NCBI GenBank assembly: GCA_002989075.1
Contig: PSQN01000004.1
Location: 372,001 to 436,000 of the forward strand
Source of the DNA: Arthonia radiata
Lineage: Eukaryota; Ascomycota; Arthoniomycetes; Arthoniales; Arthoniaceae
DNA: 64,000 nucleotides
Reading direction: 5' to 3'
Positions 1-64,000 of the stretch are shown here, one piece after another (positions within the stretch are counted from its first letter, which is position 1; every line of letters begins with the position of its first letter). Both the position numbers and the translations under genes were made by a program. The notes under the pieces were generated by a model. The model worked only from the letters and a program-made list of their open reading frames with translations. It searched no databases and had not been told where the DNA came from.

Positions 1-3000
1 TGGTGGCCATGTACGGCACGAGTGCATCGATGTCCAGAGCCAGTGCTAAAAGTGCTGAGCGGCGTAAATTGAGTTGCGTCTTCTTATCTGCTTCAAGACG
101 TGCGGTATTGGCACCTACGCCGAACACGATACCCGCTGATGTGGGTGCCGGTATGCGATGTAGTGTATCGGGTATGCGCTCCTTGTCGTTGATGCCCCAG
201 TGTCGCAGGACTGGGAGCAGTCCGGCCTGTACGATCTTTTTCTGAAGCGAGAAAAGCTTCGGGTGACCGTAGACCTCTGCAACGTCTTTACGCCAGATCT
301 TCGCTGCGGGGCTTATGCGGACAACCCTTTGAAGGAGCGTCAAATGTGATTGTGAGACATTGTCGGGAAATTGCTTGGCATGAATGAGAGTTCCAAATAC
401 GCTGTTTGAGATGAGTGTGACTGCACTGAGCTGCTTATCGTTCTCTGGAAGTATGATGTTGAGTTTGGGAATGACAGTGGCCAAAATCTCGATAACACTC
501 AAGCCTTGAGCTGTGCCAGTGCCGTCGCCTGGGTCGTGTAGAATGCCAGCCGGTCTTGAGGTGAACGTGGCTTGCAGGAGTCGCTGGAACAGATCGCTCA
601 ACTCCTTGCGCATCTTGCGCTGCTCTCCAAAGTTGGTCTTCTCGACCTTTTCTGCCAGAGTCAGCAAGAAGAGCAGCAAGCAAGGCAATATTGAGCTGTG
701 GACGAATGGGTTGGACAACACATCCTTCAGAAAGGTCATGCAGTCTATCCATATCTCGTCCATGGCATCGTCGTCGAGAGATCTTGTATAATCGATAAGG
801 AAGACTCCCAGGTCAGTGTCTTTGACTTCCGATGTAAGGGTAGACATGCGTCCCGGTTCCAACGCGTTTGGATTTGTCCGGCTGTACAACGAATTGAAGA
901 TTGCAGGCATGAGGCGCTGAGGTCTTGATCCATCCAAAGACTGTAGTAAGCTAATGGCCTTGGGCCAGATCGAGCGATCAGGGTTGGGGCCTTTAGACTT
1001 GCCCTTCAGCGCAACCAACGTCTCAAAGCATTCTAAAGTCTCTGCCACGAACATACGATCTAACAGCCGACGAGCTCGATTCCGTAGGCGCGACGAGGTG
1101 TAATAGAACGAAGCTGAGCTACTTGGGTCAAATTGCTCTTCCTCTTGCCCGTATGCGGCCCATGACCAAATGCCGAAGCAAATCCTGACTGCGTCTTGAA
1201 GACACAAGATGACCGTCAATCTTGAATTAGCGGAGCTCTGTCGTGTCTTAGGAGTTTCCGATGAGAAAACTCCAGAAACGACGTTGCCGAAAAATCCTTG
1301 AGTGGGCTCCTGAGGTCTTGTGACAGCGTTTGCATTCTCCTCGAACGCGAGTCGGTCGTGCGCAACTGCAAGGGCATTTTCCAGTCCATTGAGAAGCGAC
1401 ATAAGTGACGACTCAGGCATGACACCGTCGGCACCGCCGCCCACAGCGAACGATTTCTTCACGTGCCGAAAGTTGATGTTAATCTGCTTGCAGAATGTTT
1501 CGACCAGCGGTATCAAGTTCTGGAACAGCGTATGGGCGTACAGCGGCAGGATTTCGATCATGAAAAGCACCCAGTTCTCGAGGACGTTTCTGGCGTATTG
1601 CGAAGTTATTCCATCCTGAAGTCGCTTCAGCAGTTGCTCTGGTGGAGGTATGCGTGTACCATTGGGTGGCTTTTCTTCACCCCGATCAACACTGCTGCGC
1701 CTTGTGTTAGACAAAGATATTGCATCCACAGACGAACTGTTGCGATGATGAATCGAGCGCTTTGGACTCTGCATGTATCTGAGCTTCAAGTAGCTCATGA
1801 TGGTGTCCAGCACGGCGACTTGGACTGAAGAAGCGGTCTCCTGTGTTTGTGTACACTTAGTCAGCATATCCAAAAGCCGGTGCTCAAGTGATTTGAAGTC
1901 CACGCCAGGCTGCTCAATGTGAGAGAACAGCTGCTGTAATATACCCAGTGCTTGACACTGCATTTCAGAGCTGGAAGAGGCCCTCTGATCGACTGGTTCC
2001 TCGAAGCCCAGTTGTGCTATGTCCAGGCAAAGCTTGATGGCATTGGCTTGGAGCGACTCGTCAGACTCTTCTCCCGCATTTGCGAGAGAGGTGCCCTGAG
2101 CAGACAAAACCATGCCTATATTATCAAGAGGCAGGCGGAATAGATTTGAGACATGTCTGAGGTAATAACAGCATTCTTGAGTCTGATCACCATGCGTCAA
2201 CATTGTACGATGCTGCTCAGGATTCGCGTGTCTTGAAAGGCGTCGCTGCTGATGGCTCGCTAGAGCTGCAAGTTTGAAAATCAGCACGTCAGAGACTGTG
2301 AAAAGGATGCCAGAAGATTTCAACCAGCCCACAAGGAAGAAATAAACCTCGGAGCCGTCAGCACTCAAACCTTCAAGGGCAAGCAGGAGAGGTCGAATGA
2401 GTATGCTTTGATGATCTCGCGTTTCGAAATTTGTCGTACTCAGGGTCGTCAAGCTCGATCGCCTCGCAACGCTACCACGCTTCTGCGCTCCAGCTGAGAT
2501 GTTCATAGAATGAGTCCAAAGTACTGCGAATCGTCGTGCTGACTCCGCTGTGCCACTGATTACAGACTTATCCTTTGATACGAACTGCGATACTGAAGAC
2601 TCGAGAACACTCTCTGTAGAGTCTGCAGAATCCAGTTGCCATAAAGTACGAACCGTCTCAACATGAAATTTCGGCATGACTGGTGACAAGAACGTCCAGA
2701 GCTTATGCACGAGAATCGACGCAATGCCTGAGGATCTGACTGCACGTCGTTGCGCTGCAGATGCTTTACCGAGCATGGTGACAATGCTTTTGGCGATCGA
2801 ATTGGCGAGAACAAAGTCCTCGGTAAGCTTGCGGTCAGTCAAGAGCGCTTGTTTGCAATGCTCAACAAAAGTCTCAGCGTCCAATGCATGACAGTCAGGG
2901 GTTTTTGTGATGAGGCTTGATAAGAGCTTAGATCGGGCAGCTATCGTAGGTGTCGACCGCGATGTCTGAAGCGCTTGTATGAAGATATTGCTGCAGCTTT

Positions 3001-5041
3001 GGAGAAGTACAGCAACGATCTGATGGGACGACAGTGGTGGCGGCGAGCAAGACATGTCCCCGTCAGACTCGGCATAAAACTTTGATATGGAGGTTATGAT
3101 CTCTTGCTCAAGCCTGCCTTGGGACATCTCCTTCCCGGAATCTTGACCGAAAGATGTGTTAAGCTGCGCTCTCTCTGGCATTCGCTCGACAAGCTGTCCT
3201 GCGAAGAAAACTGCAGAATCAGTAGTGTTTTCATTTACACTTGATGAGTTATTGTCGGACCTCGCGCGTTCGACTACACAGGCGAGCGTGTAAACGCAGC
3301 AAAGAGGAATATGAAATGCGAGCATCTCTTCGTCTCGAACGTTGAATGACTGGACGATGAAGCAGGCAAGCTCCAGCTTTCGCGTCCCCGTTTCTAAAGT
3401 GCCGGTCTTGTTGCCGAGCGCTGAGGAGATTAGAGTCAAAATTTGAGACCAAATGAGTCCAGCTTCAATGCCGTCGAAGAAGCTGCTTGCACTTCGTAAA
3501 GCCTCTTGATAATCATTTGGAGTAGCCGATGCTCGGTATTCCAGCAAAGCCTGAAAGGCAGGAACAAAGATACTGGCAACCACTGCGTTGCCGATCTCCC
3601 ACCTATCCGAGAGGGACAACGCGATTCTGTATGATCTCACAAGATCACCGAGAGACACCTCGGGCTGTTGTAACATGCGAAGAATGCTGGCAGAGAGTGG
3701 TTGAAGGCCGTATGCTCGGAAGTATGCTACTGAGGTGTTGGTCCTTCGTTCAACTATGATTGGCGTAGTAGGCGACATTGTACTATCGTCATCATCGCCA
3801 TTATTGGGGCCCAAGAACCAGGACCATAAGCGTCGGTTCAGGCTCATGTCGCGACGAGCAAGCACGGTCGAGGCCGCAGAGACAATTCGCTCGCGGTCCT
3901 GGTCACCAACCCGACTAGTCAGCATTGGCGAATGTAGAGGAAGATGAGTGAGAAGGAGGTCCAGGTACCCTCGTTGAACGAGGGGCTGTTCATCTTCAAG
4001 GCCCGCTGCGAAACAACGGATCAACAAGCCAGGTTCAGGGGAGACGACCGCCTCTGCTGCTTGTGGCAGCTCAGCTTCACCATCTCCGCTCGCAGAATTT
4101 GCACTGTCACCATTAGTCTGAGCCGCAGCAGCCGGTATTTTGGAAGGACCGAGTTTGGGCAGTCGTCGAACGAGGAAGGCCAGGGCACCTTGACGTCGAG
4201 AATTTCCACTGATAGTGGAGAGAAAGAGGCATTGCCAGAAGTACTCGTCTCCGAAACCTTGCGCACTTTTGCCCTCTTTCGACGGGCTGTCGTTTACGGC
4301 GAATCTTATGTCATCAGCAATCTTTAGCGTTCGATCGAAGTCCTCGCTGTTTTCCTCCTCCAAGCCAGGCAACAAGCACAGCAGGAGCGCTCGTAGGGCA
4401 GGTCGCAATGCTGAGGCGTCAAGGGTGACGATGTGTCTCTCAAGCAACGATAGAAATGCTGGCCTGATAGATAGTGAAGCGAAGGAAAGCACTGGGGACA
4501 GGCCTGGTAGGAAGACAGAGAGGTCTCGAGCAAGGCCGCTTCTCTAAGCAGCATCAGCTAGACAGCCAGGGATTCATGACAAGGGTTGGTATCGTACTCC
4601 TAGCAGAACGAAGATAAAGTCGTACAGCTCCAGAGCCTTTTGGTGTACACCAGATGGCAGACTAGGATTCAAGCACTGCGCAAGCTTGCTGGCAACAGAC
4701 TGCTTCTGGGGTACGGAGTTCACGTCGGGCGGGTGAGCCTGTATGACCTTGAGCAAACGCCCAAGGCCAGAAATGTAGTCCGGCCATTCCAAGCGTGCAG
4801 TGTCAAAGTGTGAGAGGGCTCGCTCAATCTGTGAGGTCCATCTTCGATAGGGCTTCTCTTGCTTCGATGGCTCTGCGCGCGCGTGCTGTCAGATCTCGTG
4901 CAAGGCAAAAGACGCATCATTTGTAACGTACATACCATCCTCGAGCTGTCGTCGAGGTCCTCTCTGGCCAGGCAGTGGAGAGTCGCGTCCGGAGCCGGGC
5001 GGCGATGGTGAACGAAGTCGGCGCTCATGTTCAGGTGTCAT
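1..5041 (-). CDS. DOP1: DOP1/Dopey family protein, C-terminus cut by window edge
   Basis: Dopey proteins are large peripheral Golgi/endosome proteins that work with the flippase partner Mon2/Neo1 in membrane traffic. I see a Dopey N-terminal domain: the segment EWPDYISGLGRLLKVIQAH, then a Leu-rich helical repeat that stays open to base 1, where the residues LALALDIDALVPYM are still family-like. Three exons fit: 5041-4936, 4872-4598 and 4543-1 (continuing out of the window). The introns are 4873-4935 (63 bp, GTATGT..GCGCAG) and 4544-4597 (54 bp, GTACGA..TTAG). The ATG at 5041 is chosen because only this frame joins exon 2 correctly (GAT G / AG CCA); the nearby ATG at 5028 is out of frame. Roughly 1,600 residues are present; fungal members are commonly 1,700-1,900. 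It diverges from MON1. Family assignment is strong, exon edges good. Confidence 0.9.
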
Positions 5042-5286
5042 GTCGAGTCAGAGAGGCTATTGCATGCTGTGAGCTCAGGAAGAGTCTCATGTCGGTCGTA
5101 ATCAAGTACAGCGCTTGCAGAGAGGTCTGGAAGGTGTTTTGTGGATAACTTGCTGGAAGTGTTTGTGGACAAAGGTTGCGATCCTCGATCTGCACCTTTC
5201 ATCCCTCCGTGACATCAGATGCGTCCTCCGCCCAACTCATCACCCAGCGCGATAGCACGGCTTCGAAATCATGCTGAGGCTTAGCG
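5042..5286. promoter_or_regulatory. Shared divergent promoter of DOP1 and MON1
   Basis: This 245-bp gap separates the two start codons and must hold both promoters and both 5' leaders. I see no TATA box or clear factor site. Shared control of two endomembrane-traffic genes is only an inference from the arrangement. Confidence 0.5.
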
Positions 5287-7377
5287 ATGCCCCAAGACAG
5301 GCCCGAGAAGCCGACAGGAGATGGTGCGGTAATACATGACGATCTTCAAGCTGCCTTGGAGGATGTGAACAGAAGCACTGCAGCAACTACACCTTCAACA
5401 AGAGCCGCGTCCAACGCCAGCGACAACGCAGATGACTCGATTGTCAACAAGCTGTCACAGCTTTCGGCGACACCGGACAAGTCGTCGCTGCTCACGCCGA
5501 CGGGATCACTAAGGGTCTCAAAGGCCGCGGCTCGACCGCAACTTCAAGGGCGCACAACCACTGCAGTCACTCGCGCCGACATACAAAGCACAGCTCGCGC
5601 TGAGCGCTCGCCGTCAGTCAGCACATCAGCGAGCCGGGCACAATCCCGGCGCAATAGCTTCTCAAAGCCACACGGATCGCTACGCCAGCCCTCCCGCCTG
5701 CACAACGATGCCGACGATCGCGCAAGTATTAGGAGCGTCCTCAGCAATGCTGGTTCCGTGAGCGGCGCTTTCGGCGCTGAAGGTCTTCTCGGCGATCTAC
5801 TAAGCAAAGACGAGGCACACGCATGGCATGAGCAGCAAACAGCGGAGGCTCAAGAGGAGGAGCCGACGGAGGCAGACGTGCAGAAAGACCAAGAGTTTGA
5901 GTCGCAGTTCACAAGCGAATTTGTCGAGCTGGATGATCTGAAGACGCAAGGCAATTCCTCAGAGTCATTGCAGCTCGCATGGTCGCTGAAACTCAAGCAT
6001 TTCTTCATCCTGTCATCAGCGGGCAAGCCCATCTGGAGCAGACATGGCGATGACGAGCTTATTTCGAACTCGGTCGGAGTGATGCAGACGATCATTTCGT
6101 TCTATCAAGGCGCAAAGGATACGCTCAAAAGCTTCGTGGCCGGCGACGCGCGATTCTGTATTGTGTCAAAAGGCCACCTCTTCCTCGTAGCGGTCAGCCG
6201 GATGGGAGAGAACGACATTCAGCTTCGAGCGCAATTGGAAGCTCTGTACATGCAGATTTTGTCCTCGCTCACGTTGACTAACATGGAGAAGATGTTCATC
6301 AGCCGTCCAAACACAGATCTGAGAAGGCCACTACAAGGCACAGAGAAGCTCCTTTCAGCACTCGCCGATGGATTCACGCGTGGGTCACCAACCACACTCT
6401 TATCCGCCCTGGAGTGCCTTCGTCTACGCAAAGCTCATCGAGCAGCGATTAACAATCACTTCTCCAAAGCGCGTGTTCAGAGTCTTCTCTATGGGCTGCT
6501 TGTCACCGATACCGGCCAGCTCGTGTCTGTCCTACGACCGAAAAAGCACTCTCTGCACCCCGGCGATCTCCAGCTCATCTTCAACATGCTCTTCGAAGCG
6601 AAAGGCGTTCGAGCAGGCGGCGGCGACAACTGGATCCCGCTCTGCCTCCCCGGCTTCAACAACACTGGCTACGTCTACATGTACGTCAGCTTCCTCGATG
6701 TCATCAACCCCTCGGCCGATTCCGATCCACCAGGTGCCTCGCATCCCTCTCCCCCAAGCGCCACTGCAACGACCACTCCACGCTCACCCACGCCCATACC
6801 CGGGAAGCCACCGCCTCCCTTCCCACAATCTCAAGGCCTCTGTCTCGTCCTGATCAGCGCACACCCCAATTCCTTCGACGACCTGCGCAGCATGCGCGAC
6901 ACCTTCGTCTCCTCCATCATCGGCCTCAACCCTTCGACCACCTCCGCTATCAGCACAAACACGCCTTCTCTCGCACCTCTCCGCATCGCGTTGGCTACGC
7001 CACGCCTATCAATGACCGCCATCGCTCCCGGCGCGCCACTCGAGCACTTCCTCTACAAGTCGCGCACACACGTGCAATTTGTCATGCCCTCACCCGACCC
7101 GCATTTCTCTGCACCGCTCGCGTGGCGGAGATTGATGAGCAGGTACGCAACGCTACACAGTGCTGTACACGGGCGCGGTGCTGGTAGGAACAAAGTCGTG
7201 CATTTCGTGGGCAGGGAAGGCGTGAGCGTCGCGTGGTGCACGGCGCAATTCGACGTGTACGCGGTCGCGGAACGGGGTACGAGCAGGCAGGCGGTGGCGA
7301 GGGGTTTGGAGATGGTGGTGAGCTGGGTGCGGAGGGAGGAGGAGCGGTGTTTCGTCGTGGGCGGCGCTGTGTTTTGA
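5287..7377 (+). CDS. MON1: Vacuolar fusion protein MON1
   Basis: Mon1 pairs with Ccz1 as the guanine-nucleotide exchange factor that loads Rab7/Ypt7 on late endosomes and autophagosomes. The protein is 696 aa in one uninterrupted exon. Residues 1-220 are a disordered Ser/Thr-rich tail. The Mon1 core follows with its hallmark stretch (AWSLKLKHFFILSSAGKPIW, about residues 228-247), the first longin-like region (about 228-350), GLLVTDTGQLVSVLRPKKHS and NWIPLCLPGFNNTGYVYMY in the middle longin domain, and a third region towards the C-terminus. A Pro/Ser/Thr-rich loop (about 478-515) interrupts the second half and is likely a lineage insertion. The start at 5287 is the first ATG in frame. It is convergent with the nitrate transporter, only 109 bp away. 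Confidence 0.93.
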   Translation: MPQDRPEKPTGDGAVIHDDLQAALEDVNRSTAATTPSTRAASNASDNADDSIVNKLSQLSATPDKSSLLTPTGSLRVSKAAARPQLQGRTTTAVTRADIQSTARAERSPSVSTSASRAQSRRNSFSKPHGSLRQPSRLHNDADDRASIRSVLSNAGSVSGAFGAEGLLGDLLSKDEAHAWHEQQTAEAQEEEPTEADVQKDQEFESQFTSEFVELDDLKTQGNSSESLQLAWSLKLKHFFILSSAGKPIWSRHGDDELISNSVGVMQTIISFYQGAKDTLKSFVAGDARFCIVSKGHLFLVAVSRMGENDIQLRAQLEALYMQILSSLTLTNMEKMFISRPNTDLRRPLQGTEKLLSALADGFTRGSPTTLLSALECLRLRKAHRAAINNHFSKARVQSLLYGLLVTDTGQLVSVLRPKKHSLHPGDLQLIFNMLFEAKGVRAGGGDNWIPLCLPGFNNTGYVYMYVSFLDVINPSADSDPPGASHPSPPSATATTTPRSPTPIPGKPPPPFPQSQGLCLVLISAHPNSFDDLRSMRDTFVSSIIGLNPSTTSAISTNTPSLAPLRIALATPRLSMTAIAPGAPLEHFLYKSRTHVQFVMPSPDPHFSAPLAWRRLMSRYATLHSAVHGRGAGRNKVVHFVGREGVSVAWCTAQFDVYAVAERGTSRQAVARGLEMVVSWVRREEERCFVVGGAVF

Positions 7378-7486
7378 GACCATCGTTGCATTACCATATT
7401 GTATTGCGCTCTGTACATCATTGGCATCTATACACCATCGTTTCCATTTCTCGTGATCCTCATCTACATCCATTACCAGCAACCAC

Positions 7487-9067
7487 TCAACGACCCCCAA
7501 TCTGCCCCTTCGGAATCGGCGGGATCCAACACACCAATGCATTCACCGCAATACTGATCACGCCGATAATCCAGATACTAGTGCCATACTTCTTCGTCCC
7601 CTCAACGCGGAAAATCACACTGAAGATAATACCCCCCAGATTCCCAGACGCGCCCGTGATCCCGCTTATGATCCCGTTTGCGAATGGGTGTACGTGCGGC
7701 ACCAACGCGTAGTTCATGCCATTCGCGCCCTCCAGGAAGAACGCCATGCCCGCCACGAGCCCGAACATGGTGCTCTTATCATGACTGTTGACTTTGCCGA
7801 TGACGACAAGGAAGGCGCCCATGATCAATGAGAAAGTATGAAGCAGTGCCTTCTTCGCCCACACGGAATTCGTCTTCCTGTACGCGAGATCCGCGAAGAA
7901 ACCACCAAGAGGCCTAAACACAATATTCAGCAGCCCAAACATAGCCGCCCAATTCCCCGAATCCTGCGTCGACAGCTTCGGCTTGAACTGCGCGCCGTAG
8001 TAATTCCCCAGGATGCTGTTGATGGCGAGCTCCGCGCCAAACGTGCAGAAGTAGCACGCCCCCGTCACAAACGTCTGCGGGCTCGCGAAGACGTACAGGC
8101 ATTCCTTGAAAGTCGGGGCGCGGACGACCTCGCCCTTGGCCGTGTCCAGCATCTGCTCCGCCGTCAAGTGGGCTTCATGGTCGGTGAAGTGAGGGTCCCC
8201 GGGGCCGATGTCTTTCTTCTCGTCTCTGCTGCCGGTGGGGGAGTGGTTAGAGGAATCGGAGTCGAGGCGGCTCTTCTCGTTTTCGGAGGGGCCCTTGGTG
8301 TCGAAGGCGCCGCCGGCGGGGACGTCGACGACGCCGATCATGGAGTGACGGCGCATGTTCTTGTCGACGGCGGTTTCGCGCTCGGACCATTTGCCTGTGG
8401 GGGTGTCGGGGCAGCAGATGAGCATGGCGATGGCGGTGACGACGATGAGGATGCCGGGGATGACGAAGGAGACGCGCCAGGCGACGTGTTTGGTTTGATG
8501 CTGGTTGTGCATGAGGGAGTTGTAGATGGCGGGCATGACAAAGTACGTGATGCCGCCGCCGGCGTTGCCGAAGCCGCCCGTCAGCGCATTCGCGGTGCCG
8601 ACGACGTTCTTGTCGAAGAAGGCGGTGGTCCAGACTTGGCAGGGGACGAAGCTGCCGCCGAGGATGCCGACGAAGAAGCGGATGGCGTAGAGGCCTTTGA
8701 CGCCCGTGACGCCGCCGGCGCAGAAGGTGGGGATGGCGCCCGCGAGGAGGATGCCGGCGAAGGTGACGCGGGGGCCGAAGCGGTCGCAGCAGGGTCCGGA
8801 GATCATGCGGATGAGGAGCGTGGCGACGAGGCCGATGACGTTGGAGTTGAGGACTTGTGCCTGCGTGGCGTGGATGTCGCCCGCGATGACGTCCGCGAGG
8901 AGTGGGGGAAAGGCGTACCATGACCAGAAGGCGATCATGAAGCCGAACCAGGAGAAATGGAAGACGCGCGCGTAGACATTGACGACGTTGAAGAAGGGGA
9001 TGGAGCGCGCTTTCGAATTGACGGGGTTGACTTCGGGGGCAGCGTAGAGATTCTTGAGGAACCCCAT
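7487..9067 (-). CDS. High-affinity nitrate transporter, NNP family of MFS
   Basis: A 526-aa polytopic membrane protein of the nitrate/nitrite porter family (Aspergillus CrnA/NrtA, plant NRT2), which imports nitrate with protons at the plasma membrane. Both nitrate signatures are visible: GGFGNAGGGITYFVMPAIY in TM5 and GASGNLGGIIFSVIFR in TM11. The motif CPDTPTGKWSERE opens the long central cytoplasmic loop (about residues 225-325), which is rich in Ser/Asp/Lys as in fungal members. An Arg sits in TM2 (LLIRMISGP), the position known to bind substrate. There is one exon, whereas many fungal homologues have introns. It is not beside nitrate or nitrite reductase here. The upstream region carries clustered GATA sites, in line with AreA/NIT2 control, which is inferred. 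Confidence 0.93.
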   Translation of the reverse strand: MGFLKNLYAAPEVNPVNSKARSIPFFNVVNVYARVFHFSWFGFMIAFWSWYAFPPLLADVIAGDIHATQAQVLNSNVIGLVATLLIRMISGPCCDRFGPRVTFAGILLAGAIPTFCAGGVTGVKGLYAIRFFVGILGGSFVPCQVWTTAFFDKNVVGTANALTGGFGNAGGGITYFVMPAIYNSLMHNQHQTKHVAWRVSFVIPGILIVVTAIAMLICCPDTPTGKWSERETAVDKNMRRHSMIGVVDVPAGGAFDTKGPSENEKSRLDSDSSNHSPTGSRDEKKDIGPGDPHFTDHEAHLTAEQMLDTAKGEVVRAPTFKECLYVFASPQTFVTGACYFCTFGAELAINSILGNYYGAQFKPKLSTQDSGNWAAMFGLLNIVFRPLGGFFADLAYRKTNSVWAKKALLHTFSLIMGAFLVVIGKVNSHDKSTMFGLVAGMAFFLEGANGMNYALVPHVHPFANGIISGITGASGNLGGIIFSVIFRVEGTKKYGTSIWIIGVISIAVNALVCWIPPIPKGQIGGR

Positions 9068-10537
9068 GGTGAGTGATGTTCGATGAGTTTGAAGCGGCTA
9101 AGTGTAGGAGAGCTTGCTGTGCGCAGATGAGGATGGAGGACACTCCGGAAGGAGCGTGCGTTCCAGGCGCGTGGGTAAGGTACGGGATGAGGTACCTAGG
9201 TGCAGGGGTGGTGCCTCCTCTTATGTTCAATGGGGCGACTGGAGATGCTCAGACGAGGCTGATCGACGATTGTTCGAGATCTGTATGACAATTATCGAGG
9301 CTCTCCGGCAGTAATGTGACGCAACAATGCGTAAGCGGAGGTACTTGCAGCTTTCCCCAGACGCCTCCGATGGCTGGATCGTGGTCAATGCTTGGCTAAG
9401 ATAGGTCGAAGGGTCGCGAGATACGAAGTCAGGCTCCTCGTTTACAGCGACCGAGGTGCATAAGCTGCCCGATTCACTAACGAGACTTGGGCGATCTGCA
9501 ATCTTGGAGTGGTCAAGAGGTACAATACGAAATGGCTATTAGATCCAATGTGCGGCGTAGCAAAGTATGCAAAATTTAAGAAGCTACAACCGTCAAGATG
9601 AAATACCTTAGACAGCTGCTGCATCGGACGTAGACTTTTGATAATGCTCTTGATCCGGAGAAAGACCACTCACAGGATGTATCTGGTCTCGGATGAGATG
9701 AAGGCGGCGCATCTCGACAGAAGGCAATCCTCTCAGCCAAGTCAAACCCTCGAGGAGAGGAACAGCGAATGAAGTCTCGGAGAAAGGTCGATCCAAGCCT
9801 GTCAGTACCGGAAGTAGCAGGGCATGGGGGCGCAATTGGATGCAGGCCATGCTTATCAGACACGAGAGATAAGAAGACACTGATAAGCCAGCTCCAAGGC
9901 TCAACATTTTTCGCTGCACTCACGCACGTTTCACCCGTTCGCTAGTAATGGCTCGCGGCCCGCTCTTGCATCCTTGCTTTCTCCGCGATACACATCTAGT
10001 TGCTCGACTTCTTCAACGACTTCTGCAAGGCCTTCTGACAAGAGTGTCGCTCTGAACCGTTGTACGCTGGCCTCGAACATGACCCTCAGAGATACGATAG
10101 AGGTTCTTCCCATCTGCAATCTCGGTGGCCGTCAACAGCGTAGCGGGCGATAAAGCGTGCGAACCAAAAGTCTTCGTGTTCAGTGAAGTCAGCAAATGTG
10201 GTGCATTTTAAGTTTGGTCGCTGTTCGATAAGGGTGGACTGATAAGTATCGGTCGTGCTTAGCGATGGACTCAGCACCCTCCTGTGTCTCCTAGACCTTC
10301 ACGTGGCACGCTTTGCAATTGTCCTGGAGATATCTGAATCATTTCTTGTCATCTTCCACGATGGGTGGTCTTCTCAGCGAACTTGGCTTTTTGCGCCACA
10401 CGTGCCTCCGGACGGGATTTACGCTAATGCAGGTTGTAAGGCTGTTAGCTGCCGCCGGACAGAGCCGGCAGGGAAGGTGATCTCGATGCATTTCGCGCAG
10501 AATTGGGCAAGCCACCACACTGCAAAAGAATCACACC
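9068..10537. promoter_or_regulatory. Divergent intergenic region with two GATA-site clusters
   Basis: 1.47 kb between the nitrate transporter and the D-serine dehydratase-like gene with no convincing coding sequence. Sites of the core GATAA/TTATC, bound by fungal nitrogen regulators of the AreA/NIT2 type, are clustered. Three lie within 36 bp (CTTATC 9852-9857, GATAAG 9868-9873, GATAAG 9882-9887) and three at 10149-10154 (GATAAA), 10227-10232 and 10241-10246 (GATAAG). The first cluster is nearer the transporter (about 800 bp), the second is about 300 bp upstream of the other gene. I saw no clear NirA-type site. Binding is inferred. Confidence 0.45.
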
Positions 10538-12048
10538 ATGGCCAAGTCCATCCGATATGAGGACCTGTATCCGGTGCCATCACAGGATTTGCTCAGGTCT
10601 ATATTCATAGACAAGGATGTTCGCCATGTCGAGGGTCCGGCTCCCATCCTGGATAGAGCGGTTGTTGGCCGAAACTGCCATACAATGCTAGAGACGACCA
10701 AAAGACTGGGCTTAGGCTTCAGAGCCCATGTCAAAACGCACAAGACAACACAGGTGACCCGTATGCAAGTCGGAGATGATCCCAAGCAAGACGTGAATAT
10801 CATCGTCTCAACACTTGCCGAAGCCGAGCAGCAATATGAGCTGCTTTCAGAATATCACCAGCAAGGACGCAAAGTTAATGTGAGCTTATTGTAGAACACA
10901 GAACGTCAAGAATGCGTTGTTGACTTGCTGTAAGATTCTCCTGGGCATACCTCCCGCGGCACGAGCCTATGCCAGGATGAAGCCGATTAGAGAAGCTCTA
11001 GGACCTGATTCCCTTTCTTTCCTCATAGACCATCCTGTGCAGCTTCACAACTTCATCTTAGATCCTAAGAATCATGCTGACGACCCTGTGCCTTGCTTCG
11101 TAAAGATAGGTAACGTTTACATTCAGTTGCTGTTCCGCGGCCATCTCCTGACAAGAAGTAGATGTTGGCTACCACAGAGCAGGTGTTGCGCCGGACACGT
11201 CTTCATTGGAAACGCTGCTGGAAGCCATGGCCCACGCACAGCAGTCAAAAGGACCGCCACATGTCAAACTCATCGGCTTCTATAGTCACAACTCTCTCAG
11301 CTATAATGCTAGCTCTCCCGACGAGTCAATGCAATACCTAGCAGAAGAGCTCGACAGATGTAGTCAAGCAGCCAAGAAAGCTTCGGAGCTTGGGATCGCT
11401 GGAGAGCGTCTCGTCATCTCCATCGGCGCCACGCCAACAACAGCTTCAGTGCAGAACTTGTCCACGGAGTCTGAGCAGGCAAAGCGAGTCCATCAGATGC
11501 TTGACTCGATGTCCGAAGTCTTCCATGTCGAGGTACATGCGGGAAACTACCCACTCCTGGACATGCAGCAGCTGGCCACCCACTCGCGGCCTTTGACTTT
11601 AGAGAACGGCCCTACCATGACTCACCAAAACATTGCTTACAGAGTGATGGCCGAAGTTCTGAGCGTGTACACGGAGCGCGAGCAACCCGAAGCACTGATA
11701 GGAGCTGGCACATTAGCGCTAGGTCACGAGACTTGTAAGAGCTATAAGGGCTGGGGTGTCGTGGCTCCAGCCATGTGGCACACCACTACTCCAGAGCGTA
11801 TGTGGGACGAAGACGAGAAGACAGGATGGATCGTGGACCGCATCAGTCAGGAACATGGCGTGCTCAGCTGGCAAGGCCCTCAGGATCAGGTGCGGCAGCT
11901 TCGCATCGGCGAGAAGATCACCATATTCCCCAACCACGCCTGCATCAGTGCCGCGGGATTTTCCTGGTTCCTGATCGTAGACTCAAGCTTTGAAGGCGAC
12001 AAAGCGACAAAGATAGTCGATGTCTGGGTCCGATGTCGCGGGTGGTAG
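10538..12048 (+). CDS. D-serine dehydratase-like PLP/zinc enzyme (Dsd1 family)
   Basis: Eukaryotic D-serine dehydratases are fold-type III PLP enzymes that turn D-serine into pyruvate and ammonia and need zinc. Three exons, 10538-10879, 10935-11109 and 11162-12048, give 467 aa; the introns are 55 and 52 bp and both joins keep the family pattern (KVN-ILLGIPPAAR; FVKI-DVGYHRAG). The PLP lysine lies in AHVKTHKT (about residues 63-70). The barrel continues through VKLIGFYSHN. The C-terminal beta-domain carries PNHAC, with the His and Cys that bind zinc in Dsd1. Yeast Dsd1 is about 430 aa, so the length fits. D-threonine aldolase or another D-amino-acid lyase of the family is possible; substrate cannot be read from sequence. 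It shares a promoter region with the nitrate transporter, which would suit nitrogen scavenging. Confidence 0.85.
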
Positions 12049-12974
12049 AAAGGCAATAGAACACTGAGGATGTACTCAGCCACGCGGTCGTGCACTCCAC
12101 ATACTTTCCCGAAAAGTCAGATACCCGTGGTGATACCAGATCCATCGTGGGGAAGAGTGCCGAAGTGGTCATGAGTAACCGGATCGCCGCGTGGGATTTC
12201 TCCAGACTCTCACAATAACGAGGCACATCTCCATGGTTTGCTGCCTGATCTCATAAGCGGGATCCTTTCGCTTTTTGCCCCAAAGCTGATGGCCAAGCTG
12301 AAGTGGGATCTAAGAAAGGCAAACTCTGGGGCATTTGCCAGACGCAAACGGTCAAACGGCTTGCTGCGGGAGCACGCGGATAAAGTGGTTGTGGACAGCA
12401 GTGGGAGAGGAGAGCACCGGGGTGGTGGTGGTGGTGGTGGTGGTGGTGACGGGCGCCGGAGCGGCAGAGCCAGGATCAGAGGCGGCTGTTTCATCTCGGG
12501 GCGCTTCAAGGCTCGCTTCGTTTCAGCGCTCTCACCTCTTCAGGGCTGTGATCAGGTCTCGACTGTCTCCTTAGCACCTGCTCCCTCTGCCGCACCAATC
12601 ACACTCCTCACTTTTCTTCCTCACTGCTCCTCAGAAGTTGAAGCCAGCGTGTGCTCGTCGCGTGCCATGACTGACCCTTGAGACAACCATCCGATCCGCA
12701 CTAGCCCTGACACATCTTTGACACCTCACTTCCTTCAACCTCCCTTTTCTTATTCTCAGACCCTTCTCCAACGACCTTCACCACCGCCGTCGCTGCTACC
12801 TGCACACATGCTCGCCGAAACAAATAGACCAGAATGAGCGTCGTGGCCCCCATGCGGCACAAATAGCGCCTCTTTCCACCTGCAGGCCCCGCCTCGCTTG
12901 CCAGCTCTCGGTTAGCGTCTTGCCCATCTTGGTCTCGATCAACGCCGACGGCAGCAAGGACTATCCCAGGCGCC
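12049..12974. other. Intergenic region, no gene seen
   Basis: 926 bp holding the 3' end of the Dsd1-like gene and the promoter of the next gene. The last 400 bases are C/T-rich on the plus strand, typical of fungal core promoters. A GGT microsatellite is the only other structure. Confidence 0.6.
12421..12447 (+). repeat. (GGT)9 microsatellite
   Basis: Nine perfect GGT units in non-coding sequence about 530 bp upstream of the next start codon. Likely length-polymorphic. Confidence 0.9.
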
Positions 12975-15900
12975 ATGGTCGTCGCTACCACCACCAGCAA
13001 CAACCGCCTCTCGGTGCACTCTCTCGCCTCCTACAAGACAGCGCGAAGAGATCGCCGCAGTAGCAAAGATGCTCGCTCCTCCGTCAATCGTCTCTCTGTA
13101 CACTCTCAGCACGACTCTTCCCGCAGCAGCAGCGCAATAGACGACGCTTGGCCAGTCCATCCGATCGAATGTATGCGTGGACCTTTCCAGGAGTCGATCG
13201 TCGAGGCGATGGATCCTGATGCTCGCATACGGCAGACACTCGACGCTGCCACCAGGCGTCTGCAGCTTCTCGAACTGGACACGCCTACGGAAGAAGATTT
13301 CGCGTCGCGGTGGCGACCAAAGCCCGGCGCCAAATTCCACCCATTGTGGAAGTTGATTGCACAAATCTCTTTCGGAATCCACTTGCTTCACAAGGATATT
13401 GCAAAGAGCGAAGAGGAGGTCATCAGGATATTACAGACACATGTGGATGAGATTGATGGGTTCCTGGAAGATGTCGGCGCCGACTTCGATCTGGCCATGC
13501 GCGACATTGACGAGCGGTTGCGACTGCTGCTGCTGCCTCTCGAGCATGCTAGAACATTCAGTCGCATGCTTCGTGATCAAGACTTCCGTCGGAGCATCAT
13601 CGAAGGCAACGACATCATTGAGCGCATCTGCTCCCGGACGAAGCTCGCCATGGATAAATCGATCGAAGACGTGGAGCAAGGTGTCGCTGCGACTGCTGAG
13701 CTCGCAAAATATCTGGAAAGGCTCGGCAAGGACTGGACAGATCGAACTGAGGATATGCAGCTTGTCTACACTGCGATGCGAGGCAATGCCCAAGGCTGGC
13801 ACTGCGCTTTCAGTGACATACAAAAGAAGGGCGAGAAGCTCAAAAAGATGATACGCCGCCTGGAACGAATCGTGTCAGAGGTTGAGCGACAAGCAGGTAT
13901 CGCAAGTAGACGCAAAGCAGTAAGTCCTTGCGCTCAACTATCCGAAGATGGCATCGAGAGACACTGACTATTTTGCTTACAGCGGAAGAAGCAATCAACC
14001 ATCATTACGCCAGAAGAGCCAGTCACGAAGGAGAAGTCTCCAGTCCAAACCTCGAAGCCACCCTCTGCCGTCACATCTCCCGCACAGTCACCCTCAGCCG
14101 AGTCGTGGCGAGCAAGCCTGAACAAACCACTGCCGCCAGATCCACACCACAAGCGTATGAGCCAACGTGCCAGTCACAAGCGAAAAACATCCGGGCCCAG
14201 CTCTCATTCCGCTAAGACGTCTCGGGACATTCAACGTCCTGTAGAATCGTCTCGCAGAGCCAAAAGCACGAGCCCAAATCCAGCAACCTCGAAGGCAGGA
14301 GTAGGACATTTGCACAAGCCCTCCATTGACCTCCAGACCATCATTCACCACCCCACATCTTTAGGAATCACCATTGAGCCTTCTCCCGAGTCTGTTGTGG
14401 AGACAGCTCGGCAAGTTCCCTTGCCAATGTCCCCGTCTGGACCGCCGGGCGCCATACGCATTTCACTACCAGTGTCTCTATCGGATCCATCTGATGCGAG
14501 CCAGGTACCTCTGCCTACGTCTCCGGAGCTTCATGAAGTCAGTCAATTCCCAAGTCCGAGAACACCGTCCGGAGCCGGCTCCAGATCTTCCGTGGTCAGC
14601 CAAATTCCACGACCACAGACTCCACTGGATTTCAAGAGACTCAGTCGCAGTCCTCGTCTGCACTCACCATCAGATCAGGCTAGTCAGGTTCCGCTGCCGA
14701 GCTCTCCCGAAGATGACACAGCTGCTACTCATGTGCCACTTCCAGTCTCACCAACCGATTCGACGCCCGAATCCAAGCAAGCAACGCCTTCGTCCGAACG
14801 CATCATTCCTAGCAGTCCTACAGTCAACGTATTACAGGATGCCTTGCCGAAGCTGCGCACTCCTGATCTTCACTTCCCAGACGAGTCAAGGCCAAAATCG
14901 CAGATTGCCGCCCAGCACACTTCGGCGTCAATTCTAGACGCGTACAAGCAGGCAATAATGCTTCCGGAACAAAGAAAGCAGGCCGAAATACGCGAGGAAG
15001 CCTCGCCTCCAACGCTTACGCACACTGGCACGACTGCCTCAGAAGGCTCAATACAGTACGTCGCAGATCGCGAACCTGTGGCAGAGCTGGAGGGATCGCC
15101 AGCAGGCTCAGCATCTCCCGCGAGCACGTTTCAGAAGGAGATTCCGCGACCAAAGCGTGGCATCCCGGCACGGGTGCCAGTCGGCAGGAAGGCGGCCGAG
15201 CCCAAGACTGAGATCACCGTCATAAGTGAGAGCACCGCCGAGCCAGCGAGGACCCCACAAAGAGACGTCAGAAGGCCCAAAGAGCAAAACGATTACAACG
15301 AGGCCATCAAGACAGGTGAGTCAGAGGGCACCGCTTTCACGGCGGTGAGGAGATCACCATCTGAAAAGGGGCCGCGTCCGATCGAGATCAATATCATCCC
15401 AGCAAGATCGTCGTCCAAGCCTAAGCTTGACCTCGTAGCGAACGGCACGACTGAGCCTACGTCTAGCGAGAAGATCGAGTCTGTGTCAAACGACAAGATT
15501 GAGCCTACGTCCAACGACAAGGTTGAGCTTACGTCCAACGACAAGACTGGACCTGTGCCTAACGACGATGCTGAAGCCATGACTACTGAAAACATGGACG
15601 AGGAGATCGATGAGAAGACGAACGAGCGAACTGGCGAGAACAAGGAAACCATCAAATCCAACGACGAGGCGGTTCCAATGATTGCATCTTTTGCAGACAT
15701 CAAACGGTTCAGCATGTCTTCAATGCTCGAAAGGCCGCACTCCACAACATCTAATATGAGCGACGGCCAGAAATCGACAGCTGTGGAAAGACCGACCTCG
15801 CATAATCCCGAAACTGAAGAAGCCTCAGCTCCCAAGCGGACGGTAGGGGTCAGTGGTCTGGGGGTTTCTGTGGGTGGTCGTAATAACAACGATCTTCCCG

Positions 15901-16268
15901 ACCTTGGTGTTGAGACCCGAGACGGTTCTGCAGCGCTAACATCACATGGCGCATCACTCACGCCACCGTCACCGTCAACGCCGCTGATTTCACAGCAGCA
16001 GCCGCTCAACAGTTCGCCGGTCCATGCTCCCTCTCGCTCTGGAGGCCGGTCTCCGGGTCCGTACAAGCTGATGCCCGACATACAGAGTCCACCGGTGAGC
16101 GAGAGTGAGCCACTGTCACCGAAGACGGCCTTGCCGCAGTGGCCAAAGCCAGAGCCAGTGAAGCGGTTCAGGAAGCCGAGTATGACCATGTTCAAAGGTA
16201 TGTGGTCGAAGAAGAATCAAAAGCAGGTAGGCTCAGGAGGTCTTGGAGGCCATGTTGCAATTGTTTGA
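12975..16268 (+). CDS. Conserved fungal protein: helical N-terminus, long Ser/Pro tail
   Basis: Two exons, 12975-13919 and 13983-16268, with a 63-bp intron (GTAAGT, branch CACTGAC, TTACAG), encode 1,076 aa. I do not recognise a named family. Residues about 70-310 are predicted helical and rich in Leu/Glu/Arg (for example IAKSEEEVIRILQTHVDEI and KKGEKLKKMIRRLERI), like a coiled-coil bundle. The rest is disordered. It contains seven diverged repeats of a Q-V-P-L-P-x-S-P type motif at about residues 395-515, all with S/T-P sites for proline-directed kinases, and a short run of S-N-D-K repeats at about 810-850. There is no signal peptide or membrane helix. A cytoplasmic scaffold is the most I would guess. 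Confidence 0.75.
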
Positions 16269-16872
16269 GTTGTTTGCTATCTATGTTTGTTCCGCTTAAT
16301 ACCCACTCTAGCGAGGCGTTGGGATGGGAACCTCTGCACAGCAATTTACGGCCTGAACATGTCATGGCCATCACAGTCTGTACAGACTACTCACACAGCA
16401 TTTAGTACTCATATATCGAGTGAATGAACCGCCTCTTTGCCCTCAGCCGTGAGGCACTTTTCTCACACATCATGCAGCTAACAAGGAAGCTTGATCTACC
16501 CTCTGTGCTGCTCTCTGAGGAATCACCACCTTGTCTTTTCGTTCCAAAGCCTACCGCCAAAGAATTGGTCACTGTTGACCCACGGAGAAGGCGCGGAACA
16601 GAATGTCTATTCATTTACCGCCAGGTCGCACCTTCCACCAGGCACGAATGACGCGTAAACTGCTGAACTGCTGATGTGCTCAGGTACGATCGCTGGATGG
16701 TGCTGCACCTTCCTCAACTACTCCGAGGCTGCTTCCGTAGGCGTTGGTACGATGAGACTTCCTTATTCTTCTCGTCTCTCTTTGTTTTGATCAGCTCATT
16801 ACACGCTTCTCTTACGTCCTCAGTTCGCAGCCCCTCTCTTTTGACTTCATCACGCTTCGACGAGGCGGCACA
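16269..16872. other. Intergenic region, no gene seen
   Basis: 604 bp between two plus-strand genes. C/T-rich blocks lie just before the next ATG. No other feature seen. Confidence 0.6.
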
Positions 16873-19800
16873 ATGCCTCTCCACGACGTCGATCCAAATA
16901 TAATACGTCGTAACAGCAGATCCTCTGCCAACTCGGCAAAAACTACAGGTGATGCAGCTCGTCCGCTTCCCAGCCTTCCACCCGGCTCTGCTGGCGTCCT
17001 GAGTATGCTAAAGACTGGCACCGAGACCGGTGACATAGGTGCATTCAGCACCAACTTTGGAGGCCGCTTTCCCAAGCTTCCCAAGCCTCAAGCTCATGGA
17101 CACCGCAGCGCTGCTCCCTCACGAGCTTCGTCTCAGTACAGTCGACACAACTCTCTTCATGGCTCTGTTCGATCGGCCAAATCTCAGCAATCAGCTCGAA
17201 GCGGCGTCAGCGGCCGTGAACGACCGCCAATGCCCGGTGAATGGCCATATTCTTACCGTCAGCAGCCCAACCATCACGATCATCCATCTTTGTATCATTC
17301 GGACGCTCGATCATCCGTTGCCCAGGAGAGTGTCCGCTCGATGCCTCTCACTGGGAACGACACCGTTGAACTCTCCGACCGGTCGTATTCCCTTACCCAC
17401 GGAGTCTATCCTCATGGGCAGCTCAGCATGCATCGTTCTATGACATCGCTACGCAGTCAGCCGGAATCGATGCAGCCCCGACCAATGCCGCATCGCATGC
17501 CTGGACCACGGTATCCTCAACCAGGTCATCCTGGATATCGCCCTGCATCACCGGCGTGGAGCGACACTGCTGGTGTTCTTAATGGACGGAGACAAATGAT
17601 GAGGATACCTCACGCACCGAGATCATACACAGCCTCACCAATGCCTACTCCGCAAGGCTATCGAGGTCTTCCGAGACATGAGATGCTTCAACCATTCAGG
17701 CCAAAGCCCTCGATCGAAGACCTGAGAAGACCTTTCACAAACGGCGCTACACCACCTTCTTTAGCCCGTCCTCGTCAGCCACCGCCTTTGCTCAGGCAAT
17801 CTCCTCATTCACGTTTGTTGGTTGCGGACAACGAGAGCCGATTGCCTCGTAGAGTCCAGCCTCCTCATGGCTCTCATGTCGCAGCAAGATCTGAGGAAAC
17901 CTTCCGTCCTCACCCCCGGGTTCCGATTGCATCACCGTCTCCGTACGTGCAATATGGCGGCTTTGTACAAAGAGTCAAAAATGTACTCGAAGAGAGGATG
18001 ACTGTCGAGCACCCAGGCAGGCCATCACGTACCGATACTCCCAGTCCGGTCTTGGCGCACAACACGAACGCCTCAGTGATGCCTGTAGCTCGAGGCGTTG
18101 GCAGTCACGATTCGTCAATGCAGGTGCCACTCAAGGAAGAGGAAACCGACGTGCACAATCGAATCACGGAGCATGAAGAGGTGGTGTCATTCTACAATCA
18201 GGAGGCCGAAGGCGATATAGCGGAGCCAGCCCAGAACTCACCAACAGTGAAACGTCTTACGCGCGATCTGATCAAAGCGGGCATGGACGGTATGTCGGAT
18301 ATCGTGGCTGCATCAAGCGCTGCTGGAGAAGCTGATCCTGAGGATGTCAATGGCGAGTTGGAATACTCTGTCCCCCGATCAGGTCGCAGCAGCTTGTCAA
18401 GCAGCCCCGGTGACGAATTAGATCTACCGCAAAACTTTCACCTCTACCAATCCTTGCAGGCTAGCCCCAAGGAAGATGACAGGCTGGACGAGAGCCAGCA
18501 AAAGAAACTCGAGGGGGCCGTCATTAGCCACAACGACTCATCTGAGAAGGACGCTTCCTCATCGACGCTTCACCTATCCACGCCGACTGTACCAGGTTCG
18601 TCCTCGACGGTGGCCGCATGGTCGTCACCTGCACCGAACACACCTGAACGACGGTCGCTATCCCTCTTCGAGGTTCATTCTGCGCGCAATGGCGGACGGC
18701 CTGTAAGCTTTCCTTCAGAGCCTTCGCAGAACATCCCCACCTACAACAATGACGGCAAGCCAAGTCGGTACACCATGCCGCCGCAGCTTCAAAGCTCCAG
18801 GCCCCAGAGTCCGACCGATGTTTCAAGTGTGGACATAGAGCAGCATGCGATTGACATTAACAACATCAAAGCCTGCTCTCCTGCTCCAACTTCAGGCTCC
18901 GAGCGACGCAGCGAGGATATTGCGACAAGACCCAGCGTTGATAGCGCAACCCGAGTCACGATCATTCCCAGCTCGCCGACAGTGAGCACTTCCTTCGGCG
19001 GGTTTGAGGAATCTAACCGTCAGGATCGCAGCTTCAGACCGTCCAGTCTCGGTACTGTGGAAGAAAGCGACTACGAGCCCATGACCACGTCTGTAGCTGG
19101 AAGCGATTCCGTTGACCTGACTTCACCAAGAGCTTCGCTTCGAGGCAGCGTCCCAAGCGAGTCACCTCGTCGGATGGGTGGCTCCAACGATGCAGCTCCA
19201 TCGGCGTTGAAGAACTTCCATTTTCCACTCCCTGATCTTACCGAGGACTCCCAAGAAGATGCAAGCACCACTAATCTCCGCATGCTTGGCCCCAGAGGTA
19301 ATGGCTTCCGTGGTCGTGGAGGCTTCAAGGATTTTCGCCGAACGCAACGTCCACCGCCGCCACCGCAGCCGCAGAGTTCACCGAAGCCTGAGCCGCCCAG
19401 GAGCTACCTCGGCAAGCCTTTGCGAGACACCCACCATCTCCCGTCTCTCAACTTCAGTCGTCACGACTTGACCGCGAGACTGAACGTCGCACTTGGGTTC
19501 CGTAACTCCCGGTCGCTCGAGGACCTCACCACCACCAGATCTATAGACCTAGGCCCCACGTTTTCTCAAGAGCGTCCAGTGTCTGCCGACACCATTCGCG
19601 AGCGATACCGCAGCTTCTTCATTCTCGATGACGAGAATTTTGAGTTCTCCGGCGAGTCCGAGCCACCACCGCCTGACGTTGCAGTCACAAAATCATCGAC
19701 ACAGGAGGACGAGCTGATTAACGAGATTGAGCAATTGTCGATACCTTCTGTGAAGAACCTCAGCTTGCGGCTCTCCGAACTGTTTCCTTCCATCAGAACC

Positions 19801-21090
19801 TCGAGAGCGCTGGTGGACCTCGACAAGGTCGACGAGGCTCTGAATAGGACAGTTCAGGAGATTCGTGGTAAGGTTGCTGACAAGCGAGGGCCAGCTGTTG
19901 GCGATGGGGCTCTTGAAGCTTCTGCGGTACCCTCATCATCACCCCCTGTGACTCGAAGGGGGACTGTGACCAGCAATGGATCAATCGCGTTGCCGGTGAA
20001 GTCTCGTGATCGGCCGGCCCAGTTGCGACTCAACAAAGAGCTTCCTCCACTGCCCGCAGATACAGTAGAGGAGCACTCCAGCAGCAGCAGCAACGAGGGT
20101 ACGTATGAGTCTGCTCGCAACAGTAGTGATTCCTCCGACGATCCTGTATCTACCGAAGGGAACGATTCTGCGAGGAGCACTTCCGAAGGTGCTCAAGAGG
20201 CTCAGTCTGTTGACAAGCCTGTCGAGGCTGCTGCGACGAAAGCGCAATCTTCACAGCTCCAGAAGCATGAATCTCCTGAGTCTACACCTCGACCCTGGAA
20301 TAATCCTGAGAACTATCCATGGAGTGAAGACACCAATACCGCCGATGTCACGCTCTCCAGTGAAGTTCCAGATGCGGCTCAGAGAGGCTCTGGTCAGTCT
20401 GGACACAAGTTGAAGCGATCTCACTCCAGTCCAAATCTGCGCCGTGACGGAGACACTATCCGGGCGATCCGCTCAATGTCACCCGGCTTCGATGCCGAAC
20501 TTGTTCCGACAAGCGATGCGCCTCGGACCAGAGAGTCCGGCGAGAAAAGCAAAATGGGCCTGCTGCGCTCCATATCACATAAGCGATCTAAGACTCAAAG
20601 CGATCGCCCAGAAGCTGCGATTGATCCACGGTTCTTTCATCCGGAGGAGCATCGCAAGAGCACAGTCAATACTGGAGATCGCTACCCTTCCACTGCTTTA
20701 CGTCAGCCGCCCGGGCTGTCCATCGATGGTGACCGCAGCTACTTCTCGGATGACAGCGATGATGACGAGCGTGGTCGTCAGGCACGACGCAAGCGTTTCA
20801 CCCGTCTCAGAGGCAAGCGTTCGATGCCGGCTATGAATGGATCGCCACATGACTCGCCGGGTGGCAGTCGCCCCAATCGCCATCGTACTCCCCATCAGGA
20901 CTCTATGGTCTTTGTCGATGCTCCGTATGCCCCGGCTGATGAGCACGTGCAGGAGCGACCTCCGGGAGGCATGTCAAAGGCCGAGTTCCACGCGAAGCGC
21001 TTTGTCGAGAGGCTGCGCGTGTTCTTCTTCAGAGGCGGGGAAGCATTGAGACATTTTGGAAGGGTCAAACGTCATGACCATGAAGGCTGA
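16873..21090 (+). CDS. Large Ser/Pro-rich disordered fungal protein, unknown function
   Basis: A single open exon of 1,405 codons. The start is chosen for a good context (GGCACAATG) and because the N-terminus MPLHDVDPNIIRRNSRSS looks native. Most of the protein is low-complexity Ser/Pro/Arg with many S-P and R-x-x-S sites. Two parts look ordered: about residues 955-1000 (LINEIEQLSIPSVKNLSLRL then RTSRALVDLDKVDEALNRTV, helical) and the last 40 residues (FHAKRFVERLRVFFFRGGEA), a basic amphipathic helix that could bind membrane. No catalytic motif, signal peptide or membrane span is seen. It follows another large disordered protein in the same orientation, 604 bp downstream. Function unknown. 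Confidence 0.75.
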   Translation: MPLHDVDPNIIRRNSRSSANSAKTTGDAARPLPSLPPGSAGVLSMLKTGTETGDIGAFSTNFGGRFPKLPKPQAHGHRSAAPSRASSQYSRHNSLHGSVRSAKSQQSARSGVSGRERPPMPGEWPYSYRQQPNHHDHPSLYHSDARSSVAQESVRSMPLTGNDTVELSDRSYSLTHGVYPHGQLSMHRSMTSLRSQPESMQPRPMPHRMPGPRYPQPGHPGYRPASPAWSDTAGVLNGRRQMMRIPHAPRSYTASPMPTPQGYRGLPRHEMLQPFRPKPSIEDLRRPFTNGATPPSLARPRQPPPLLRQSPHSRLLVADNESRLPRRVQPPHGSHVAARSEETFRPHPRVPIASPSPYVQYGGFVQRVKNVLEERMTVEHPGRPSRTDTPSPVLAHNTNASVMPVARGVGSHDSSMQVPLKEEETDVHNRITEHEEVVSFYNQEAEGDIAEPAQNSPTVKRLTRDLIKAGMDGMSDIVAASSAAGEADPEDVNGELEYSVPRSGRSSLSSSPGDELDLPQNFHLYQSLQASPKEDDRLDESQQKKLEGAVISHNDSSEKDASSSTLHLSTPTVPGSSSTVAAWSSPAPNTPERRSLSLFEVHSARNGGRPVSFPSEPSQNIPTYNNDGKPSRYTMPPQLQSSRPQSPTDVSSVDIEQHAIDINNIKACSPAPTSGSERRSEDIATRPSVDSATRVTIIPSSPTVSTSFGGFEESNRQDRSFRPSSLGTVEESDYEPMTTSVAGSDSVDLTSPRASLRGSVPSESPRRMGGSNDAAPSALKNFHFPLPDLTEDSQEDASTTNLRMLGPRGNGFRGRGGFKDFRRTQRPPPPPQPQSSPKPEPPRSYLGKPLRDTHHLPSLNFSRHDLTARLNVALGFRNSRSLEDLTTTRSIDLGPTFSQERPVSADTIRERYRSFFILDDENFEFSGESEPPPPDVAVTKSSTQEDELINEIEQLSIPSVKNLSLRLSELFPSIRTSRALVDLDKVDEALNRTVQEIRGKVADKRGPAVGDGALEASAVPSSSPPVTRRGTVTSNGSIALPVKSRDRPAQLRLNKELPPLPADTVEEHSSSSSNEGTYESARNSSDSSDDPVSTEGNDSARSTSEGAQEAQSVDKPVEAAATKAQSSQLQKHESPESTPRPWNNPENYPWSEDTNTADVTLSSEVPDAAQRGSGQSGHKLKRSHSSPNLRRDGDTIRAIRSMSPGFDAELVPTSDAPRTRESGEKSKMGLLRSISHKRSKTQSDRPEAAIDPRFFHPEEHRKSTVNTGDRYPSTALRQPPGLSIDGDRSYFSDDSDDDERGRQARRKRFTRLRGKRSMPAMNGSPHDSPGGSRPNRHRTPHQDSMVFVDAPYAPADEHVQERPPGGMSKAEFHAKRFVERLRVFFFRGGEALRHFGRVKRHDHEG

Positions 21091-21699
21091 GTTGGCATTT
21101 GAAGTAGTCCTCTTTTGGTGAGTGTGGAGGAAAACGTGCATCAGTCTTCGTTCAGCATGTCGAACCTGTCTGTGATTACAGTATGAGGTTCATTGTCTGT
21201 CAACGTGTGTATGAGACATCGTATGTATAACAGCTCACGGGGGGTAATGTCTGGAGAAGGTGGAGATGGTGAATACACTTACCATGTATCCATGGCAGAG
21301 CACGCACATAGATGGCATATGTAGTATGAAAACTTCCATGCATCTTATTCGACTTTGCCAGTAGAATTGTCGACTGCTATGCGACGACGTGTGTACAGCA
21401 CCGTCAACAACGTTGCGCAAGAATAGCGGAGAGGATATACGAAGTGGCTCTGCGCCCTCTGCGAGCCATTGGATGTTTCACACTGAATGAGTACGTCTGC
21501 TGCACCGTTATTGCCCTGCGCCGCCCACTTGCCGATCTCTCAGCTGCTGGAGACCACGAAGGCTTCTACGCGAACGCTGGCATCTCGTCACCTCACCTTC
21601 ATCGCTTGGTGTGACACGTCAACGACCCTCCTCGCCATGATGCGCTTCTCGCTTCCTCTTCCACGCGTCCAGACCCTGCACATCCCAAACACACCTCCA
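21091..21699. other. Intergenic region, nothing seen
   Basis: About 600 bp between the tail of the 1,405-aa gene and the stop of the NIF3-like fragment on the other strand. No coding sequence or repeat seen. Confidence 0.5.
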
Positions 21700-21984
21700 T
21701 TAGAAGTCCTCAATCCGATAAACCTCATACACGGGCACCTCATACGGATGCGCTTGTTTCAGCTTTGTGATGGCTTCTTTGGTCACGTCGGCGGAGGGGC
21801 AGGTGATTTCGACGCGGGTTTCGGGCTCGGTGGAGAGGGTGTTGGAACTGCCGATGCTGGGGTTGGAGGCGGGTGTGGGTTGGAATTGGCCTGTGGGGGG
21901 TGTTAGTGGGTGAGTGGTTAGTGGGTGGTTGGGGTGGTCCGTGACGGGTTGTGTGGCGGAGGTGGAGGGACGATCATACAGCAT
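21700..21984 (-). pseudogene. NIF3-like protein, C-terminal half only
   Basis: The last 63 codons match the small fungal NIF3/YqfO-like proteins: TGQFQPTPASNPSIG, then RVEITCPSADVTKEAITKLK and HPYEVPVYEVYRIEDF. In the family an intact protein is about 100-115 aa and starts with a beta-strand plus an Ala/Gly-rich segment ending in G-N-Y. I searched the minus strand up to about 22,560 and found no such exon. A CCCACAG acceptor at about 21,891 marks where the missing exon should join. The open frame continues upstream for about 30 codons, but that part is a Pro/Thr-rich low-complexity tract and probably intron or debris. Either the 5' exon is lost, or it lies beyond an unusually long intron. Confidence 0.55.
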
Positions 21985-23224
21985 GAGATGGATGTGGGAT
22001 GTGGGAACGGGGACACTCGAGGGGCGGGGTGGGTGTGAGTCGGTGATGGGATGTCAGGGAGGTGGGAGTGGGAAATGTTGTGGTGATGTAGGCATCTAAG
22101 CAGAAGACTGGCGCTGTTGCACCCATGGCACGGGTGTTTCGGGGTAACGCTGGGGCCGCGACATGATGGCGGTGATGAGAAGGTTGTTGATTCGCAAAAC
22201 GCAGATAGCGTATAGTTCGGAAGTCGGTGGGAGATTACAAAGGGGGAAGATGGAGATTGCAAGGTTATGGAGGATTGGAGCATGGGCTAGGGGCGAGCTC
22301 GCAGCCGGTAGACTCTTTCTTTTGGGGTGCTTTGGAGGGCTTTTGATAGCTAAACTGCTGGCGGAGCGTGAAGTGGGTTGGATTGATAGTTGGAGAGTCT
22401 GGTGAGGATTCTGTGCATGATGTGTTGTGCTGCTATCAGGGCAGGTTGAATTGGAGAGAAGACGAAGAGAGAAACGACGGGCGAGCCTGGATTTGAATGA
22501 GGCTGTTTAGGGGGAAATATACCTGTTCCACTCGTGCTGAAAGCACAGTGGGTGTATAACGGCTTGCTACTGTTTGGCGGGAAGGTGCCTGCGCTCGTCG
22601 TGAAGACTTCAGCTGTCAGCGGTGTTTTGTTCTAATAGTCTGCGGCGCGAGGGCGACATATGACGCAGAGTGCAGTCGCCTTTAATGACAGAGTATGAGC
22701 TTGAGAGGACAAATGACAGGTCAGTCTGCCCACGGATTTCTTCATGCTTATTATGTTATGTGCTATGGAACTAATTGCGAGGTCGAGACATACTGGCGTT
22801 CTTGCATGCCTCCACGGATTCGTGCGGTGCGAAGAAGATGAGTTTGAAGCGTTGGCAGGTCATGTTCTGATTTAATCAGCACGGTACGGTCTAGCGGTTG
22901 CTGCGAAGGTTCAGGGGGAAGTAACGTGAACGAGGATGCTCCAAAGGAGCGCTGGTGGCTCAAAAGGGCCTGGAGGACGAGATTGGCTATTTGTGGCTCG
23001 TGAGTCTCATTAGAAGTCCGAATTGGGCAGACGCCACAGGTCTTCTTCTCGATTTGTCGCAGATGGAGTGGGTGATGTTCCAAAGAAAGAAGGCGAGTGC
23101 CAGATTGTTTCAGCAAGCGTCAACGGGCACGGCTCGCATGAAATCCCGTGTCAACAAATTACCCAAAGAAGCATAATTGTATTTTTATCAGGCCGATCAA
23201 ATAGCGCCACTGCCCTCTTCTCCA
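21985..23224. other. Gene-poor stretch, nothing recognised
   Basis: 1.24 kb. The first 300 bases are strongly G/T-rich on plus (C/A-rich on minus). No open frame here shows a recognisable family, repeat or RNA structure. Confidence 0.5.
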
Positions 23225-23560
23225 ATGGCTCCAATCCTCAATGGCATCATACAACCTCCCGCTCTCCGCAGAGCCGAGCTCAACATTCTCTCATTCTTCG
23301 CTACGTACCTTCTGCTGACGCAGCACTACAAGCAAGAGCTCTCACGCTATCCTCCTTGGGTCGAATCTGACCCGCTTGCGTTTCAGGAGGCACTCAGCAT
23401 TCCAGGAGTATTGGGCGACACTCATTCCATTTCGAAGCCAGACTTCATACGTAGGCGTGTATTGAGTGGACCGAGTGGCGCGTGGCGCTGGGAAGAAGAG
23501 GCCGTGGCAAACCAAGGTCCATGTTGGTGGGATCCGCGCACGGACTGTGGGGAGAACTGA
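23225..23560 (+). CDS. Small hypothetical protein (111 aa)
   Basis: An open frame starting MAPILNGIIQPPALRRAELN in a good initiation context (CCAATGGC). It has natural-looking composition and a Trp-rich end (WRWEEEA, CWWDPRTDCGEN). A hydrophobic stretch ILSFFATYLLLTQHY at about residues 21-35 could be a short helix. I recognise no family. It may be an exon of a larger or decayed gene, because the frame is also open upstream to 23,177. Confidence 0.35.
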   Translation: MAPILNGIIQPPALRRAELNILSFFATYLLLTQHYKQELSRYPPWVESDPLAFQEALSIPGVLGDTHSISKPDFIRRRVLSGPSGAWRWEEEAVANQGPCWWDPRTDCGEN

Positions 23561-24971
23561 GACCACTAAGACTCGCGAAGCATAACTCACGGGTAAAGTC
23601 CATGCGTCGTCCAGAAGACTAGCTCGGAAATGACTGGTCATACCGGTAGGTTGGTTGCTGAGTGGCTGTTGGGACCGCACAGCGCCATGGGTGTGGTAAG
23701 TAGGTGCATACGCATAACAAAGTGCATGAGCGTGAACAATTTGACTGCTGCAAGGTAGCGGAGCAGGGAAACTCGGCATCATCACGTAGGTGAAAATTGA
23801 CGACCTGCGGCATGATCTGCAGCCTGTCCTTCATCTAAAAGGACGAGTGGTCACTCCAGGTCGGCCAGGTGCTGAGTCCAACAAAAACCGCCGAGTAACT
23901 GGAACTCGACTGGATCGTCAACATTGACGGATGCAACCCTTCTGATGACGAAGAATACAGACTGCATGCCTGCTTTCGCTATCAAGTTTCCTTTTGCCTT
24001 CGCTCCACCTTTTTCTATTTTCTTCTCCCCGCAAGTCCGAACAGTCTCCCCAAATTCACAGCGACTAAGAGACGGCATGGCGATAACAATTCTGTCTACC
24101 ACCTTGGTGACGCGTACGGTGGCTGATTCAATCACATTCAAGCCCGCACCCCAAAAAAGCTGACGCTATCCAGCGAAAACTCTATGATCGACACGGGCAA
24201 ATATTAGAAAAACAAGGTCACGCAACCATATTTGTCTCAGATGGCTACTATTTGTCTTAGGTGGATGAATCCCTTAGCGAGTATGTTATGCTATAGATTA
24301 TGCATGAACCCCCATCAACGCCTGGCCATTGCAAGTGTTGATGGCGCTCAACGGCAAACCGAGATCATTTGTGCTACGGAATTTACGTGATTCACAACAT
24401 TGAGTTTCTTTTACTAACCATTTCAGCCATCTGGTCCACAACCGAAGTTCGGAGCACATTCTCCTCGTCTGACGATTTTCTAGAAGGCTCTGTGTCCACC
24501 CGAAGGTTGCCAATCATCACTTGACTACAGCGTTGGCTGAAACGAGATTGCGTAGATGGCAATGCTTTCCTTACCAATCTGGTCTTTGAGCACGCATTCT
24601 CTCCACATGACCCGAATCCTCCACGACGGTGAGCTTGTAAGCCTATGTTTCTCCGATCAGCTCTCGAGACAGCTTCTCTGTCGCATGCACGGTAGATCTT
24701 TTGCCGCTTTGCTCGCCATTGACCCACAATACCATATATTGCACAGTCCCCACGCTTCAAATCACACCTTCTGATATCCAGCAGCTTGCAGCTCTTACAC
24801 AAATCGTCTTCACTAACGGCTGAGAAGTTTCTACCTGACGACTTACCGGCTTCTCGGATCTAGCATCGTTGTCATTTAGCTCTACTGCAGCGAACGGTTC
24901 TCCACATCACCCGAGGATCTTGGTGTATCCCTGACAAACAGATCGGCCCATGATGAATACGTCTCGCGGCG
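23561..24971. other. Gene-poor stretch, nothing recognised
   Basis: 1.4 kb before the first member of the membrane-helix family. A short direct repeat (tatttgtct followed by ag and tgg) occurs at about 24,230 and 24,250. No gene, RNA or transposon end was identified. Confidence 0.5.
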
Positions 24972-26023
24972 ATGGCAACTAACGACTACGGACCTGCCAT
25001 CACTTCCTTATCTTCTGACATCGCAAACCTACGTGCGGTGATAGAAGCCCTCTCGTCACATGTGAACATTACGCAAGCCTCCGTTGACGGCATGGCACAT
25101 GCACTCGGTGGCGCTGTTCATGATATCGCCGGTACGTTTAGCAAATATGCTACGAACCTCCTACGTACCTGTCCTTTAATTCTGATCTGAATCATAGATG
25201 CCCAAGCGCTCTCCCAAACCGCCGCTGCCGCCGCTAACAACGCCTCAAGGGCAGCTATAGGTATTCTACTCCTGCTCATAGCCACTTGATCTCCAATAGG
25301 ACCTCTCAACTAACGCTGCCAATAGCAAATGCTCTACCCACTTACACCTTTGCTTTGATCACACTTACCCAAGTCTGGACGCTCATCGAGATGTTCATCA
25401 CCCTTCTAGCCGGCCTTTATGCACTCTACGTAGGCTGGAAGAAAATCAAAGCGATCGTAGTCTTAGTGTTCAGTTGGAAAGGCGACCTGACCATGGACCA
25501 GCAGAGACGACAAACAGTGACGCAGACCGTGCAAAAGAATTTCGGCACCCAAGATTACGTCGTCTTGGTGGTGCTGCAAGAGATCCTCAAGCGCACCGGG
25601 AAGAAGGAAGAAGCAGACTTACTCCGACAAGTGCAGCAGGCCGCGGAAGGACCGAAGATCCAGGAGATGGAGCGAGCGTGCCAGAAGGTCGGCAACTCGG
25701 TCACGCCAGCCGACTCCGAGACCAAAGCGCAAAGCCTGATCACGCAGGCCATTACAGCGTTGGAGAAGAAATGGCAAGAGGCTGAAAAGACGCGTCTCGA
25801 TGCCGAAGAGGGATCGAGAGAGCGAGATGCGAGGATTGAAGAGTATGAACGGCGTGGGCGTGAGGCGGCGAACAGTAGACCGCTTTTCTGGAGGTTTCCT
25901 TCATGGAGGATGGATGCAGAATCGCACACGGAGCAGAGGAGTATGGAGGAGGGCCGCAGTGGTAAGTCTATGCGCTCACGAACATTGTCGCCGAGGCCTC
26001 GTGTTTCTATGACGACGCTGTGA
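24972..26023 (+). CDS. Membrane-helix family protein, copy A (unnamed family)
   Basis: Three exons, 24972-25131, 25198-25260 and 25326-26023, give 306 aa. Both introns (66 and 65 bp) are phase 1; the second has a textbook CTAAC branch and AATAG acceptor, and the nearer AG would meet a stop. The first 75 residues are Ala/Ser-rich helix (ITSLSSDIANLRAVIEALSS). One hydrophobic helix follows (WTLIEMFITLLAGLYALYVG, about residues 90-109). Next comes a 45-residue block (KKIKAIVVLVFSWKGDLT, QKNFGTQDYVVLVVLQEIL, KKEEADLLRQV). The end is a charged coiled coil (about residues 180-265) and a basic tail. There is no signal peptide. I recognise no known family, but copies B and C nearby share the architecture, intron phases and spacing. 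A membrane-anchored helical protein; role unknown. Confidence 0.72.
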
Positions 26024-27060
26024 TGTTTGTGAGCCTCGCTGGCTTGGGCGGTTTATGGAGTCTCTGTACCTCCATCTCTTACCAGGCGTTACGGAGGACC
26101 TTGTCGCGTTCAGCAAGGGGAAAGCATGTCTATGAATTGGACATGATCAACCTCCAGACACGTCTCCGAGTCAGTTCTGATCACGCTTGTCTTTGTTCAA
26201 TGTCTGCTGCGGCCTGCGCTGTGAGTGCCACAGCCTACCGAAACATCACACAGGAAGCGTGGCCTCGTAGGCCGACGAAAGAATTGCCTTATCAGGCAGC
26301 CAACGATGGTTTTGGCACGGTCTCCTATCTTCTGCTTCGCAAGACATCTCAGTTCGTTCACGATCTCATCCCGTGCGAGAGTCGCCACAGGAGAGCCGTG
26401 GCGCTTTGTGTATGATGCTCTGATCCTCATCAGAAATGTGTCTTATCGGCGCCGCGGCGGTAAACCTCTGGCCGCCGTCACGAAGATGACACAGTCTCAC
26501 TGCTATAACTTCTCATCGAGGTATATCGTGCCAGATCTTAAGGATGTCGCCGAGCTTGAAATAGTCCTCGCCAGCTCTCAGAGACGCCCGCAATTGTGGC
26601 AGATACGTTGCAGTAAGAACTATGACTACGTATGAAAATACTGTCACGTCAGTGAAAACCGCCCCCTTTGGATGGCGTTGCCTCCTCGCTTTGTCGACCA
26701 CAGTGAGGACGTCACGGTCGCGTTGCTGTTACTTTCTCATCAGGGTATATCGTGCAAGTTCTCAGCGAGGTCTATGTATGCGAAGCGGCCTGAGTTTGAG
26801 CTCAGGCTTCAGCTACGTCTGATACTGGCCATTACCTGTCTCATGTCATGTCTAACTCATGCTCAGCTTGTGGTTATGAATTCGTTTTCACGGCATTGCT
26901 TCCCATACCAAAAACTTCTACAAAGCCTGTGTCATCTCGCATAGCATCATCTTAAGCTATCAATACCAGCGCGTCGCACCGTTCATTCGGAGCGCTGGTG
27001 ATCGGCTCTCGACATTACCTAGACAAAATCACATCCCTACGGACGCCTGAAGCCCGTACT
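26024..27060. other. Spacer with repeated ATCGAGGTATATCGTG-type motif
   Basis: 1.04 kb between copies A and B. No open frame is convincing. A 16-base motif ATCGAGGTATATCGTG occurs at 26515-26530 and again with two changes at 26739-26754, each preceded by CTTCTC/CTTTCTC. The same 16-mer recurs exactly at 29930-29945, upstream of copy C. It may be a shared regulatory element or a relic of the duplication. Confidence 0.45.
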
Positions 27061-28174
27061 ATGACTGACCGATATTCTGTGCAGGCTGAGTCCATGCAAG
27101 AAATTGCGAAGAGCATCTCGGCGATTGCTGACCTCGCCGGCAATTGTACAAAGCACCAAATCAAACGCAGTGGTGCGTATCAGGCATCGATTGATGTCAA
27201 GGGTTCCAAAACAGCTAATGAAGCCTTCAAGATATTGAATCGATGCTTCAGGGTGTCAAGCAAATTTGTAAGGGTGAGTACAGCGATGCAGCCGTTGGTC
27301 CATGTGATCAAGCTTCGACTGGAGCAATGTCCTGCTAATTCATGTTTCAGACAGCGCGACACCGCGCTGGAGTTCTGACCTTTCCACAACCACTCAGATG
27401 TGTGCGTTGTTAATGATGCTCGGTGCATTGATGACCTTCAGCCTCAATGTTGTTGTGAGACTGAACAAGCTTGGAGCGATGGTAGCCTTACTTTCTAGCC
27501 ACAGTGACTGGACGAGGAATCAAGAAAAGTGCATGAAGCTTGTCGAGATATTACAGAAAGATTGGACGACGGTCGACTGCCTGATACTCCATCTTGTGAA
27601 GTTCTGTCTTCGAGGATCAGGGCGCGCAGCCAAGGCAGACCTTGTCGACAAAGTCCTCAAAGCAGCTGACCATGAACAGAGGGAGAAAATGACTAAAGCT
27701 CGCATGGCCGTCGGATTGCGGAGGATCTCACCGCAGCCAAGGTCGTCTTTGCGGCTCAATGAGAACCACCGCGCAAGTTTGATGGAGCTTGGTCAAATGC
27801 GCGAACAGCAAGAGCCAGCGCCCACGAAATTGCGAAAGCCTATCAACAGCAGAGCCAGCGATAACGCCGATAAAAAGGCGAAAGAGCAGCTGTCGAGGGA
27901 GAGCAACGACGCGTTACTCGGAAATGAGGAGGACACTAGCGACAAATCTGTGTCCTACATGAAAGAAATATCGAGTATAGAGGCGAATTTCGAGCGCCGC
28001 CAGGAAGACATCGTAAACACATTTCGGTCCCAGAAACCAAAGGGGCATCTGGAGAAGTTGCATGCATTTTCAGGCGTGGCTGCTCTATACGAGCTTAAAA
28101 AGCAGAGACAAGAGGAATGGGCGCAAATGGGTGCAATCAGACCTCGAACGACTAGCCGCAAGAAAAGCCAGTGA
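27061..28174 (+). CDS. Membrane-helix family protein, copy B
   Basis: Three exons, 27061-27172, 27232-27273 (42 nt) and 27351-28174, give 325 aa. Intron 1 (27173-27231, GTGCGT, branch GCTAATG, CAAG) and intron 2 (27274-27350, GTGAGT, branch TGCTAAT, TTTCAG) are both phase 1, as in copy A. Exon 3 is open only in the phase this requires. After a helical N-terminus there is one hydrophobic helix (MCALLMMLGALMTFSLNVVV). The family block follows (LNKLGAMVALLSSHSDW, then LQKDWTTVDCLILHLVKF and AAKADLVDKVLKAAD), then a long charged disordered and coiled-coil tail ending in Lys/Arg. A start at 27094 (MQEIAKSIS) is possible. Function unknown. Confidence 0.65.
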
Positions 28175-28492
28175 AGTTGCTAGACCTATGCCTGCCCTTG
28201 TAATGTGTTCCGGGTACTTTCGGACACTTCAGTCTTCTTCGACTTGCTTGAATACCGCGTGGAATTACCAAACTTAGCATGTTTGTCCAGTAAACCTGTC
28301 TTTCCCGGCCTACGCCTGAAGACACGCTGTCAAATATGCTCAACTATTTATACACGACGGTTTCCTCTCGATGTTTCTCCATCCCGCACCCAGTCATCAC
28401 ACTCAGTTCGTGCAAAGCAAAATCAGCAGATTCATTGCCCCCATCATCATCTAGGCTTCTAGATACAACACGCAACGCGTGCCAGCATCACC

Positions 28493-28854
28493 ATGCTTCC
28501 CTTCAGCACAAAGAGCCCCCTCAACAAACAATCCGAAGACATGATGAACACAATCCAAGACGAGTTCCGCAAAGGCCAGTTCGACCCCAAGAAGTACGGC
28601 ATCAACTACACCGGCGACCTACAGAAGCTAAATGAAGGCGGAAAGAAGGCATTCAGCAAGGTGAGTAGGATGGCAGGATCCTGCATACAAGCCTTCATTG
28701 CCCTTCTTCCTCATTCCATACAAACGCGCAGTTGATCCCGAAGTCTTTGGCCCGTATGTCTCTCGACCAGAGTCATTGGCTAATACCTCACCAGCGCGGC
28801 CAGCTCAAAGCCCGCTTCGAGAAGGACAAGTTGGCCAAGGAACCCAAGGCGTGA
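28493..28854 (+). CDS. Small hypothetical protein with one intron
   Basis: Exon 1 (28493-28660, 56 codons) starts MLPFSTKSPLNKQSEDMMNT and has the strong-looking segment RKGQFDPKKYGINYTGDL. A 71-bp intron (28661-28731, GTGAGT..GCGCAG) leads to exon 2, 28732-28854, giving 96 aa with the end RGQLKARFEKDKLAKEPKA. Alternatively a single longer intron to 28794 joins exon 1 to RGQLKARF in frame and gives 75 aa. The protein is short, basic and without signal peptide or membrane span. I recognise no named family, though it looks like a conserved small fungal protein. Confidence 0.6.
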
Positions 28855-30449
28855 GAGCCCCCATCTCTTTGTCGCTATGTGCTGGCATTGTATATGTGTG
28901 TATCGGATTATGCGGGCAAGATGATCCGCAGATCCGGAGGGCGAGCGTCTCCGTGCGGATCCGGCGGACACGGCAAGCGTTTCTATGTGTCTTGATGGTG
29001 GTCGTGCAGTGTTGGAATGGCATCACATGTCGAGATCTGTCATGACTCCAGGCAAACGTCGCCTTCTTTGTATTCAGTTGAGCACCTGCTGGTGATGCTC
29101 GCGACCAACAACGCTTACTATTGTTGAGAAGCTGGCGGTGCGGAAACTCGTCAATAGCCGAGGTGTTTTCCTCGACGTACGAGCTCTACTAGCACAGTGC
29201 GTACCCAACGGACAGTTTGTAGGATGATGCCAATACTCGCAATAGTACTCGCAGCGGAGTAGAGTGTCGTGGTAAGCTCAAGCACTGTGTGATGTCGAGT
29301 TTTGGAGACGGCATTACGGTCTCAATGGCGAGAAGATGGAAATATAATTACTCTTTTGGGTGTCATGTGATACGTCTCGTCTCATTTATTCCCTCCTAGG
29401 CGTCTTTCCATCCCTTCTTATCATCTCCAAGACGTACGACCGAGTATACACGTCGGCTGGATGCTTGGCAAACCTCGGCTAGATAGGGCCAAAAGATAAT
29501 CTAGATTGAGACAGTAGCACACAAAGAATTTTAGTCAGGGCGCAAATATTCCCAACCCCCCGGCCCTCCGGTCACCTAAGTCCTCCCATAAGGCACCCCC
29601 TTCCTTCGCTACGCTCCGGAGGGACCCTCTCTATGGGCCCCTCCTAGGTTCGCGTCGACCTACGTTTTTACAAGTCATACTAGCCCTCTGGGGGAAGGGG
29701 TTACGTAGTGTGTTTACGGGAACGGAGTAAGTCGGGTAAACCTCGTTTGGTGTTTCGGAGACTAATTGGGATTTTCGGACTCCAGCCGAGGTTTTGGCCC
29801 CATCCAGCCGACCATCACACACCGTATGACCTTCGAATTTTCCAAGAAGGCCGCAAGCAGATATCTCGCGCGAATGTCGCTTATTCTACGCCACTTTTAT
29901 CAGACAAGTTTCAGCTACGATACTTGCCAATCGAGGTATATCGTGTATCAAGTCGCGTCGCATCTTCGGTCTCCCGTATGCTTGAGACCATCTGTCTCCG
30001 TCTCAACCGTGCCAGCGTGCAAGGGAAAGATGCTAGGCGCGATCGCCGCCTGCGACACCTGGCATAGCACAATCGCTACGTTGCCGAAACGTGAAGACCA
30101 TACTATTGCTGGCTCTGGCAAGTGTAATGCGCCAGCTAGATTGCTCTCCTATTTGGGGTATCCGATATTGCTATCTATGCCTTCTTTAGTCTTCTGACAA
30201 TCGCTACTCGAGCAACGTGGTCAAGTTAAAGCGTTTCGTCGTTTCTTACACTTTCGGGGCCGCCGGGAAGTGCAACAGATCCCTTCGCAGCTCGGCAAAC
30301 ACACCACAGTGGCTCTGGCAGAGGCGTCAGTGGAGTGATGATGATACGTCGCCAACTGCGACGAACTCGCCCATGGCTTGTGAGACTCCAAGTAAATCGA
30401 GAGTCCCCCTCCATCACAATCAATTGTATCTTGAACAGGTGTACGAGCG
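28855..30449. other. Gene-poor stretch upstream of copy C
   Basis: 1.6 kb without a convincing gene. It holds a GC-hairpin segment near 29,550-29,760 that differs in texture from its surroundings, and one exact copy of the ATCGAGGTATATCGTG motif (29930-29945). Confidence 0.5.
29545..29760. other. Possible mitochondrial (NUMT) or foreign insert
   Basis: This stretch alternates short C/G runs with a self-complementary core (CTTCGCTACGCTCCGGAGGG; CTCCGGAG is a perfect palindrome). That texture is known from GC clusters in fungal mitochondrial intergenic DNA, and I see nothing like it elsewhere in the window. No gene is encoded. The assignment is a guess from texture only; a decayed transposon end is the alternative. 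Confidence 0.25.
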
Positions 30450-31109
30450 ATGTTCAGAAAGCTGCTGCAGGATAGCGGGATCAGCTACGTTGTGGACGAT
30501 GGTCAAGTGGCCAAGAAGTCCACAGAAGACGCGATCGAGAAGATCAGTGAACAACTGAAAAGCACGTACAATGCTCGCAACTTAATACCGCCATTGCACT
30601 CATGTTGACTGTGCAGGGGACAGACAATATAGCCCTCACGCAAGAGGTAGCTCTGAACGCCGGCAACAACACGCAGAAGATTGACGGTACTTGACACCCT
30701 AGCAGTTCTTTGTTGCAGGTGCAGTAGCACATCCGACTAACCGCGCTACATAGAGCTCGCCAAACGTCCACTCGACCAAGGTGCAACATGGATGAGCCAG
30801 ATCTGGACGATCGTCCTGATCATCTTAGCCACAGCAGGGATACTGTACAAAGCCCACGTCTGCTGGGAGCGGTACAAGCCCCTTGCGGTCTACCTCTCCA
30901 CCTTGAAGGGAAACCGTGAGGGTACGGTGAGGTTCAACAAGGCGGTCGACGAAGTGCGGAAAGACTTCAGCAACGGGGACCGTCTGGTTCTGGGTGTCCT
31001 GAGAAGAGTGTTTGTGTATCTTCGGAAAGATGAAGAGGCGGCTGCGGTTGGGTTGGTATATGAGAGAGCGCGGCGGTGCCATGAGAATTACAAACACGAG
31101 GCGGTTTGA
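30450..31109 (+). CDS. Membrane-helix family protein, copy C
   Basis: The last exon, 30754-31109, is well supported. It joins a preceding exon ending at 30686 through a 67-bp phase-1 intron (GTACTT, branch CGACTAAC, ACATAG). It encodes one hydrophobic helix (WTIVLIILATAGILYKAHV), then the family block (WERYKPLAVYLSTLKGN, VRKDFSNGDRLVLGVLRR, RKDEEAAAVGLVYERARR), and stops about 10 residues later. It therefore lacks the long charged tails of A and B. The 5' part is uncertain. A 51-96 nt coding piece ends at 30686 (ALTQEVALNAGNNTQKID), and an upstream piece starting at the ATG at 30450 (KSTEDAIEKISEQLKS) can be joined by an intron from about 30548 to 30622. A start at 30602 is the alternative. 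Confidence 0.55.
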
Positions 31110-31852
31110 TTTCGCTGATTTTGCGAAGGGAGTCCAGTTCTATCTCAATGACTAGGGCCAGGGCCTTGAAACCTCCGGTGCAGTGGGAGGTGGGTCTCAA
31201 TAGGATCAACTGCGAGCATCGAAAAGACATGCCTTTCCCGAGTCCAAGGGGGAGAATCGTGCCCGGGAAAGGAATGATGCTGTCGCCATCGCTCACACCA
31301 CGACAAAAGCAGATGCAGGCCGAGAGTGCACCCGGGAGTCAAGCCCAATCTACGTGCGTCTCAACTACGTCCGTCCTTCGCGTTCGTTTCCAAGGAAAAT
31401 CTACTCATACTACATCTCGCTTTTGCTGAAAGAGCAAGACGTATGCATCTGGATAAATCTTAACCACGTAAGGTACCACGAAGAAGTGGAATAGAGGTCA
31501 AAAAGCAAGACGTGCGCAGCACTATCTGTGACTTGAAGAGACTCGCCCGATTTTCCGTACACGAGAACTCCAGCTACGTTGCGTCGCATCGAAAGCATTA
31601 TCGCGCGTCAATCGCAGGAGGTGCTGTCATTCGCTTTCAGAGAAGCCGGCTCTTGAAGTCCAGACCGCTCTTTCCAGGTGCCCAGTCTTCATCGCAGCGC
31701 CTCTGATTTACAATGGGCTGCGCGCCTCGCACAATGCTTCTGCGTGTCCGATGTTAATGCGGTCGTGTGACGCTGCTGAGACCAGAGTTTGGCACATGGC
31801 CTTGGTGATACCGCTAAGATGGCAAAGGTGAGAACAAGATCTTCGCTGCCAG
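31110..31852. other. Intergenic stretch, nothing recognised
   Basis: Downstream of copy C. Short open frames exist but none has recognisable or protein-like character. Confidence 0.45.
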
Positions 31853-31995
31853 ACCTCCCATCAGCACACCTCCCGTCACCCACCCCTCCCGTCACCCACC
31901 CCTCCCGTCAGCACACCTCCCATTACCAAGCCTCCCAGCACCAAGCCTCCCAGCACCACACCTCCCAGCACCACACCTTCCATCACCACCTCACT
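31853..31995 (+). repeat. Minisatellite, about nine 15-bp units
   Basis: Nine diverged units of the form CCTCCCAGCACCACA (15-16 bp), C-rich on plus and almost without G. No gene contains it. Confidence 0.85.
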
Positions 31996-32199
31996 TACAC
32001 ACGCCATAAAATGACACCGTCACACAACTCATAGCAAGCCTTTGTACATACGCATGACCTCTCGATCACGAAGGTGTCCGGGATAGAAGAGGGGGTAAGG
32101 CTTGAGGACAGACGTTTAGAGCGGATTACAGTTCTGCAGGACGGAAGGGAATGGGAGGATGGAGAGCTTGCGAGATAGCTTTTGAGAATAGTTGCGTGG

Positions 32200-32900
32200 T
32201 AAATGTTATATACTATGGAGCGGTGATATGGCTGAGATGATATGGCTGATAGCGATGAGATGGTAGTATTAGTGCAGATGGATGTCGTGGAATCGTGAGA
32301 CCGTATGAATGATAAATGCTGAGAGCGGAGATGATTTTCGTGTTGTGGTCAGCAGTCAGCTGTGAGAGCCGAGATGCTGTTCGCATTATGAGAGGCGGTC
32401 ACTTGTGAGAGCGAAGATGACGCTGTCAGAATGGCAGATATGTGTCGTAGCAGGTTCGTCTAACTGGCTTTGTCGTAGCAGTGGTGTTCGTGACAGTATC
32501 CGACGAATGGGTGCAGCTGGTACATCCCGTCAGGACGCGATGAAGTAGGGGGTTGATGGCTTATGAGAGGTGATGTGTATTATTAGACGATGTGGAATTG
32601 TGGTATAGCTGAGATGAAATGGCTGAGATGATATGGCTGGGATGGTTTTCTGGCATTGGTGCAATCTGAAATCGTCAAGTCGTTCTGATTCTTGAGGTTG
32701 AGAGCGAGCCGGTGTTGATCATGGTCTTGATGTTGTGGGGAGGAAGAGTCCAGCTGGTACAGCGGGGTTGACGTCGTGGAGATGGCAAATGTATGCCGTT
32801 GCAAGGTGGTCTGGCTGGCGTTGTCGTAGCAGTCTCGGTCGTGACAATATGCGACGGGTGGGTGTAGCTGAGATGTTCCACGATACGGGATGGTGAGACC
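32200..32900. repeat. Imperfect direct duplication, two units of about 320-350 bp
   Basis: Unit 1 (about 32200-32545) and unit 2 (about 32583-32900) share the order of several blocks. These are gatatggctgagatgatatggctg-type runs at the start (32225 and 32605), then a near-identical pair around ggctttgtcgtagcagt/ggcgttgtcgtagcagt (32468 and 32816), followed by cgtgacagtat/cgtgacaatat and gacgaatgggtgcagctg/gacgggtgggtgtagctg. Identity is patchy, so the event is old. A 132-codon open frame on the minus strand of unit 2 is not matched in unit 1, so I do not call a gene. Confidence 0.65.
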
Positions 32901-33055
32901 GTGACCTCGATGTCTGAGGGTTTCGTACAGTTCGGCCAAAACGTTTACCTTAGGAGGGCGATATCCCTGATCCCGCGCCACACTTCAGTTCCGCCGTGGG
33001 ATACGAAGCGGGCCGCAGTCTCCATCATCTTAGTGACATGGCCCTGGATGCATCT

Positions 33056-34765
33056 TCAGTCCCTTCCCAGCGCAACCACAATGTCATTTCGACTCTCACT
33101 CCTCCAATGGCTCGGTCTTCTCAGTGGCAACGCAACACCCACCCACTTCTCCTCCCCACTCGCCTCTCCAAACCTGCTCCTCACGCCCTTTCCGGTGACC
33201 CCACTTCCACCACCTCCTCCACCACCCCACTCCCAAATCACACTCTCCTCATCCTGATACTCCCACTCACCAGTGCAAGCCCTCCACTCCCTCTCCTCCA
33301 TCCCCTTACACGCCCCCAAATCCGTCCACCGGCTCACCACAAGCGCATGCCTGAACCCGCCCCCCTGACTCACCAGCTTCGTCTCAATCTGATACTCACT
33401 CGGGCAGATCATGCATTTATACAGCGGCCTGCAGCGCGGACACATCCCCGCCCTCCTCGGCACGGACGCACCACTCGCACTCGCGGGAATGTGCCCGAGC
33501 GCGCACTTGCAGGCGCTGAAAAGCAGCCCGCCCTTGGCTTCGTGCGGACACGTCGTGTAATTCGCCGTGTAGTCCTTCCGGCTGCTCAGGACTAGGCGTG
33601 TCTCTGACGCCGTCAGGTTCGCGCGGGGGTAGTACGTGCTCGTCACCTTCACGAGCAGGTGACTTGGCTCCCCGGCTTTCGTGGGAGGCTCGATGGCGAA
33701 CTTGGTCCGATGCGTCCACGTCATGTCGACCGTATAACTTGACGGGATATCAGCCCAGCTGCTATTATCAGGACTCCACGTGCGATTCAACTGCTTCAGC
33801 GGGACCGGGCTGGCAACAGGGAAGTGCGTCCCGGACATAGCGAGGTGCGCCAGCGGAAACGGCAGGGAGCGATCGATCGTGAGACGCGTGGACGGGACCG
33901 AGGCTTTAGACTTGCAAGTCGAGGCGAGCAGAGGTTTGCGGTTGTAGTCAGCCGTTGAGCGGAGAACCTCGCGCTTCGGCCGGTCGGAGGGGTGGTGGCG
34001 CGCATGGTAGCGGGCGCAGGGCATGCAGAAGACATGATTGGGGAGTTTGTGGGCCATTGGGGCGAGGAAGACGGCTTTGGCGGGTTTGTGCGAGAGATGG
34101 TGGAGGGGTGGCCAGAAGGAGGGTCCGAGACCGCGGGCGGTCTCGCGGTTAGTGAGGGCGAGAGAGGCGGCGTCTTGGGGCGAGAGATAGGAGCCGATAG
34201 CGAGCCAGATTTCATGTGGAAGCGTGGAGAGGAGGGTGAATGTGATGAAGTCTATTGGGGTGGGTTTTGAGGCGGGGATTGCTGCTTGGGAAGTTGTTGG
34301 GGGTCCGTTGCGTGGTTGGAGAGCTGTGGTGGTGAGTGGGTCGGCGTCTTCGGCCTCACTGCCGCTATGTGTCTCTTCGATGTCTTTCAGAAAATACATG
34401 AGATCTCCGGTCGCTTCATCATTCGTCCTAGGTGAAGCTAGCTGATCATGAAAGCCTGGCGTGTCTGGCATGAGACGTGGTGTGACGGGAGAAGGTGGCT
34501 CGTCTGCTCCTTCTTCGCTGCGGGTGAGCGTATCTTCCTCACTCCGATCTTCTTCCGGCTCAATGAATGAGTAGGCAGGTGGAGGGTCCGCATAGTCGTC
34601 CTCGTCCAGCAGTAATCTCCTACGAGCAGCTGCAGGAGCTGACGAAGCCGGTAGAGTTGCTGGTGGCGTAGGCAGATTTACAGCTTGCTCGCTGTTCTTA
34701 CGGCTGGGCAGCCTCACTTGGAAGCCGCTTGACAAGCGCCGAAGTTGCTTGGAAAGAGATGGCAT
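33056..34765 (-). CDS. F-box protein with C-terminal Cys-rich region
   Basis: A 569-aa single-exon protein. Residues 1-170 are disordered and acidic/Pro-rich. An F-box lies at about 177-215 (LLSTLPHEIWLAIGSYLSPQ, then DAASLALTNR), the motif that docks to Skp1 in SCF ubiquitin ligases. The rest carries no leucine-rich or WD repeats. It has paired cysteines, FCMPCARYH (about residue 248) and, near residue 455, CPRCRPLYKCMIC, which together with CPHEAK and CKC could form a zinc site, as in a fungal F-box family with a conserved Cys-rich C-terminus. A glycine run (nine Gly in ten residues) sits near residue 525. Substrate unknown. Confidence 0.85.
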   Translation of the reverse strand: MPSLSKQLRRLSSGFQVRLPSRKNSEQAVNLPTPPATLPASSAPAAARRRLLLDEDDYADPPPAYSFIEPEEDRSEEDTLTRSEEGADEPPSPVTPRLMPDTPGFHDQLASPRTNDEATGDLMYFLKDIEETHSGSEAEDADPLTTTALQPRNGPPTTSQAAIPASKPTPIDFITFTLLSTLPHEIWLAIGSYLSPQDAASLALTNRETARGLGPSFWPPLHHLSHKPAKAVFLAPMAHKLPNHVFCMPCARYHARHHPSDRPKREVLRSTADYNRKPLLASTCKSKASVPSTRLTIDRSLPFPLAHLAMSGTHFPVASPVPLKQLNRTWSPDNSSWADIPSSYTVDMTWTHRTKFAIEPPTKAGEPSHLLVKVTSTYYPRANLTASETRLVLSSRKDYTANYTTCPHEAKGGLLFSACKCALGHIPASASGASVPRRAGMCPRCRPLYKCMICPSEYQIETKLVSQGGGFRHALVVSRWTDLGACKGMEEREWRACTGEWEYQDEESVIWEWGGGGGGGSGVTGKGVRSRFGEASGEEKWVGVALPLRRPSHWRSESRNDIVVALGRD

Positions 34766-35437
34766 TTTGGCTCTTGCGTTACGGTGATGTTATACTGATG
34801 TAAGCTTCCAGAGTATATTTTCTGGCTGATGGTGACGTATGGGACACTTTACTATTGTATTCGATATCTGAATCCTCGTTTGGACATTCCAATGACAGCC
34901 AATGACTTATAGAGATTACGAGCAGCGGCGGAAGAGACGATTATACAAGACTATTAATAAGCAAACGGCAGGTCATGCACCCGGAAGCTCTGCAGCTTCG
35001 TCTGGTCTAACACGAGATGAGAGCTCCATCGGACGGATTAGGCAATGATCGACAAGCAAGTCTACCTTAGGTCCGGGTGGAGACTCACGTGACAGCAAAC
35101 GGTGGCGATCAGGTCGGAATTGCATTTTCGTGTCCGCAAAGCTGCTCATCAACTAAGTCGCCATTTGCCGATCGACCATGGCATGCAATTTCGACTGCAA
35201 TAATAGGCACGATCATGTATGTGAACGGAACATCGCACATGATGGTGAACTATTCGTTCTCGATATGTATGTAAAAAATGCTCTGTACATATCCACATGG
35301 CTCGTTAATCGTAAGACGTGACAATGCCTCGGTGTCAAAATTAACACTGCGCCATTTCGAACGCCTTCACAAGCGCCGTTCAACAACGGCGTCCAAACAC
35401 CTCGCCTCAACCACATCCTTCATCCGTCAAGTCCTCA
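34766..35437. other. Intergenic region, nothing seen
   Basis: 672 bp between the start of the F-box gene and the stop of the glycosidase gene, both minus strand. No open frame or repeat of note. Confidence 0.55.
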
Positions 35438-36614
35438 CTATGCCATGGAGACAACATTCCCATTGATATTGATCGTAGCCGTGTACAGCGGTCTCAGATC
35501 TGCCGCTCCAGCATGAAACACGATGTGGTGGCCATCGCCCCAGGAGTCCGCACCTCCCGGCGACTGCAGCCCATTATCCCCGTTGACAAGTAGTGGAGTC
35601 GAGGTCCTCGTGTACGGCCCGGTGATGCTGGAGGCAGTCGCGTAGTCGATCTTGTAGCGGTCTGTGTTGAAGCATCCAGTGCTGAAGAAGAGTGTGTAGG
35701 TGCCCTCTGGACCTGGCGAACGGACCAGACTCGGCGCCTCGGAGGTACCTTCGTCAGCCGCGCCGTTGTTGTTCATGATTTCTGTCGCCGCGCCCCGCAG
35801 CGTCACACCATCGCCTTCGACGGGCTGAAGCATGATGGGCGTAGGCTGGATCGGTTCGACCGAGTTGCCGCAGGGACCGCCGTTGCCAACAGAGCCACCG
35901 TCGACTTTGTAGAGGACGTAGCGGGAGCCGTCGACGTCGACGAATGCTGAGGCGTCTATCGCACCACCTTGCTCGAGCGGGCAGAAGAGTGGCTCTGCGG
36001 CTGGGTTGTATGGGCCCGTAATAGAGCCAGATGTCGCCACGCCCACGCAGTGCGGTCCGTTGCCCGACGCGGCGACTGCGCTGTAGTACATGACGAATGA
36101 GCCGTCGTCCACCTGCATAACATCTGGAGCCCACTTGAGCGCTACGTGTCAGCACAAAACATTCGGAAGACTAAAAGAGCACACAAGCAGTTGTGTTTTG
36201 CTTTCGGAACGAGCGCTTCGGACAGCGCCTCCATTTCAACGACTGAAAGGCCGCAAGAAAACGACAGAAGAAACAGTGTGGAAGCTGTAGACTTACCACA
36301 TTGTCGTCAGCGTCGGCATTGACCCAAGCCCCTAACGTCGGCATAGCGTCCTTGTCGATGTAGCTCCAGGCGCCAAAATCAGGGCTTGACGCCAATTGCA
36401 CATTGTAGCCTCTGTTGGGAGCATGCGTTCCGAAGGCATACCAGGTATTGTCGAGAAAATAGATCGCCGGGTCAGGGAAATGCCTGCCGTCCAACAGAGG
36501 TCCAGCTTCAGCTCGCCTGCTCAAGGGGCTGTTGCTGTCTCTTGTCACAGGGGCAGCTGCGACGAGTGATGAGACACCCAGAGCAAGCAGTGTTCGCGAA
36601 AGGAGAGAAGACAT
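35438..36614 (-). CDS. Secreted glycoside hydrolase family 43 (arabinanase/xylosidase type)
   Basis: GH43 enzymes are five-bladed beta-propellers that cut arabinan or xylan side chains. Exons 36614-36297 and 36133-35438 give 337 aa. The start is the second in-frame Met (36614), because it opens a clear signal peptide (MSSLLSRTLLALGVSSLVAA). The catalytic pattern is present: base Asp in HFPDPAIYF, the pKa-setting Asp in GAIDASAFVDVDG, and acid Glu in GTSEAPSLVR. The join NV-WAPDVM is the family's usual blade sequence. The intron between them is 163 bp, much longer than others here, and consists almost wholly of an introner-like element (separate entry). The exact substrate is not readable. Confidence 0.85.
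36142..36296 (-). mobile_element. Introner-like element filling the GH43 intron
   Basis: 155 bp, read on the minus strand. It begins GTAAGTCTACA (5' splice site) and ends with branch and acceptor TGCTGACACGTAG. Its body, including the blocks CACACTGTTTCTTCT, GGCGCTGTCC and GAAAGCAAAACACA, recurs at 45532-45691 and, in decayed form, at 43202-43349. Repeated introns with splice sites at their very ends are introner-like elements. In this gene the in-frame acceptor is not the element's own TAG but an AAG eight bases further on. Confidence 0.85.
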
Positions 36615-38364
36615 GACTTTGATATGAGCAAAACTGTAGGATGTTGAAATGTACGGTTGAAGTGGAAAAGGTGTGTGCTCATTCAATTGGTGAGGAGGTA
36701 TTCTTATGTACGTTCGAAACGATGCTTCAAACAGTTCACGGACGGATACGGCTTACTTATATGTTTGCGCAATGACGTACATCGTCGCCTACACCTTGCG
36801 CCTTTGTTTACCTCATCATCGGGTGCATTGCAACGTCGGGGTCTGAACAAGCAAAAAGTCTTGTGCATGGCCACTTGATCATCGCTACAAGCCGGTAGCG
36901 GGCTTGCAACCGAGCAGTCTTGCTAGTGCCAAGCTGGGCGTACTTGAAGAGTAACCGGCGGCTGACCAATGATGCCTTGTGCTATTGAAGCTCTACGAGA
37001 GGGCGGCCTATAGCCGTGCCCCCTCTTTCTGATGTCGACGGGCGCGAAGATCATCGTAGGCAGTGAAGCGTCTCCGGTAGAGCAAGGGTAGTCGCGGAGA
37101 GGTCGGTTGTGTGAAACAGCGAAGTGGTGCTAGAAGCGGTCAAGTCGCGCCAACACGACAAAGGCGGCATATAGTGGTGGAGGGGATCGGCACGTCTTCC
37201 GTGGTCGTCAGCTTTGGGCGACGATGAGGAGCGTTTGCAGTAAACGGTGCTGTCATATGTTCGCTTGCGATTGCGCATCTTACTGGATACGGGACGATGG
37301 GAAGTCGGCCCCCACCGGCTATGATTGGAACAGGCAGAGGCTTGGACGTGTGTCGGCTGTGACCTGTTGGACAGTAGCAAATCTTGGAAATATTTACCGC
37401 GCTCTCTTTGACATCATCATAGCGCATGCAGAGCCGTCATGTGGCTCTGGAGCGGTAGCAAGTAGAGTTGGGAGACTCAGCATCTTAGCTAAGCCGAAGT
37501 GCGTCCAAGGTGGCAGTCACGCGCGCACAAAGTGCGGTCAGAGGTCCAAACTCGACGGAAAGTGGGAAGAGGAAGACGATCTCCGAAGACGCTTGTAAAA
37601 AAGGGTTTAGTGGTGCTGTGCCCGTCGGCCTGCAGCTTGGGCAAGCCTTTCAGCGTATTTTGGTCGACGGAGGTCAACATCGAGCATCAACAAAGTCGAA
37701 TGGGTGATTCAAATGAGGCGTGTGGGCTGAAGAATATATACTGCTGCTGGCTGAAATTCTGTTGAGGCGCGACGCGTAAGCAGTCGTTGATCAGGCAGGC
37801 AGGGCCAGATAGCGATACGAGTACGACCGTGGTGGGACTGGGGAGTCCTTGACCCGGGGCGCTGAGGTCAATCTGCCGGCGCCGATGTGGTGGAAACAAC
37901 AACGATGCATGTCACTTTTCCCTGGGGAAGCTTCGTAGATCTTTGCTCCCTTGCTTCTATCACCGGTTGGCGCATGCTGTTGCGGGTGGCGCGCACAGAT
38001 TGTGGGGTAGCGCCGAGGAAGCAGGTACGCCAGTTGTATCCTCCACTCGCCAAATACTTCCCTCATCTTGTGGGAGGCACTCCTGTCCAATTGTTGCCCT
38101 TTCGCGCATGCCATGACGACCTCCCGTCACTCTCACCACCTACAATGACGTCCACACCCACGAGCTATGCACTATGTATCCACCATCGTGGTACGGGCAA
38201 GTCAGCAGCGACGAGCAGACCATGCAGATGTCTGTACCGGGTGCGCAGCTGTCAACGCCGGCGAAAGGTCCTTCGTTTGATGATGTGATCATGCTTTATC
38301 GTCGTCCTAACGAGCTCCGCCATGCGGCCATGTGCTGTAAGCTGTGGCAACATTCACCGCGCCC
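36615..38364. other. Gene-free stretch
   Basis: 1.75 kb from the GH43 start to the stop of SLX4. Several 60-130-codon open frames occur on both strands but none looks like a protein I know. The last 230 bases before SLX4's stop have an open plus frame (38174-38368) of moderately protein-like composition, without further support. Confidence 0.45.
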
Positions 38365-40656
38365 CTAGTACTTCAATTTCACCCCGCCTCTCAGACCCTC
38401 CCTCCAGAGGCAGCAGACACTGTGCTCTTCGCACCATAGCTGCACCATCCAAGGTTTGAGCTCTTCCATGGGCATGAGCTTCTCTTCTTGCTCCTTCAGC
38501 GCGCTAAGTTTGAGCCATGCCGTCAGATCCTCAAGCACGATGGGGTCATACAGCAGCATCTTCTCATACCACGTGAGACTCTTCGGGTTCGCTCGGTCTT
38601 GCTCTTGGCTCTTCACGACGCTCGTGATGGCTGGAAATAGTGCGGGTGCTGTGTTTGCGACAAAGTCGTCGCGGAGTTGCTTCTGACTGAGTTTGGGCTT
38701 GCGACCCTTGGTAGATGTTGCTGTGATGTGTTTGCCATCTTCTTCGATGTCATCGATGCTCGCGATACCGTGAGCTTGATGGTCCTCAGCTTGCTCTTCG
38801 GTCTGCTCTTCCTTGGCTTTTCGTTTCCTAGGCCTCTTTGCTGTATCACCATCAGCAGGTGTGTCAATCTTCTTGGCTCTTGACACCTTCTTGGGAGATG
38901 AAAAAAGCGCCGAGGCATCCTTGCGAGGTCGACCTCGGGGCTTCTTTTGAGGCTCAATTTCAGGGTCTACAGTTTCTCCAGCCTTTGTAGCAAAGCTACG
39001 ATTGCTGGCCTTTGATGGTGATGTTTTGCTCGGAGAAGTCTTCACTGGTGACAGAATGTTCAGCGAGATGGAATGCAGGATGCCTTTACTCGACGAAGGC
39101 ATCGGCTTCAACTTCGGTTTGCAGGCACTCGCATCGATGCTATCGATGTCGACGAATGCATTTCTCTTGGGTGAATATGTCTTGAGCCTTCTCGCAGTAG
39201 CCTCCGCTTCGAGTAAAGAAGACTCATCACCACGTGCACCCACACCCCACAGACCGGTGTCGCCATCGAGATGGCCCTCAAGAACTGGGACATCCTCGTT
39301 ATCTTCGGAAGCCTTGATCGCTTTTTGCAGGTCTCGTACATGCTCTGCAGGCTCATCGCGCGTGAGCTGGCTTGACGTGCCAAAGAAGAATTCTTGTCTC
39401 TCAACCTTCGCTTGCGCCGCTTCAGGACCAGGGAGCTTCTTTGGAGGCGGCTTGGTCTTCGCTTTGCTTTTGGCCTTTGAGGCTGCTCCAGGCTCCAGAA
39501 GCTTCATAGCGCGTGCAGTTTCGGATTGATCCCAGAATGAGTTTGTATCTGAGTGCGTGTCGTCGTTGGCCACATCTCGATATCGAGCAATAGCAACGCT
39601 TGTCACCGTTCTTGAGCTCTTCGAAGGCGCTTTCGCTTTCTTCTCCGGTGATGGCTTCGCTGGTCTGGCAAAATCCTTCGGCTTCAAGTGCGTCGCCGGT
39701 GCAGCATCTGCTTTAGATTTGATATCCTCCAATGTCGACCCTGGGCCTGTAAATGACCATGCTGCATGGAAGTCCAGGCTGAGTAGCGCTGCAGGTGCAC
39801 CCTCTTCGTGTGTTTTGTGCTCCTCAGCTGGCTCGTCTTGGATGGCATTCGGCGGCCTTGTCCATGCACGTGGCTCGGCGGAACCATCTCTTGTCAAGCC
39901 TTGGGTTTGGCGGTATCCCAGTCGATCTTGGCACGACGCCGATGTCTGAGCTTCTCCGGTGATTGTTTGATACGGCCCAGGCACCGGAGTCTCGGTCGCC
40001 GCCGTAATCTTTTCGTATTTAGACTCTGCCTTTGGCTTCGCGACTGGCTTCTTCCGCTTTGCAGTGCTTTCAAGTGGCTTTATGTTCATGTCAATGCTCC
40101 TGTGCAGTCCAGTTTCGAGAGCCCTTTGGTTCTCATCCACTTTCTTGAGATGCTTTTCTACACGTCTGCTCGGTGAAACGGCATGGATCTCTTCAATGGC
40201 TTCTGTTGCTTCCAGCAAGTAGCGCCCAAGCTTCGGACTGCGCCGTGTCTGACCTGGATCGTGCGGCAAAGGTGCCTTTTCTTGGTCGACCACAGTCTTC
40301 GTTCCAATACCGTCGTCCGACTTCTTCCGCCGCTTTCTCGGCTTCTCGACATTTTTGGAAGTGTCTTCAAGCACATCATCCTCCGCTATGCTTCGTTGCA
40401 GCAGCCGAGCGGACTGAAAGCCCGAGGCGGCGCCGGTCGGTATTGGTGCCGCTCTTGAGCCTGCTTTGAGGACGGTAGAAGGCTTCTTCTTCAACAGAGA
40501 TTCCAGCGATGGTAGACTATTCGGCGATGAGGAACATAGGAAGATCTCCTGTCGAGGTGGAGACGAGACGATGACCGGGGAGTGGAGCGCCATGCTGCGT
40601 TGTTGGATCTGGCTACATGCTTTGATGCCTCTCTCGAACACTGGAAAGTATTGCAA
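38365..40656 (-). CDS. SLX4: Structure-specific endonuclease subunit SLX4
   Basis: SLX4 is the non-catalytic partner of the GIY-YIG nuclease SLX1 and a scaffold for resolving branched DNA during replication and repair in the nucleus. The protein is 763 aa in one exon. Most of it is disordered and Lys/Ser/Pro-rich, with an AT-hook-like RGRPRK near residue 585. The C-terminal helix block is diagnostic: LTWYEKMLLYDPIVLEDLTA and, at the very end, WCEEHSVCCLWREGLRGG, the region that binds SLX1. The second Met (40593, MALHSPVIVSSPPR) is a likelier start than 40656, as fungal SLX4 proteins tend to begin close to an S-S-P-P-type motif; this is a preference, not proof. Confidence 0.9.
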   Translation of the reverse strand: MQYFPVFERGIKACSQIQQRSMALHSPVIVSSPPRQEIFLCSSSPNSLPSLESLLKKKPSTVLKAGSRAAPIPTGAASGFQSARLLQRSIAEDDVLEDTSKNVEKPRKRRKKSDDGIGTKTVVDQEKAPLPHDPGQTRRSPKLGRYLLEATEAIEEIHAVSPSRRVEKHLKKVDENQRALETGLHRSIDMNIKPLESTAKRKKPVAKPKAESKYEKITAATETPVPGPYQTITGEAQTSASCQDRLGYRQTQGLTRDGSAEPRAWTRPPNAIQDEPAEEHKTHEEGAPAALLSLDFHAAWSFTGPGSTLEDIKSKADAAPATHLKPKDFARPAKPSPEKKAKAPSKSSRTVTSVAIARYRDVANDDTHSDTNSFWDQSETARAMKLLEPGAASKAKSKAKTKPPPKKLPGPEAAQAKVERQEFFFGTSSQLTRDEPAEHVRDLQKAIKASEDNEDVPVLEGHLDGDTGLWGVGARGDESSLLEAEATARRLKTYSPKRNAFVDIDSIDASACKPKLKPMPSSSKGILHSISLNILSPVKTSPSKTSPSKASNRSFATKAGETVDPEIEPQKKPRGRPRKDASALFSSPKKVSRAKKIDTPADGDTAKRPRKRKAKEEQTEEQAEDHQAHGIASIDDIEEDGKHITATSTKGRKPKLSQKQLRDDFVANTAPALFPAITSVVKSQEQDRANPKSLTWYEKMLLYDPIVLEDLTAWLKLSALKEQEEKLMPMEELKPWMVQLWCEEHSVCCLWREGLRGGVKLKY

Positions 40657-40950
40657 AAGCGTTCTCTTGTATTCGCAAAGGATAGCCAGCGGTAGTCGTC
40701 ACTCAAGTAGAGCGTGAAGTGTTCGAAATTGAGATAATGTCCGTTGATCGGACGTAAACATTGACTACCCTGATCGCGAGCACATCGTGCACGTGCCGTT
40801 GAATGGTCTTTGCACTAGTATGTACCTGGTCGAATATAAGACTGGCTGGGCAGGATTTGATGATTTAGAGAAGGACATGTTCAGGTATTGTTTATCAAAT
40901 GCGATAGACCTTTTACGGACCACTTTGATCTCTACAGATTCCCAGATTTC

Positions 40951-42933
40951 TCAGCCCCCTTGTTTACCATCTACACCAGCACCAAAGCCTCCTTGACCAC
41001 CCTCAAGTTGCGCATCTACCACAGCTCCATTCCCTGTCTGCACCTGCTCGACCGCCGTCTTCAGAACCTGCTCAAGACCTTGCGCTTCTCTTGCTCTCCC
41101 AGCCCACACTTTCCCACCACTCGCAGCATGCGCTATACCCGCGTAATCTGGACTGGGCGCAAAGCTAATGTTTAGATCCTCATTTGTGCCTCGGCTTGCG
41201 TGACCTTCTGGATGGACGAGCAGCGCGCTCTTCCTTGGCGCATTCCAACCCTTGTTATTCAGGATAATTGTGAGGACGGGAAGGTCGTAGCGTTGACTGA
41301 TCCAGTATACCGTGCTAGGCACAGAGAACAGATACGTTCCGTCTCCAACAATCTGCGCAACGAATGGCTTCTTGCCGTCGCTCTTAGTCTTTGCAATATC
41401 GTCCGCAGCGAGCTTGATGCCGAGTGCTGCACCGCCTGACCAGCCAAGCCCGCCACCACCGCAGTTGATATAGGAGCCAGGAAGTGTGGCTTGTATTTGA
41501 TCGGCGACTAGCCCCGTGTTGGTGACTGCCTCCACGCACCAAATCGTATCGAGCGGACAGAGCGCCCGTACGCGGCTCATTAGGTAGCTAGGACCGAATG
41601 TGTCGTCAGCCGCCGGCTTAGCTTGCTCGTGAATAGCCTGAAGACGAGCGTTGTGCGACTCCTCCAATGCATTCCACCTTGCGGTAGGGTTTTCGCTGGC
41701 CATGGCCGCTTTCAGCTCCTGGCTCGATGCCAAGCTCTCGTTCAGTTGTTGGATTGATGTCGCTGCGTCAGCACGATACCGTGCGACGGCATCAATGTAA
41801 AACACTGGCATGAGCTGTTTGAGCGGATCAGTGTCGACATGAAAGATCTTAGCATCTGGCCTCGGCCTGCACATAGTCGGGATGTACGGAACGTCCACTT
41901 CGAGCGCCAAGATCACATCCGCGTTTTCGATACTGTCGTCGACGCCGTAGCGAGTACCTAGCCAAGCACGGTGGTCGGCTGGAAAGCTCATGTCCGAGCC
42001 AGCCGTGTCAAGCACGCGCATGCCTTTGACAGTATTGGCTAGCTTTACAAGCTCTCCTACTGCCGCATGGTTGCGCCCTGCAGCCCCAACGATGCAAAGA
42101 GGCTCTTTTGCGGAGGCAAGCGCTGAAACAATCCGTTGTACCGCCGACGGTGGCAGCGCAGCTGGTTCGATAGGTGTCCAGTGAGCTTGATTGAGGCTGT
42201 ATGGTTCAATGTCTTCTTCCATTACTTCACGAGGACCAATCAGGTGGACAGGGCCTTTTGGGTCCGACTTCGCAAAGGATAAGGCTCGGTTGACCATCTG
42301 TTTGATGTTACGGCCTGACTTCAGCTCAGCGCTGTATCGACAGTATTGCGAGATAATCTGGCCCTGGTTCGGAACATCTTGCAGCCAATGGATCTATCAA
42401 TTTTGCCTCAGTAATCATAGCGCAGCAACGTATCACAGTTGGATCGACCCACGTATTCAGTCCTGGAGCCTCTCACTTCACCCTCGATTGTATATGGTGA
42501 TAGCCCGGCAAATATCAAGACCGGCACCCGCCCAACTGATGCGTCGTGCACAGCAGCACCAAGATTCTGCGTGCCTACGTCGACGTGAACCAGCACACAT
42601 TGCGGCTTTCCTGTTAAGCGGGCATAGCCATCAGCCATGGCCAAGGCAACCATCTGAACATGTTCAGCAAGCCGCGTTGCTCGTGCTGTGCTACAAGCAT
42701 ACTTCGTGAGGACATGTAATGATCTCGGGTTGCTTAAGGCCCTCATTCTTGCCCTTGACGAACGCTTCAACAATGGCTGGATGGTCTGATCCTAAGTTGA
42801 CGAAGCAGTACTGGATACCGGCCTGAATTACGCGTTAAACCTTCCCCCGAAAAAGAGTGCTATCAATGCCGACCTCATACAAACCCTCGAAGAAAGCTGT
42901 TGACGCGGTATATGTTCCCTTGACTGGACCCAT
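40951..42933 (-). CDS. Thiamine-diphosphate enzyme, acetolactate synthase-like
   Basis: Four exons, 42933-42874, 42822-42703, 42653-42453 and 42393-40951, give 607 aa; the introns are 51, 49 and 59 bp and every join restores family sequence (EGLYE-AGIQYCFVNLGSDH; CPHE-MVALAMADGYARL; EY-IHWLQDVPNQGQ). The N-terminal PYR domain has the catalytic Glu in CPHE. A middle domain follows. The C-terminal PP domain has the GDG...NN thiamine-diphosphate and metal motif (VGDGTYLF, then ILNNKGWN). It resembles the fungal IlvB-like thiamine-diphosphate enzymes that are not the mitochondrial biosynthetic acetolactate synthase: no mitochondrial leader, no FAD-domain hallmarks that I can see. Reaction unknown; a 2-keto acid decarboxylase or carboligase is likely. 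Confidence 0.85.
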
Positions 42934-43909
42934 GTCGATCGAGAGGCACTTAGTGGAGAGGTCAAGAAAGAGAGGAGTTCGAGCTAGAAACCACTCTTGG
43001 CGCGATGTGTCTTACGCCCTTACGTGAAGCTTTGTGTCGAACGGTATGACCTCGATGACTTCGAAGAGTGAAATGGTACATTCAAGCCGTCACTGTTGAA
43101 TCGTGAAGCTCGGTATGTGCATTCGGGGGAGGATATAGCGAAGCTGCAAACTCGATTGAACATCCACGACACTGTATCTCACCAATGTTCTTCTTGGTGT
43201 CGTCAAGTTTACAGAGTCCACAATGTTTCTTCCGTTGTTCCTTGGAGAGCTTTCAGTGAGTGAAATGGGACTGCTGTCTGAATACGGCCCTTCTGAAAGC
43301 AAAACACACTCGCGTGTGTGCTCTCAGAATGCCTTTTGCTAACACGCAACGCTCTACGTATGAGCAAGATGCTTGCGAGCTGTTGTATGAGACGCTCTAG
43401 TAGTCAGGGTGTGCAGCGGCGGTCATAAGCGTGCTTCCTGAGGTGCTGGAGACCGTATGCGCTACTTGCAAGAGTGGCTGACGAGAGACCATGACATGTA
43501 AGAAGGATAAAAGCTCGGGAGAGTATATTGTATGAATACCTCGCAACTACCCGATCATCAGCGGCGCGATCGCGTTATCGCAACTGAACCACTCACCGCG
43601 CCGGCTGATCACTTTCCACCTGTACGAACTTCCTCGCTGCACTAGAACCAAACGACACATTTACAGCCTCCATCGGTCTTATGATATGCCTCTTTGCGAC
43701 CGCATTATCAGCGGGTATGCCGGTGTTGCGGCGAAGAAGGCGCTTCGAACCCTGAGAGCTGCGATTGAAACGCTGCACTGGAGATACTGTGCTGGCATTT
43801 AAATGGCTGTTATCTCTCCTCGCAACGCTCGGCTTCATGCTGCGAATTTGGAATTCGCATACCAAAGTGTCAAATGTAGCGAGCTGGCAAACCCGCCCGG
43901 ATAAAGGGA
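42934..43909. other. Intergenic region with a decayed introner copy
   Basis: 976 bp upstream of the thiamine-diphosphate enzyme and downstream of the BuGZ-like gene. Apart from the decayed introner-like element at 43202-43349 I see no feature. Confidence 0.5.
43202..43349 (+). mobile_element. Decayed introner-like element outside a gene
   Basis: 148 bp in plus orientation, colinear with the copies at 36 and 45 kb: TCCACAATGTTTCTTCC, then GAAATGGGACTGCTGTC and GAAAGCAAAACACACTCG, ending GCTAACACGCAA. The 5' splice site reads GTCAAG instead of GTAAGT and the 3' end AA instead of AG, so it cannot splice in the standard way. No coding sequence flanks it. Confidence 0.75.
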
Positions 43910-44909
43910 CTATCTCGCTGCAGCTTGGAACACGTACTTGCTCATTTGCGCCATCTTTTCTTCTTGACTGATCTCGTTGTCCACGTATATCATTTTGATG
44001 CCCTTCTCCTTTTTGACCCTCCTGCCTGTGTCTTCGCCAGCACCTTGCGGAGCATCAGGCATTGCATGATCAGGCTGTGGTTGCGCGATTTGAGACGCTA
44101 GACCTGGCGCATACCCAGGAGCAGCCGACGCGGCCTGTGACCTTGATGCCTGTCTGACGCCAGGAGGCTGGGCCACGCCCGCGCCCTGGGGTGTGGAGGG
44201 ATTCTCGGAGGAGTGGCCGTACGGTGCTTGACCTGGAGGCGCTTGCTGGAAAGTGTTGGCACCATTGGCATACGGTTGTTGGAAGCCATTTGGCATGCTG
44301 ACGTCCTGCATTGGATAATCAGCAGACACGGCCGAGGTCTTCACTTCGAGATGCTTCTGAAGACGCCCTTTGAGGTCGCCTTCTTCGAGCAGCTTAGGTC
44401 GTTTTGGGGCTGGTTTGTCGTTCGAGCCGGGCTGGATGTTGCCCGTGAGCGCTTGACGATCGGCCGCATCCTGATAGAATTGCTCCGTGACCCGTATCCT
44501 GTGGTCAATTTGCGCTTGGTCTGGTATGCCTTCCGTGCCGAAGATCTCAATATTCGGATCTTTGCGGGATTCCAGGGCATTGTCGACTTTTTCGAGAGGC
44601 TCTTTGTGGACTTGATTCATGTGGACTGCGTTGGTCTCATTAGCTTCAAGCGAATCAATCATGCCGTGTCGCGTTGTGCGCACCTGAGAGACCGCCCGCT
44701 GTGTTGAGTCTGCGATTGCATTTGTCACACCTGAAATGCTTTGCTTTTTGATGCGAGAGCAGAATCATCATATCATCGAAGTCGCGTTCGCCTGTAGCTT
44801 CGTTAGCCAGCGCAACAATCTAGGGGGAAGCTGAGTACGTACAATAGTAACACCATGGCCGCTCAACCTTCTCCTCAAGGGTCGGACCTCTTCTTTTTTT
44901 TCTCGTCAT
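43910..44909 (-). CDS. C2H2 zinc-finger protein, BuGZ/ZNF207-like
   Basis: Three exons, 44909-44843, 44791-44684 and 44625-43910, give 296 aa; the introns are 51 and 58 bp. The N-terminus MTRKKRRG..ERPWCYYCERDF opens two C2H2 fingers (C-x2-C-x12-H-x4-H): CYYC..HQKAKH and CDKC..HMNQVH. Then comes KVDNALESRKDPNIEIFGTE plus GIP, which matches the conserved stretch after the fingers in animal BuGZ/ZNF207. BuGZ is a spindle and splicing-linked protein that binds Bub3. The rest is a Gln/Pro/Ala-rich low-complexity tail ending in the conserved IKMIYVDNEISQEEKMAQM. I see no clear Bub3-binding GLEBS motif, so the mitotic role is not implied. Confidence 0.85.
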
Positions 44910-45186
44910 TTTGTACGATTACTTGTCGGAAGAGCGTGATCTTAATTGCGCGCCGGAGTCTCGAAGCATAGAATCCGTGAAGAACGCGGCTGCAGGAGTA
45001 ATCCAAGAGTGCATAACCCTAACCCTCTGTTTCTATCCGTCTCCTGCCACACGCCCGGCGTCTCCCTCTTCGTATTCACTCTGACTGCTTACTTATAATT
45101 CCCTCGAACCCCCCTTTTTATTCCCCTACCTCGACACACCACCATCCTAGCTGACATCAACACAACAAGCCGGCGCAGCAACCCCC

Positions 45187-45188
<2 letters not shown>

Positions 45189-45217
<29 letters not shown>
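45189..45217 (+). repeat. C29 homopolymer
   Basis: Twenty-nine consecutive C, preceded by ACCCCCAA. Very unusual for a fungal intergenic region. The true length is likely uncertain because sequencing handles such runs badly. Confidence 0.9.
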
Positions 45218-45531
45218 TTATCATCAGAGGAAAGACTGGTGCCTTCTTCAGGGTAAAAGCTACTGTCAAGAATCTGATCATCTCTCATGGAGTACCAATT
45301 CGGCGGCAATGCCCTTCCAAACCGACGCGCAGACACATTGACGCTGTGGTATACACGTATCTTATAGGATTTCCACGCGGTCAAGTATGCATTAGGTATT
45401 CTGCTGATGTGCAATAAAAAGCACGATATTGATTACGGTCGTAATACCTTCAGAACGCTTGTAGTACGACGACGAACGTGGAACGACCTGCTCATCATGA
45501 TGTGCATTATACAACTTTGCTGCCCAGAGGG

Positions 45532-45691
45532 CTACGTGTCAGCACAATGCGTTCTGAGAGAGAGAGAGAGAGCGCACACGCGAATGTGTTCAGTTTCTAG
45601 AATCGGCGTATTTGGACAGCGCCTCTATTCAAATGACTAAAAGCCCCTAAAAAGAACAAGAGAAGAAACAGTGTGGAGGTTGTAGACTTAC
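45532..45691 (-). mobile_element. Introner-like element, intact splice ends
   Basis: 160 bp, minus strand, with GTAAGTCTACA at the start and TGCTGACACGTAG at the end. The first 20 and last 13 bases are almost identical to the GH43 copy. The middle differs by a (GA)n expansion. The flanks (…GTCTCA-AG before, CCCTCTGG after) do not form a recognisable gene, though a short or decayed minus-strand gene cannot be excluded. Confidence 0.8.
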
Positions 45692-46056
45692 CTTGAGACA
45701 ATTCTCCTGCCTCCAAAGGCATTCAACACGTGAACAGATTTAAATTCAGCACACCGAACATGGAATATGACACCCAATGTGCCAGGCCAGACAAGCCAGA
45801 GCACTTGATTGACCACCTCAGATTGCTCAGGTACAAATCTGGACAAGAGCCGAGCAAAGATGTACCGAGAAGAGCAAAACACGTGTCATGTCTGTCACCA
45901 GTCACGCAGAGTCCACTCTCGCGCTTACAAACGCGCCAATCTAAAACTTACAATTTTGTTCTACTCCAGTAGTTCCTCATGCTCTCTCATTGCTTCTGTG
46001 CGCGTCTGCGTTCATCTTGTCGCATTTGCGGGTCAGTTTGTACTGCGTAATCGAGG

Positions 46057-47629
46057 ATGGGGCAAGGAGAAGATACAAGCATGCCAGACGACGCTAGCCC
46101 CGCATCTTTCCCGGCAAGTCTCAATGGCGATGCCAATGGCGAAAAGCTGCAGCCACAGCAGTCACGCTCTTCTCAGAAAAGCATCGTACCAGGGGGCAAG
46201 AAAGCATGGCTGCAAGTTGTAGGGGGCACCTTCGCATTCATCAATATCTGGTGCGCTCTTAATTTCCCTCACTCCAGCACTTACAATATGCTGAAGCGTT
46301 CGAAGGGGTTTCCCTCTCACTTATGGCGTCTTTCAGAACTTCTACGCTGTGGAATATCTTAGCGACAAATCAGACTCTAGCGTGGCATGGATCGGGACTG
46401 TACAGAACTTCCTGGTCAGCATGGTGTCTGTCCTAAGCGGACCAATTTATGACTTGGGCTATTATCGTTCTCTGGTCATGTCTGGCAGCTTCTTGAGCAT
46501 CTTCGGTATCATGATGATCAGTCTCAGCACCGAATACTATCAGCTTTTTCTAAGCCATGTTTGTAATGGAGTGGGGAGCGGGCTTCTTTACGTGCCAACC
46601 CTGGCACTGGTGGCGCAGGGTCATGACAAAACCCGAAGTCTTGCAATGGGCATAACGGCTAGTGGCATCGCGCTCGGTAGGGCTGCACACACCTGTCAAC
46701 AATGCCTCGGAAGCACGGGTGATGCTGACCGGTGTGATTAGGCGGTATCATCTATACTATCATCTTCTTGAAGCTGCAGCCTTCGATCGGCTTCCCCTGG
46801 GTATGGACTTTTCTAATCAATCTCACTCAACGCGATTGCAGCATGGATCACTTACACGCAGGCAGACCATTCGCACGATAGGCTTCATAGTCTTTGGGCT
46901 CTACGCCGCCGCCATACCCCTGCTGTTCGCAGGAGGGAAAGCCAAGGTCTCTGGCAAAGCGCGTCGCCTCTATGATCTTTCAGCTTTGAGATCACCTCCC
47001 TTTCTCGCCTATACTGCCGCGCAGACGATGTCTTTTTGGGGCTACCTAGTACCCATGTTCTACATCCCAACCTTCGCAAACCTCGTCCTTCATCAATCCT
47101 CCTCAACAGGAGCGTGGCTCCTTGTTGCAGTGCAGGCCACCTCATTGTTCGGGCGATTGGGCGCAGGGACCGCAGCGCATTACGTCGGCGTAATGGCGCC
47201 GCTCATGTCGTGCATGTAAGTCTCTGCTTAGCTTTCTTTGGCTATGCTCGTAGATGTTGACCCTCTTGAAGCTTCATAACCGGCATCTTGAGCCTCGCGT
47301 GGCTTGGCGTCCACTCATTAGGTGGCTTCGCTGCCTTTTGCTGCCTGTACGGTCTCTTCTCCGGCGCTCTTATTGCGCTACCACCTTCCATCTTTCCAAG
47401 CGTGTGCGAGCGCAAGGAGGTGCAAGGTACATGGATGGGTATGGCCTGGGCTACGACTAGTTTAGCGAGTCTTACAGGTGCGCCTATAGCCGGATCCTTC
47501 GTCAACCACCAAACGGGTGAAATGCTCGGCGTACAGATATGGGCTGGTGTCGTCCTATTGGTGGCTGCAAGTCTACTATGTCTACTGTGGCTTATACTGA
47601 GTAAGGAGAAAGGTAAGGTATGGATTTGA
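46057..47629 (+). CDS. Monocarboxylate transporter-like MFS protein
   Basis: Five exons, 46057-46250, 46306-46676, 46742-46800, 46866-47215 and 47272-47629, give 443 aa; introns are 55, 65, 65 and 56 bp. Joins restore transporter sequence: NIW-GFPLTYGVFQNFY, SGIALG-GIIYTIIFLKLQ, SIGFPW-TIRTIGFIVFG. About twelve hydrophobic helices follow a hydrophilic N-tail (about 45 residues). The pattern matches fungal members of the monocarboxylate porter group of the major facilitator superfamily (yeast Mch-type): a W-G at the start of TM1, the G-P-I-Y-D-x-G-Y-Y-R loop after TM2, and a conserved Arg/Gly-rich loop in the second half. Substrate unknown; Mch proteins often do not carry monocarboxylates. Confidence 0.85.
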
Positions 47630-48223
47630 TCATGAAAGACGAGCAAGAACATGATGTCACCATAGACGCTTGGGAACTCTCCCATGACCAAGTGCACGAT
47701 CACGCAGCAGCATTACACAAACTGTTATGAATAAAGTCGCAGCGCAAATGAGCCCACGCAAGACTGATATTCTGTCTCGGCCGCATTGCAATAGCTGACT
47801 GCCAGCGAAACACGTCAGATGCGCATGGGCGCAGAAGCAAGGGCGGGAGGCAATCGCGCTCTTGACCTACATAGGCTTATCATGCGATCTGTCACTGCAT
47901 GCACCCGGTCTTGCGGGACAGAGTCCAAAATCAGGCAAATACGCGTGCCTCTGTACAGCTGGATAGGTCAAGTATGATGCAAGTAGTTTCGTTATGACAT
48001 AACTTCACATGCAACAGGTGTGCGACATGGCTTGGTTCTGGCTACCGAAGCTCTCGTTAACAAGTTGGATCAGCTCACATTCATTGAACATTTCCTTGAC
48101 TTCTCCTTCTGAGCTTAATCTGAAATCTGTCGTCACTGTCACTTGAGCACATATCAAACTTACGGTCACTTTCATTGAGCTTCAATAGCTTGTCAGCCAC
48201 CTCTTCCTGACCAGCCTTTCAAG
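47630..48223. other. Intergenic region, nothing seen
   Basis: 594 bp between the transporter and a hypothetical gene. No open frame or repeat of note. Confidence 0.55.
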
Positions 48224-49009
48224 ATGAACAATGACCCTAATAAACGCTGGCGCGACGAAAGATCACGCCAGTGGTATCTGTACACATTCGATGGTCGGCC
48301 TCCTAACGACCATTGTACGCTCTTCGCGCGCAGCCAGCTCAAAGACGGGAAGGAGACGTGGGTGCGCGTCCCAGCCACTCTTCCTTCCCGTCCGCCGCCT
48401 CCTTCAAGATCAATCTCGGAATACCCAACCAGTAAACCTGTTCCGACGCGCGCGTACACTGCGCCCTCACACCATCTTCACATACCCCATCCGCACAGGC
48501 CCCACTTCATAGACGAGACGCCACTTGATAAGGAAAAGAACCCTGTGCATAGTTTACACAGGGCTGTCGAGAAGATAATTTACCATGAACCACGTTCCAT
48601 GACGCCTCCTGTAGTAGACCCACCTGCACAACCTCCGGACGCTGGCAAAGCGCACCGCGAGCGCACTGGGGCGAGACCCGTTGACCAAGACAGTTTACTG
48701 AGCCTGCGCCAAAATCTCTTCGATCACCTCATTCAGTGGAAAGCTCATCAAGACAAAAATCCTAGCGATATGGAAACACCTGCGAAGAAGGCAGAGCAAG
48801 ATCTAAAGCGCTTGAGCCGGCACGGGCAGGCCTCAAAACCCACGGGTCCTAAATATGCAGACATTAAGGATGTGTCATTGGTATGGATGCAACAGCAGGA
48901 AACTTGGATTGAGGAGCAACTTCTCGTATGCACCTTGTGGTATGTTGTCACCAAGTACGGTGGGAAGGTTGCTGGACTTCCGCCGCCACCCGCGCGGTAC
49001 ATGGAATGA
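48224..49009 (+). CDS. Hypothetical protein, 261 aa
   Basis: A single open frame, start in good context (AAGATGAAC). Residues 1-50 look ordered and Trp/Arg-rich (KRWRDERSRQWYLYTFDGRP). Residues 55-155 are Pro/His-rich and disordered. Residues 160-261 are predicted helical (QNLFDHLIQWKAHQD, then DIKDVSLVWMQQQETWIEEQ), ending with a short hydrophobic piece and Pro-rich tail. No signal peptide or known motif. I do not recognise the family. Confidence 0.6.
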   Translation: MNNDPNKRWRDERSRQWYLYTFDGRPPNDHCTLFARSQLKDGKETWVRVPATLPSRPPPPSRSISEYPTSKPVPTRAYTAPSHHLHIPHPHRPHFIDETPLDKEKNPVHSLHRAVEKIIYHEPRSMTPPVVDPPAQPPDAGKAHRERTGARPVDQDSLLSLRQNLFDHLIQWKAHQDKNPSDMETPAKKAEQDLKRLSRHGQASKPTGPKYADIKDVSLVWMQQQETWIEEQLLVCTLWYVVTKYGGKVAGLPPPPARYME

Positions 49010-49709
49010 TTCTGAAGTGCCTGGGAGGATGACTTTTGTCCTTTTTTGGAAGGAACCAGCCGGGTTCAGACGTGAAAGGACAAGCAAGGCGAGCGTGCCA
49101 TTCCATGGTGCTTTCGGGATGCGGTGCTGGCTCGAGGATGCTTCACCTATTGCTGGCGTCCATTGCCGTGAGCGTTCCTAAGCGCGCAGCTGTGACACTT
49201 CGACACCTGCGAAGGAGCCAAGCAGCAGAACAACAGGGACCTCGCAACGCGACAGTACGTCCGAAGACAGCGAAGACTCAGCCAAGGATGTCTACCATAG
49301 CAAAAACTTTTCTCCGGAATGGCCCGGCGTGGCGCCCGTCAGCGCTCTGAAAGTACAGGCTGATGCATAGGCTTCGCTGTCCGAAGCTCTATGAGCCTCC
49401 CGCAAGAGGAGTGTTCACCCGACAAGCCCTAACGTGGATGGCCTCCTCGTTGCGCGAACGCCCGTAAGCAAGGTGCGGTACGGTACGGACGACCCAGAGT
49501 GCAATGGAATACATAAGCAGGTGCTCTTGCTGTTGGAGAACCCCTGAAGAAGCAGACACTCCATCAACCTTCAAGACTCACGATACACATCGCGACTAAT
49601 ACAGACTTCGTTCGCTGTCTGCGTTGTTGATCAACGACCTCACCTCGGATCATTTTCAGTACCTCTTAGCAGTCACGACATATTGATTCTGCTTTCGAAA
49701 TTCGAAGAC
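49010..49709. other. Intergenic region, nothing seen
   Basis: 700 bp between two hypothetical genes; no feature recognised. Confidence 0.5.
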
Positions 49710-50384
49710 ATGTCCTCGCGATCGAACCGAAGCGATCCACGCCGCAGCGCAGGCTACGCTGGTGGAGCCGGCGGCTCGTCGAAACCGATCAAGTCTGGTG
49801 TTTCCGACATACCATCCTCGAGCAAGTCCGCCGCTGATCGTGGTCTGGACTTACATGATGAGATCGAGGAGCGGCGCGCCCGAAAGGTAACACAGCAATA
49901 CAGCACCATTACAAGATCGCCCCTCGCATCGAAGGAAAACCCTTCAAAGACGAAAAGTACGGGAAAACACAGTCAAGCGGCCAGTCCATCGACCTTGCAC
50001 AAAATCGACTCATCAAAGTCCAAAGATGATGCCACGCCTGAGGACCACCACAATATGAGCAGACTGGGAGAGGCTCTGCTCCATATCATCTCGTTAACAA
50101 TTCAGAACACTGAGGAAGCCAAGGTCGAGAGAAAGGCTTATGTCTCGGAGGCTGCTGGCCACCTCAGTGAATTGAGAAGGATTTCGGGCACAGACGCAAA
50201 GGGAAAGCCCAGGTACGAGCCTGCACATTATCCAAGCCTCAAAGCCCATTTTCTGCTCTTCCTGCCGGGATGGCAGGGTTGGATCAATGAGAATCATTTG
50301 AAAGCTGCGTTGAAGCTTGTGGTACCAAAGGTGCGGGAGAAGTATGGGATTGAGGTACCGTTGGGGGAGTTTGATGGTACTTAG
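49710..50384 (+). CDS. Hypothetical protein, about 224 aa
   Basis: The frame is open from 49683, but the Met at 49710 (MSSRSNRSDPRRSAGYAGGA) looks like the natural start. The first 115 residues are Ser/Lys-rich and disordered. From about 120 on it is helical (MSRLGEALLHIISLTIQNTE), then a conserved-looking C-terminal block with aromatic residues (FLLFLPGWQGWINENHLKAA and VPKVREKYGIEVPL). No known domain recognised. It follows the other hypothetical gene in the same orientation. Confidence 0.6.
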   Translation: MSSRSNRSDPRRSAGYAGGAGGSSKPIKSGVSDIPSSSKSAADRGLDLHDEIEERRARKVTQQYSTITRSPLASKENPSKTKSTGKHSQAASPSTLHKIDSSKSKDDATPEDHHNMSRLGEALLHIISLTIQNTEEAKVERKAYVSEAAGHLSELRRISGTDAKGKPRYEPAHYPSLKAHFLLFLPGWQGWINENHLKAALKLVVPKVREKYGIEVPLGEFDGT

Positions 50385-51626
50385 GTACGAGAAGACGAGA
50401 TAGCGTAGTGTAGACTTTCATGGTTGACTAGCGCCTGCATGGAATTGTGAAATTAAAGAGCCGGCGTGGCAGAACTTGACAAAGACTAGACTCTTCTCTT
50501 ACATATATGCACCTCGCTGGAGGGAATAAACTGCGCCGAAATATGAAAATATGTGTGGGTGGGCTTCGTCTCCTTTTGACGGACGCGGGTCACCATGTCT
50601 TGGCAGCTAAGAAACAACACGACATGGTCAATACTACGTGCAGCACGGCAGCGGACATAGCCGTTGTAAAGCCTGCCATGATGTCGCCACAAGGTGTCCA
50701 TTTCCGCTTTTCCTTTGCAACCAATCTCCGCCTTCTGTCCTCGCTTGTTCTCACTTCCATGCCTCCCATCTGGCAGATCGATACGTGGAGGCCATGAATC
50801 TGGCTGTGGTGGAATCCAAGTTGTTCTGCATATATCATAATCAGCCTGTCGTCGCATGACACACTAGCCCTGGACGTCTCAACCAGCCTGTCTTGAGCCA
50901 GGCTGCAAAACAGGAGCCTGAGTAGGCTAGAAGTGGTGACTATTGCCCCTAGGCTGCTACTCCATGGTCGAAGCGGCTGGTCATGATTATGGCGTCGACC
51001 TGGTTTCCTCCTGTCGTGCGCGCAAAATCCTTCGCCGTCGAGTCGTCTTTGCTGCGACGGGAGACCGACTCCTGTACAGCCTGACACACCCAAACACTTC
51101 CGATGGGATCGATGTCTACCCGCCGCGTCGCCATTCCCATTCAATGGGTTCAATACATGTTTGATGCCGGAGCACTGCTACAGTTGACTCGGCCGGAGCC
51201 ACCGGGGCATTTCTGCCTGTGCCGTCCCATCCCCAGCGGCATTGCACTGGTCACACGCCGCATGTAGTCGCATCAGGCTGGCAGCAGTAGTCGCCCGCTC
51301 CATCTTCTCCAAACGTCAATGTTCGCAAGAGAGTGTCAGCCTTTCCTACTTGTCGTGTAATCAGCCCAAAGTCCCACTTCAGCAGTATCTGTGTTCCACC
51401 CGTCCGGCTATGGGAACTCCTGAGCCGCAGCATCGCAAACATAAATCCTCAGACAATGCCACAACACGAGTCCATTCCTCTTTCTCTGCTACAAGCTGAT
51501 CATTCGCTTTAGTGTGTGTGTGGCTTCGTCCGTCGGCTTTTGCTGCGCTTCAGTCTTTCGTTTACTACTGTCAGGCACAGTACAGTCATTCATTTCATAT
51601 CTTCACAATTAATCTCAGCAATAACA
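50385..51626. other. 1.2-kb upstream region of the secreted repeat protein
   Basis: No convincing gene. A 187-codon minus frame (50590-51153) has no recognisable features apart from one hydrophobic stretch and I leave it out. The stretch just before the next ATG is C/T-rich. Confidence 0.5.
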
Positions 51627-54156
51627 ATGCAGTACAAGATCATTCTGACCAGTGCTCTTGCACTTGGTGTGGCTGCTCGTCCATTAAAGGATGCTGCTAA
51701 AGGCGATGTTGGAGCGCCGGCGGATCCTGCATTGGTAAGATTCCTTTCCGTTGTTTCGTGTGCCACATACACCGATTGTCAGACACCACTCCTTCCAGTC
51801 GATATTATATAAAACACTGCACAGCAACACCGCGTACTCATATGCTTCTTTATAGCGTCCACAACAGGAGCCTTCAAACGTTCCCGCTCAACCTCTCGAG
51901 GAGCGTGACGGCGGCAGCTATGGCAAAGCGCCATCATCGTACTCATCGCAAAGCAAGCGCGCGAGCTACCAGTCTCAGGACAGTGGCTCTGATGACGAAC
52001 GACCTGCTTCTTACCAAGCTCCAAATACAGGCTACAAGTCCGGTAATCAATACGGCCAGCCGCAGTATGCACCAGCGGGCAACAGCAAACCAGAGTACGG
52101 CCATGCTTCCGCACCGCAAGGGCCCGGAATCTTCGGCCATGGTCCATCGTCGTACGCTGCTCCCAACACTTACGCTGCTCCCAGCACCTACGCTGCGCCC
52201 AGCACCTACGCTGCTCCCAGCACTTACGAGGTGCCAAGCTCGAGCTACTCCGCGCCAGCTGCGTCAAGCGAAGTTCCTGCCCCAAGCTCATACGGCGTCT
52301 CAAGCGAGAGTGAAACGAGCGTGACCCTAACTTCGTACACGTCCACGACGGACCTTCTAAACACAACGCCACCGCCCTACACGTACGTCCCTCCAAGCGC
52401 AACGTCAGGCATCTATCCCATGCCTCAGAATACCTCCAGCCCTGTGAACGTACCGTATGGGGGTGGCCCTGGCCCTTACATTCCTGGTGCTCCTGGTGGC
52501 GGAACCTACGGTCCACCTGGCGGTGGGTATCCCAGCAAGCAGTACGGCGATACCGGGGCTCCCGGCGGCTATTCGGGCCCACAAGGTGGCAACTACGGCG
52601 GTCCTGGCAGTCTTGTCTCCCCTGGAAGTCCTGCTGGCCCGGGAGAGTACGGCCATCCACCTGCGCCCTACGAATCTCAGGGTCAACCGCAAGCTTCGGC
52701 GCCATACGCTTCTGGTCCAAGCGAGTCCTACGAAGCTCCTGCCGGCTATGCCTCAAGCACGTCTGCGACCGCGCAGTACAACACGTTTCCCCAGTATACC
52801 ACTGCAACGACAACACCGTATGGCTATCCACCAGTGCCTTACACACTTGCATCGACACCCACACCAACGCCAAGCAGCTACAACTATCCTAGCAGCTCAA
52901 GCTCAGCTGCAGACACATACAATAGCGCCACTACGATGCCGTATCAGACGTGCCAGCCAGGCCAATATGGCTGTGAAGCTCCGACCCAGCCAGCTTCATA
53001 TGCGCAACCGTCTTCATACGCCTCTTCCGCAGCTGCGCAGTCTTCGTACACCTCGCTCTCAACATACGGGATGCCATCCGGATACACAACTCCATCGCCA
53101 ATTCCATCTTCGTATAACGCGCCTTCCCAGTACACCCAACCCTCCCAATACACCCAACCCTCCCAATACACCCAACCCTCCCAATACACCCAACCCTCCC
53201 AATACACCCAACCCTCCCAATACACCCAACCCTCCCAATACACCCAGCCATCTCAATACACCCAACCATCTCAGTACACCCCACCTACCCAATACAATGC
53301 ACCTCAAACCACAGCGCCCTCAGACTACCAACCTACTCAACCCGCCCAACCCGCCCAATTCCAACCCTACTCCTCGGCAGCAGACCAATACTCCACCGCC
53401 GCGCCCTCCAACACCACAGCTGCCTACCCCACTATCACCGCCGCGCCCACTTGCGGCCCTGAGTTATACGGACAGGGCACTTGTACCGCGCCCACTGCCG
53501 CGCCAGCGCAAACTTATCCCGCGCCTGCGCCTGTGAAGGGCTACGAGGGTTGTGCAGAGGGTGATTATGGGTGTTCGAGTGCTGCTGCATCGACGCAGCC
53601 GGCGACGTCAGCTGCTGAAGGGTATAGCTCTAGCTCGAGCTCTACGACGAGCACGACGAGCACAGCCGGGCCTGTACAGACCTGCACCCCAGGCAGCTAT
53701 GGGTGTGAAGCGGATAAGGGTGACGTGAAGCCAGATCAACCTGAGGGGTACGAGAAGCCGGCGGAGAAAGGCTACGAAGCACCTGCGACATCGCAGGCTT
53801 CTGAGTACGCGGCACCGTCAAGCTCATCGACGACGAGCACGACCAGCACAGCCGCGCCCGTTGAGACGTGCGCACCGGGGAGCTATGGGTGTGAGGCGGG
53901 CAAGGCAAGTGACCTGGCACGGAGTCAACCTGCGGGATATGAGAAGCCCGCGGAGAAAGGGTATGAAGCGCCAGCCGCGTCGTTAGCTTCAGAGTACGCG
54001 GCGCCGTCAAGTACCTCCACCACCAGCGCCACAAGTACAGCAGCTCCGACGCAGCCGTCGAAGACTTATGCGGATCAAGCTGTTGAGACGACGCCGGCGG
54101 CGCCTGCAGGGTATGGAGGTGAAGATAAGGGCAGTGAGGGTGGTGAGAAAGGGTAA
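51627..54156 (+). CDS. Secreted Tyr/Pro/Ser repeat protein with Cys modules
   Basis: Exon 1 (51627-51734) encodes a signal peptide (MQYKIILTSALALGVAARPL). A 121-bp intron (GTAAGA..TTTATAG) leads to exon 2, 51856-54156; total 802 aa. The acceptor at 51867 is an in-frame alternative. The mature protein is almost wholly low-complexity: Y-A-A-P-S-T repeats (near residue 135), a Gly/Pro/Tyr collagen-like stretch (about 240-310), nine SQYTQP-type repeats (about 460-513), and long Ser/Thr/Ala tracts suited to O-glycosylation. Dispersed through it are short Cys modules, C-x-P-G-x-Y-G-C (TCQPGQYGCE, TCTPGSYGCE, TCAPGSYGCE, plus variants). The last two sit in duplicated 60-residue units with EKPAEKGYEAPA. 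No GPI signal is evident. Likely a cell-wall or matrix protein or adhesin; family not recognised. Confidence 0.75.
53125..53286 (+). repeat. In-frame 18-bp tandem repeat, nine units (SQYTQP)
   Basis: Nine units of TCCCAATACACCCAACCC inside the secreted protein gene, the first six nearly identical at DNA level and the last three diverged. The low divergence points to recent expansion or ongoing homogenisation. Confidence 0.9.
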
Positions 54157-54738
54157 AGCATGAGATGGTGGGTTTTAATTTGTAATAAGATCTACTTTCA
54201 TTAATATTACGTTCTCGAACAAGAAGGGGTTGACAGCTTGTTATCACTACCTCTCAGCCTAGCTGTGGCGACCATCGGTCTCATGGTGCCATTAGATGGT
54301 TGAGGAAACTTCTTGAAACACGAAACCCAATACGCAATTGTCCACACCGACTTGCAGGCGGCAGCTCGCGCACAGCGACGCCCATAAATAAACAGTGCAA
54401 CGCCATCGCAAATCGCACCATACACAGCAGCAAGTCGCAACCTGGCCAGCGGGATCGAACAGCTTCATCCCGTCCCTTCGCAAAACCAGCGTATCACTAT
54501 TCGACCCGATTTACACGTAGACGCTCGCTCATATCTCCAGCCCCGCGTGCGTCACCTCAGAATCTCCAAATGCCGGGCTCTCTGCAGAAGCCACGTCTTC
54601 GCCTTTGTTCTCCTCCCATATACCGGCATGCAGATCTCGCCCGCGCAGTCCGCCATATGACTCCAACGACAGTTCGAAAGCACGATTACACCACGCCTCC
54701 TTGCAGACACCGTCACTTCACCATATAGCACTATCAAG
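54157..54738. other. Intergenic region, nothing seen
   Basis: 582 bp between the secreted protein gene and a small basic protein gene, both plus strand. No feature recognised. Confidence 0.5.
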
Positions 54739-55175
54739 ATGTCAACCCAACACTGGGCCTTCGACTTCAGCGCGTCCCATGCCAGGCCGTCCCGCGCGCC
54801 CACTGGATGGGCTGGCTCGACACCACACTTGCCAACACGACCCGGATCGACGCGGACGTCACCGTGCATAAACACGATGACTACGCGATCGTCAAGATCA
54901 CCTTCAAGCAGAAAAAGGAGCCGGAGCGCGACGAAGCGAGGGATAAAGCGCTGGTCTGGCTGAAGGAGGAGGTGGGACTGAAAGAGGGGAAGGCGAGTTT
55001 CCGGGTGAAGGCGAGTAACTGGTTTGGAAAGTTTGAGAAGGTGCTTGTGCCGGGCCAGGCGGACTGGCCGCCGAATCAGAAGAGGGGGACGGCGATGCCG
55101 TTTCAGATTGGGAAGAAGGCTGGGAAGAAGGTTGAGGGGAAAGGGAAGGGGGCGGTGCGTGAGGGGAGCGGATAG
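54739..55175 (+). CDS. Small basic protein, apparent frameshift near the N-terminus
   Basis: From the Met at 54807 an open frame gives 122 aa: MGWLDTTLANTTRIDADVTV, then HKHDDYAIVKITFKQKK and a Lys/Gly-rich tail. The same frame is protein-like but without ATG for at least nine codons upstream (AVPRAHW). A natural-looking start, MSTQHWAFDFSASHA at 54739, lies in a different frame, and the two meet around 54781-54786. No intron fits in so short a gap. So either translation begins at 54807, or one or two bases differ from the ancestral gene (mutation or sequencing error). I do not recognise the family; no signal peptide or membrane span. Confidence 0.6.
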
Positions 55176-55421
55176 GAGTGAGTGAGGAAGTAGAAAAGGG
55201 TCCATGTTGCTCTGTCTTGTTGGAGATCGGCTGAGCGAGCATGGCTTCTGAGTGCAGGGGAAACACGGTCTTCATCTTGTGTAGCGCGCGGGCGCTGCTA
55301 TACTTCTGCGTCTTTTGACGGATGGATCTATGCTCTACTTGCTCTCGGCCGTTACGTCGTCTATCTTTCGTCTGCTTCCGTCGTGAGCTTTCGTGTCTGC
55401 GATCGGATAAGGCGGGTGATC

Positions 55422-57032
55422 TCACTTCTTCACCAGTAGACTTTTCCCGGTCATCTCTTTGGGCTGTGGGAGGCCCATCGCTTCTAGCATTGTTGGCGCA
55501 ACGTCACCTAGCACGCCATCTTGATTCTTCAGACTCCATCCTTCGGGCGCGTTGGCCATGATGAAGGGAACCTTGTTAGTGGTGTGCGAAGTCTTGGGCT
55601 TGCCTTCTTCGTTAAGCATTTCTTCGGCGTTGCTGGCGCCTTGTCAGCATCAGTTCGTACTGTGATCATAAGACCTGACTCACCCGTGATCCGCCGTCAG
55701 GAAAAACACATAACCCGACCGCTTACACTCTTCATACACTTCCCCAATCGCTTGATCCGTATGCGTGCACCCCTCGATCGCCGCCTTGTACACCCCGGTA
55801 TGCCCCACCATATCCGGCGGTGCGAAGTTGTTCATTAGGAACTCGTACTTCTTGCTCTTGATCCGCTCGCACAGCCGCTCACCCACCGCATGCACGCTCA
55901 TCCTCGGCTCGAGGTCGTAAGTTGCTACCTTCGGACTTGGTATTAACTCACGCTCCTCGCCTTCGAACTGCTTCTCGACGCCGCCGTTGAAAAAGAAGGT
56001 GACATGTGCGTACTTCTCTGTTTCGGCGACGTGATTTTGTTTGATGTTCTGGGAGGCCAGCCATTCCGCGAGGACGTTTCCCATATGTTGCGGTGGGAAG
56101 GCGATGGGGTAGGGGAATTGGACGTTGTATTGTGTCATAGTTGTGAGGTGGATGTTCTTCGGGTACGGGAAATCGGGTTTTGAGGAGCGGTCGAAGCCAC
56201 CGAGGAGTTGTGTGGACTCTCGCACGCGGTCGGAGCGGTAGTTGAAGTAGAATACCGTGTCGTTGTCTTGTATGCGACCGTCGGCGCCATTGACAATAAT
56301 GGGTTTGAGGAACTCGTCAGTCTCGCCGGCGTCGTAGCGCTCGCCTATGGTCTTGACGGGGTCAGTGGACTCTTGACCCTCGCCTTTGACGAGGCCACCC
56401 AAACCAATCTCGACCCGGTCCCAGCGCTTGTCGCGGTCCATGATGTAGTAGCGGCCGACTACTGTTGCGATCTTGCCTGCGCCGATCTTATCCATATGCG
56501 CAAGGAGCGTCTTCAGGTGTCCTTGTCCGCTCTTGGGGTCTGTGTCGCGCCCATCGCCGAAGAAGTGTACCCAGATGTGTTTCACGCCGTAGTCTTTAGC
56601 GACCTCGATAAGCCGCATAAGGTGGTTGATGTGGCTGTGGACGCCGCCGTCGCTGACCAGTCCACACAGATGCAGCCGGCTATTGCCAGATGCGGCGTTT
56701 GTGAAGCTCTTCTTGATGTTCTCGATATCCTTCAGCTCGCCGTTCTTGATCGTCTGGTCGATGCGCACGACGTCTTGCCAGACCACGCGACCGGCACCGA
56801 TGTTGAGATGGCCGACCTCGGAGTTGCCCATCAGGCCTTCGGGTAGACCGACGGCGAGGGACGAGGCTTCGAGCTCGGTGAAGCCTTGCGCTGTTTTCGA
56901 GTTGGCTTTGCTGAACTCGTCCATGACTGGTGTTTGCGCGGCCGCAATGGCGTCTCCATCCTTGGGTGAGGCATCGGTGGGAATGCCCCAGCCGTCAATG
57001 ACGACGAGGACGGCTTTTTGTGATGGTGCCAT
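55422..57032 (-). CDS. Cofactor-independent phosphoglycerate mutase
   Basis: This enzyme converts 3-phosphoglycerate to 2-phosphoglycerate in glycolysis without 2,3-bisphosphoglycerate, using two Mn ions, in the cytosol. Exons 57032-55684 and 55632-55422 with a 51-bp intron (GTGAGT, branch GCTGACAAG, GCCAG) give 519 aa. Visible motifs: the first metal ligand in VVIDGWG (about residue 13), the phospho-Ser loop GLMGNSEVGHLNIGAGR (Ser about 71), HFFGDGRDTDPKS in the mutase domain, and the second metal set NFAPPDMVGHTG and TADHG-NAEEM, the latter rebuilt across the intron. Length matches the roughly 510-520 of the family. Most filamentous ascomycetes use this form. Confidence 0.95.
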
Positions 57033-57852
57033 AGCTGGGAGTGCGCTGAAGGAGTATGCTGGACCTGCTGTCCAGCACGGTGCTCACTACGGTTGTGTTA
57101 GCGCGCTTGGCGGTGCCAGCAAAATCGATCACGTGCCAACACCACGCGCAGTCGTTGCTTCTTCCTCTTTCTGTGCTCTCTTTCAATCGGTCAAACTGCT
57201 GCCCTGTGAAACATCTGCATACGTGGATGGTCATGCTCATTATTGCATTCATCTCCGAGGTGAACGCGATTTCTTACTACACAGCCCGCTCGATGGTGGT
57301 CTGTTCGCAGCGGTGCCCGCAATGACGATGTCGGTAAGCAGAACGATGCTTTGTTGTTGCATGCTGATACCACAAATTGCTATAATGTTGTGTGTAAGCT
57401 AGTCAGCGATAAAGCTGCAGCGACGTAAATGAAAGCCTTTTGTTGCAAGCAGTCCAGAAGCTTATAAAGACTCCAGCCAAGCGTAACAGTCTCGAAATAA
57501 TACATTAAATACGCTACAGGCTACACTGCTAGATTGAACATAGCTTCAGCGCAGCTGACAGCAGGGCAATGCTCTTTAGCTCACTCAGACAGCACAGTAA
57601 AGTTAGAATAGACGTTAGAAGAGCGCTCGCCGAGCTTCTAGAGTGTCCAAAAGTTGAAGAAAGTTACACCATTACCTCACAAGCTGCTGGACTGCGACAA
57701 GATCTTGTTAACGAGATAAACATGATAGCGATGAAGAGCGGCAAGACAACTGTCAGTAGCCGTGAAACATCCTAACGCGGTTCCCGAAAGCGGTACAGCG
57801 GTTTCCAAAAGAGACAATAGCCCGCAATCCGCGCGTAGAGCTACTGTGCACC
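57033..57852. other. Intergenic region, no convincing gene
   Basis: 820 bp. A 68-codon plus frame (57569-57775; RIDVRRALAELLECPKVEES) has protein-like composition but no other support. Towards the right it runs into the tandem copies of the neighbouring gene's 3' end. Confidence 0.45.
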
Positions 57853-58004
57853 GTAAGACTGCCATTGACCCTCGCATAGAGCTTCACTTGCATTTCATAT
57901 CAATCCAATGGTCACATCGCCCTTGACTTTCGCATAGAGATCGACCTGCACATTACATCAACCCGATGGTCACATCGCCCTTCACCCGCGCGTAGAGATC
58001 TACC
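57853..58004 (-). repeat. 58-bp tandem copies of a gene's C-terminal coding end
   Basis: Read on the minus strand, the last codons of the coiled-coil gene (58004-57948: VDLYARVKGDVTIGLM, stop) are followed at once by a second copy (57946-57889) that would read VDLYAKVKGDVTIGLI and a stop. A third shorter, more diverged piece (57887-57853) would read KLYARVNGSLTV. The unit is about 58 bp, not a multiple of three. Confidence 0.8.
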
Positions 58005-58460
58005 TCGACTTCCAAGTCCAACTCAATCTGGATTTTCAAGCTGCTGTCTTTGGCACCGTCCTTCTGGGGTCTGTCGGCGATGCGGGACTGGCGCACAGGG
58101 CCGATCTTCGAGTCGCGGCGCTCCGGCGCTGGTTGTTGTTGAACTTGCTGTTGCAGAGCTTGAAGTTGCTGCTGCAGGGCTTCGTTCTGCGCTTGCAGAG
58201 AGTTGCCTCCTTGTTGCGGGGCTTGGAGCGCTTGGGACTTTTTGCGACCGCCTTTGGCCTGGGCGGGAGCCTCGGGCTGCTCCTCCGGTTCTTCCTCCTC
58301 GACTCTAGATGAAGATGGTTATTTTTGGGGCTCGATGATGCATAAATGTCTAGCGACAACAGGGCAAGCTTGCGTACTCTTCGTTCTCCGAGGCGGGATC
58401 GCTGTCGACGGTCTCTTCGTCGACCTCCTTGGTTGGCGGGGATTTCTTTGGAGTAGGCAT
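57953..58460 (-). CDS. Small coiled-coil fungal protein with conserved beta C-terminus
   Basis: Exons 58460-58378 and 58304-57953 with a 73-bp intron (GTACGC..ATCTAG) give 144 aa: MPTPKKSPPTKEVDEETVDS, an acidic stretch (VEEEEPEEQPEAP), a Gln-rich coiled coil (LQAQNEALQQQLQALQQQVQ, about residues 65-85), and the C-terminus LKIQIELDLEVEVDLYARVK then GDVTIGLM. Alternating hydrophobic residues in that end suggest beta strands, and this ending is common among small fungal proteins of unknown function. No signal peptide. The stop codon is followed by tandem copies of the same ending (separate entry). Confidence 0.75.
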
Positions 58461-59214
58461 ATTGGTGTCTAAAGAACGGCCTGATGTGGACTTGTAGAGA
58501 GGGAACTGATTGGAACGAAGCAGATGAGCGAGCTTGCGAGGTCATGAGATGGGATCGCGGAGCGATCCGTTTAATAACAGGAACAGGCGGGTGCCCACGT
58601 CATGCGCCAGCCCCTGCAAGGCCTGCCCACTTTTAGCCTGTCCATCTGTTTCCTTGTTTCGCCGTCGGCCACGCTCCGATAGAGTGCTCTGGGCTCTTGG
58701 CCCCTCGGCCTACGAGGTTTTGGGGATGGGAATTAATAGCTAGGTTGAAACGGTTCGTGCGTCATTTCGCAACACACCTCGTCGATTGCACTTTTCGTCT
58801 CAAACCCGATGGATGAAGTTCAAGACTTGAGAAGACTATATAGCAGCCCTCGCAGGCTATTTCTGAAGAATTATGTGTCTGCATAAGTCTATTTTATTCC
58901 ACTCGACTGACTGAGGCTGCGTAATGCTTAAACCCTAGCGTTCCAAAGACGACTATCTGCAATATGATAATACCTATGGTAGTAATAAATCGGCGGAGTG
59001 GGTGCCGTTTTGCGTAAAGAAAGGCGCCGACCGTTTCAGCCTTAATTCCCATCCCAATTCTGACGCTAGCCTTATGGAGTTGCGACAGCAGAACGCGGTC
59101 GAGTCTTCCAACTAACTCCCCGTGATTATGGAGTGTGAATATTGTGACCGTTGCTCGGTGGCCAAGATAAGTAGCGCATAGACTGCCATCATTCGAGTCA
59201 CTTCAACCGAACTC
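58461..59214. other. Shared upstream region holding a MITE-like element
   Basis: 754 bp between two divergent starts (58460 minus, 59215 plus). It contains an inverted-repeat element at 58723-59055. No other feature recognised. Confidence 0.5.
58723..59055. mobile_element. MITE-like element with terminal inverted repeats
   Basis: 333 bp. The left end GGGATGGGAATTAA (58723-58736) is exactly inverted at the right end (59042-59055). Inside it GGTTGAAACGGT (58743) pairs with the inverted CCGTTTCAGCC (59031-59041). The left copy has five extra bases between the two blocks. The interior encodes nothing. That fits a non-autonomous DNA transposon (MITE). No clear target duplication was seen. It ends 160 bp before the start codon of the next gene. 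Confidence 0.6.
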
Positions 59215-60065
59215 ATGGTTCTGGGCCTCTTAACAGCCGTAGCAGCTTGTCCTGCCATCATTGGCACCACAGAGGCCGTTCGCCAAGGGCAGGCTACGAA
59301 CGCGAGAGAAAAGCATCGTGGTGAGTTCGTTTAGTCTCTGCATAATTCTATTGAGCCTGCTCAGGGTGGCTAGCTGGCTGCAACTATCCAAAGGCAGCCC
59401 CCGCTGGACGCAAGCCTACCCTATCGAGCAGAAGATAGTATGCTAACGCATTCACTCGTAGGCCGAAAGACCAATCTCGTAGTTTTGTGCCCCACGCAAA
59501 CGACACCGGGTAACCAGATAGATGGTTGCCTAGTAGTGTTGAGACACAATAAGGTCGGTTCAAGGCACTTACGTATGGGAAACGCGGATACATGCTCACG
59601 TGTTTGAGCATCAAGCTTTACATTCAGACAGCCTCAGAAGATGACATTGACACGGACGAGCCCTCTCCGCATCCCTTCACGGGATATTTCCTCGGTCATC
59701 CAAAGTATCAGTGGGGCTGGCAGGGCGAGGGTCTAGTTTCCACCATCATGGACGATCCGCCTCAGCTGAATTGGATCTACGTCGACCAAGACACCAACGA
59801 GGTCAAGTACGGAACCAAAGTGGAAACAGAAGGCCATTTGCTCGGGCCGTGGAATTGCACCAAGATCGATAAACGGATGATCTTTGAGGGCTGGGAAGGG
59901 TTTTTGGCTGTGGAGGAGAAACGGAACTGCTGGGCGCTGTACTTTGACCGCGAAGACGACGGATTGGAGGGAAAAGTGCCCGGGCTGCAAACGTTGGAAG
60001 TGGAGTTGATGAGGAGAGAAAGGCGAAAGACGAAGGAGAATGCTGACGACAAAAACTATGTTTGA
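59215..60065 (+). CDS. Conserved fungal protein, unknown function
   Basis: Three exons, 59215-59320, 59462-59553 and 59616-60065, give 215 aa; introns are 141 bp (GTGAGT, branch GCTAACG, CGTAG) and 62 bp (GTCGGT..CAAG). The N-terminus MVLGLLTAVAACPAIIGTTE, then AVRQGQ and EKHRG-RKTNLVV, and the core FTGYFLGHPKYQWGWQGEGL, DDPPQLNWIYVDQDTNEVKY, HLLGPWNCTKIDKRMIFEGW, EGFLAVEE and ALYFDREDDGLEGKV belong to a widespread uncharacterised filamentous-ascomycete family of about 200-230 aa. The hydrophobic start could be a membrane anchor or a signal. The role is unknown. A MITE-like element sits in its promoter region. Confidence 0.82.
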
Positions 60066-60508
60066 ATCGACACGAGCAGACCATAACAACAATATTGATT
60101 GCTGTGTTTGTAACGGTCTAGGATGACATCTTACTGACGTAAGAATCGAGTGCCTGACAGCCCACAAATTTGTTGTTGAGGTTCACGGACGAAGTCCGAA
60201 AGCTTTGTTGATTAACAACCGACGGGAACGGACCCAGTTCATCCAAGACCAGGTCGCACGGAGGTGTGTCTTCACACTGGCGTGGCTCTTCGTAGCAGGA
60301 ACTGTAGCAACCACGGGATACTTCGATACTGCATGCCAGCTCGTCGGGTGAACATGGCACGAGTGTATTACGGTTGTTTCCAAGGGTTCGGGATGACAGT
60401 GATTCTCCTTCGCAGGCGTAGACCTCTTTAAAAGATTTTATCCTGGCTTTTACATCGCTATCGTTCCCGCGGAATCGCGATACTCCAATGCTCTCATTAC
60501 TCACGAAG
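60066..60508. other. Convergent intergenic region
   Basis: 443 bp between two convergent genes; open frames here are not protein-like. No feature seen. Confidence 0.5.
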
Positions 60509-62279
60509 CTAGCCTGTACTCGTGTAGGCCCGGACCGCCTTGATGACTGGTTTCCTGGTGCTCTGCGAATCAAAGACCTGCGCATGATCCAGACCTTCAA
60601 ACCAGAGAATATCCGATCCATTTCCTCGCCACGGCTGATCTTTCAGCACTCCGGTTTTCGGATTTATCTTGGTCACCGTTGTGATGCCATCCTTGACCCT
60701 TTCCATGGACGCCCCATCCTCTGTTGCAAACCCTCCTGGCGAAGGGGCTTGCAGATATCGCCTCACAGCCGCAGTGTCCACGATGAGATCTTTCCCGCTC
60801 AACACAATCGTGACGTCCCTGCCGGATTCACTGGGCGTCCCCTTCACACCCAAATCCTCTTTCCAGATGATGCTGTCGCTCCAGAAGAACCTTCTTGCCA
60901 AGGTGTGGGCCACTCCAACATCTTTGCTCCCAAAATACCAAAGTTGATGTTCGTTCGCACCTACTGGACGACGGACGGTGAAGTTGTACGCGACGTCGGG
61001 AATGTGGAGTAGGAAGGTGATGGGGTCGATAAGAACGACAGGCCCGACGAGTGGCGAGACGACCGGTGATTTTATCAGATGTGTGGAGATGGCGGATCCG
61101 TATGAGTGAGCGACCAAGACGAACTTCTTCCAGCCGTGATGTTTCACAATGTCGGAGATTTCACTAACGGTGACATCTTTCTCGAGCATTGGATGAGTCA
61201 GGCGAGAGCTGATAGGCATGATCTCTAGTGCGATGATTCCAACCTGCGCTTCCCCTGTGGCATTGAGCTCACGGAGGAAGGAAAAATAGGGGTAGAGTCC
61301 GATCCCAATGCCATGTATGAACAAAACAGGCAGCTGGTCTTTGGATAGATGGGGTCGATACCAGTACGTGAGATGCTCAACTGGCGACCGGTGAGTCGAG
61401 AGCAGTGTGAACGGGCGGATTGGAAAGAGCTTGAAGAAGCGCGAGAGCCGAGTGCGATGAAAGTAGAAGCCGCTGTACAACAACCGGCAGTACGTTATAG
61501 TGTCTGTCACATAGATGCACTGCGAGGGAGTTAGTTGACCATCGGGAACTTCTTGTGGAAAACTAGACAGTGACGTACAAAGTACCTGGAAGCAGATGTC
61601 AGCACAGCCTCTTCTGAAGTTCGTTTCGGTTTCCAATAGAGTATTGTGAGACAACGCCGGCCCGCTAGTTGTCTGGTATTGGGCTCAAGCAACAGAAGGG
61701 AATATATGGACGCGCTCAGGCTTACCATAGGAGACTGCGGTGCAGGAACTCGATCTTGTCAAGCGTTAACCTCAGACTCTTTGCGCTTCCCCTTCCAGGA
61801 GGTAATTCCCTGCCTAGCATCTTCTCTGTACCCTTGATGTACTCCTCCATCTCGTCCTCGTCCTCGTCTCTTACTTCTGCAGTGTCCAAAAAAGCCCATC
61901 GCAAGAAGTCCTGGACATTTTCGCGCTTGATCTGCTCTTTGTTCGCGCCGAGAAACCATTGGCTCAAGTACTTCTCCGGGTCTTCTACCGTGGCAGTGCA
62001 GCGCGAAAACAGCTCCCGCCTGTCTTTTCGCGATCTCAGCGGAGGGTGAGTCGCCGGTCGCTGGAGATGATGCTCAAGCGGCAGGAATACCACGGTGAAG
62101 AACACAGCTTCCAAGATGAGCCATACTTCCACGGCGAATGGAGCACGGTAGAACCCAGCGGGCAGAAGCGGGTTCAGAATCAACAGGGCGCAGTAGGCGA
62201 TGCTGAGTGTGACAATATGGTGCAGGAACAGAATGCAAGCTTTTATGAAGATGAATTCTGTTCGTGAGGTTCCGATCAT
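60509..62279 (-). CDS. Alpha/beta hydrolase, membrane-anchored, with a 7-nt microexon
   Basis: Exon 1 (62279-61726) encodes two hydrophobic helices (FIKACILFLHHIVTLSIAYC; EVWLILEAVFFTVVFLPLEH) and a hydrophilic stretch ending IEFLHRSLLW. Exon 3 (61519-60509) encodes the hydrolase: oxyanion region PVLFIHGIGIGLYPY, nucleophile elbow VLVAHSYGSA (G-x-S-x-G variant, H-S-Y-G-S), acid Asp about KDLIVD, and a C-terminal His in GLDHAQVF. Exon 1 ends in phase 2 and exon 3 needs phase 0, so something must lie between. A 7-nt exon at 61585-61579 (G TAC TTT), flanked by TTCCAG and GTACGT, supplies it and gives LLW-YF-CIYVTDT. Total 523 aa; introns 140 and 59 bp. Substrate unknown; such fungal members are often lipid-linked. 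Confidence 0.8.
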
Positions 62280-62840
62280 GTTGGAAGTCGGTCAGGCTGG
62301 TTTGCCCTGACTGGCGAGAACGGATTGACAGTGATGTTGGCACCTGCTGCAAAATCTGCGTGCATGTTGCAGATCTGGAATGACTGCGAGGCCATTTCGA
62401 AGGTGGGGAGGGCCAACGCGGGAATATTTGTTGAGGTGCACTTGCAACTGACGTTATTTTTTCGGACGAAACAAGAGTCTGATGGCCCATGCGCCCAGAT
62501 TTGTTAGCAACAGAAATGAGTATGCTCAGTCTTAGCTTTTGTGCACTACTCTTTGTGCGCTGATACGGGCCTGGTATGCCATGACAGTAGACGCTAGCAC
62601 CTTGTCTTGGCACTTATCTTTCGTCCAGTTCCAGCTTCATTGCCAGTTAGCTACCAACTCAATCGTTCCGACCTTCGCATTTTGCCCAAGGCAGATTGCG
62701 AAGGGGCGATGTAAAAGGAGAGGTTCCAAGCGAGAGGTAATGCATTCGCCCACTAATACTATACCCTGGCTCATAGCGCCTGGCCATGGCGATGACCTCC
62801 ACTTTCAATTGCTACAAATTTGACCAACCATAGCACTTCT
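62280..62840. other. Intergenic region, nothing seen
   Basis: 561 bp upstream of the hydrolase gene; no feature recognised. Confidence 0.5.
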
Positions 62841-63162
62841 TCACAGCCCGTGGTCCGCTTTAGTATTGTCCGGAGCTTTCCCCGCGCAAGCGCAGACGAG
62901 GCTTGAGATAATTCCATGCGGCATGACCGAGAAGATGCTTGCATCACAGACCCGAAGGCCAGGTACGCCGTAGACTTTGCAGCCCGCATCGACGACACCC
63001 CCTCGATCTTTTGGCAGCATAGCACAGCTTCCTGCTGGATGCCAAATGGTGAAGCAACATTGCCTAGCCTGCTCTTTCGCTTCCTCAGTATAAGAACATC
63101 CTCTCGCTTCGTCGTCTCCGCCAGCCGATTGAAACTGCTGCGTAACGATCTGCGCTGCATCT
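62841..63162 (-). pseudogene. GMC oxidoreductase, C-terminal fragment
   Basis: Read on the minus strand, about 105 codons match the end of FAD-dependent glucose-methanol-choline oxidoreductases. The segment EQARQCCFTIWHPAGSCAML carries the active-site His of the family. PKDRGGVVDAGCKVYGVPGL, then RVCDASIFSVMPHG and the closing helix, place the flavin-contacting C-terminus, with a stop at 62841. The frame opens just after a GATGCAG acceptor-like site at about 63,156. Upstream, where a 500-600-aa enzyme should continue, I find only a short unrelated frame and then another gene on the same strand. So this is a remnant, or the last exon of a gene with a very unusual layout. Confidence 0.65.
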
Positions 63163-63561
63163 CATGCACTGCTCCTCGACGACCGTCGCAGCTCGATTCT
63201 CATAGACCAAGTGAAACGTTGAGATGATCGGTCTGTCAAAGCGTGAAGTGGAGCCAATCCCCGAAAGGGGGCATGCACCAGAAGCACGCGCCAAATGACC
63301 GTTCAGACTATGAATAGTAGCATTCGATTGGTAGGCGCTCGACTGCTCATGAGAAGCCGTCTCGCTCAAACGATAACAGCGAAAGGAAGTAAATGAGTGA
63401 TTCGCCCTCCGTCAGAGGTGCTTGCAGATAACGTCCCCGAAATATTCCACCGCGCGAGTTTCCCGGCTCTGGTCCTCTTGCGATGTGTGATACAGTGCAG
63501 ATCATGTCCATATCCTCCATGGGCAACGCAGCGTATAAATACCGGTGATGCGACTACCGCA
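63163..63561. other. Stretch between the GMC fragment and the edge gene
   Basis: About 400 bp without recognisable coding sequence. A short minus frame (63085-63369) continues into the GMC fragment in a different frame and shows no family match. Confidence 0.4.
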
Positions 63562-64000
63562 TCATAGACATTTATACACCTTTTGAAAAATAACCTGCGT
63601 GCAACACCATCCGGCGTCATCCCAAGCATACCCGTCCGTCCCGTATCCCACCGCAATCACAGTCGTTCCGCCCTTGGTACATACAAAGTTATGCTGATCG
63701 CCAGGGGTAAACGTGTCAAGATAGCCCAGATCTATTGTAGCTTGGAAGTCGCTACTCGTTGCCGTACCACTGGGAAACATCGTAAAGTTGAATGCATTTG
63801 CGGCATAAAGGGTGGTGTAATTCTGAAATGCGACGTTGCCATTCGTCGGATCATCCACCTCATAACGACCGTTACCTAAATCCCTACCAAGTCGAAAAGT
63901 GGCGGACGAACCGAACGCAGAGGTCAGAGTGATGATCCTGCCCCGGACATGGTTTGTACTATCGGCGCCTGAGCCGGGAATGCCGTATGAGAGGAACTGT
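63562..64000 (-). CDS. Hypothetical protein, N-terminus cut by window edge
   Basis: The minus frame enters from beyond base 64,000 and runs about 145 codons to the stop at 63562. It is rich in Gly, Thr, Asn, Phe and Tyr (FLSYGIPGSGADSTNHVRGR; TSAFGSSATFRLGRDLGNGR; NGNVAFQNYTTLYAANAFNF) and has Cys near the end (NFVCTKGG; DAGWCC). This composition suits a secreted beta-rich protein. I recognise no family. The last ten codons may be intron read-through, since they lose the composition of the rest. Confidence 0.6.
   Translation of the reverse strand, partial: QFLSYGIPGSGADSTNHVRGRIITLTSAFGSSATFRLGRDLGNGRYEVDDPTNGNVAFQNYTTLYAANAFNFTMFPSGTATSSDFQATIDLGYLDTFTPGDQHNFVCTKGGTTVIAVGYGTDGYAWDDAGWCCTQVIFQKVYKCL

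Follow-up and report, generated by a model that had tools for sequence, protein, structure and literature searches.

A three-member orphan family of predicted single-pass membrane proteins in Arthonia radiata

Gene models at the locus

The window, meaning the whole 64,000-nucleotide stretch of Arthonia radiata DNA that was analysed (positions 372001-436000 of its contig), contains three genes that we call A, B and C. They lie in that order on the forward strand and span 6138 bases; the closer end of their contig is about 0.4 Mb away. The assembly, 33.5 Mb in 16 contigs, is the genome referred to below. An earlier sequence-only reading had placed three dispersed paralogues of a one-helix membrane protein here, and open coding segments are indeed present at each of the three places; the stop-to-stop open reading frames that hold the third exons run to 261, 288 and 122 codons in A, B and C, respectively. 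The description of the surroundings as gene-poor needs to be qualified, in that a small two-exon frame of 75 residues (28493-28854) and a transposon-like short dispersed repeat (about 29439-29822) sit between B and C. Ten neighbouring open reading frames of the window were scanned against Pfam at E 0.01, and four of them were matched. The matches are to a serine dehydratase/alanine racemase type, an F-box-like domain (slightly under its cut-off), glycosyl hydrolase 43 and Slx4.

The model of A joins exons at 24972-25131, 25198-25260 and 25326-26023 and encodes 306 amino acids. The first exon is an open frame for the N-terminal part, ending at a GTACGT donor in phase 1. The second is 63 nt long with phase-1 introns on both sides, and the third, assigned by homology to B and C, carries the membrane helix, the conserved block discussed below, a charged tail and the stop. 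The model of B encodes 325 amino acids. Its first exon (27061-27172) ends in phase 1 at a GTGCGT donor, with alternative open joins present, and its second (27232-27273, 42 nt) is tentative, being one of several open joins and using an AAG acceptor. The second intron of B, which reads GTGAGT...CTAAT...CAG and is in phase 1, leads into exon 3 (27351-28174), in which homology identifies the helix, the block and a long charged tail before the stop. The model of C, at 171 amino acids, begins with a doubtful exon 1 (30450-30546) that is joined through a GTGAAC donor and the second of two close CAG acceptors; an alternative start at the ATG at 30602 would give 146 residues. Exon 2 of C (30624-30686, 63 nt) has the same length as exon 2 of A in the chosen models and bears a weak likeness to it (318 of 10,000 shuffles as good, compared to 1216 for A-B and 9034 for B-C). 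Exon 3 of C (30754-31109), again assigned by homology, encodes the helix and the block and reaches its stop with no tail.

All six introns of the chosen models are in phase 1. This agreement in phase and exon plan is partly a matter of choice, since the models of B and C were picked among several open joins with the plan of A in mind. More confidence can be placed in the second intron, because the frame of exon 3 fixes phase 1 once the acceptor is given, and a CTAAC or CTAAT site is found near the end of each. All 32 open joins listed for C go to the exon-3 acceptor of the chosen model, and 19 are listed for B, part of them with other acceptors. The first intron is clean-looking in A, one of several options in B and weak in C. 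The phase-1 introns proposed previously stand for the position before the helix in all three genes, with acceptors that were chosen, while the first intron is less sure in B and C. In codon usage, the true frame of each gene scores above the other two sense frames. As coding evidence this measure was uninformative, the one antisense frame tested having outscored the true frame in all three genes.

Relatedness of the three proteins

A, B and C have in common a single membrane helix, followed by a block of about 80 residues. Within the block, K-x-(F/W) precedes a conserved D, which is located at or beside the beginning of the following predicted helix. The distance from the post-helix residue to this D is 39, 39 and 38 residues in A, B and C; the spacing of 44, 44 and 43 residues reported before holds for an inclusive count that starts at the post-helix residue and ends at the L of D-x-x-V/I-L. 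The motif (Q/R)K(N/D)(F/W) is present four residues before the D in all three, as had been noticed. A further proposed landmark, a helix with L-x-x-V, is found as such in A and not in B and C, which read V-x-x-V. In the N-terminal parts, alignment scores do not rise above those of shuffled sequences (1504, 456 and 1079 of 2000 shuffles reach them for A-B, A-C and B-C), so a common helical N-terminus lacks support in the sequence. The tails of A and B, 37% and 35% charged, are likewise shuffle-like when compared with one another (1331 of 2000 as good). What is left of the common plan originally proposed is the helix, the block and the pre-helix intron, without the N-terminus.

The three proteins find each other in a six-frame search of the genome chiefly through A. 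The query with A gave six matches, of which three are its own exons and the others are B at E 4.7e-8, C at E 4.3e-5 and one on contig C2 at E 0.399. Querying with B retrieved A at E 6.3e-8 and did not retrieve C; querying with C retrieved A at E 1.9e-6 and did not retrieve B. A consensus of the three necessarily returned the three themselves, with no further match up to E 10. A profile of the three proteins, run on the 6165 six-frame open reading frames of a 244-kb region (made up of the window and 180 kb flanking it), found the three by construction, and its next match, at E 0.84, is at chance level. Protein queries of the genome, in which the best candidates were scored and which a very diverged copy could escape, gave no further credible copy. 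Profile-based scans for relatives produced 9 pattern matches in prokaryote genome contigs and 22 in viral contigs, none of which was confirmed.

Shuffle tests show the same dependence on A. For the helix plus block, the z scores are 21.6 (A-B), 16.0 (A-C) and 2.9 (B-C); for the block alone, 16.8, 7.2 and 3.4; and for the whole proteins, 14.6, 14.9 and 1.6, in the same order. Using the block without the helix, A-B and A-C scored above all 2000 shuffles, and B-C was matched by 23 of 2000. For B-C, 14 of 1000 shuffles were as good with the helix plus block and 75 of 1000 with the whole proteins. On this comparison of sequences, the relatedness of A to B and of A to C is secure and that of B to C is marginal when taken alone; the kinship of B and C rests mainly on A. 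Taken by itself, the marginal B-C similarity would suit convergence, that is, three unrelated one-helix proteins of similar composition. We give that explanation hardly any credence, because A-B and A-C beat every shuffle even with the hydrophobic helix removed, the genome-wide search with A returns these neighbours plus the one match at E 0.399, each of the chosen models has its pre-helix intron in phase 1, and B and C have upstream DNA in common. The proposed paralogy is therefore borne out by the genome search and the shuffles, strongly for A-B and A-C and marginally for B-C.

No named family was recognised among the libraries searched. The final models gave one Pfam match for A, two for B and three for C, all six below the curated cut-off. 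The lowest E value, 0.0079, belongs to FakA-like_C, which scores 16 bits where the cut-off is 23 and lies in exon 1 of C, itself doubtful. With no match over the curated cut-off in Pfam-A, the earlier remark that no named family with this plan is known agrees with the search. Sequence searches of solved structures gave one match with A alone (E 1.3) and one with a three-row profile (E 3.7). AlphaFold2 was given three-row alignments, the A-segment and C-segment runs being built on the same three sequences. The A segment was modelled at a low mean pLDDT of 55.8 with helices at 9-53, 60-71, 76-91 and 95-118, and the C segment at a moderate mean pLDDT of 70.3 with helices at 6-51, 55-70, 74-89 and 93-117. 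The check on whether the post-helix blocks have the same fold was thus favourable for A and C, which show the same predicted helix order, and extends to these two, as B was not folded as a query. Foldseek against the PDB gave no match at E <=0.001 among 145 for the C model (of which the best 50 were listed) or among 50 for the A model, and the lowest E among the matches listed is 1.0. The scattered matches to helical bundles were discarded as chance. The idea of a death-domain-like block found no support in the Pfam scans or in the fold matches listed. In the literature, none of the titles and abstract openings listed by text searches, which cannot detect families by sequence, points to the family. 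Judged from their sequences, the three form a small orphan family of membrane proteins, of an ordinary kind, for which the searched libraries contain no named relative. The view that this is a local expansion of an unnamed one-helix family gains support from the homology, the failure to find extra copies by protein queries of the genome or by the profile in 244 kb, the lack of a Pfam match over its cut-off and the helix order common to A and C.

Upstream element and age of the copies

An element of 16 bases, ATCGAGGTATATCGTG, is located on the forward strand at 26515-26530, 546 bases before the start of B. A second copy with two mismatches follows at 26739-26754, 322 bases before the same start, and a third, exact copy is at 29930-29945, 520 bases before the modelled start of C and 672 before the alternative one. 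The pattern TCRRGGTATATCGTG has three occurrences in the genome, all here within 3.5 kb and on the same strand, twice upstream of B and once upstream of C. Its reversed control has none; the rarity of the pattern is partly by construction, since it was picked after the repeat had been seen. The upstream kilobases of B and C have about 45 bases in common (0 of 300 shuffles as good), and the upstream kilobase of A shows nothing significant against those of B and C (49 and 209 of 300 as good). The element is unlikely to be a dispersed transposon, because a genome search with the 151 bases that surround copy 1 returned that stretch alone. On the opposite strand, at 60312-60327, the 16-base element has a fourth match, with three mismatches, which was taken as chance, 0.33 such matches being expected in the window. 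The upstream element would be a control element that has been retained or else a remnant of duplication.

In the aligned segment, pN/pS is 0.52 (A-B), 0.58 (A-C) and 0.76 (B-C), values that are point estimates. The corresponding pS values of 0.90, 0.82 and 0.75 are near saturation. Together, these ratios and the near-saturated pS suggest an old duplication followed by constraint at the protein level.

Membrane orientation and possible function

The membrane helix was called by hydropathy only, from 19-residue windows above 1.6. Such windows occur at the helix alone in each protein, and there is no N-terminal hydrophobic stretch. In flanks of 15 residues, the net charge of A, B and C is +3, +2 and +2 on the C side of the helix and +1, 0 and 0 on the N side. 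This asymmetry of charge indicates a cytosolic C side, and the predicted orientation is N-out/C-in. The N-terminal parts contain 8 Lys/Arg in B, 8 in C and 2 in A, so export of the N-terminal parts of B and C is not favoured. The N-glycosylation sequons, four of four, are on the N side, with none in the 514 residues of the C side, a weak bias (shuffle p 0.095 and 0.135); a sequon is present in all three N-terminal parts (shuffle p 0.073). Single-pass proteins that are N-out/C-in and have no signal peptide are called type III, or reverse signal-anchor, proteins. A, B and C resemble these in having one hydrophobic helix and no N-terminal hydrophobic stretch and in carrying positive charge right after the helix; that their sequons are on the N side only is, at the p values of 0.095 and 0.135 just given, no more than suggestive. 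The likeness is one of topology, type III being a topology class and not a family, and the orientation of A, B and C is a predicted one.

The reading that we prefer, with a probability of about 0.4, is that three old tandem duplicates, A, B and C, encode N-out/C-in single-pass proteins that act as cytosolic adaptors. A single ancestral gene for a single-pass membrane protein would have given rise to all three by old tandem duplication. The N-terminal 65-84 residues would most likely face the lumen or the exterior, with the conserved post-helix block most likely in the cytosol, where it would consist of a helix continuing from the membrane and three shorter helices. Since the block was kept while both ends diverged, we infer that it may be the working part, a membrane-anchored module for docking or self-association. 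The diverged tails of A and B might then supply each copy with partners of its own, and the tail-less C would be a short form or a decaying copy. The data directly show the paralogy, the single hydrophobic helix, the conserved block, the charge bias next to the helix and the order of the genes; the orientation, the docking role and the significance of the tails go beyond them as inference. Set against this reading are that no known domain or fold from Pfam or from solved structures backs an adaptor role, that model confidence is low to moderate, that the B-C similarity is marginal, that the N-terminal parts of B and C contain 8 Lys/Arg each, and that codon usage did not set the coding frame apart from the antisense one.

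A possible but somewhat more doubtful explanation is that A and B perform an ordinary organelle-membrane task, as tethers or scaffolds with charged tails, and that C is decaying. The high charge of both tails would fit such a task, and decay would fit several features of C: it has no tail, its first exon joins only via the unusual donor and acceptor described above, and a start at its internal ATG at 30602 would yield a shorter protein. However, the helix and block of C remain open, with their landmarks and the phase-1 intron, and the A-C pN/pS of 0.58 also speaks against decay.

The sequence-only reading had speculated about a role in self-recognition. In such an allorecognition locus, the copies would be diverged membrane receptors or ligands that differ between strains, and in its favour the three are clustered, diverged membrane proteins without known domains. 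PMC10684091 offers a parallel, describing lineage-specific genes of Neurospora that are clustered together with HET-domain genes close to telomeres. Like those genes, A, B and C have no Pfam domain over the cut-off and are clustered, with no copy found elsewhere in the genome. They differ from the clusters described there in lying 99.7 kb from the nearest HET match on the contig, among at least 24 in the genome, and about 0.4 Mb from the contig end. A HET match within 100 kb is unremarkable with 24 of them per 33.5 Mb, amounting to about 1 in 7 by simple arithmetic. HET domains are a mark of filamentous ascomycetes, and these matches, like the short introns of A, B and C, fit a fungus of that type. 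NACHT matches number at least 32 in the genome, the nearest one on the contig lying 735 kb off. There is no HET or NACHT match in A, B or C or in the ten neighbouring open reading frames at E 0.01, and none of the four Pfam-matched neighbours in that scan has a domain of the recognition type. The conserved part, moreover, is the predicted cytosolic block rather than the outer part. These distances leave the speculated role unsupported, and we regard self-recognition as improbable. If the copies were polymorphic and affected hyphal fusion, they would represent a recognition system beyond the HET and NLR kinds, of which there is no present indication.

A related suggestion, which we consider a long shot, is an unnamed receptor/adaptor family in which the outer parts and tails would diversify while the cytosolic block and the locus-private upstream element are kept, the whole forming a co-regulated recognition unit. 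Fungi probably have many small orphan membrane families, and these seldom receive attention. For this one, the paralogy, the conserved block and the upstream element shared by B and C provide testable handles.

Upstream pattern shared by genes B and C

Of the three paralogous genes (A, B and C) for one-helix membrane proteins, B and C are preceded by copies of a 15-base pattern, TCRRGGTATATCGTG, located at 26515-26530, 26739-26754 and 29930-29945. These are its only three occurrences in the whole genome, all at the A/B/C locus and all on one strand. Around the pattern, the match between the upstream regions of B and C extends over about 45 bases.

Sequences between and beyond B and C

Two further features lie between B and C. 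The first is a small ORF (28493-28854), whose two exons, 28493-28660 and 28795-28854, would join to encode a lysine-rich product of 75 residues. The second, at 29439-29822, is a dispersed repeat roughly 385 bases long that carries terminal inverted repeats (29452-29483 versus 29781-29812). It has 24 matches outside itself, including nearly whole-length ones of 96%, 87% and 75% on contigs C1, C5 and C16, respectively. In appearance the repeat resembles a non-autonomous DNA transposon of small size. Shortly after gene C, a 15-base minisatellite and diverged repeats, the latter including GGCTGAGATGATATGGCTG-like units, occupy 31849-31989 and 32216-32870.

A long repetitive reading frame

Elsewhere in the window, an ORF of 766 codons, measured stop to stop, spans 51856-54156. 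It contains 18-base tandem repeats and a 189-base repeat, and serine, tyrosine, proline and glutamine are, by eye, abundant.
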